Source of the DNA: Planctomycetota bacterium
GTDB taxonomy: Bacteria; Planctomycetota; UBA8108; UBA1146; JAKEFC01
Reading direction: 5' to 3'
DNA: 37,920 nt
Assembly: GCA_022616235.1 (NCBI GenBank)
Contig: JAKEFC010000095.1
Location: forward strand, 1 to 37,920
Made by a program: the position numbers and the translations under genes. How positions within the stretch are numbered: the first letter of the stretch is position 1; every line of letters begins with the position of its first letter. Below the pieces are notes generated by a model, which was not told the DNA's origin, made no database searches, and worked only from the letters and a program-made list of their open reading frames with translations. Of this stretch, positions 1-37,920 are shown piece after piece.

Positions 1-16
1 CCCCCCCCCCCCCCCC
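1..16. repeat. Poly-C homopolymer (16 C) at window edge
   Basis: Direct read: 16 consecutive C followed by AGGGGGGG; may be a contig-end artefact or a fold-back. Confidence 0.8.
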
Positions 17-190
17 AGGGGGGGTGAGCGCCACAGCCGCGCGCAGTGCGGAGCAGGCTGGAGCCTCGACACCAGGGGGGGTGAGCGCCTCTGCCGAGTA
101 GATCGCGGAGCAGGCTGGAGCCTCGACACCAGCGGGGGATAACTCCACAGCCGGGGAGAAGACGGGGCAGGCCGGTGCCTCGACAGCAGG
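17..190. repeat. Degenerate 57-bp tandem repeat, about three copies
   Basis: AGGGGGGGTGAGCGCC...GCGGAGCAGGCTGGAGCCTCGACACC recurs with register positions 17, 74, 131, 188 (period 57 bp); third copy diverged. Confidence 0.85.
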
Positions 191-1167
191 ATCAAATGCC
201 GTACGCTCTCGGCGTGGACTTCCACTCTCCGACGGCGCCGTGCCCCGGCGAGCCAAACGCCGTGAGACGATCTCCGAAAAGTGCGCGTGCGCGGCGCTGG
301 CGCCGCGGCGGCATCTTGGCACTGATCTCGATTTCGGTCGTTGCACCATTGAACGCTTGCAACGGGCTCTTCTACTACCCGACGCGCGTGGCCTACAGCC
401 GCCCGGAGGAGCAACCGACGCGCTGCGAGCAAGTAGCGTTCGCGAGCGGCGACGGGACGCGCCTGCACGGCTGGTTGCTGCATCCCGCCGGAGGCGCCGC
501 CGCGGAGGGAACCGTCCTCTTCTTTCACGGCAACGCGCAAAACTTGTCCAGTCACGTCAATTTCGTGAACTGGATGCCGATCGAGGGATTTCGCGTCTTC
601 ATCTTCGATTACCGCGGTTATGGCCGCTCTGAGGGGAAACCCGCGCGCGAAGGGATCCATCAGGACTGTCTCGCTGCGATCGCTTACCTGCGCGGTCGAA
701 GCGACATCGATGCCACGCGTCTACTCGTGTTCGGCCAGAGCCTCGGCGGCGCGTGCGGCCTCGCGGCGCTCGGCGAGGGAATCGCCGAGCAAGGCGAGGA
801 GTTTCGGCGCGGCATCCGCGGCATCGCCGTCGAAAGCTCCTTCCACTCCTACCGCGGCATCGCGAATACCGTGCTCGGCGGCACCTTTCTGACCTGGCCC
901 CTCGTCTGGTGCCTGATCGGCAACGGCCACAGTCCCGCGGACTCCATCGAGCGCCTCGCGTCGATTCCGCTGCTCGTGATCCACGGCGATGCGGATCCGG
1001 TGGTGCCTTTCAGCCAGGGGGAACGACTCTTCCGCGCTGCGCCCGAGCCCAAGGAATTCTGGAGGGTTCCGGGCGGCGGGCACACCGCCGCGCTCTGCGA
1101 GCTGGGACCGGTCTATCGCCCGCGGCTCCTCGCATTCTTCCGCGAGTGCCTGCGAAGCGGCGAGTAG
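175..1167 (+). CDS. Alpha/beta hydrolase, probable lipoprotein (YfhR/ABHD13-like)
   Basis: HGNAQN, GYGRSEG, nucleophile elbow GQSLGG, HGDADPVVP; N-terminal hydrophobic stretch ending LNAC. Start uncertain (GTG 175 or GTG 262). Confidence 0.85.
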   Translation: MPRQQDQMPYALGVDFHSPTAPCPGEPNAVRRSPKSARARRWRRGGILALISISVVAPLNACNGLFYYPTRVAYSRPEEQPTRCEQVAFASGDGTRLHGWLLHPAGGAAAEGTVLFFHGNAQNLSSHVNFVNWMPIEGFRVFIFDYRGYGRSEGKPAREGIHQDCLAAIAYLRGRSDIDATRLLVFGQSLGGACGLAALGEGIAEQGEEFRRGIRGIAVESSFHSYRGIANTVLGGTFLTWPLVWCLIGNGHSPADSIERLASIPLLVIHGDADPVVPFSQGERLFRAAPEPKEFWRVPGGGHTAALCELGPVYRPRLLAFFRECLRSGE

Positions 1168-1185
1168 CGCGCGGCGATTTCAGCG

Positions 1186-1962
1186 TCAGCGGGGCTGGCT
1201 CTTGGACGCGGGGGCGCCCCCTTCGCCGGCGATGCCGCGAAACTCGGAGAGCTGCTCCGCGCTCAGGACTCGCGCGAGCTTCTCATCGCGCTCTTGGCGA
1301 AGCTGCTTCATTCGCTCGATCGCCGCCTTCCAATTCTCCTCCGCGCTACGCGCTTCCTTGCCGGCGTTTTCTTTCGCGGGTTGCCTCCAGAGTTCGGCGA
1401 TGAGATCGAGCTGCGCCTGTTTTTCGTCCGCGAAGATGCGAGCCAATTCGTCGTTCTGGGACCACGTGAGCGTCAGGCGATTCCCCGCGCTCGCGAGGCG
1501 TTCTTGGGTCTTCTTCTCCTCGCGCACGACCCAACGCTCGAGCTGGCCCCGCATCTCGTCGTTGCGGGCCTCTTCCAACGCTTCGCGAGCGAGAGAGCTT
1601 GCGGCGACGCCCGCATCGGCCCCGCCTTCGAGCCCGGTGGCGAGCGCGACTTCGACCACGCGCTCGAGGGAGGCGAGGCGCCGGGCGAGACCGCTCGCGT
1701 CTATTTCCGACGCGGCAGGATTCTGAGAGGCGGCAGACTCCCTTCCCTCACCCGGCACGGGCACCGCGAGCATGGACTGCGCCCCCGCCAATTCGCTCCG
1801 GAGCTTCGCGATCTCCGCTTCGAATTCGACGACCCGCCGTTCGTTACGAGCGGCGGCGCGGGAGATTTCCGCGCGCTCGCCGCGACCGGCGAACGCGACC
1901 AGGAGCGCGGCTGCCGCCAAGAGAACGGCGAGTGTTGAGAGTAGCGTGGAGGATCGATGCAC
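1186..1962 (-). CDS. Membrane-anchored coiled-coil protein with Spy/LTXXQ-like C-terminus, hypothetical
   Basis: N-terminal TM STLLSTLAVLLAAAALLVAFA, heptad-rich Glu/Ala/Arg helices, RDEKLARVLSAEQLSEF; GTG start at 1962 chosen by TM position. Confidence 0.6.
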   Translation of the reverse strand: MHRSSTLLSTLAVLLAAAALLVAFAGRGERAEISRAAARNERRVVEFEAEIAKLRSELAGAQSMLAVPVPGEGRESAASQNPAASEIDASGLARRLASLERVVEVALATGLEGGADAGVAASSLAREALEEARNDEMRGQLERWVVREEKKTQERLASAGNRLTLTWSQNDELARIFADEKQAQLDLIAELWRQPAKENAGKEARSAEENWKAAIERMKQLRQERDEKLARVLSAEQLSEFRGIAGEGGAPASKSQPR

Positions 1963-2083
1963 CTTGGCGACCTCGTATGTTCCAGGTTGATGCTGTCGCC
2001 ACCGCCGCGATGCTCGCATGCGGCAAGCAGCTAGCGGCTAGCAGCCAGACTGTGGGCAGCGGCCGGGGGGGCGATCGCCGCAC

Positions 2084-2119
2084 GAGGCATGGCCGCGCAG
2101 GCGCGCGCGGCCATGCCTC
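2084..2119 (-). terminator. Perfect 15-bp hairpin, candidate terminator downstream of the 2133-3035 gene
   Basis: GAGGCATGGCCGCGC (2084-2098) pairs with GCGCGGCCATGCCTC (2105-2119), loop AGGCGC; no U-tract. Confidence 0.5.
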
Positions 2120-2132
2120 CGAGCGGCCGCGG

Positions 2133-3035
2133 TTACTTCGGTTCGAGGGCGAAGTCGGCGACCGAGGTCGCGTCCTCGGTCACATCGACGACGAGCTTCC
2201 CGTGGAAGAAGCCGATCGCGAACGCGCGCACCTTCCACGACCCCGTGTTCACGTTCTCGAACTGGTAGAAACCGGTCGCGTCCGTCGTATCGAAGCGAAG
2301 CCCACTGCCGAAGAACCCGCCGTTCATGCGGAGAGCGAGGACCAGCGCACCATCGATTGCGTCTCCGGTGGACGCGTCCGTCACCGTGCCTTCCAGGGTG
2401 CCAACAGCGAGCGGATTCAGCGCGACGTCGACCACGGTCGTTTCGCCATCGGCGATGGCGACCGCGATCGGTCCCGAAGGCTCGTAGCCGAAGCGGAATA
2501 CCTTGAGGGTGTAGTCTCCTGTATCCACGTCGTCGAACGCGTAAGCCCCGAGATCATCGGTCTGCGTAAAGTGGAAGGGCCAAGAGAAGAATCCGAACCC
2601 GAAAGATCCGAGCAGGAACACGTTTGCATCGGCGATCGGTTCGCCGGTGTCGGCGTCGGTGACGGTGCCGCTCGCCGCACCCGCCGCGGGCGGCGACAAC
2701 GCGAAGTCGACGGTCGTCGTCTCGCCGTCCAGCACTTCGACTTCCATCTCCGCCGGCTCGTAGTCGAAGGTGAACGTCTCTACGACGTAGGTCCCCGGCA
2801 GCAGGTCGTCGATCTCGTAGAAGCCGGATGAATTCGTGAGATCGATGTGCCCCCACCAGCTCCCCGGCTCGCTCGCCTTGACGAGGACCCAGGCGAGGGG
2901 ATCGCCGGTCACTGAATCGGTCACCGTGCCGGAGATCGTTCCCGTTTGGGCGCTGGCGGGCGCCGCAGCGAGGAAGGCGAAGAGCAGTACTGCCACCGCC
3001 GCAGGGAATCGAACCAATCGTGCCGCCGTGATCAC
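2133..3035 (-). CDS. Secreted protein with three tandem carboxypeptidase-regulatory-like (beta-sandwich) repeats
   Basis: Signal peptide VITAARLVRFPAAVAVLLFAFLAAAPASAQ; three repeats starting GTISGTVTDSVTGDP / GAASGTVTDADTGEP / GTLEGTVTDASTGDA; GTG start preceded by GAGGAGAG. Confidence 0.8.
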   Translation of the reverse strand: MITAARLVRFPAAVAVLLFAFLAAAPASAQTGTISGTVTDSVTGDPLAWVLVKASEPGSWWGHIDLTNSSGFYEIDDLLPGTYVVETFTFDYEPAEMEVEVLDGETTTVDFALSPPAAGAASGTVTDADTGEPIADANVFLLGSFGFGFFSWPFHFTQTDDLGAYAFDDVDTGDYTLKVFRFGYEPSGPIAVAIADGETTVVDVALNPLAVGTLEGTVTDASTGDAIDGALVLALRMNGGFFGSGLRFDTTDATGFYQFENVNTGSWKVRAFAIGFFHGKLVVDVTEDATSVADFALEPK

Positions 3036-3468
3036 GTTTCTCTCCTCTCGTGGAAACGCCCGCGCGCGGACGCCGTCCGCGGTTTCTGCGGGGACAATCC
3101 CACCTTGGCTTGGACCCAATTCAGATGTCGAGTGAAACTCTCGCCCCAACCGCCCAAACGATCAGCCCAATCGTAGCCTCGTGAGCGAGGCACTTCAACG
3201 TCCCAGGGTGCTCTGCACGGCGGCAACCGCGTGTGCCGGCGGCGTGATTCTGCACCGGATCGGTGCAATCAACCTAACATGCGGCTCGAATTTTGTGCCG
3301 AATGGCAGAAGGAAGGCACGCCGCGTCAGCACACGAAGCGTCCCTGGATTGCAAGGCAGCGCAAGGGCCTGTATTGATCTATCCATCACGCTGCACCATT
3401 TCGCATTTGGCAAATGCCCGAATCGAGCGGCCGACTCACGAGCGGAGTACTCATCCTGCAGCAAAGTA

Positions 3469-3497
3469 CGTAAATATTCTATTTGAAACAGTTTACG
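3469..3497. promoter_or_regulatory. Inverted repeat CGTAAA-N17-TTTACG in AT-richer intergenic region
   Basis: Arms at 3469-3474 and 3492-3497; candidate operator or upstream activating site. Confidence 0.35.
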
Positions 3498-3510
3498 AAC
3501 ACACTATGCT
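3483..3510 (+). promoter_or_regulatory. Candidate sigma70-type promoter
   Basis: TTGAAA (3483-3488), 16-bp spacer, TATGCT (3505-3510). Confidence 0.35.
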
Positions 3511-3691
3511 TGCTAGCGCAGCGATCTAGTACCAATTTCTTACGGCGGCGGCGCCTTATTGTGGACCCTTTGCATTGCCCTATTCGTGTGCAAACATGGG
3601 TAGGCAGCCTGCGGCGAGATGCTGTCTTCGCGTCCGAATTGAGGCCGCTGCACTAGAGTGTTCCTCGACGGCAACTCCCGGCTACGAATTG

Positions 3692-3706
3692 TGGCAAAGG
3701 AGTTGC
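3692..3706 (+). promoter_or_regulatory. Candidate sigma54 (-24/-12) promoter upstream of rsbR
   Basis: TGGCAAAGGAGTTGC: -24 GG and -12 GC at the exact consensus spacing of TGGCACG-N4-TTGC; predicted +1 near 3718. Confidence 0.6.
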
Positions 3707-3813
3707 CCTGCTGGAACGCAGGGTTGAGCAGGGAGCAGCAATCTCCCGTTTTCGACCAATCGCGCCATCCATGGAACCGGTGCCTGGGCGGCACCTACCG
3801 AGGAGGAACCACC

Positions 3814-4710
3814 ATGCCGCAGCGAATCGCCGTACAAGCGAACGTACAACCGACCGCCGATCTACTCAGCGAGCTGGTCGCCCACCTGGGCCAAAACCGG
3901 ACGCAGTTGCGCGAAGAGTGGGCACGCCGGATCACGGAATCCGTTTTGCTCACCGCGATGACCAAGGACGAGATCTTCGCCGAGGCGACCTCGGTGTACG
4001 ACAACTACGTGGAGGTGCTCGAGACCGGAAGCGTGGAGGCGTTGCAAGCATACGCTCGGAACCTATCCGAGCGAATCATCCCGCGGGGCGTCGAAACGCA
4101 CGAGGTCGTCGGCATCGTGCTCCTCCTGCGCGACGTCTTGGCGCGGTCGCTGTTCAAGAAGTATCAGGCGGACTTCGGCCTTCTGAACCGAGTGTTGGAC
4201 GCGTACGAGCCCGCCGCCAACCGCATTGCGAACACCGTCGCGGTGGGCTTCGTGCAGGAGCGCGAGCGCATCATCCGCCAGCAGCAAGAGGCGATCCGCG
4301 AGCTGTCTACGCCGGTTTTGCAGGTTCGCGAGCGCCTCCTCATCCTTCCCATCATCGGCATCGTCGACTCCCAGCGTGCGCGGCAGCTCACGGAACAATT
4401 GTTGCGCGGTATCCGATCCAACCGCGCCAAGGTGGTGGTGATGGACATCACCGGCGTGCCGTCGGTGGACTCGACCGTGGCCAACCACCTCGTGCAGACG
4501 GTGGAGGCCTCGCGGCTGCTCGGGGCCACGGTGATCGTGACCGGCCTCTCGCCGGAGATCGCCCAGACGCTCGTTACGATCGGCGTCGATCTGACGAAGA
4601 TGAACACGGTCGGCGACCTGCAAGGAGGGATCGAGGAGGCAGAGCGGTTGCTTGGGTACGATGTGACCTCCACGGGAAGGTTGGCGGCGGCGCACGGCGA
4701 CCGCGAATAG
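3814..4710 (+). CDS. rsbR: RsbR-type stressosome co-antagonist (RsbRD-like N-terminal domain + STAS)
   Basis: AGGAGGAACCACC ATG; C-terminal STAS with VVMDITGVPSVDSTVANHL and GLSPEIAQTLVTIG; directly followed by RsbS and RsbT. Confidence 0.9.
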   Translation: MPQRIAVQANVQPTADLLSELVAHLGQNRTQLREEWARRITESVLLTAMTKDEIFAEATSVYDNYVEVLETGSVEALQAYARNLSERIIPRGVETHEVVGIVLLLRDVLARSLFKKYQADFGLLNRVLDAYEPAANRIANTVAVGFVQERERIIRQQQEAIRELSTPVLQVRERLLILPIIGIVDSQRARQLTEQLLRGIRSNRAKVVVMDITGVPSVDSTVANHLVQTVEASRLLGATVIVTGLSPEIAQTLVTIGVDLTKMNTVGDLQGGIEEAERLLGYDVTSTGRLAAAHGDRE

Positions 4711-4737
4711 CCAGAACAAGAGCCAGGGAAAAAGCCG

Positions 4738-5115
4738 ATGCTTGTTCCGATCCTGAGACAAGGCCCCTACCTGATTGCATCGATTCAGTCCGCCCTCACC
4801 GACGCGGACCTCTTGCGGTTGCGCGATGATCTCGTCGAGCAAGTGGGGCGGTATCGCTCCCGCGGCGTGATCGTGGACGTCACCGTGCTCGATGTGATGG
4901 ACTCGTTCGCAGTGAGGACGATCAGCTCCCTCGCGCAGATGATCAAGTTGCGCGGCGCGGAGACGCTGCTCGTCGGGATCCAACCCGAAGTCGCATTCAC
5001 CATGGTCCAGCTCGGTCTCGCGCTCACGGGCGTGGCGACCGCGCTCGACCTCGAGGAAGGCCTCTCGTACCTCGACGAGCGTGACAAAGGGGGAGAACGT
5101 GTTGGGGGACGATGA
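4738..5115 (+). CDS. rsbS: RsbS stressosome scaffold, STAS-domain antagonist
   Basis: Single STAS domain, VDVTVLDVMDSFAVRT with conserved phosphorylatable Ser in DSF, GIQPEVAFTMVQLGLAL. Confidence 0.92.
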   Translation: MLVPILRQGPYLIASIQSALTDADLLRLRDDLVEQVGRYRSRGVIVDVTVLDVMDSFAVRTISSLAQMIKLRGAETLLVGIQPEVAFTMVQLGLALTGVATALDLEEGLSYLDERDKGGERVGGR

Positions 5116-5506
5116 GCTGCACGTCCAGATTCGATCCGACGCAGACGTCGTCCTCGCGAGGCAAGAAGGCCGCCGCTTCGCCTCCCGCCTCGAGTTCTCT
5201 TCGAGCGACCTGACGGTCATCTCCGCCGCTATCTCGGAGATCGCGCGCAGTATCCTGGAGTACGCCCGCACGGGCGACATGCACATCAAACTCGCGGAGA
5301 AGAACGGTCGAGTCGGAATCGTCGTGGTGGCGCGGGATGAGGGCCCCGGGATCCGCGACGTCGAGCTTGCGATGCAGGATGGATACTCGACCTCGGGGGG
5401 CCTGGGGTTGGGTCTCCCCGGCGCGCGCCGGCTCATGGATGAGTTCGAGCTGCGTTCGGAGGTCGGGCGCGGCACGACGGTCACGATGCGAAAATGGGCG
5501 CGCTGA
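5099..5506 (+). CDS. rsbT: RsbT switch serine kinase (GHKL ATPase)
   Basis: AISEIARSILEYA (N-box region), RDEGPGI, GYSTSGGLGLGLPGARRLMDEFEL; GTG 5099 after AAAGGGGGAG; overlaps rsbS end. Confidence 0.9.
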   Translation: MLGDDELHVQIRSDADVVLARQEGRRFASRLEFSSSDLTVISAAISEIARSILEYARTGDMHIKLAEKNGRVGIVVVARDEGPGIRDVELAMQDGYSTSGGLGLGLPGARRLMDEFELRSEVGRGTTVTMRKWAR

Positions 5507-5507
5507 C

Positions 5508-6140
5508 GTGGCCGGGCGCCGGCGCGACTACACGGGGCTCTTCGAGTGGGGGGTGGCGACCTTGACGTGGCCGAGCGAATCGGTGTGCGGCGATTCCTAC
5601 GTGGTGACGGAAGTCCCGCACGGTGCGGTCGTCGCCGTCTTCGACGGGCTCGGCCACGGGCATGATGCCGCGCTCGCGGCGGAGCGCGCCGCGGAGACCG
5701 TGCGCCGCTTCGGGAGCGAGCCGATCGTTCCGCTCGTGCACCGCTGCCACAATGCGCTCATCGGAACGCGCGGGGTGGTGATGAGCTTGGCGGCATTCGA
5801 CGCGCCAAAAGGCAGCATGTCCTGGATCGGGATCGGCAACGTGGAGGGTGTGCTGCTGCGAGCCGACCGCCGCGCAGCGCCGGCACACGAGCACCTCGTC
5901 CAGCGCGGAGGCCTGGTCGGTCATTCGTTGCCGCCCCTTCGGCCTTCCATGCGGACGGTGGCCGCCGGCGACGTGCTGATCCTCGCCACCGACGGTGTAA
6001 ACCCGGATTTTCTTGCGGAATTCGATGCGAAGGCACCTGCAAAGCGGATCGCGGAGAAGATTCTCAACAAGTGCGCAACGCGAAGGGATGACGCGCTCGT
6101 GTTCGTAATGAGGTACGGAACGGAATCGGGACCGGAATGA
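5508..6140 (+). CDS. rsbX: RsbX-like PP2C/SpoIIE-family phosphatase
   Basis: [43 protein letters not shown] start 1 nt after the rsbT stop. Confidence 0.88.
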
Positions 6141-7549
6141 TGCGCGAGGCTGAAGCGACCGAGCATTGGACCGACGTGGAGCTGGCGCCGCCGAACGGCA
6201 GCCGCAAGCTCTTGCGTCTGTTGGGTGTCGGAGCGGATTCGAGGATGCTCCGCGACTTGGCCCGCGTCGCCGAGCCGCACGCGGCGGCGCTGGAGAGCGT
6301 CGCGCAAGGCGACGCCGCGCACGAAGCGCTCGCGAACCGAGAGTGGGACGCCGTCGTCGTCGTACTGGACACGGAGTCACAGGAGGAAGTGGCGACTTGG
6401 CACCACAAGATCGCCGAGCTTGCCACGCGCCCGCGCCTCGTCGTCATGGTTCCCGCTCCCACGATCGCGTTCACGCTTCGCGCCACGCAGCTCGGCGGCA
6501 TAGACGTCGTGCCGCTCCCATTGTGGCAGGACCACTTCAGCGAAGCGCTCCGCCGTTTGTGCGCGACATTCGATGAAACCGCCCTCCCGCTCCCGGAGGT
6601 CGTACCGATCGCCGTAGGCCCCTACCAACTCGTCTCCGGCAGTCCCGCGATGTTGAACGTGTACCGCACGATCGCGCAGATCGCGCCCGGCACCGCGACC
6701 GTGCTCATCGTCGGGGAGTCCGGGACCGGCAAGGAGCTGGTCGCGCGCGCGATCCATCAGCACGGCAATCGCGCCGCCTCCCCGTTCGTCGCGGTGAATT
6801 GCGCCGCCATTCCCGAGAACCTCCTCGAGAGCGAGCTGTTCGGCCACGAAAAGGGAGCGTTTACCGGCGCAGTGGCCCGCAAGATCGGCCGCATGGAACG
6901 CGCGAGCGGCGGCACGCTGCTCCTCGACGAGATCGCCGACATGAGCCTCGTCTTGCAGAGCAAGATCTTGCGCGCGATTCAAGAGCGCGAGATCGAGCGC
7001 GTGGGCGGAAACGACCCAATCCCAGTCGATGTGCGGTTGATGGCCGCGACGAATCGCGACTTGCCCGCGCTGATCGCCCAGGGCCGCTTCCGCGAGGATC
7101 TCTACTATCGCCTCGCGGTGGTGACGGTCCGTGTGCCGAGGCTGATCGAGCGCGGCGACGATGTCTTGCTCCTTACCTCGCACTACCTTCGCGAGTTCGG
7201 CCGCCAATATGGCAAGCGGTTTTCGGCGATCTCGGATCGCGCGCTAGAATTGATGCGCTCGCAGCGATGGGTCGGAAACGTGCGGGAGCTGCGCAACGTG
7301 ATCGAGCGAGCCGTGGCGGTCGCGGAAGGCGGCACCTTGCGCGCCGAGCACCTGCCCGAAGAGTGGCGGGGCGACGCGAATGCGGTGCCGGCACCCAGGA
7401 CGCCGCCGCTACTTTCGCTGCAAGACGTCGAGGCGCGTCATATCGCGGAAACCTTGGCCAGGACCAAGGGTCATATCGGAGAGGCCGCGCGCATTCTCGG
7501 CGTGCACCGTAACACCCTCGCCCGAAAGATGAAGGAGCATCGCTTGTGA
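6137..7549 (+). CDS. Sigma54-dependent transcriptional activator (AAA+, Fis HTH) with degenerate receiver-like N-terminus
   Basis: GESGTGKE Walker A, EKGAFTGA sigma54-contact loop, GGTLLLDEI Walker B, C-terminal Fis-type HTH ([23 protein letters not shown]); ATGA overlap with rsbX. Confidence 0.95.
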
Positions 7550-8847
7550 CCGAGGCCCCTCGGGGGGAACCGCTGCGGCTCGAGCACGCAATGCGGCTCC
7601 TGCCCGACATCGAGGCGCTCGCGCCGCTACGCGCATTGATCGCTTCGTCCTCCAACGCCCTGCGCTTCCGCGACGAGGCGGTGGCGGACCCGAACGGGAC
7701 GATCGCGCGCCGCTTCGTCCAGCCCCTCGACTTGCGATCTCACATTCCGGCGGCGAGCGCCCGCCTCTCCGAGCATTTCGCGAAGCTCTACGGCGCGGCC
7801 GTGGAAGTGCTCGAAGCAGAGCAGCGGGGAGACCTCACGGGGACGGTGGCGGCGCTGCTTCGCGGCGGCGAAGTCGAAGAGCACGACGTCGCACGGTCGG
7901 TGCACGCATTCCAATGGTACGCTCACGCCCTCGGCGTCGCGGAGACTCTGCGCGATCGCCGGCCGGAGATCCGCGCCTTGCATCGCATCGGGCGCCTCGA
8001 GCTAGGACGCAGCTCGGTGGATGCCGCCGCGCGCGCCTTCCAGCGGAGCCTAGCGCTCGCGGAGGCGGAGATGTGGGAGGAGGGCGCGGCCCTCGCCTGT
8101 TTGGGATTGGGGGAGTGTGCGCTCGCGCACGCCAAGTGGCAGGGCGCGGAAGCATGGCTCACGCGCGGGCTGCGTCACGCACCGCCGAACGCGGAGATCG
8201 CGGCGCGCATTACGCTCGCCCTCGGCGAAGCCGCGAGAGGGAACAACGACTTCGATGCCGCTCGGGAGCGGCTGAGCGGCGCCGCCGCGATGTTCCAGGC
8301 CCTCGGGGATCGCGATGGGGTCGTGCGCACGCTGCACGCCACCGCGCGTCTAGCGCACGCCACCGGACGAGCCGGCGATGCGATCGAGAAGCTTCGCCTC
8401 GCTCTCGCGGAGGGGCGCCGCGGCGGCATGGGGCCCGCGCTCGAGCTGATGGTACGGCTTGGGCTGGGCGAGCTTCATCTCGATGCCGGGAGGCTTCGCG
8501 AAGCGGAAGATGAGCTTCGGCTCAGCGAATCGCTTGCGATCTCGAATCATTTCACCGACGCGCTCGCACGACTCTATGTTTCCTTCGGCAAACTTCGCGC
8601 GCGACAGGGGGACGAGAACGGCTTCGTCTTCTTCGAGCAGGCGCTCGCGCTATCGCGTGCGTCCGCGCTGAATCCGCGGCTCGAGGCCGACATATGCTTG
8701 GAGTACGCGCGATTTCGCGTGGCGCTCGCGGAGCACGAAGAAGCCTCCGTATACTTCGAGCGAGCGCGCGAGTTGTTCGAGCAACTCGGCGACGACGGCA
8801 CGCTCCGGCGCATTCGGACGGAGCAATCGCAGTACCTCTCCCGGTGA
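7546..8847 (+). CDS. TPR-repeat protein
   Basis: Helical repeats [38 protein letters not shown]...; GTGA overlap with the upstream activator gene. Confidence 0.8.
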
Positions 8848-8856
8848 CCGCGCGCT

Positions 8857-8873
8857 TGCCCCGAATCGGGGCA
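8857..8873 (+). terminator. Short palindrome after the TPR gene, possible terminator
   Basis: TGCCCCGAATCGGGGCA, 10 nt after the stop, followed by TTTC. Confidence 0.35.
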
Positions 8874-9072
8874 TTTCGCGCGGCGGCAATTTCGAGGCTT
8901 GCCTACATTGGGGGCGCCGGCCCCACCTTCCATCCCTGCGCAGGCGCGGCAACACCGCAATTATCAACGAGCTAGCGCATTTCCGCGATTTCGGTACGCC
9001 CTCTGCAAGAACGGAGACACGCGCCGCGAAGCACGCGGCGGTACGGGCCGTTTCGGACGGAGGGGAAACCGG

Positions 9073-10110
9073 ATGGCCGGGCAACTTACGGAAGACGATC
9101 GACGCTTGTCCACGGTGCGTGGCGGCAATTCGAATCATGACGGTACTAGGGTGCCGCGGCTCGGCGAGTCCGAGCAAGAGTCGGTTGAAGCACAGCATGG
9201 CGGCGGCGCTTCGCGGCACCCGTTTTTCTTGCCGCCGCCAAACGGCCTGCCAGCGCCGGCGTCGCGCGGAAACGACGCGGAGCGGTTGCATCTCGACGAT
9301 TCCGAGGCCGCGGACCTCTCGAGCTTTGTCGCCGGGCATCGGCGCGAATTGAAACGCTCGCTCGGCCGCGACCCCGGAGAGCAGGTCGCGTTGCTCGACT
9401 ACATCTCGAACCTGCGCACGCCAGGCGTCGAAGTCTGCCTCGTCGCAACCAAGGACCTCGAGGCGCTGCGACGCGCCGCGATCCTCGATGCGCTGACGGG
9501 GCTCCACAACCGGCACTACTTTCAGAGCGTGCTGAGCCGCAACGTCGCTTCCTGTCACCGCTACCGCGAGACGTGCTCGCTGCTCCTCCTCGATGTGGAC
9601 GATTTCAAGGCGGTCAACGATCGCAACGGACATCGGGCGGGCGATCGCGTGCTGAGAGTCATTGGGAGGCTCCTTCGGACGCACACCCGCGCCACGGACG
9701 TAGCGTGCCGCTACGGAGGCGACGAATTCGCGATTCTGCTGCCGCACACGTCGCGCAGGAAGGCGCTCAAGGTCGCCCGCCGGATCCGCGCCGGCGTCCA
9801 CCGATGGTTCGCTCGGCGCTCCTCGCGGAGCTGCTTCGAAGAGATCACGGTAAGCGTGGGCATCGCAACGCTGCCTGGCGATGGTTCGTCGCCCGAGGGT
9901 CTGCTCGTTGCCGCGGACCGGGCGCTGTACCTAGCCAAGGAAGCGAAGGCCGATCGCAACTCGAATCGCGACGACTCGTACGAGGAGCCGCCAAGAGGAG
10001 GTACCCCGGCCGACCGCCTCCAAGACGCGGGCACTGACTTCGAAGAGGAGTGGTCCGCCACCGCTCGCGACGGCGGCAGCGCGTCGTCTTCGCATCTCGA
10101 TCCATGCTGA
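9073..10110 (+). CDS. GGDEF diguanylate cyclase
   Basis: DALTGLHNRHYF, LLLDVDDFKAVND, RATDVACRYGGDEFAILLP; intact GGDEF and RxxD I-site (RATD); ATG 9073 after GGAGGGG. Confidence 0.92.
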   Translation: MAGQLTEDDRRLSTVRGGNSNHDGTRVPRLGESEQESVEAQHGGGASRHPFFLPPPNGLPAPASRGNDAERLHLDDSEAADLSSFVAGHRRELKRSLGRDPGEQVALLDYISNLRTPGVEVCLVATKDLEALRRAAILDALTGLHNRHYFQSVLSRNVASCHRYRETCSLLLLDVDDFKAVNDRNGHRAGDRVLRVIGRLLRTHTRATDVACRYGGDEFAILLPHTSRRKALKVARRIRAGVHRWFARRSSRSCFEEITVSVGIATLPGDGSSPEGLLVAADRALYLAKEAKADRNSNRDDSYEEPPRGGTPADRLQDAGTDFEEEWSATARDGGSASSSHLDPC

Positions 10111-10174
10111 TGCGGCCGATCGGGCCGAGGAGATTCGACACCACGCGAATCGACCGCAAATTGAGGAGGCTCAA

Positions 10175-11542
10175 GTGAAGTGGGCTACGCCCGGAATACT
10201 AGAAATTCTGCTCATTACGATCGTGGCCGCAAACGGATCTCCGTGCGCCGCAAACGATCGACAAGACCTCGTGCGAGGCACCGTGGGCACGCTTCTCGAA
10301 GCTGGGGACCGGGAACTCGAGAGTTCGTGCGAGCACGACTGCGCCTTGGCGGGCCACGCGCGCTGCGAGCTTCGTAAGGCGCTCTCTGCCGCGGAAGCGG
10401 AGTTCAAGTCCGCGAATCGAGCAGGCGATCAGGCGGGCGCCGCGCGCGCGTTGAATCATCTCGGCGTCGCGTATCACCGTCTGGGTGACCGGCCGAAAGC
10501 GCTCGATTCCCATCTTCGCGCGCTCGGGATCTGCCGTGAGCTGAAGGACGAGCGCGGGATCGCGACATGCCTGCACAATCTGGGGGTTGCAGCGCTCAAC
10601 CGGGGCGAATTCGCCAAAGCGGTCGAGTACTTCCCCATGGCGCTGGAGGCCGCCGAGGCGAGTGGCGACCAAAAACTGGTTGCCAGCGTGCTCAGCAGCC
10701 TCGCGGACCTGCGCCAAAAGGAGCACAAGCCGGAGGAGTCGCTCGAGTTGCATCGCCGCGCGCTCGAGATCAACTCGACGCTCGGCGATAAGCAGGCGCT
10801 CGCGATTTCCTACTTGAACGTCGGGATGGCTCACTCGAAGTTGCGCGAGTACAACGAGGCGCGCAACTGCTACGACCGCGCCCTCGCGCTTTGCCAAGAG
10901 TGTGGAGATCGCGCCGGTGAAGCGAGCAGCCTGAGCGGCATCGCGCGCCTCCATTGGCTGCAGCATCAACACGCGGAAGCCCTTGGATACGAGGTGCTTG
11001 CGCTCGGGATTCGGGAAGACCTTGGCGATGCGCGCGCGGAAGGGTTGTCGCAGCTTCGCCTCGGCGACATCTACCTCGCGCTCGGCGATTACGGCCGCTC
11101 CGCGGCAGCGCTCCACGACGCAGCGACGATCTTCCGGCGGGTCGGCGCCGGCGACCTGCTGAAGCGCGCAGAAGCGCGCCTCACCGGGCTGAACGGAATC
11201 GCGCGCGGCGACGCGCCCGACCTCCTCGGGGATGGGGCGGCGTCGTTCGACGATCCGGCGGCGGAGTCCACTGCCGCTCGCGTCGTCGACCGGAACCGGG
11301 AGGCGCCGAAGCGAGCCCGTGGCATGGAAGCGATCGGCGGCGCCGGCGCCTTCGCGACGCCCGTAACCGAGGCCAAGGGGGGACTCTTCATGACGGCGTG
11401 TGTGCTGCTCGTCGTCGCGTGCCTCCTCTTGCTCTGTACCTACAAGATCAAGCCCAAGACCAGGGATGCAACTGACGCGATCTTCGGTTCTCTGCATCGT
11501 AGAACCCATTCTGACTCGTGGAATCTGACACACATGCGCTAG
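10175..11542 (+). CDS. TPR-repeat protein with N-terminal signal sequence and C-terminal TM helix
   Basis: GAGGAGG RBS then GTG; multiple TPRs (LNHLGVAYHRLGDRPKALDSHLRAL...); TM GGLFMTACVLLVVACLLLLC. Confidence 0.8.
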   Translation: MKWATPGILEILLITIVAANGSPCAANDRQDLVRGTVGTLLEAGDRELESSCEHDCALAGHARCELRKALSAAEAEFKSANRAGDQAGAARALNHLGVAYHRLGDRPKALDSHLRALGICRELKDERGIATCLHNLGVAALNRGEFAKAVEYFPMALEAAEASGDQKLVASVLSSLADLRQKEHKPEESLELHRRALEINSTLGDKQALAISYLNVGMAHSKLREYNEARNCYDRALALCQECGDRAGEASSLSGIARLHWLQHQHAEALGYEVLALGIREDLGDARAEGLSQLRLGDIYLALGDYGRSAAALHDAATIFRRVGAGDLLKRAEARLTGLNGIARGDAPDLLGDGAASFDDPAAESTAARVVDRNREAPKRARGMEAIGGAGAFATPVTEAKGGLFMTACVLLVVACLLLLCTYKIKPKTRDATDAIFGSLHRRTHSDSWNLTHMR

Positions 11543-11611
11543 CGCGCGACCCTAGCCCAGGCGTGCGCTAGCGCTATCGCGTTCGAAGCACTCGACCTCA
11601 GGAGCGGAAAG

Positions 11612-12922
11612 TTGAAGCGCAAGGTCCCGAAACAAGCGCCCTGTGCAGACACCTCGCTTGCTCGCGGTGGCGAGTCGAATCGCCCCGCAGCCGTGACGAC
11701 GCGAAGTCGTGCGTACCTCTTGCTGGCCCTGGTGTTTTCGATCCTTGGAGTCGTCTTCGTTTGCGTCGCGGGAGACCTGTTGCGGGCCGGCGCCCGCGAA
11801 AGCATGGTGGCCGCGACGTTGACTCCGCTCTTGCTGCTGGGATCGCTGCAACTCGCGCGGACGAGCCGCTCGCCGGTAGGGCGCGAGCGCGCGGCGCGCG
11901 AAGTGATCATCATCGGCAGGAACCGCCGCACGTCGCGCATCCTCGAGACCTTGGAGCGCAACCCGGATCCGGGCCTCAAGGTCGTCGGTGTCCTCGACAC
12001 CGAGCCGTGCTGTGCGAGCGTGGAGCACAAGAGCGCCTGCAACGAGTGCGACGAACTCCTCGCGCGGCGGCGGATTCCGCAACTCGGCGATCCGACGCAG
12101 CTCACGAACGTGATCGAGGCGAATCCGGTCGATGAAGTCCTCATCACGCTTCCGCTTCGGACTTTCTACGACGAGATCTCCCGCTGCCTGCGCGTCTGCA
12201 CGGAGGCGGGGGTCCCCGTGAGCTTGACCGCCGATTTCTTCGGCGTCAGCGCGGCGGAGCCGAAATTTCGGAATTGGCACGAGAACGACTATCTCTTGAA
12301 TTACGCGCGGACGCATCGCCCGCAATGGAAGGTGGCGGCGAAACGCGGCATGGATGTCGCCGGCGCCATCTGCGCCCTCGCAGTGTTCGCGCTCCCAATG
12401 CTCCTCATCGCGCTCCTGGTGAAGATCACCTCGCGTGGCCCCGTGTTCTTCCGCCAGGAGCGCGCTACTCTCAACAACAAACCGTTCCGGCTGCTCAAGT
12501 TTCGCACGATGGTGCGCGATGCGGAGCAGCGCCGCCACGAGCTGGAACACCTGAACGAGCAATCGGGGCCGGTGTTCAAGATCAATCGCGACCCCCGTAT
12601 CACGCCCCTTGGACGATTCTTGCGCAAGTACAGCCTCGACGAGCTGCCGCAGCTCTTCAACGTCTTGCGCGGCGATCTGAGCCTCGTCGGACCGCGGCCG
12701 CCCATGCCGAGCGAAGTAATCCGATACGAATGGTGGCAGAGGCGAAGATTGTCGATGCGTCCCGGACTCACTTGCCTCTGGCAGGTCTCCGGGCGCAACC
12801 GGATCGGATTCGACGAATGGATGAAGCTCGACCTCGCCTACATCGACAACTGGTCGCTGCTCTTGGACGTAAAGCTCTTGCTGAGGACCATTCCGGTCCT
12901 CCTGCGAGGCACAGGCGTATAG
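11612..12922 (+). CDS. Polyprenyl-phosphate glycosylphosphotransferase (bacterial sugar transferase, exopolysaccharide biosynthesis)
   Basis: KRGMDVAGAICALA, GPVFFRQERATLNNKPFRLLKFRTM, RKYSLDELPQLFNVLRGDLSLVGPRPP, MRPGLTCLWQVSGRN; TTG start after CAGGAGCGG. Confidence 0.93.
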   Translation: MKRKVPKQAPCADTSLARGGESNRPAAVTTRSRAYLLLALVFSILGVVFVCVAGDLLRAGARESMVAATLTPLLLLGSLQLARTSRSPVGRERAAREVIIIGRNRRTSRILETLERNPDPGLKVVGVLDTEPCCASVEHKSACNECDELLARRRIPQLGDPTQLTNVIEANPVDEVLITLPLRTFYDEISRCLRVCTEAGVPVSLTADFFGVSAAEPKFRNWHENDYLLNYARTHRPQWKVAAKRGMDVAGAICALAVFALPMLLIALLVKITSRGPVFFRQERATLNNKPFRLLKFRTMVRDAEQRRHELEHLNEQSGPVFKINRDPRITPLGRFLRKYSLDELPQLFNVLRGDLSLVGPRPPMPSEVIRYEWWQRRRLSMRPGLTCLWQVSGRNRIGFDEWMKLDLAYIDNWSLLLDVKLLLRTIPVLLRGTGV

Positions 12923-12966
12923 CGCATTGGGCGCGCGAGCCGCCCGGCTGCGCCGCGGGCGGGGGA

Positions 12967-13011
12967 GAGCGCTCGAAGGCCGCGCAGAGAAAGCGCGGGC
13001 CTTCAGCGCTC
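12967..13011. terminator. Imperfect ~18-bp inverted repeat between convergent genes, candidate bidirectional terminator
   Basis: GAGCGCTCGAAGGCCGCGC (12967-12985), loop AGAGAAA, GCGCGGGCCTTCAGCGCTC (12993-13011). Confidence 0.5.
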
Positions 13012-15894
13012 GAGCACGATGCGCGCGCGCAAGCCGTCGTCCTCGAAGGTGAGCCCGAAATCGGCGCGCTGCACCGCGGCGAACGCCGCGGGCGCGCGTC
13101 CCGCGATGCGCGGCCGCGCGGGGTGTCCGTAAACCGTGGACTCCATCGTCTGAAAGGCTTCGTTCCAACGATACTCGCCGCCACCGGGGCAGACGAGGCG
13201 GCTCTGCCAGATCCTCTCGTGTACGGCCACCGGGTCCTCCGCAGGGTAGAGGCGCTTCCATTCGTTCAGGATCGGGAGCGCGGCGAAGGAGCGCTGCGCG
13301 AGCGTTCGATCGAATTCGATCCAGATCGCACGCTCGAACGGCGCGAGCAGCCGGCGATCGAGATGGAGCGCGAAGCTCTCGCCGAGCCACGAATAGGCCG
13401 CCGCGCTGGTGTTCACGGGCGCCGCGCCGTTGGCCCCCTCTCCCGGGGTCTTCCCGCGATTCGCGGCCGCGCGCCGATCGAGCGCGCGCTTCAGCACATC
13501 TTCCCGCAAGCTCACGATGAGCGCGTCGGCGGTCGGCGCGTACCAAATCGAGAGATCCTTGAGTTCGTCGAGGTCGCGGCGCATCTTCTCGGCGGGGCTG
13601 ATGCGGACGAAGGACTGGCCGCCGTGGTCGAGCGTCTCCCAGATACACATCCCCGGCGCCGCCTGCTCCGCAAACGCGCGCAGTGAGGTCAGAAAGAGCG
13701 TGAGCTTGAGGGTATTCGCCGATGCGAACTCGATCGCGAGGGGTAAGCGCGCGAGGTTCGCTCCGAAGACGTCTTCGGCTTCCTCTTCATCCGCGGCGCC
13801 TTCGAAGAGTCGCAGCCATTCTGGTTCGAAGTCCAGGTACACGGCGATCGTCTTGCCGAGCCAGGCGAGCGGGCTCGCATCGTCCTCGTTTCGGCCGAAG
13901 CGCAGGAAACCGCCCAATTGACGCGCGATCTCCGAGTCGGCACGGATCGATGCGATCATGTGTCCGACCGCTTCCGCATGCGGATCGCCGGCGCCGGGCA
14001 CGATCCCTTCGCTGCCGACGACGCGCGTGAATTCCCGGTAGTCCGTGTTGCCGATGAGTGGCCGCACCGTCGTATCGAGCGCCAACCGGTCGGGGCGTAC
14101 CGTGACGCGGACGGCGATGGGATCGAAGAACTGGCGCCATTCGCGCTGGTAGGTGGCGCGAAAACGCTCGTACGCCGCCGCTTCCTCGCCGGTGACCTTG
14201 TCCACGGCAAGCTCCACGATCGGCGTCAGGAACTCCGGTGTCCCGTAGATCGAGGAGCGTACGCCGCTAGCGGATTCCGTTACCGCGCCGAGCCACGCGG
14301 GCAGAGAGTCCGGCGCCACCGATGCCGCGGCGAGCTTGCCCTCCGCGAGCGCATCGGCGGCAGCGGCCCTCGCAGCGAGCAGGTACGCGGCCGCGCGCGT
14401 GCGACGCGACGCGGCGATGCGCCAGCGCGCGCCGCACCAGCGGCGGATCGTCGCGTCGGAGAGCACGAGCAATGCGCTCTCCTCCGCGGCGGCCAGCGGA
14501 TAGCGATCGCGAAAAAAGGTGTATTCATCGAGGGTCGAGAGCGCGGGCGTCACTCCCTCCGCCACGCGGCCGATGCGCTCGAGCTGCGCGAGCGAATTCG
14601 TGACGACGACGGCGCCCGCCGCGAGCGCGGTGTAGGAAGAGACGCGCCGATCCGGCGTGACGACGCCGGAGTAGCGTAGCCCGGCGATTTCACCGTGTGC
14701 CGGCGTCGCGCCGGCCTGCGATCGCTGCGCCTCCGCGTGTCGCGCCGCGATGTAGGCGTGGAGCGCGGGGAGCTGCTTCGGCTCGAAGAGGAGCGCGAGA
14801 TCTGTGCCGGTGCGGAAGTACGGATCGGAGCCCGTGATCGCGACGCTCGCGATCACGGAGTCCCCTAGCAAGCGCGCGATCGCGCTGGTCGAGAGACAGA
14901 GCTGCTCTTCGTAAGCGTCGCGGACGTGGGCGTCCTCGGCGCGATTCTCCATGGCGAACAAGATCGGCGTCCCGATGCGATCCGCTTCGTCGACCACGGC
15001 GAGGAACTGACCGAAATCCGGGAAGAAGAGCGCGTGCTGGTCCGCGGGAATCGCGGCGGCGAGCCGGTCGAGGCGCGGAGTCTTTCCCGCGATGAGGGGC
15101 GTCCAATCGAAAGCGCGCACGTCGATGCCGGGGAGCCCCGCGACGTCGATCTCGGGCTCCGCGCTCGAAGCGGCGACCAGCTCGCGATCGAGGCGGAGGT
15201 TTTCGCTCACGGCGCGTCCTCCCGAGAGCAGCGCGAAAGTCTCGTCGAGCTGGGACTCTTCGCGCTGTCTCACTGCGAGCAATTCCTGCGGATTCGGCCC
15301 TTGCGCCGCCGGCGCGGGGTCCGCCGCGGCCGCGCGCAGTGCCGCCTCCGCCTTTTCCAGCTTGTAGCGGAACCACGCGGCGCCCGGCGCCTCGTGGCGT
15401 GCCAGGTCTTCGTAGTGCTGGATCTTCGCGCGCAGAAAGCGCTCGCGCGTGCTCGGCTGCAAGGAGGCAGCAGCCGATCCGAACGAGGCGGCGCGACTCG
15501 CATCGATGTAGACCGTTCCGGCGAGGGTCGCGCCGGCAGGAACGCGGAGAAAGAGCCAATTCATTTCCGCGGAGCGCGGCCAGGCACGCTGCCGTTCCCG
15601 TTGCGTTTCCGCCGTGGTAAAGGGCGCGAGCACCGCTTCTCCGCCTCCCGCGAAGGCAAGGCGCGGGAACAGGCGACCAAATCTCCAGTCTCCCTTGCGC
15701 TGGACTGCGCCGGCTTCCGGCTCCGGCATCGGACACGGCGGCAGCTCTGTCACGGCGCATTCGAAGTAGGAATCGTTCTCGCCGCCGCCGGCAGGTGTCT
15801 CTGCGGGCACCGGTGCGGGACCTGCGATCGCCGCGGCCGCCAGGATCAACACTAGGCACGGCAGTCTTTTCGCCTTCGACGCTCGCTCGCTCAT
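13003..15894 (-). CDS. Large secreted protein of unknown function (~963 aa)
   Basis: Signal peptide MSERASKAKRLPCLVLILAAAAIAGPAPVPAE; continuous ORF with no recognised catalytic motif. Confidence 0.75.
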   Translation of the reverse strand: MSERASKAKRLPCLVLILAAAAIAGPAPVPAETPAGGGENDSYFECAVTELPPCPMPEPEAGAVQRKGDWRFGRLFPRLAFAGGGEAVLAPFTTAETQRERQRAWPRSAEMNWLFLRVPAGATLAGTVYIDASRAASFGSAAASLQPSTRERFLRAKIQHYEDLARHEAPGAAWFRYKLEKAEAALRAAAADPAPAAQGPNPQELLAVRQREESQLDETFALLSGGRAVSENLRLDRELVAASSAEPEIDVAGLPGIDVRAFDWTPLIAGKTPRLDRLAAAIPADQHALFFPDFGQFLAVVDEADRIGTPILFAMENRAEDAHVRDAYEEQLCLSTSAIARLLGDSVIASVAITGSDPYFRTGTDLALLFEPKQLPALHAYIAARHAEAQRSQAGATPAHGEIAGLRYSGVVTPDRRVSSYTALAAGAVVVTNSLAQLERIGRVAEGVTPALSTLDEYTFFRDRYPLAAAEESALLVLSDATIRRWCGARWRIAASRRTRAAAYLLAARAAAADALAEGKLAAASVAPDSLPAWLGAVTESASGVRSSIYGTPEFLTPIVELAVDKVTGEEAAAYERFRATYQREWRQFFDPIAVRVTVRPDRLALDTTVRPLIGNTDYREFTRVVGSEGIVPGAGDPHAEAVGHMIASIRADSEIARQLGGFLRFGRNEDDASPLAWLGKTIAVYLDFEPEWLRLFEGAADEEEAEDVFGANLARLPLAIEFASANTLKLTLFLTSLRAFAEQAAPGMCIWETLDHGGQSFVRISPAEKMRRDLDELKDLSIWYAPTADALIVSLREDVLKRALDRRAAANRGKTPGEGANGAAPVNTSAAAYSWLGESFALHLDRRLLAPFERAIWIEFDRTLAQRSFAALPILNEWKRLYPAEDPVAVHERIWQSRLVCPGGGEYRWNEAFQTMESTVYGHPARPRIAGRAPAAFAAVQRADFGLTFEDDGLRARIVLER

Positions 15895-16029
15895 TCGACC
15901 CCTATCGCGTCCAGTTGGAACGATCCAAATCGAGAAGAGTGACTCTGCCACAAGCGGCGTAACACAGCCCGGCGCAGATTCCAATGCCCAGGCTCCGCCG
16001 CCGCGGGCCGGGTCGCTCATCCAGGAATA

Positions 16030-17814
16030 TCATGCGCGCCGAGCTGCCTTGGAGCTTGCGAGCAATTCGGCAAGGATCGCGGCCATCCGCCCGTTCGTTG
16101 CTTCGTCCTTGACGGCGACGCGGATGAAGCGCGGCCCGAGGCTCGCGCCCATCCGGGCGGCGTCGCGGAAGAAGAGTCCGCGTTCCCGCGCGCCCTGCAC
16201 CATCCAGTCGGCGGTGGGTCCGTCCCCGGGGAGCCGGCAGAGGAGAAAATTCGCGATCCCCGGAAAGACTTCCAGGCCGATGCCGCGCAGTCGGACCTCG
16301 AGCCCCGCGCGGAGCCTCGCGGTCGCGCGGTGCTGCGCGGCGTAGTACGCGGGATCTTCGAGCGCGCGCACGGCGGCGACCTGCGATGGGAGCCCGACGA
16401 CCCACGGCGGCGTGATCGCGCGGAGCCCCTCGAGGAGATGCGCCCCCGCGCAGAGATACGCGACGCGCGCCCCGCTCAATGCGTAGACCTTCGACATCGA
16501 CTTGCAAACGACAACGTTGTCGGAGCGCGCGGCGAACCGCTCGAGGGACTGGTCGACCCCCGCGTATTCGACGTACGTTTCATCCACCCAAATGCGCGTG
16601 CGCGCAGGCGCCGCGCGAAGAACCGCCTCGAGTCGTTCGCGCGGCACGTGCCGTCCGGTCGGGCTGTTGGGATTCACGAGCACGCACAGGTCGTAGCCGG
16701 CGGCGAGCGCGCGCTCGAGGCGCGCGACGTCGACGGCGAAGTGTTCCTCCGGGGCGAGCGGAAAGCGGTCGACGGCGCAGCCGATGACGCGTTCGAGCAC
16801 GTGCGCGTACTCGCCGTAGGTCGGATCGAGAATCAGCGCGCGCGATCGCGGGCCGAGCCAGGAGCGGAGCGCGCGAAAGATCAAGTCCGAAGAGCCGGCG
16901 CCTGCCAAGAGAGCGCCGGCGGGAACGCCCCGCGCCTCCGCGATCGCTTCCAGAAGCCCCTTGCAGTCGGTCGGCGGCGAGGTCCTGAGCAGCCACGGCA
17001 GCTCATCGGCCAAGGCGGAGATGACGCCGGGCGCCGGCGGAAACCACGCGTCGAGCACGTCGGCATTGATAATGTCGTCGCGGCGGCGGAGATCGTCGAA
17101 TCGTTCCCCGATCGCCTCGAAGAACGCACCGCCGTGGAAGCAGGCCGCCGGTTTCCGAAACGAGAGCGGCAGCTCCCAATCCGTGCGCGCCTCGAGTCGA
17201 GCGAGCAATTCCGGCCGCGCGTCGGACGCTTCGCGCAGCGCGCCCACTTCCGCGTGCATGAGTCGATAGTTCACTAGGCCGGATTGCACGGAGAGCGGCG
17301 CCGCGCGCCACCCCGTGCGCAGGTAGAGATCGAGTACTTCGCGGCGCCCCATGCCGACGACCGTCCTTCCGCCGTGCGCCTCGACCCAGCGCAGCGCCGC
17401 GTACATGAGGAGGGCGGCGAGGTCGGTGCCACGATGCGGCGCCGCGACGCTGAGGAGACGAACTTCGAAGGTCGCTTCATCGATTGCGAACGGGATCGCG
17501 GCGCGCGGAAAGTACTTGTCGATGGAGAAGGAGGCTGCCGCCGGCGGAGTGATGGAAACGAAGCCGGCGAGGTCGACCCCCACCTTTGCGACGAGATAGT
17601 GATTCGAAGCGTCGAGAGCATCGGCGAGGCGTCCGCTGCCATTCACCGGATGCTGGCCAAGCTCGCCGGCATAGATCGAGTGGCGCAGCTCGGCGATGCG
17701 CTCCCGCTCGGCGGCGCTCGCGATCGCCAGAGTTACGCGCCGCCGCCGATCGCCTCCGCCATGAGAGGCGTTCGCCTCGCATCGCGCCGCATTCGCCGCT
17801 GCGATCCCACCCAT
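16030..17814 (-). CDS. Fusion: N-terminal GNAT/acyltransferase-like domain + C-terminal PLP-dependent aminotransferase (HisC/CobD-like)
   Basis: N-term LRHSIYAGELGQHP...ASNHYLVAKVGVDLAGFVSITPP...RGTDLAALLMYAALRWVEAHGGRTVVGMG; C-term GAGSSDLIFRALRSW, DPTYGEY, LVNPNSPTG, WVDETYVEY, CKSMSKVYALSGARVAYL. Confidence 0.85.
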   Translation of the reverse strand: MGGIAAANAARCEANASHGGGDRRRRVTLAIASAAERERIAELRHSIYAGELGQHPVNGSGRLADALDASNHYLVAKVGVDLAGFVSITPPAAASFSIDKYFPRAAIPFAIDEATFEVRLLSVAAPHRGTDLAALLMYAALRWVEAHGGRTVVGMGRREVLDLYLRTGWRAAPLSVQSGLVNYRLMHAEVGALREASDARPELLARLEARTDWELPLSFRKPAACFHGGAFFEAIGERFDDLRRRDDIINADVLDAWFPPAPGVISALADELPWLLRTSPPTDCKGLLEAIAEARGVPAGALLAGAGSSDLIFRALRSWLGPRSRALILDPTYGEYAHVLERVIGCAVDRFPLAPEEHFAVDVARLERALAAGYDLCVLVNPNSPTGRHVPRERLEAVLRAAPARTRIWVDETYVEYAGVDQSLERFAARSDNVVVCKSMSKVYALSGARVAYLCAGAHLLEGLRAITPPWVVGLPSQVAAVRALEDPAYYAAQHRATARLRAGLEVRLRGIGLEVFPGIANFLLCRLPGDGPTADWMVQGARERGLFFRDAARMGASLGPRFIRVAVKDEATNGRMAAILAELLASSKAARRA

Positions 17815-18125
17815 TGGACTTCTTTCACGTTTGGGGCACGCGAACCGCGCTTGGAATCCGCCCGGACTGCCGCGGCCGCGTGGCCCGTTCATACCGCGAA
17901 AGCCAATCCCGTGCCGAACGCGAAATGGGCGGGCGCCGGCAAGAAAACCTCGCCGCCAGCGGCTCGCGCGGTCTGCGCTTCCGAACCCCTGCCATCCCGC
18001 GCACGGACACTGGCACCCGATGCACGCCCGTGCGCCGCGCCAGCCGAGGCACGACATGCGGGCGCGAAAGCGAAGATGATGGACCCGATACCGGCGCCCA
18101 AGCCCGGATCGCTTATCCTCTCCGC

Positions 18126-18848
18126 ATGGCGGTGGAAGTACTGACTTGTGCGGACGAGTTCGAGGCGCCGGAGGAGAACCTCGCGGCGGATGAGGCGCTA
18201 TTGATCGCGGTGGGGCAGGGGGCGACGGGCGGCATTCCGGTGCTCAGGCTCTGGGAGAGCGCACGCCTCTTCATCGTGCTCGGCGCGAGCGGGCACGCCG
18301 CGGACGACGTGGATGGCGCCGCGTGCCGCGCGGACCGCGTGCCGATCCTCCGGCGCGTGTCGGGCGGCGGCACCGTCTTGCAGGGTCCGGGGTGTCTCAA
18401 TTTCGCGCTCATCTTCCCGCTCGACGGCAACGCGGCGCTCCGCGGGATTCACGAGAGCTATCGATTCTTCCTCGGACCCGTCGTGAAGGCGCTCGCGCTT
18501 CCCGGAATCGAGCCGCGCGGCTCGTCGGATCTCGCGCTGGGGATGCGAAAATTCTCCGGCAGCGCGCAGAAGCGTACGACTCGCGCCGTGCTCCACCACG
18601 GTACGATCCTCTACGATTTCGATCTCGCTTTGATCGCGCGCTATTTGCGCGAGCCGCCGCGGCAGCCGGACTACCGGTCGCGACGGTCGCACTTGGACTT
18701 CCTCTGCAACGTCCCGCTCGGTTGCGCGGAGCTGCGCGGGCGCCTGCGTGCCGCGTGGGCTGAAGCCGGCCGCGCCCCCGCGCTCCCGCCGCTCGGCCCG
18801 CTCATCGCGGCGAGGTACGCGAACCGCGCGTGGAACGACCGGTTCTAG
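18126..18848 (+). CDS. Lipoate-protein ligase A family protein (BPL_LplA_LipB)
   Basis: RRVSGGGTVLQGPGCLNFALIFP and RKFSGSAQKRTTRAVLHHGTILYDFDL. Confidence 0.88.
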   Translation: MAVEVLTCADEFEAPEENLAADEALLIAVGQGATGGIPVLRLWESARLFIVLGASGHAADDVDGAACRADRVPILRRVSGGGTVLQGPGCLNFALIFPLDGNAALRGIHESYRFFLGPVVKALALPGIEPRGSSDLALGMRKFSGSAQKRTTRAVLHHGTILYDFDLALIARYLREPPRQPDYRSRRSHLDFLCNVPLGCAELRGRLRAAWAEAGRAPALPPLGPLIAARYANRAWNDRF

Positions 18849-19017
18849 ACCCGATTTCTGCGTGTCGCGTGGGACATCGCAGGGCTTATCTCCGCGCGAA
18901 GGACCACTTGCGGAGCCGATTGCGTAGGAGCACGATGCCCCGTTGCGTAGATTTCGAAGGCGGCGACCGGGCTTTGCGAAAACCCCCTTACTACGGGAAG
19001 CACGAAAGGAACACGCC

Positions 19018-19545
19018 GTGAAGTGGACGACTTTGCTCGAGGAGCGCGCGGAGACGACCTTTCGCGCGGCGAACGGGTTGATTCAGAGAGTCGAGGATTC
19101 GAAGCTCACTTGGAAGCCCCCGACCGGCAGCAATTGGCTCACGATGGGACAGCTCTTGCGCCACATGGGCTGCGCGTGCGGCGCGTGCTGCCGCGGCTTC
19201 GTCACCGGCGAGTGGCAAGATCTCAGCCTCGATCCGAAGTGGAATCACGATGAAGCCAAGACGATGCCTCCCGCGGAGGCTTACATCGCCGTGAAGTCGC
19301 GCTCAGAAGCGCTGGCGTTGCTCGAGGAAGACCGCAAGCTGACCCTGGCCATGATCGACAAGGCGGGCGAAACCGTGCTCGAGACCAAGCGCTTCGTGGC
19401 GCCTTGGGGTGGGGCGGAGTTGAATCTCGGCACTCACTTCCTTACGTCGATCCAGCACCTCGACATCCACAAGTCGCAACTCTTCTACTACTTGAAGCTC
19501 CAAGGAAAGAGCGTGAATACCCTCGACCTCTGGGGGATGAGTTGA
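19018..19545 (+). CDS. DinB-like family protein
   Basis: Four-helix DinB pattern: WLTMGQLLRHMGCACGACCRGF and LGTHFLTSIQHLDIHKSQLFYYLKLQGKSVNTLDLWGM. Confidence 0.7.
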   Translation: MKWTTLLEERAETTFRAANGLIQRVEDSKLTWKPPTGSNWLTMGQLLRHMGCACGACCRGFVTGEWQDLSLDPKWNHDEAKTMPPAEAYIAVKSRSEALALLEEDRKLTLAMIDKAGETVLETKRFVAPWGGAELNLGTHFLTSIQHLDIHKSQLFYYLKLQGKSVNTLDLWGMS

Positions 19546-19569
19546 TCGGCGCGGCGGCACGGCGCGCCT

Positions 19570-20130
19570 TCACGGCTTCTTCCTCCGGTAATGGTTCGTC
19601 ACGAAGTTCAGCCACTTGCCATCCGGCATGAGCATCTCCGAGCGCGACACGCGATAGTCCGCGTTCTTGATCACTAATATCTCTCGGTACTTCGCGGTCG
19701 TTCCCGGCGCAGCGAGGTTCGGTCCCTCCGTTTCCAGCGTGAGCACCTTTCCACTGGGGTCGAGCGTCCCCTCGTAGCTCCAAAGTTCGCTCATCTCCGA
19801 CGCGATGAAGGTCCCGACGTGCTTCTTCTTCTCGAGGCTGTAGCCGAGCGTGAACATCGTCGTCATCGGATCGCCGGTGGGGCCTTTGCACGAGCTTTCC
19901 GCGATCACCCACATGCTACCGAGGGCCCGTACGCTCTCGACGCCTTCGGATTTTACCGGCGGCTGGCTCGGGTCGACGATCGCCTCCGTCTCGTACGTCC
20001 ATACGCCCACCAGTTGCCTTAGCCACGAGTGAGCCTGCGGCGGGTCGCCGCTCTTCGGCGCGTCCTCGGCCGCAAGCGTTGCGACTCCGAGGATCGAGAT
20101 GGCTGCGAGTGCAAGCAACCTCCCGTACAT
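19570..20130 (-). CDS. DUF1579-like secreted protein
   Basis: Signal peptide; LRQLVGVWTYETEAIVDPSQPP...KSEGVESVRALGSMWVIAESSCKGPTGDPMTTMFTLGYSLEKKKHVGTFIAS; GGAGGATCCA ATG. Confidence 0.75.
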   Translation of the reverse strand: MYGRLLALAAISILGVATLAAEDAPKSGDPPQAHSWLRQLVGVWTYETEAIVDPSQPPVKSEGVESVRALGSMWVIAESSCKGPTGDPMTTMFTLGYSLEKKKHVGTFIASEMSELWSYEGTLDPSGKVLTLETEGPNLAAPGTTAKYREILVIKNADYRVSRSEMLMPDGKWLNFVTNHYRRKKP

Positions 20131-20431
20131 TGGATCCTCCTTCGATTCGTTGCCGCAGCGCTGCGAGTCACGCCGGCCGGCGTGAACTCGTCTCCGCGAG
20201 CGGTTCCGCCAAGATCTGGAACGTCTTTCTCCAGCCGCCGGCAGTCTCGAAGAGTAACCGCTTCGGCCAAGGGAATTCAGTGGTTCGCATTGGATTGGCC
20301 CGATAGTATCTTGGGAACTTCGGGCATGTAGGCGAATCCAGTCCCTCGCGATGCGGAGCTTGTCGGCTCGGGCACGGCACGAATGAGCTGATGCGCGGGT
20401 CAGGGCTTCGGCGCAGAGTAGAGGAGGGCCG

Positions 20432-23400
20432 GTGTCCCGAGGCCGCATATCTCTCGGCTCGTTGGCGAGTATCTTCGCAGTTTTCCTCCCCGCCCACGCG
20501 GCCTTCAGTCAAGACCCCGACGTCGCCTTCTGCGACGCGCCGGCGCTCGGCATTTCCGGCGCAGGGCCATCCGTAACGACGCAACTCGAAGTCTCCGATC
20601 TCATTGCCCCGGCTGCGGTCGAAGTCTTTCTCGATATCTCCGCGGCGTGGACCAGCTACATCGCGATCGCGAGCGTCGAGTCCCCCGGCGGTACTGTGGT
20701 CACGCTTCACGACGGAAGTGGGGGATTCGGGAGTGATTTCTCCGTAACTTACTTGGACGAAGGTGAGCCGAATGACGGCCCATTTCCCTTCGGAAGCGGA
20801 GTCACATCGTTCTACGATTGCAACGGGTGCTTCGTGCAGCCGGCGGATCCGGCCGGTCTCGAGCAATTCGCCGAAGAGCCAGCCGCCGGCACCTGGACGC
20901 TGGCGATCGATTCGACGAGTTTCGTCACTCTGAACGAGTGGTGCGTCGGGCTCTACGCGACCGCTCCGCCGCCGAAGGTCGGAGATCTCGTCTGCGCCGC
21001 CTCCGGCGCCGGCGCCATCGACCTTACGTGGACCAATCGCGCGAGCTACGACTCGATCGACGTCTTCGCGAACGGGGAACTCGAAGCGACTCTCGCGGGT
21101 CCCTTCGACGAGGGCACGATCGGTTCTTACCTCTCGCCGCCAATGCCGATTCCGCAAATGGCGGAGATCTCCGTCGTGGCGTACTCCGCGATTGGCGGAG
21201 CCAGCTTGCCAAACCGCTGCGAGATTGGGCTACACGCGTCCCCCGCCGCATCGCAGGAGATCTTGCCGCTTGCGTTGATCTCTTCCGAGCTGCCTACGTA
21301 CTACGCGATCTTTCTCTTTCCAGACAGCCTGATGCTCGAGGACCTGCAGGTTGATGTCGCCGTCGACTCCAATCAGCTCGGCAACCTCGATGTAAAGATC
21401 GGTTCGCCATCCGGCACCGAAGTTACACTGCACGATCGCCCGGACGATAACAGCGCCAAACTCGACGTGCGCTACTGGGACATCGCGCCTCCATATTGGC
21501 CTCCTTACGATTGCGCGTGTTTCATGCGACCATCAGGGCCTGGCGCGCTGCGCGACTTCGTGGACGAAGACATCGCCGGGATCTGGGTAGTCTCCGTCGA
21601 ATCGGTCAGCAGTATGATCGGTATCGTGGAGCGAGTGGCGATCCGCGGCTACGACCTTGGCCCGGCTTTCGCGGTCGGCGACTTGACGTGCGCTCAGGGC
21701 ACAGGATTCGATACCGCGGCGGTCTCATGGACGAATCGCGCGGACTACGACGAGATCGCCGTCGTCGTCGATGGAATACTCGTCGCGATGCTCGCCGGCC
21801 CATTCGCGACCGGAGAGTCCATCGAATTCGAATCGCCGCCGCAGGCCCTGCCATCTTCCTTAGAGCTGTGCGTTCAGGGTTTCGTGGGCGGCGCCGGCGG
21901 CCCCGCGACCTGCTGCAATCTCGACTTGTTCATTCCTCCCATCGCGAGCGTCGCCTGTTTTGCCCAGGACGGGAGCGGCACCATCGCCGTCTCGTGGCTC
22001 GACACGGTGGGCTACGACTCCGTGAATCTCTACGTCGATGGCGTGCTCGAAGCGAACATCGACGGCGGCGAGGAGAGCTACACGACCGGCGCCTACGCCG
22101 TCCCCGGCACGATGGAAGTCTGCATGGAGGGGATCGTCGCCGAGTTCGAGCCCACCGTCACCGAGTGCTGTACCGCGATGCTGCTCGAGAGCGCGACCGC
22201 CGCGGAGTGCGTTGCGTCCGCGCTCGACGTTCCTGGCGCGGCCCCCGCAACGGAGTCGTCGATCGAGTTGTTCGACATCGTCTACCTCGACGAAGTCGAG
22301 GTGATCGTCGACATCGACACGGCGAACATTCGGCCATGGAACATCGCCGTGACATCGCCCGCGGGCACGGAGATCAAGCTATACAAACCTCGGCCGGGAT
22401 CGGCGCCCGACATGGCGCTCACCTTCGATGACGCGGGCGGCGTTCCCCACGGCTCCCTGCCGTTCGATTGCGCATGTGCCATGGAGACCGCCGGCCCCGG
22501 ATCGCTCGAAGACTTCGCAGGCGAGCTTTCGAACGGCGAATGGACACTGACCCTTTCTTCGAACATAGGCGGCGTTCTCGATGGGTGGTGCATCCGCGTA
22601 TTCGGGTGCCCGCTCGCCCCTCCGGCCGAGGTCGCTTGCGCCCTGGCCGGCGAGTCCGTCACGGTAACGTGGAGCAACGTCGAGGCCTACGACAACATCG
22701 ACGTACTGGAATGGGGTTGCGTCGCGGCCACCATCGCGGGCACAGACACCAGCTACTCTTTCGCCGCGTTGCCCGGCGGGCGGCATCGATACTCGTTGCG
22801 CGCGCATCGGCTCGATCTCGGCTGTGGTTCGCAATCGGGATCGTGCGACGCCCTGGTCGGGCCATTCGAAGCCTGCCGCGAAGACATCGATCTCATAGAC
22901 GGCTCTCCGGGCGCAACCTACGTCTTAGAGTTTCCGGAGCTGATCATCGCGAACGAAGTCGAGGTCGTGCTCCAAATGGACGGAGTGGACGCATCGAACT
23001 GGGATTTCCTGATCTCGTCCCCCGCCGGCACGCAAGTGCAACTTCACCACAACCAAGGCGGCACGGCAGATTTCGACGTGACCTGGAGCGACCTGGGAAC
23101 GCCGGTGCTTCCCAGCCCTGGCTTCTACGCGTGCGATGGCTGTCTCGTGCGGCCGTTCGGGCCGGGGGAACTTGCGGACTTCGTCGGAGAAAATGGCGGC
23201 GGTGCTTGGACGTTGACCACCGGAGACTTCAGTCCCCAGGCGGTCCTCGACCTCTGGTGCGTGAGAGTGTTTCAAGGATGCATCGTAGTACCGCCCGATT
23301 CCGTCGCTTGCAGCGCGGTGGGAGATGACATCGAGCTGACTTGGGTGAATCCCGACACCTACGACGCGATCGAAGTCATGAGGAACGGCCAACCGATAGC

Positions 23401-24952
23401 GACCCTCGCGGGAACCGACACTTCCGTCAGCGACCCCGACCTGTTCGGCGGCGCCTACACGTATCGAGTCTTCGGCTCGAGCGTTGCCGCTGCGTGCGGG
23501 AGCGGCTCGCTACCCTGCCTCGTCGAGCACCGCGTCGAGAAGACCTGCGATGCTCCCATGGATAGTAATCTCTCTGACTTCGAGGAGTTTGCGATTGTCG
23601 CCGCGACTTCGATGCGCCTGAACGACGTCGAGATCTTCTTGCACGCCACCGATACTGGCGACCTGCTGCAGGTCCTGAACGGCTATTCCTTCGGCGTCGA
23701 GTCGCCGTCGGGGACCCAGGTAACGCTCGCCGACGGCAGGAGCGGGCTCGGCGAGAATATCGTCGCTACGTTTAGCGGCGCCGGCTCCGACGTCGACGAT
23801 ACCACGACACTCGACTGCGGCGGCTGCCGGCTCAGACCGTCGGGACCCGGGACCCTCGCCGATTTTCGAAGCGAACCCGCTGCCGGCACTTGGACGCTCT
23901 CGGTCGCCACCACGTTCATAGAATCCGTAGGCCTCGACGAGTGGTGTCTCTATGCCTACGAGGGGTGCACCGCGCTTCCGCCCGAAAGCCTCACGTGTAG
24001 CGCGACAGCCGGCGGTGTGTCGCTCGAATGGACGAATCCAGAGAGCTACGACACGCTGTCCATCACGCGCGATGACCTCGTGATCGCAACGCTTGCCGGC
24101 GACGCCTCCAGTTACCTCGATGCGGGGTCGGTGTCCGGGCACCTTGCGTATCACGTCTTCGGTTACAGCGCCGCGGCCACATGCAGCAGCCGCTCCCACG
24201 GCTGTACGGTCGACATTGGCTTCGTCCAATCCTGTGATGAGCCTGCCGCAGTCATTCCGCGAGATTCGGAAATTCACGCCGCCACGATCGAGGTGAGCGC
24301 GTTGAACGCCGCGCCAATACGCGATTGCGAGCTGTTCATCGACGTCGCCACGGATGCCACTGGGGACTGGAGCGAGATCACTGTCCGCTCGCCGGCAGGC
24401 ACCACGGTGCAGGTTCATGCGGGAGGCGGCGCCGGCGGCAACGACTTCTTGGTGACCTTCAGCGATGGCGGCGCGCGGAACACGGGGATGCGCGGGCTCT
24501 ATTCCTGCGCCGGATGCCTGATCGCTCCGAGCGGTCCTGGGGCCTTCGCCGATCTCGCAGAAGAGAGCGCCAACGGGATCTGGACGTTGGAGATGATCAC
24601 TTCCGCCGAGGGCACGCTGAATTCCTGGTGTCTCTCCATCGTGTACGAAGACGCCCCGGTAGGCCCATTCATGCGCGGGGACGCGAGCGGCGATGGAATA
24701 TTCAACGCACTATTGGACATGCTGACGATTCTCAATTTCTTCTTTAATGACGGGCCGGAACCTCCCTGCCTGATCTCGGCAGATGCGGATGGCGATGGCG
24801 TACTCGGGCCGATGTTGGATGCAATCTATCTGCTGCAATTCCAGTTCAACGCGGGGCCGGCGCCGCCGAGTCCAGGTCCATATTTTTGTGGTAGCGCTCC
24901 GGATCCCGGCGGCCTCGGCTGCGACGAATCGCCCGCGGTCTGCGATCCATGA
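20432..24952 (+). CDS. Secreted multidomain protein: six proprotein-convertase P-domain-like modules alternating with Fn3-like modules, C-terminal dockerin-like tail
   Basis: Recurring SPxGTxVxLH...GPGxLxDFxxExxxGxWTL...LxxWCxxxY; tail RGDASGDG...DADGDG...; GTG start after GAGGAGGG. Confidence 0.82.
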   Translation: MSRGRISLGSLASIFAVFLPAHAAFSQDPDVAFCDAPALGISGAGPSVTTQLEVSDLIAPAAVEVFLDISAAWTSYIAIASVESPGGTVVTLHDGSGGFGSDFSVTYLDEGEPNDGPFPFGSGVTSFYDCNGCFVQPADPAGLEQFAEEPAAGTWTLAIDSTSFVTLNEWCVGLYATAPPPKVGDLVCAASGAGAIDLTWTNRASYDSIDVFANGELEATLAGPFDEGTIGSYLSPPMPIPQMAEISVVAYSAIGGASLPNRCEIGLHASPAASQEILPLALISSELPTYYAIFLFPDSLMLEDLQVDVAVDSNQLGNLDVKIGSPSGTEVTLHDRPDDNSAKLDVRYWDIAPPYWPPYDCACFMRPSGPGALRDFVDEDIAGIWVVSVESVSSMIGIVERVAIRGYDLGPAFAVGDLTCAQGTGFDTAAVSWTNRADYDEIAVVVDGILVAMLAGPFATGESIEFESPPQALPSSLELCVQGFVGGAGGPATCCNLDLFIPPIASVACFAQDGSGTIAVSWLDTVGYDSVNLYVDGVLEANIDGGEESYTTGAYAVPGTMEVCMEGIVAEFEPTVTECCTAMLLESATAAECVASALDVPGAAPATESSIELFDIVYLDEVEVIVDIDTANIRPWNIAVTSPAGTEIKLYKPRPGSAPDMALTFDDAGGVPHGSLPFDCACAMETAGPGSLEDFAGELSNGEWTLTLSSNIGGVLDGWCIRVFGCPLAPPAEVACALAGESVTVTWSNVEAYDNIDVLEWGCVAATIAGTDTSYSFAALPGGRHRYSLRAHRLDLGCGSQSGSCDALVGPFEACREDIDLIDGSPGATYVLEFPELIIANEVEVVLQMDGVDASNWDFLISSPAGTQVQLHHNQGGTADFDVTWSDLGTPVLPSPGFYACDGCLVRPFGPGELADFVGENGGGAWTLTTGDFSPQAVLDLWCVRVFQGCIVVPPDSVACSAVGDDIELTWVNPDTYDAIEVMRNGQPIATLAGTDTSVSDPDLFGGAYTYRVFGSSVAAACGSGSLPCLVEHRVEKTCDAPMDSNLSDFEEFAIVAATSMRLNDVEIFLHATDTGDLLQVLNGYSFGVESPSGTQVTLADGRSGLGENIVATFSGAGSDVDDTTTLDCGGCRLRPSGPGTLADFRSEPAAGTWTLSVATTFIESVGLDEWCLYAYEGCTALPPESLTCSATAGGVSLEWTNPESYDTLSITRDDLVIATLAGDASSYLDAGSVSGHLAYHVFGYSAAATCSSRSHGCTVDIGFVQSCDEPAAVIPRDSEIHAATIEVSALNAAPIRDCELFIDVATDATGDWSEITVRSPAGTTVQVHAGGGAGGNDFLVTFSDGGARNTGMRGLYSCAGCLIAPSGPGAFADLAEESANGIWTLEMITSAEGTLNSWCLSIVYEDAPVGPFMRGDASGDGIFNALLDMLTILNFFFNDGPEPPCLISADADGDGVLGPMLDAIYLLQFQFNAGPAPPSPGPYFCGSAPDPGGLGCDESPAVCDP

Positions 24953-25004
24953 AATGGTCTTGCAAGTCGCTGCCATGCATCGCATGGTCGAAAGGAATCG
25001 CCTC

Positions 25005-27920
25005 GTGCAAAGTCGAACCATGAGACGGACGTGTGCCTCTGTCGCGCTTGCAATGTTGTCGGCTTGGTCGTGCGCATTGCCCGCATTTTCCCAATGCCCG
25101 CTCGAAGAAATGCAGATCCTCTACGCGAACGATCCCTCCTCTTTCGACCATTTTGGCGCCAGCGCCGGCATCGATGGGAATACGGCCGTGGTCGGAGCGG
25201 CCTCCGCCGCCGCCTGCGTGTTTCGCTTTGACGGCGCGACGTGGAACGAGGAGCAAGCGCTCGTGAACTCGGATTGGGAGTTCCACTCCGTGGCGGTCGC
25301 AGGCGACGTGATCATTCTCGGCGCGCCTTTCGCCGCGGTCGGCTCCATCGAACCAGGGGCCGCTTGCGTCTTTCGTTTCGATGGGGCGGCGTGGGTCGAA
25401 GAGCAAGTCCTTAGCGCCAGCGACGCTGGCGACGGCGACAGGTTCGGCTACTCGGTGGCGGTAAGCGAAGAAGTGGCGGTCGTCGGCTCGCTGTTCGCCG
25501 GGTACCTGGACGACCTGGCAGGAGCTGCTTACGTGTTTCGCTTCGACGGCATGGAATGGATCGAGGAGCAAAAGCTGACTGCGGATGATGGCACGATGGA
25601 CGACCAACTCGGGTACGCCGTATCCATCGCGGGCGATTTGGTCGTGGCGGGCGCCCCGGAGGAAGACGACGGCGGCGCGGCCTCGGGCGCCGCGTACATA
25701 TTCCGCTTCGATGGCGCAGCCTGGATGCAGGAAACGAAGCTCGTCCCGAGCGTCGCCTCGGCCTCGAGCCGTTTCGGCGGTTCCGTGGCCGCCGCAACCG
25801 ACCTCGCGATCGTAGGCGCGCCGAGGTCAGACGACGCGGGAATCGACTCCGGGGCAGCCTACGCGTATCGCTACGACGGCGCGGTTTGGGTCGAGGAGCC
25901 GCTGATCGCAGCAGATGTCACGGCGGGAGACGCGTTCGGGGGGGCGGTCGCCGTCGCCGGGGACCTCGTTGCCGTGGGCTCTAGCTGGTTTAACACTCCC
26001 GGAGCAATTGCTGCGGACGACGACAACGGACCTGCCGCTGGCTCGATCTATCTCTTCTCCTTCGACGGTTCGAACTGGCTACGGTCGAGGAAACTGGTCG
26101 CGAGCGACGGACCGTCTAGTCGCCTCGGATCTGCGGTGGCGCTCAGCGGCGACTACGTCCTCGGAGGGGCGCCGTACCATGGCGCACAGGGAACTCAAGC
26201 CGGTGCAGCGTTCGTCTTCGCGGCAAACGCCGAGCTTCCCGCCTACGGGTCTCTCTGCGATTTCGCGGCGCCGGCGAAGGTAACGGCCAGCGATGGAGAG
26301 TCTTTCGATGGATTCGGCCGCTCCGTCGCTCTCGGCGCCGGCGTTGCGATCGCCGGCAGTCCTCTCGATGACGATCTCGGTATCGACTCCGGCGCGGCAT
26401 ACATCTATCGCTTCGATGGTACGAATTGGAGCGAAGAGCAGAAGCTGACGGCGAGCGACGGCGGCGACGGCGCCCAATTTGGCTACTCCGTCGCAATCGA
26501 CGGCGACGTGGCACTCGTCGGAAGCCCCTTCGACAGCGGTGCGGGCATCGAAGCGGGGGCCGCGCTTCTCTTTCGCTACGATGGCGGCGGCTGGACGGAA
26601 GAAGGGGCCTTGAGCGCCGGCGGCATCGGGTTCTACGAATGGTTCGGCACTGCCGTCGCGATCGAAGAAGACGTAGCGGTGGTCGGGGCGATGCTCGACG
26701 ACGAGGTCGCCGCCGATGCCGGCGCGGCCTACGTATTCCGATACGACGGCGCCTCGTGGGAGGTAGAAGCAAAGTTGATTCCCATCGACGGCACGCCGAG
26801 CGGTCACTTCGGCAACGCGGTTGCCATCAGCGCGGATCGAATCGTCGTCGGGGCGCGGCACGATTCCGGCGAAGGCCTGTTCGCCGGCGCGGTCCACGTG
26901 TTCCGCTTCGACGGAGTCGATTGGGTCGCGGAGCAAAAGCTCCATGCGCAAGATGCCGCGTTGCTCGATGAGTTCGGAGCTTCCGTCGCCATCTTCGGTG
27001 CGGAGATCGCGATCGGCTCGCCCTACGAGATCGACAACCTGCCTGGCGCCGGCGCCGTCTACGTTTTTCGCCACGATGAAAGCGATTGGGTCCAAACGCA
27101 GAAGCTGCAGAGCCCCCTCGCCGGCAATGCAGGGGAATTCGGGGGTACGATTGCACTGGGCGAAGGCTTGCTCGTCATCGCCGGCATCGAGGGACTCTCG
27201 AACGGCGAAGCCCATGTGTTCGCGAAGAGCGGCGATACATGGGCCTCCCATGCGGCGCTCGAATTCTGCGGGTCGGCGGTGAACGACGCCATCGGCGGCG
27301 CCGTTGCCGCACGCGGCACGACGCTCTGCATCGGCGCGCACAATGACCGCGACAAGGGCATGGGGTCCGGCTCGATGTATCTCATCGCGGGCGGGTTTCA
27401 TCCGGTTGCAGGCCCGATCGTCGCCGACACACTAGACGATTCGACGGTCGCCTTCAGCGTAGCCGTGACCGGAAGCGAGCCGTTGAGCTACTTCTGGGAC
27501 TTCGGCGACGGCGCGACGTCACCGGAGCCGGCGCCCGTTCATGCGTATTTCGACTTGGGCGATTACTTCGTCTCCGTCGAGGTCTCGAATCCTTGCGGCA
27601 ACATTCTGCGAGAAAATGAGATTGCCGCTGGCATCCGTTTCCGGCGGGGAGACGTCGACGGAAACGAAAAAGTCGTGGCGCTCACCGATGCGCTCTATTT
27701 GTTGACATGGGGATTCTTGGATGGTGCGCCGCCGGCGTGCAGGATGGCCGCCGATGCCGATGACGACGGCAGCGTCTCGGCGCTTACGGACTCGCTGCAC
27801 CTCTTGCTCTGGACCTTCGCGAACGGGCCTCCGCCGCCCGCGCCCGGTGCCTCCGACTGCGGCTTCGACGGGACGCCGGACGATCTCGATTGCGCGTCGC
27901 CTCCGAGCGCATGTAGATGA
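25005..27920 (+). CDS. Secreted FG-GAP/integrin-like beta-propeller protein with PKD domain and C-terminal dockerin-like tail
   Basis: About 14 repeats of FGxSVAxxGDxxVVGxP...GAAYVFRFDGxxWxEEQKL; PKD FSVAVTGSEPLSYFWDFGDGATSPEPAPVHAYFDLGDYFVSVEV; tail RGDVDGN...DADDDG. Confidence 0.88.
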   Translation: MQSRTMRRTCASVALAMLSAWSCALPAFSQCPLEEMQILYANDPSSFDHFGASAGIDGNTAVVGAASAAACVFRFDGATWNEEQALVNSDWEFHSVAVAGDVIILGAPFAAVGSIEPGAACVFRFDGAAWVEEQVLSASDAGDGDRFGYSVAVSEEVAVVGSLFAGYLDDLAGAAYVFRFDGMEWIEEQKLTADDGTMDDQLGYAVSIAGDLVVAGAPEEDDGGAASGAAYIFRFDGAAWMQETKLVPSVASASSRFGGSVAAATDLAIVGAPRSDDAGIDSGAAYAYRYDGAVWVEEPLIAADVTAGDAFGGAVAVAGDLVAVGSSWFNTPGAIAADDDNGPAAGSIYLFSFDGSNWLRSRKLVASDGPSSRLGSAVALSGDYVLGGAPYHGAQGTQAGAAFVFAANAELPAYGSLCDFAAPAKVTASDGESFDGFGRSVALGAGVAIAGSPLDDDLGIDSGAAYIYRFDGTNWSEEQKLTASDGGDGAQFGYSVAIDGDVALVGSPFDSGAGIEAGAALLFRYDGGGWTEEGALSAGGIGFYEWFGTAVAIEEDVAVVGAMLDDEVAADAGAAYVFRYDGASWEVEAKLIPIDGTPSGHFGNAVAISADRIVVGARHDSGEGLFAGAVHVFRFDGVDWVAEQKLHAQDAALLDEFGASVAIFGAEIAIGSPYEIDNLPGAGAVYVFRHDESDWVQTQKLQSPLAGNAGEFGGTIALGEGLLVIAGIEGLSNGEAHVFAKSGDTWASHAALEFCGSAVNDAIGGAVAARGTTLCIGAHNDRDKGMGSGSMYLIAGGFHPVAGPIVADTLDDSTVAFSVAVTGSEPLSYFWDFGDGATSPEPAPVHAYFDLGDYFVSVEVSNPCGNILRENEIAAGIRFRRGDVDGNEKVVALTDALYLLTWGFLDGAPPACRMAADADDDGSVSALTDSLHLLLWTFANGPPPPAPGASDCGFDGTPDDLDCASPPSACR

Positions 27921-27984
27921 TCCCAAAACAGCTTCGTGCCGCGCTTCTTTCGGGTGACGAAGTGATCGCAATTCGGCACGGACG

Positions 27985-29631
27985 TCACTCGGCGAGTTCG
28001 TAGACGAGATAGGTGCGTTCGCCGTCGGGCTCGAGGTCGACCCGGAGGAACGAGGAACTCCTGTCCAATTCCTGCATGAGGCGCAGCACCCGCTCGTCGC
28101 GCCGCCGCGGCGGGTCGTCTGCGGCGGCCTGATGCTCGGCGCCGCCCGCGTCCGCGACGCTCGCCGCGCTCGCCGCGGACACTTGCAACACGATCAGCCG
28201 GGCGCGGCGGTTCCGCATGTAGGCGACGAGATCCTCGAAAGGCGCGTTCGGAATGAACAGATGCGCGGCCCCGGCGTACCAAGTGACGATCCCCTTGGCG
28301 CTCAGGCAGGGAACGCCCGGCTCGTATCTGCTCGCCAGGCGCGCGCCGAGCGCCTGCTCGGGACTCGCCCTCCACTCGAAGTCCTTCCAATTCTGTACCT
28401 GCAAAGTCTCCGGCATGAGCGTCGCGAGCGAGAGCGCAATGACCGCCCGCTGCGAGATCCCGCGCCGCGCGCACCAATCCCGGATCGCGAGCGCGCCCGC
28501 CGCGCACCAGGGGTAGAAGAGGACGAGGAGCGGCACCCAAAAGCGCTGCGACACGTAGAAGACCGAGAAGCTGAGGCCGTAGAAAGCGGAGACGGCTACC
28601 GGGATCGCGAGCGCGCCCCGCGCCGCGAGTCCGCGCGCGCCGCCGAGCCCCGCCGCGAAGTAGATGGAGAAGAGGACTCCGAGCGCGCCAGGTAGAACGA
28701 TGAAGAAGTCCCAGAGATGCTTCGCCATCGCTTGCAGCATCTCTCTCGGGTGTTCGCGTAGCTCCGAGAGCAGCGTAAACCTCCGATAGGAGGCCGGATT
28801 GCTCAGCTTCTCCTCGTGCTCGGTCATGGTCTTCGCGTCGTTCAGGCGCGAGAACGGATCCGAGCCCTCCGTCTTGTCGTACTCGAGGAGGATTCCGGCC
28901 TTGGGACTCAAGGTCCAGATTCCGAGCTTCGCGTGCACGACCGACATGTTCCACGCGAGCGCGGGCGAGAGCAGGGCGAACCCGAGTACGCCCGCGCCCA
29001 GCACGCGCCGCGCGTACGCCCGCCATTCGCCTCCGGCGCGAAAGAGCCGCGTGCCCTGTGCCACGACTCCCGCGGCGAGAAGGAGCGGCATCCCCAGCGC
29101 CTCCGGCCTGAGTAGATACGCCGCGCCGGTGAGCGCGCCGAAGAGCGCGCCGGTGCGCGCGCGCGGCTCCGAGAGAAGCGCGATGCCTGCCGCGATCGCG
29201 CAGGCGACCGCGAGGGTGTAGAGCGCATCGGCGCGCGCGTCGCCGCCGAAGCGCACGGCGTAGGGACAGAGCGCCGCCATCCACGCCGTGAGCGGCGCCG
29301 CCGCCGGCAGCGTCGGGAACAGCCGGCGCGCGATCGCCGCCGCCGGATACACGACCGCGGCTCCCGCCACTACCGAGATCGCGAGCGCCGCGATCTCCAA
29401 GTCTCCGACCGGCACCGCGAGCAGCGCCACCAGAAACGGGAAGAGAGGCGGTACTGCGATGCTCATCGCCTCGAAATTGGCGAAACCCCCTTCCACCAGG
29501 GCGCGAGCGTTCGGAAGGTAGTACGCCGCCGCATCGTGGGAGAGGGGTTGGAATCCGGCGGCAAGCAAGCGCAGCAAGATGCCGGCGGCGAACGCGCACA
29601 GGAGCGGCAGGCGGTCGGCCTTCGAGTTCAT
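27985..29631 (-). CDS. Glycosyltransferase family 39-like / ArnT-like membrane protein
   Basis: Polytopic; PLSHDAAAYYLPNARALVEGGFANFEAMSIAVPPLFP near the N-terminus; ATG at 29631 overlaps the upstream stop by 4 nt. Confidence 0.75.
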   Translation of the reverse strand: MNSKADRLPLLCAFAAGILLRLLAAGFQPLSHDAAAYYLPNARALVEGGFANFEAMSIAVPPLFPFLVALLAVPVGDLEIAALAISVVAGAAVVYPAAAIARRLFPTLPAAAPLTAWMAALCPYAVRFGGDARADALYTLAVACAIAAGIALLSEPRARTGALFGALTGAAYLLRPEALGMPLLLAAGVVAQGTRLFRAGGEWRAYARRVLGAGVLGFALLSPALAWNMSVVHAKLGIWTLSPKAGILLEYDKTEGSDPFSRLNDAKTMTEHEEKLSNPASYRRFTLLSELREHPREMLQAMAKHLWDFFIVLPGALGVLFSIYFAAGLGGARGLAARGALAIPVAVSAFYGLSFSVFYVSQRFWVPLLVLFYPWCAAGALAIRDWCARRGISQRAVIALSLATLMPETLQVQNWKDFEWRASPEQALGARLASRYEPGVPCLSAKGIVTWYAGAAHLFIPNAPFEDLVAYMRNRRARLIVLQVSAASAASVADAGGAEHQAAADDPPRRRDERVLRLMQELDRSSSFLRVDLEPDGERTYLVYELAE

Positions 29632-30437
29632 TCGCGCGCCGTCGCACCGAGCGGGTACTGATCGTCGCGGCGGTCCGAGAGCACCGGGAAATCGCGGCGA
29701 AGCCGCTCTACTTCCGCGCCCTCGATCGTGCCGTAGTAGATTCCCTCCGCCTCGGCCGCGGCGGCGATCACATCTCCGGCGGGACCGACGAGCAGCGATT
29801 GGCCGGGAAACTCGATGGCGCCGAAGCGGCCTAGACGATTCACGCCGAGCACGTAGGACTGGGATTCGATGGCGCGCGCGACGAGGAGGGCGCGCCAGTG
29901 ATGGATGCGCGCGCGCGGCCACTGCGCTGGCACGAAGATGAGCTGGGCTCCTCCCGCGGCGAGCGGTCGAAAGACCTCCGGAAAGCGAAGGTCGTAACAG
30001 ATCGCGCACGCCGCGCGGATCCCGGCAATTTCGAAGGTCTTCGGGCGGGCGTTTCCCTGGCGCAAGTAGCGGTGCTCATGGAGCGGGCGAAACAGATGGA
30101 GTTTGCGGTAGCGATTTCGCTCGACCCCCGCCTCGTAGGCGACCGCACAGTTCGCGAATCCGCCATCCCACGGCTCGAGCAGCGAGCCGGCGAGGAGGGC
30201 GATCCCGTGGTCCGCGCTGAGCGCGCGGAGCGCCTCGAACTCGCTCTCCAACGCCGCACGGCCGGCGGCACCCACTCGCGTCGCCGCGGCGAGATCGTAG
30301 CCCGAGCACCAAAGCTCCGGGAGCGCGAGGATCGCCGCGCCTTCGGCTGCCGCGACGCGCGCCGCGCTCGCCACGACTTCGCGGTTGTGAGCAGGGCGCC
30401 CTTCCGCGCAATCCATCTGGAGGAAGGCGATGCGCAC
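29628..30437 (-). CDS. Carbon-nitrogen hydrolase (nitrilase superfamily)
   Basis: Glu-Lys-Cys triad contexts LALPELWCSGYDL, YRKLHLF, AICYDLRFPEVFRPLA. Confidence 0.93.
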   Translation of the reverse strand: MRIAFLQMDCAEGRPAHNREVVASAARVAAAEGAAILALPELWCSGYDLAAATRVGAAGRAALESEFEALRALSADHGIALLAGSLLEPWDGGFANCAVAYEAGVERNRYRKLHLFRPLHEHRYLRQGNARPKTFEIAGIRAACAICYDLRFPEVFRPLAAGGAQLIFVPAQWPRARIHHWRALLVARAIESQSYVLGVNRLGRFGAIEFPGQSLLVGPAGDVIAAAAEAEGIYYGTIEGAEVERLRRDFPVLSDRRDDQYPLGATARE

Positions 30438-30441
30438 TCGC

Positions 30442-31116
30442 TCAGCCCTTCGGGAACTGGCTCAGGAAGGCCCCGACCCGCTCGTTCACGACTTCCTCCA
30501 CTTCGCGCAGCTCCACCGCCAGCCGCTCCTTGTCGCGCGCCGGCACCGGGAGCTTGAAGGTCGCGAGGTCTTCGACGAAGAGCGAGCGAGGATCGCGCAG
30601 GTACGCTTCGAGGCGAACCTGGTGGCTTCCGACCTTCGGGTCGCTCGAGGGGAGATTCAGCCGCAGGCCCACGAGATGCACCGCGCGGCCGAAGCTGCCG
30701 AGCTCGACCGCTCCGAGCCGGAAGACGTTCTCGCCGAGAAATTGCGTGGCATGCCGCCCCCCCGGCGATGCGATCACGACTCGTTGCGTGACCGTGCGGA
30801 GGATGAAGAGCGGTATGCCGAGACGCTCGCCTGCGACCGTCACCACCTCATCGATCCGCTGGCGGAACTGATCGAGGGTGACATTTCCCAATTCCTCGTG
30901 GAAGGTGATGCGGTCGCGCTGAAAGGAGACGCGCGACACGGCGCCGCCTTCCGTGGCGGCTTCGAGGCGCGCGCCCTCCTGCTGGCGCAGAAAATTGTCG
31001 TAACCGCAGGAACCCGAAACCTCGCGATAGATGTCGCGGAGCGGCTCCGGCGCGTGCTGGATCGGAATGTGGATGAGTTCCACGATGCGGGCAATCGTGC
31101 GTGCCTCGCCGATCAT
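30442..31116 (-). CDS. Hypothetical protein
   Basis: ORF in a tightly packed minus-strand gene string; GAGAGGT upstream of ATG 31116; no family recognised. Confidence 0.65.
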   Translation of the reverse strand: MIGEARTIARIVELIHIPIQHAPEPLRDIYREVSGSCGYDNFLRQQEGARLEAATEGGAVSRVSFQRDRITFHEELGNVTLDQFRQRIDEVVTVAGERLGIPLFILRTVTQRVVIASPGGRHATQFLGENVFRLGAVELGSFGRAVHLVGLRLNLPSSDPKVGSHQVRLEAYLRDPRSLFVEDLATFKLPVPARDKERLAVELREVEEVVNERVGAFLSQFPKG

Positions 31117-31125
31117 GCACACCTC

Positions 31126-33135
31126 TCAATTTCGCGCGGTGAATCCTTTGAGGTCCAGCTCCGCGCGCTCCTCGCGGACCAGCCAGCCGCCGTCGCGTAG
31201 GCGATCCAACAACGCCGTCCACGCCGCGCCACGCCCCTCGCCATCGATCACGATCGTTCCGTTGCCGCACACTTGATGCGTAAAGCCGGCGCGCGCGAGG
31301 AATTCGCTCAACATGCGCGCCCGCCCCTGCTTCAGGCCGCGGAGCTGCATCGCGGGTGCCGCGATGACCCAATCGTGGTCCTTGCCCCAATCCGCGAGCG
31401 CGACGAGTACCGGCGCCGGCAGCGGGTGCTCCGAGGCGGATTCGAGGATCTCTCGAATCTCCGCCAGAGAAAGTCCCGAGCGGATGCCGTCGCGGATGCT
31501 CTCGCGCGTGACGCGGAAGCGACGGATGCGCTCCGCGGAGACCCTCTCGCCGAAGCGCGACAACTCCAACTCGAGCCGCATTCCCCGCAGCCCTTCGCGG
31601 AAGAGGATGATCTCGAAGTCGGGATTCACGAGTACGCGGCTCGCGCTCGGAGCGCGCTCGATCCCGAACAGCTCCATCCCGAGCGGCGTCAGTCGAAACG
31701 CGATGAGCCTACCCGCCGTCGTCCCCAGCTCGCACACGCCGAGCGGGAGGAATCGATGCACGATCCAATATACGAGGTCGGTGGCGAGGCGATGAAACGG
31801 CGAGTTCAATCGCTCGCGCGCGAAGTCTTCCTCGCGCCGCTGCCGTAGACTCTCGCGCACGGCGCGCTCTTCTAGCTCCAAGAGATAGGTCGAAACGACG
31901 ATGGAAACGAGCGCGTCGAGGGATAGCCACTCCGCGGGGCGCTCGCTCCTCAAGAGCTCGATGAGGATCCGGCGCAGCGTCTCCTGGTGAAAGCTCCAGC
32001 GCGCGCCCTGATTCTCGTCCAGGAATACTTTCAGGATGAGCTGTGCCTGCTTGGTGAGATCCAGTTTGCGCCAATGGCGCAGGCGCTGCGCGTGCACCTG
32101 CATTTGATCCGCGTAGCTCTCGAGGATGCCGAGGCGCAGCGCGAGCTGCACCGCCGCCTCCGTCATGTCGCCCTCGAGGTGCTCTTCGATCCGCGGCAGG
32201 TACAGGCTCGTGCGCAACGATTCGATGACGCGCTTCGACAGGCGCTTGCCGCGCGTGAGGGTGACCGGGCCTCCCTCGATCTTGAGCGCGACGCGCTCCA
32301 GGTCGATGTAAAGGTCCACTCCCGCCTCGATGAGAGTGTCAGGCTCCGCATCGAACACGAGCGCCGCGCGCGCGCGCCTTTGCACCCACTCCTGGAACAC
32401 GACGAGCGCCGGCTCTTCGATCTGAATGCCGAAGTCTTTCAGGGAGATCGCTCCCAGCGTCCCAACGCCGGACTCTTCGATCTCGTCCTTCCATTCCTTG
32501 GGCAGGCGGCCTCGGAACTCGCGTACCAACTCGTCGAACCCCGGCGTCGAGCGATCGCAGACGCCGCGATTCTCCACCGCGAGGAGCGCGAGCGCGCGCA
32601 AGCGCGGTTCGCGCAGCTTCAAGATCTGCGCGTCGAGGTCTTGGCCGTCGAAGTCGATGTCGAAGGAGAGGCGCCGCTGGCTGAGCTGCAGCGCGGGCTC
32701 CACCCGGCGTCGCGCCGAATCGAGCACTCCGCCGAGGCGCTCTCCCAGCTCGCGCGGCACCTGATACACCTCTCGGCGCCCGCCGCCCTGCGCTGGACGT
32801 GCGCGGAGCAGGAAGCCGCGCTCTTGCAGCATGCGCGCCGCGCTCTCCACTTCGAAGGAGAGGATCCCCTCCGCTTCCAGGCGCGATCCCAATTCGCGGC
32901 AGTCGTACGAGAAGCCATCCTCGCAGAGCACGGCGGCAAGCATCGTCCGCTGCGTGCGCGAGAGCCGCGCGAGCTTGTCTTCGAGGTGGTCGCCGCGCAG
33001 GAGGGCGTCGCCCAGGCGGCTCTCGAGCGCTTCGCGCGTCACGCCCGTAGGCTCGCCAGGAAACCAGAATTGGTGAATGGTCTGCAGCTCCGCCTTGCGG
33101 CGGTCCTTCAGAAACTGCTGCACCTCGTTGATCAT
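31126..33135 (-). CDS. XPB-associated protein with helicase-associated winged-helix (Helicase_C_3 / XPB-Ssl2-like) region
   Basis: ATGA overlap with the XPB gene; region RVLVNPDFEIILFREGLRGMRLELELSRFGERVSAERIRRFRVTRESIRDGIRSG typical of the partner encoded beside bacterial XPB. Confidence 0.75.
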   Translation of the reverse strand: MINEVQQFLKDRRKAELQTIHQFWFPGEPTGVTREALESRLGDALLRGDHLEDKLARLSRTQRTMLAAVLCEDGFSYDCRELGSRLEAEGILSFEVESAARMLQERGFLLRARPAQGGGRREVYQVPRELGERLGGVLDSARRRVEPALQLSQRRLSFDIDFDGQDLDAQILKLREPRLRALALLAVENRGVCDRSTPGFDELVREFRGRLPKEWKDEIEESGVGTLGAISLKDFGIQIEEPALVVFQEWVQRRARAALVFDAEPDTLIEAGVDLYIDLERVALKIEGGPVTLTRGKRLSKRVIESLRTSLYLPRIEEHLEGDMTEAAVQLALRLGILESYADQMQVHAQRLRHWRKLDLTKQAQLILKVFLDENQGARWSFHQETLRRILIELLRSERPAEWLSLDALVSIVVSTYLLELEERAVRESLRQRREEDFARERLNSPFHRLATDLVYWIVHRFLPLGVCELGTTAGRLIAFRLTPLGMELFGIERAPSASRVLVNPDFEIILFREGLRGMRLELELSRFGERVSAERIRRFRVTRESIRDGIRSGLSLAEIREILESASEHPLPAPVLVALADWGKDHDWVIAAPAMQLRGLKQGRARMLSEFLARAGFTHQVCGNGTIVIDGEGRGAAWTALLDRLRDGGWLVREERAELDLKGFTARN

Positions 33136-34817
33136 CGGAGGATCTCGGCTTCTGCTTCCTCGACTTCGTATTGATAGCCCTGCTCCATCAGGAAGCGCTG
33201 GCGCTTCGCAGCGAATTCTTGATCCACGGAGTCGCGCGTGATGATCGAATAGAAATGCGCCGAGCGCCCATCGGACTTCGGCCGCAGAATGCGCCCGAGA
33301 CGCTGCGCCTCCTCCTGGCGCGATCCGAACGTGCCCGAGATTTGAATCGCGACGGATGCATCGGGGAGGTCGACGGCGAAGTTCCCCACCTTGGAAACGA
33401 TGAGCACGCCGATCGTTCCCTCGCGGAATCGTGCGTAAAGATCCTCCCGTTCCGCTTGCGGCGTTTGGCCGGTGATCAACGGCGCACCGATCTCGTGGGC
33501 GACGCGGCGGAGCTGCCGGAGATACTGGCCGATGATGAGTATGCGCTCGCCATCGTGGCGCTTGAGCAGCGCTTTCAGGCGCGCGAGCTTGACGGGGTTT
33601 TCCGAGGCGAGCCGGAATCGATAGCGGCGGTCCGCGGCGTCGTAGTCGGAGCGCCGGTCGCGCGCGAGATCCGTCCGCATCTCCACGCAGCGCACCTGAG
33701 CGATGTAGCCGTCCGACTCGAGGTCTCGCCATGGCAAATCGAAGATGCGGGGCCCGATCAGCGTGAAGACTTCGTCCTCGCGGCCGTCCTCGCGCACGAG
33801 GGTCGCCGTGAGGCCGAGGCGGCGCCGGGCCTGGATCTCCGCGGTGAAGCGAAACACCGGCGCGGGGAGTAGGTGTACCTCATCGTAGATGATGAGTCCC
33901 CAGTCATGGTCGGCGAAGAGGTCGAGGTGCGAAAAGTCCGCCGTCTTCGAAGTGCGGTGCGACATGATCTGGTAGGTCGCGATCGTGATCGCTCCGATTT
34001 GCTTCTCTTGGCCGGAGTACTCGGTGACTTGGTCGGCCGGCACGTCGGTCTTGTCGAGAAGCTCTTTCCGCCATTGCCGGAGGGCCGTGATGTTCGGCGT
34101 AAGGATCAGCGCCCGCGTGCGGAGCCGCGCGAGCACGCCGATCCCTACCACCGTCTTGCCCGCACCGCACGGGAGCACCACGACTCCCGAACCGCCGCCG
34201 CCGCCCTCGTCCGCGAAAAACGCGTCGACAGCCTCGCTCTGGTAGGGACGCAAGGCGAAAGCGTCGCCTTCCGAATCCCGTTTGCGAATCGCGAGTTCGA
34301 GACGCGTGCCCTGGGCGAAGCCCGCGCGGTCGACGATGGGGAAACCGGCGCGGATCATGGCGACCTTCAGCGCGCCGCGGTGCGCGGGATCGATCCGATA
34401 CCTGCCATCCGCGAGGCGCTGCCCGAGGAACGCCTCGAGCAGGTGGCGCGACGCCAGCTCGTCGAGGAGCGAATCCCCGCGGCGAAGCGCGCGCAGGATC
34501 AGGTCGCCGCCGCTCGTGCGCGCCAGCTCGACGCGTCCGAAGGCGTCGAGCGCATCTTCGATCTTCTTTACGAGCGCGGTCGGCACGGGGTAGCGCGCGT
34601 TCGCCTCGAGCAGATCCAGCACGCGTTCGCGGGTCCACCCCGCCTGCGCCGCGTTCCAGAGGGAGATCGACGTGACCCGATACTCGTGGAAATACTCGGG
34701 GCTCTTCTCCAGGTGCGCGATGGCCGAGAGCTTCGGGCGGAGGCTCTGGGCCAGCGGGTGATGCACCTCCAAGAGGAGCGTGCCATCGCTTTGCACCACG
34801 AGCGGCCTGTCGCTCAT
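33132..34817 (-). CDS. XPB/Rad25-family DNA helicase (SF2)
   Basis: LRPYQSEAV, LPCGAGKT, DEVH box IIYDEVHLL, LTATLVREDGRED (RED motif), QEEAQRLGRILRP. Confidence 0.93.
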   Translation of the reverse strand: MSDRPLVVQSDGTLLLEVHHPLAQSLRPKLSAIAHLEKSPEYFHEYRVTSISLWNAAQAGWTRERVLDLLEANARYPVPTALVKKIEDALDAFGRVELARTSGGDLILRALRRGDSLLDELASRHLLEAFLGQRLADGRYRIDPAHRGALKVAMIRAGFPIVDRAGFAQGTRLELAIRKRDSEGDAFALRPYQSEAVDAFFADEGGGGGSGVVVLPCGAGKTVVGIGVLARLRTRALILTPNITALRQWRKELLDKTDVPADQVTEYSGQEKQIGAITIATYQIMSHRTSKTADFSHLDLFADHDWGLIIYDEVHLLPAPVFRFTAEIQARRRLGLTATLVREDGREDEVFTLIGPRIFDLPWRDLESDGYIAQVRCVEMRTDLARDRRSDYDAADRRYRFRLASENPVKLARLKALLKRHDGERILIIGQYLRQLRRVAHEIGAPLITGQTPQAEREDLYARFREGTIGVLIVSKVGNFAVDLPDASVAIQISGTFGSRQEEAQRLGRILRPKSDGRSAHFYSIITRDSVDQEFAAKRQRFLMEQGYQYEVEEAEAEILR

Positions 34818-34820
34818 CGC

Positions 34821-37415
34821 TTACTCTCTTCCTTCTTCGCCGTCCGGCGAGTCGGGCTCATCGACCTCCTCGTTCTCCTCCTCGACCTCGAAGTCCGCGC
34901 TGCGGTCCGCCGCTCCTCCTTTCCCCGCATCCTCCGCGTCCGCTTTGGGCTCTCGCTCCGGCTCCGCGCCTCCCGCGGCGTCCCCTCTCTCCTTCACATC
35001 CTCGGGGGAGAGCAGCTCCGCCCCGATCACGCGGTCTCCCTCCTCCACGCGAATGAGCCGCACGCCCTGCGTATTGCGCCCGATGTCGCGAACGTCGTCG
35101 AGCGGGATGCGGACGAGCATGCCGCCGGAGGTCATCAGCATGACCTCATCGCCATCCGCCACGGACAGGGTCGCCACCACGTTGCCGTTTCGCTCCGTGG
35201 TGCGGATGTCGATGAGGCCCTTGCCTCCCCGCCCTTGCGGCCGGTATTCGCTGAACTTCGTGCGCTTGCCGAATCCGTTCTCGCAAACGGTGAGAAGCGA
35301 CCCGCCGTCCCGTACTACGACCATGCCGACGGCGCGATCCCCCTCCTCGAGCGCGATTCCGCGCACGCCGCGGCTCGCGCGTCCCATCGCGCGGGCGCGC
35401 GCCTCGTTGAAGCGAATCGCCATGCCGCGGGCGCTGGCGAGCAGGACATCGTCGTCGCCGCGCGTGAGATTGGCGGCGATCAACTCGTCGTTCTCGTCGA
35501 TCTTGATCGCGATGATGCCGGTGCGCTTCGGCCGCGCGAACGCCTTCAACGCGGTCTTCTTCACCACACCGTTGCGGGTCGCGAAGATCACCATTCGCGA
35601 ATCGAAGTCGCGCACCTGGATGCTCGAGAGGATGCGCTCCTCCTTCGCGAGCGGGAGCAAGTTCACGATCGCCCGCCCCATCGCCGTGCGCCCCATGTCG
35701 GGGATGTCGTAGACCTTTAGCCAATAAACCTTGCCGCGGTCGGAAAAGAGCAAGATGTAGTCGTGGGTGCTCGCGACGTAGAGATTCTTGATGAAGTCCC
35801 CTTCGCGCGCGCTGCCGCCGGTGATCCCCTTGCCACCCCGTCCCTGGCTCCTATACGCCGTGATCGGCGTCCGCTTCATGTATCCCATGTGGCTCAAAGT
35901 CACGACGACTTGCTGGTCCGCGATCAGATCTTCCATCTCGAGGTTTTCGACCACTTCGATGATTTCGCTCTTGCGCTCATCGCCGTATCTTTCCATCAAT
36001 TCGTGGACATCCTCGCGGATGATGTCCATGACCAGCGTTTCTTGCGTAAGAACCGCGCGGTGATACTCGATCTGCTCGATGGTTGCCTTCAGATCCTCGT
36101 CCAGCTTCTGCCGCTCGAGCCCCGTGAGGCGCTGCAATCGCATCTGTAAGATCGCGTCCCCCTGGATCCGCGTCAGCCCGAACTCGGCGATCAGCGCCGC
36201 GCGCGCCTCTTCGGTCGTATGCGAGGCGCGAATCACGGCGATGACGCGGTCGATGTGGTCGAGCGCGATGATGTAGCCGCGCAGGATGTGCGCTTTGCGC
36301 TCCTCTTTTTCGAGGAGAAACCGCGAGCGCCGGCGGATCACGATCATCCGATGGTCGCGATACGCGATCAGGAGGTCCTTGAGCGTGAGAGTGCGCGGCC
36401 GGCCGTTGACGAGCGCGATCTGCTGCACGGAGAAGCTGCTCTGCAACTGCGAGTGCTTGTAGAGCTGGTTGAGGACGACTTGGGCGTTCTCGCCGCGGCG
36501 CAGCTCGATGACGAGACGAATGCCCGTGCGGTCCGACTCGTCGCGCACATCCGCGACGCCCTTGAACCTGCCTTCTTTGACACCTTCCGCGATGTCGGCA
36601 GCGAGGCGCGCTTTGATGACTTGGTAGGGCAACTCGGTGACGACGAGCAGCGTCTTGCCCGTGCGAGCCTCTTCCACCTGCACTCGCGCGCGAAGAACGA
36701 TGATGCCGCGGCCGCTCTTGTAGGCGTCGAGAATTCCTTTGCGCCCGCAGATCAATCCACCGGTCGGGAAGTCGGGCCCCGGCACCTTCGTCATGAGTTC
36801 GAGGAGCGGCGTTTCCGGGTCGTCGAGGATGGCGAGGATCGCGCCGCCGACTTCCCGCACGTTGTGCGGAGCGAAAGAGGTCGCCATCCCGACGGCGATC
36901 CCAGACCCGCCGTTGACGATGAGATTCGGGAACTTCGACGGCAGTACGGTGGGCTCTTGCCTCGTCTCGTCGTAGTTCGAGACGAAGTCGACCGTGTCCT
37001 TGTCGAGGTCATCGAGCATGTCGACGGTCGGAGCCGCCATGCGCGCCTCGGTGTAGCGCATGGCGGCCGGGGGGTCGCCATCGATGGACCCGAAATTCCC
37101 CTGGCCGTCGACGAGCAGGTAGCGCGTGTTGAAGGGCTGCGCCATCCGCACGAGCGTCGGGTAGATCACCGACTCGCCGTGCGGGTGGTAGTTCCCCGAC
37201 GTGTCCCCGGCGATCTTCGCGCACTTGCGGTGCTTGGAGCGCGGGCCGAGGTTCAGGTCGTTCATTGCGACGAGGATGCGCCGCTGCGACGGCTTCAGTC
37301 CATCGCGCACATCAGGCAGCGCGCGCTGGATAATCACGCTCATCGCATAGGTTAGGTAGGAGCCCCGCATCTCTTCTTCGATGCTGAGCGACTGGATTCT
37401 AGGTTCTTGCTCCAT
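34821..37415 (-). CDS. gyrA: DNA gyrase subunit A
   Basis: LPDVRDGLKPSQRRIL, GNYHPHGESVIYPTLVRMAQPF, RYLLVDGQGNFGSIDGDPPAAMRYTEARM, beta-pinwheel QGRGGKG repeats, acidic C-terminal tail; ATG 37415. Confidence 0.97.
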   Translation of the reverse strand: MEQEPRIQSLSIEEEMRGSYLTYAMSVIIQRALPDVRDGLKPSQRRILVAMNDLNLGPRSKHRKCAKIAGDTSGNYHPHGESVIYPTLVRMAQPFNTRYLLVDGQGNFGSIDGDPPAAMRYTEARMAAPTVDMLDDLDKDTVDFVSNYDETRQEPTVLPSKFPNLIVNGGSGIAVGMATSFAPHNVREVGGAILAILDDPETPLLELMTKVPGPDFPTGGLICGRKGILDAYKSGRGIIVLRARVQVEEARTGKTLLVVTELPYQVIKARLAADIAEGVKEGRFKGVADVRDESDRTGIRLVIELRRGENAQVVLNQLYKHSQLQSSFSVQQIALVNGRPRTLTLKDLLIAYRDHRMIVIRRRSRFLLEKEERKAHILRGYIIALDHIDRVIAVIRASHTTEEARAALIAEFGLTRIQGDAILQMRLQRLTGLERQKLDEDLKATIEQIEYHRAVLTQETLVMDIIREDVHELMERYGDERKSEIIEVVENLEMEDLIADQQVVVTLSHMGYMKRTPITAYRSQGRGGKGITGGSAREGDFIKNLYVASTHDYILLFSDRGKVYWLKVYDIPDMGRTAMGRAIVNLLPLAKEERILSSIQVRDFDSRMVIFATRNGVVKKTALKAFARPKRTGIIAIKIDENDELIAANLTRGDDDVLLASARGMAIRFNEARARAMGRASRGVRGIALEEGDRAVGMVVVRDGGSLLTVCENGFGKRTKFSEYRPQGRGGKGLIDIRTTERNGNVVATLSVADGDEVMLMTSGGMLVRIPLDDVRDIGRNTQGVRLIRVEEGDRVIGAELLSPEDVKERGDAAGGAEPEREPKADAEDAGKGGAADRSADFEVEEENEEVDEPDSPDGEEGRE

Positions 37416-37537
37416 CCGACGATTCCCCAACTCCTCGATGATTCCCAAGTTTCAAAGTATCCAAACTCGCGCCGATTTAGCCAGCGCACTTCGGGTTTGC
37501 AGAAGCGCGCCGCGCACTTTCCGCTAACCCTCGTGCG

Positions 37538-37920
37538 TTATTGTGGAAAACCTCCCCCGCGCGCGGAAACGGCACGCACGATGCGTCCCAACAAGTCGTT
37601 GCACGGCGTTGCGACGCCGCGCGCTCCGCCCGCCGCGCTAACGGCGAGGCAGAGCGAGTCGATCTCCGTGCGCCGATTCGCCCTCAGGTCTTCCAGCATC
37701 GAGCACCGATTCGCGGCCGATTCATCGCATACGCACCGCAGTTGTCCCGCCCAATGATCCTCGCCTGGATCTAGCGCGATGCCGGCAGCCCGCGCGACGC
37801 GCGCGACCTCGACTGCCGTAGTCACCGCGAAGGAGAAAACCGGCGTCCGCGGCAGGACGCCGTTCTCGATTCCGGCGAGCGCGGCGAGGGGATTGATTCC
37901 GCAGTTCACGGCGACTTATC
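37538..37920 (-). CDS. panE: 2-dehydropantoate 2-reductase (ketopantoate reductase) C-terminal part, truncated by window edge; possible frameshift
   Basis: VNCGINPLAALAGIENGVL and ANRCSMLEDLRANRRTEIDSLCLAV...GVATPCNDLLGRIVRAV; in-frame TAA just upstream near the window end. Confidence 0.75.

Follow-up and report, generated by a model that had tools for sequence, protein, structure and literature searches.

A candidate sigma54 promoter upstream of a stressosome operon that encodes its own sigma54 activator

Introduction

Stressosome modules of the RsbRST type, such as those of the B. subtilis sigmaB system and of Vibrio, carry the genes for RsbR, RsbS, RsbT and a PP2C phosphatase in this order, and many known modules lack a sigmaB-type output. 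Operons controlled by an activator that they themselves encode are already known. In ZraSR and in the EBP genes located inside Desulfovibrio sigma54 operons, the activator gene lies within the operon that it is thought to work; these systems act via kinases or as one-component EBPs. NtrC sites are paired, about three turns apart, and the recognition helix of NtrC is GRNTLTRK. A phosphorylatable receiver is not required of all bacterial enhancer binding proteins (bEBPs). The E. coli NtrC consensus is TGCACCAnnnTGGTGCA (PMC8743547), and the operon described here has a similar site.

We analysed a 37,920-nt stretch of DNA (the window; contig C269, from a draft genome of 3.1 Mb) in which a stressosome cassette is followed by the gene of a sigma54 activator. 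The literature search, which lay mostly outside subscription papers and preprints, returned nothing joining the stressosome with an enhancer binding protein or with a Gemmatimonad. Likewise, the titles and abstracts of the papers it retrieved on the stressosome, sigma54 and RsbT mention no stressosome linked to a sigma54 activator.

Results

Organization of the operon

The genes of the operon and the gene that follows it are:

3814..4710, plus strand: rsbR, STAS-domain stressosome sensor
4738..5115, plus strand: rsbS, STAS
5081..5506, plus strand: rsbT, serine kinase, HATPase_c_2
5337..6140, plus strand: RsbX-like PP2C phosphatase of the SpoIIE family, start probably near 5503
6137..7549, plus strand: sigma54 activator with a degenerate receiver, an AAA+ domain with GAFTGA and a Fis-type HTH
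7546..8847, plus strand: TPR protein, conserved operon partner
8899..10110, plus strand: GGDEF diguanylate cyclase, start uncertain, also the next gene in the related locus L046

The STAS proteins RsbR and RsbS are followed by the RsbT kinase, as in a stressosome module, and the PP2C phosphatase comes next, as in B. subtilis and Vibrio. In contrast to those modules, no sigmaB, RsbV or RsbW was seen in the operon, and the next gene encodes a sigma54 activator. No sigmaB-type output (RsbU/V/W, sigB) was detected among the operon proteins scanned. Compared with ZraSR and the Desulfovibrio operons, the difference lies in the stressosome cassette that precedes the activator.

The original prediction, which held that the operon encodes its own sigma54 activator, is borne out by the AAA+ sigma54-interaction domain, the GAFTGA motif in the translation and the Fis-type HTH. 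The genome also contains rpoN, as one full-length copy and another truncated at the end of a contig; a genome without rpoN, one of the conditions that would have refuted the original prediction, is thereby clearly excluded. The two genes are distinct (G000:C202:18547-19020 and G000:C225:670-1146), with the RpoN boxes SRRTVTKYRE and ARRTVTKYRE.

An AGGAGG ribosome site lies 5' of the rsbR ATG at 3814. An upstream start, which would make the promoter motif coding, was rejected: the frame stays open as far as 3658, yet similarity to the relatives begins only at residues 1-17. A structured RNA element was also discarded, as no Rfam family reached its gathering score in the window and the matches near the promoter were at chance level; folding of the leader is ordinary (z -0.6).

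The activator

Profile (best E 3e-7), structure model and fold search all class the N-terminal domain of the activator as receiver-like. The model consists of five alternating strands and helices, with a pLDDT of ~90 in the core. From our reading of the activator alignment (A1), the acidic pair and the conserved lysine are absent from the activator receivers, and an Asp occupies the acceptor position only in the activator of the window. The protein thus lacks the phosphorylatable receiver of an NtrC-like bEBP. The absence of the acidic pair and lysine makes a protein partner a more likely input than phosphotransfer. RsbT is the natural candidate for this partner, since rsbT lies directly 5' of the activator and TPR genes in two relatives, L217 and L218. 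The recognition helix, HRNTL[TA]RK, is conserved.

The candidate promoter

Two promoter-like elements precede rsbR:

3692..3706, plus strand: candidate sigma54 -24/-12 promoter TGGCAAAGGAGTTGC, predicted +1 at ~3718
3483..3510, plus strand: rival sigma70-like promoter TTGAAA-N16-TATGCT

The sequence and coordinates originally given for the first element are exact, and so is its -24/-12 spacing (GG-N10-GC). The predicted start is 96 nt from the rsbR ATG. The element agrees with TGGCAC-N5-TTGC with one mismatch, but with TGGCACG-N4-TTGC, the form originally given, only with two. The base 3' of TTGC is a C, where A or T is preferred.

Sigma54 scoring against shuffled sequence, suggested together with the original prediction, was carried out with an ad hoc weight matrix and places the element near chance when taken alone (p ~0.05). 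Out of 20000 dinucleotide shuffles of 3301-3813, 1018 gave an equal or higher plus-strand score; in a 2.02-Mb background the rate was about 0.035 per 500 bp. Allowing at most one mismatch, TGGCACNNNNNTTGCW has 39 matches genome-wide versus 76 for the reversed control; a sigma54 matrix therefore has low power in this genome, and the pattern scan reveals no genome-wide excess of consensus sigma54 sites. By its letters the promoter is weak, and its credibility is much raised by comparison with its relatives.

Distribution of the operon

A scan of a sequence collection with RsbR gave 80 loci of 83-91% identity, spread over many phyla. The activator is present in 14 of them, all labelled Gemmatimonadota, with the TPR gene in nearly all and the gene order the same; further members of the operon family were added from genome searches. 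In the activator tree two clades are supported. Clade A comprises the window, L046, L217 and L218, and no new clade-A activator was found in a search of 345 genomes of the class. The 18 rows of clade B include L227 and L146. Judging from the searches, the genome of the window belongs to another phylum than the Gemmatimonadota set, so the operon has probably been transferred between phyla, though contamination of the bin may instead account for its presence.

Several other features of this family were observed. RsbR is unusually conserved over 82 loci from many phyla (median identity 85% in the N-terminal half and 88% in the STAS domain), its partners less so (RsbS 72%, RsbT 57%). Its spread is patchy; in the phylum of the window, an RsbR more than 80% identical occurs in only two other genomes of 392. 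L217 (4105-7523) and L218 (minus strand) carry a minimal rsbT-activator-TPR operon whose activator is 62-64% identical to that of the window; no rsbR, rsbS or phosphatase gene was detected beside it. Genome G394 contains the whole operon twice (L066 and L068), each copy with its own promoter and palindrome.

Promoters and sites in related operons

The clade-B promoter set consists of 17 operons (L064, L065, L066, L068, L070, L071, L077, L079, L083, L091, L097, L103, L105, L225, L226, L228 and L227), some of which are closely related and do not count as independent events; the outlier L146 was kept apart. The near-invariant box [TG]GGCA[CT]TAGCCTTGCT is present in 16 of these operons, 53-73 nt 5' of the rsbR ATG. 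L227 has a variant box, TGGCACTACGTTTGCG, 134 nt 5' of the ATG. The flanks vary, which gives the box the look of a footprint. L067 has the box too; its contig is short and stops ahead of the expected position of the activator. Among ~65 upstream regions of equally similar rsbR genes that come without the activator, two reach the score of the window, as expected by chance.

Conservation before orthologous rsbR genes, on which the original prediction was to be judged, is mixed, though for the most part positive. A sigma54 promoter is found in all 17 clade-B operons, but the letters of the window are not kept. The nearest full-operon relative, L046, has a weaker candidate, CGCACCTTAATGGTGCA, together with the weak GCGGCTCTGGCATTGCA; L146 has an NtrC-type pair at 32 bp but no sigma54 box, and no candidate sigma54 box was detected before rsbT in L217 and L218.

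All 17 clade-B promoters also carry an inverted repeat of 18 bp, offset downstream by 15-16 bases from where the -24 box starts. The repeat, TGTTGC-N6-GCAACA, is perfect in 15 of them, while L103 retains 5/6 pairs and L227 has TGTGGC-N6-ACCACA, also 5/6. It is the best conserved palindrome there and spans ~-11 to +7. In those clade-B genomes that were scanned for a perfect copy of it, the retrieved sites with an in-register sigma54 box were those with the rsbR promoter box.

Further upstream, paired GCACC-N5-GGTGC-like sites that pass set thresholds occur 33 bp apart in 9 of the 17 operons and 32 bp apart in L227, and in none of 65 controls. The centres of the pair lie ~151 and 118 bp 5' of the predicted start. 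In L227 the promoter is 75 bp further upstream and the distances are nearly kept (~151 and 120); the displacement of the pair together with the promoter supports the assignment of both promoter and enhancer. In this comparison the clade-B promoter and tandem sites accompany the activator only.

In eight operons (L065, L066, L068, L070, L071, L079, L097 and L105) we also noted a conserved block, GGGGA..TTGACCATTCGCGGATTGCGTC..TGGTGGCCCG.TCCCC with a T run behind it, ~-300 to -170 of rsbR. It resembles a terminator or a structured RNA and overlaps the first NtrC-type site.

Palindromes in the window

The window has four sites comparable with those of its relatives:

3251..3267, unstranded: NtrC-type palindrome TGCACC-GGATC-GGTGCA, perfect, proposed enhancer site I
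3283..3299, unstranded: weak second NtrC-type site GGCTCGAATTTTGTGCC, 32 bp from site I, 3 mismatches in 10 arm bases
3659..3676, unstranded: TGTTCCTCGACGGCAACT, possible additional site, 2 mismatches to TGTTGC-N6-GCAACA
3706..3723, unstranded: perfect inverted repeat CCCTGC-TGGAAC-GCAGGG (6-N6-6), with the geometry of the clade-B repeat

Site I is the sole perfect copy of TGCACC-N5-GGTGCA in the 3.1-Mb genome, and such a perfect palindrome arose in 1 of 10000 shuffles; pairs like site I and its weak partner arose in 1.4%. The distance from the proposed enhancer to the predicted start is 427-459 bp, against ~118-151 bp in clade B. Insertion of a repeat between enhancer and promoter was rejected, 3299-3668 being single copy. 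A promoter at the clade-B distance (~3384) was likewise discarded, as the sequence reads no GG-N10-GC there, and so was use of the sites by a divergent gene, for which there is no good minus-strand -24/-12 element. Compared with NtrC and its enhancers, the 17-bp TGCACC-N5-GGTGCA site, the RNTL[TA]RK helix and the sister-clade tandem sites ~three helical turns apart are alike. The degenerate receiver, the 430-460 bp between the sites of the window and the promoter, and the extra repeat at the start are not.

The inverted repeat has an offset of 14 bases from the -24 start and spans -12 to +6. None of 20000 shuffles contained promoter and 6-N6-6 repeat together, and the 2.02-Mb background contained them once, with an allowed offset of 14-16 that takes in the window's own 14; with 15-16 the window fails by one base. 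The geometry and the site definitions were picked after viewing the relatives, so that nominal p-values are optimistic. The repeat differs from that of clade B in its offset (14 versus 15-16) and in its half-site. GCAGGG recurs at 3728-3733, 10 bp further on, and part of the repeat may therefore stem from local repetition. The clade-B sequence TGTTGC-N6-GCAACA was rejected as the window's own site (best match 2 mismatches; 18 genomic matches versus 17 for the control), and the element at 3659-3676 was kept as secondary. The segment just 3' of the predicted start (window 3703-3741) could also form an RNA hairpin, CCCTGCT/AGCAGGG (z -2.2 for 3700-3740).

The original prediction did not include the enhancer-like sites or the inverted repeat, on which most of the case for autoregulation rests.

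Discussion

We favour, with moderate confidence, the reading that 3692-3706 is the sigma54 promoter of rsbR-rsbS-rsbT-rsbX-activator-TPR and is worked by the operon's own activator. Against this reading stand the near-chance promoter score, the long distance from enhancer to start, the differing offset and half-site of the repeat, and the weak or missing candidates in L046, L217 and L218. For the operon family, sequence comparison provides strong evidence that a sigma54 promoter is tied to the operon's own activator. The autoregulation originally proposed thus appears likely for the family, where promoter and tandem sites track the activator in the sister clade, and probable in the window, where conservation within its own clade is weak.

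It is unlikely, though it deserves serious weight, that the -24/-12 element is a look-alike arising by chance and that the sigma70-type promoter at 3483-3510 drives rsbR, giving a leader of ~300 nt. The near-chance score, the missing genome-wide excess and the presence of TTGAAA-N16-TATGCT against an expectation of 0.2 such sites per 1 kb would all agree with this. Such an explanation takes no account of the perfect repeat found at the homologous place, of the NtrC-type palindrome, which is unique, or of the sigma54 promoter that the sister operons conserve.

Alternatively, the sigma54 promoter could be real and run by a different activator, such as a true NtrC, with no self-feedback. Site I does fit the E. 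coli NtrC consensus (PMC8743547), but no other perfect copy exists in the genome, which gives no sign of an NtrC regulon; promoter and sites track the operon's own activator across genomes, and this activator itself has an NtrC-like recognition helix. We regard this as improbable. More improbable still is that the activator mainly represses its own operon through the start-site repeat, basal expression coming from another promoter. The palindrome, at ~-11 to +7 in the sister clade and -12 to +6 in the window, does occupy a typical operator position; most sister operons, however, combine upstream tandem sites with a consensus -24/-12 element, which fits activation.

Under self-activation from 3692-3706, RsbT would be held by the RsbR/RsbS stressosome and freed by stress. 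RsbT, or the balance of RsbT and RsbX, would then act on the activator through its degenerate receiver-like N-terminal domain. The active hexamer, bound at the NtrC-type sites at 3251-3299, would remodel RNA polymerase-sigma54 at 3692-3706. At the repeat at 3706-3723 the activator or another factor might throttle the promoter.

More broadly, we tentatively propose, with confidence falling a little short of even, a variant of the stressosome whose RsbT passes its signal to a degenerate-receiver sigma54 activator and not to RsbU-V-W-sigmaB. This variant would have a dedicated, self-controlled sigma54 promoter with NtrC-type tandem enhancers and a start-site repeat, and would be widespread in Gemmatimonadota and passed to other phyla. 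The outputs of stressosomes outside the Firmicutes are mostly unknown. If the proposal is true, a sigma54 activator and a matching promoter that travel with stressosome genes in a conserved operon would constitute a concrete output, namely energy-dependent, switch-like sigma54 transcription with feedback, and the near-invariant promoter of the sister clade would be a ready reporter for it.
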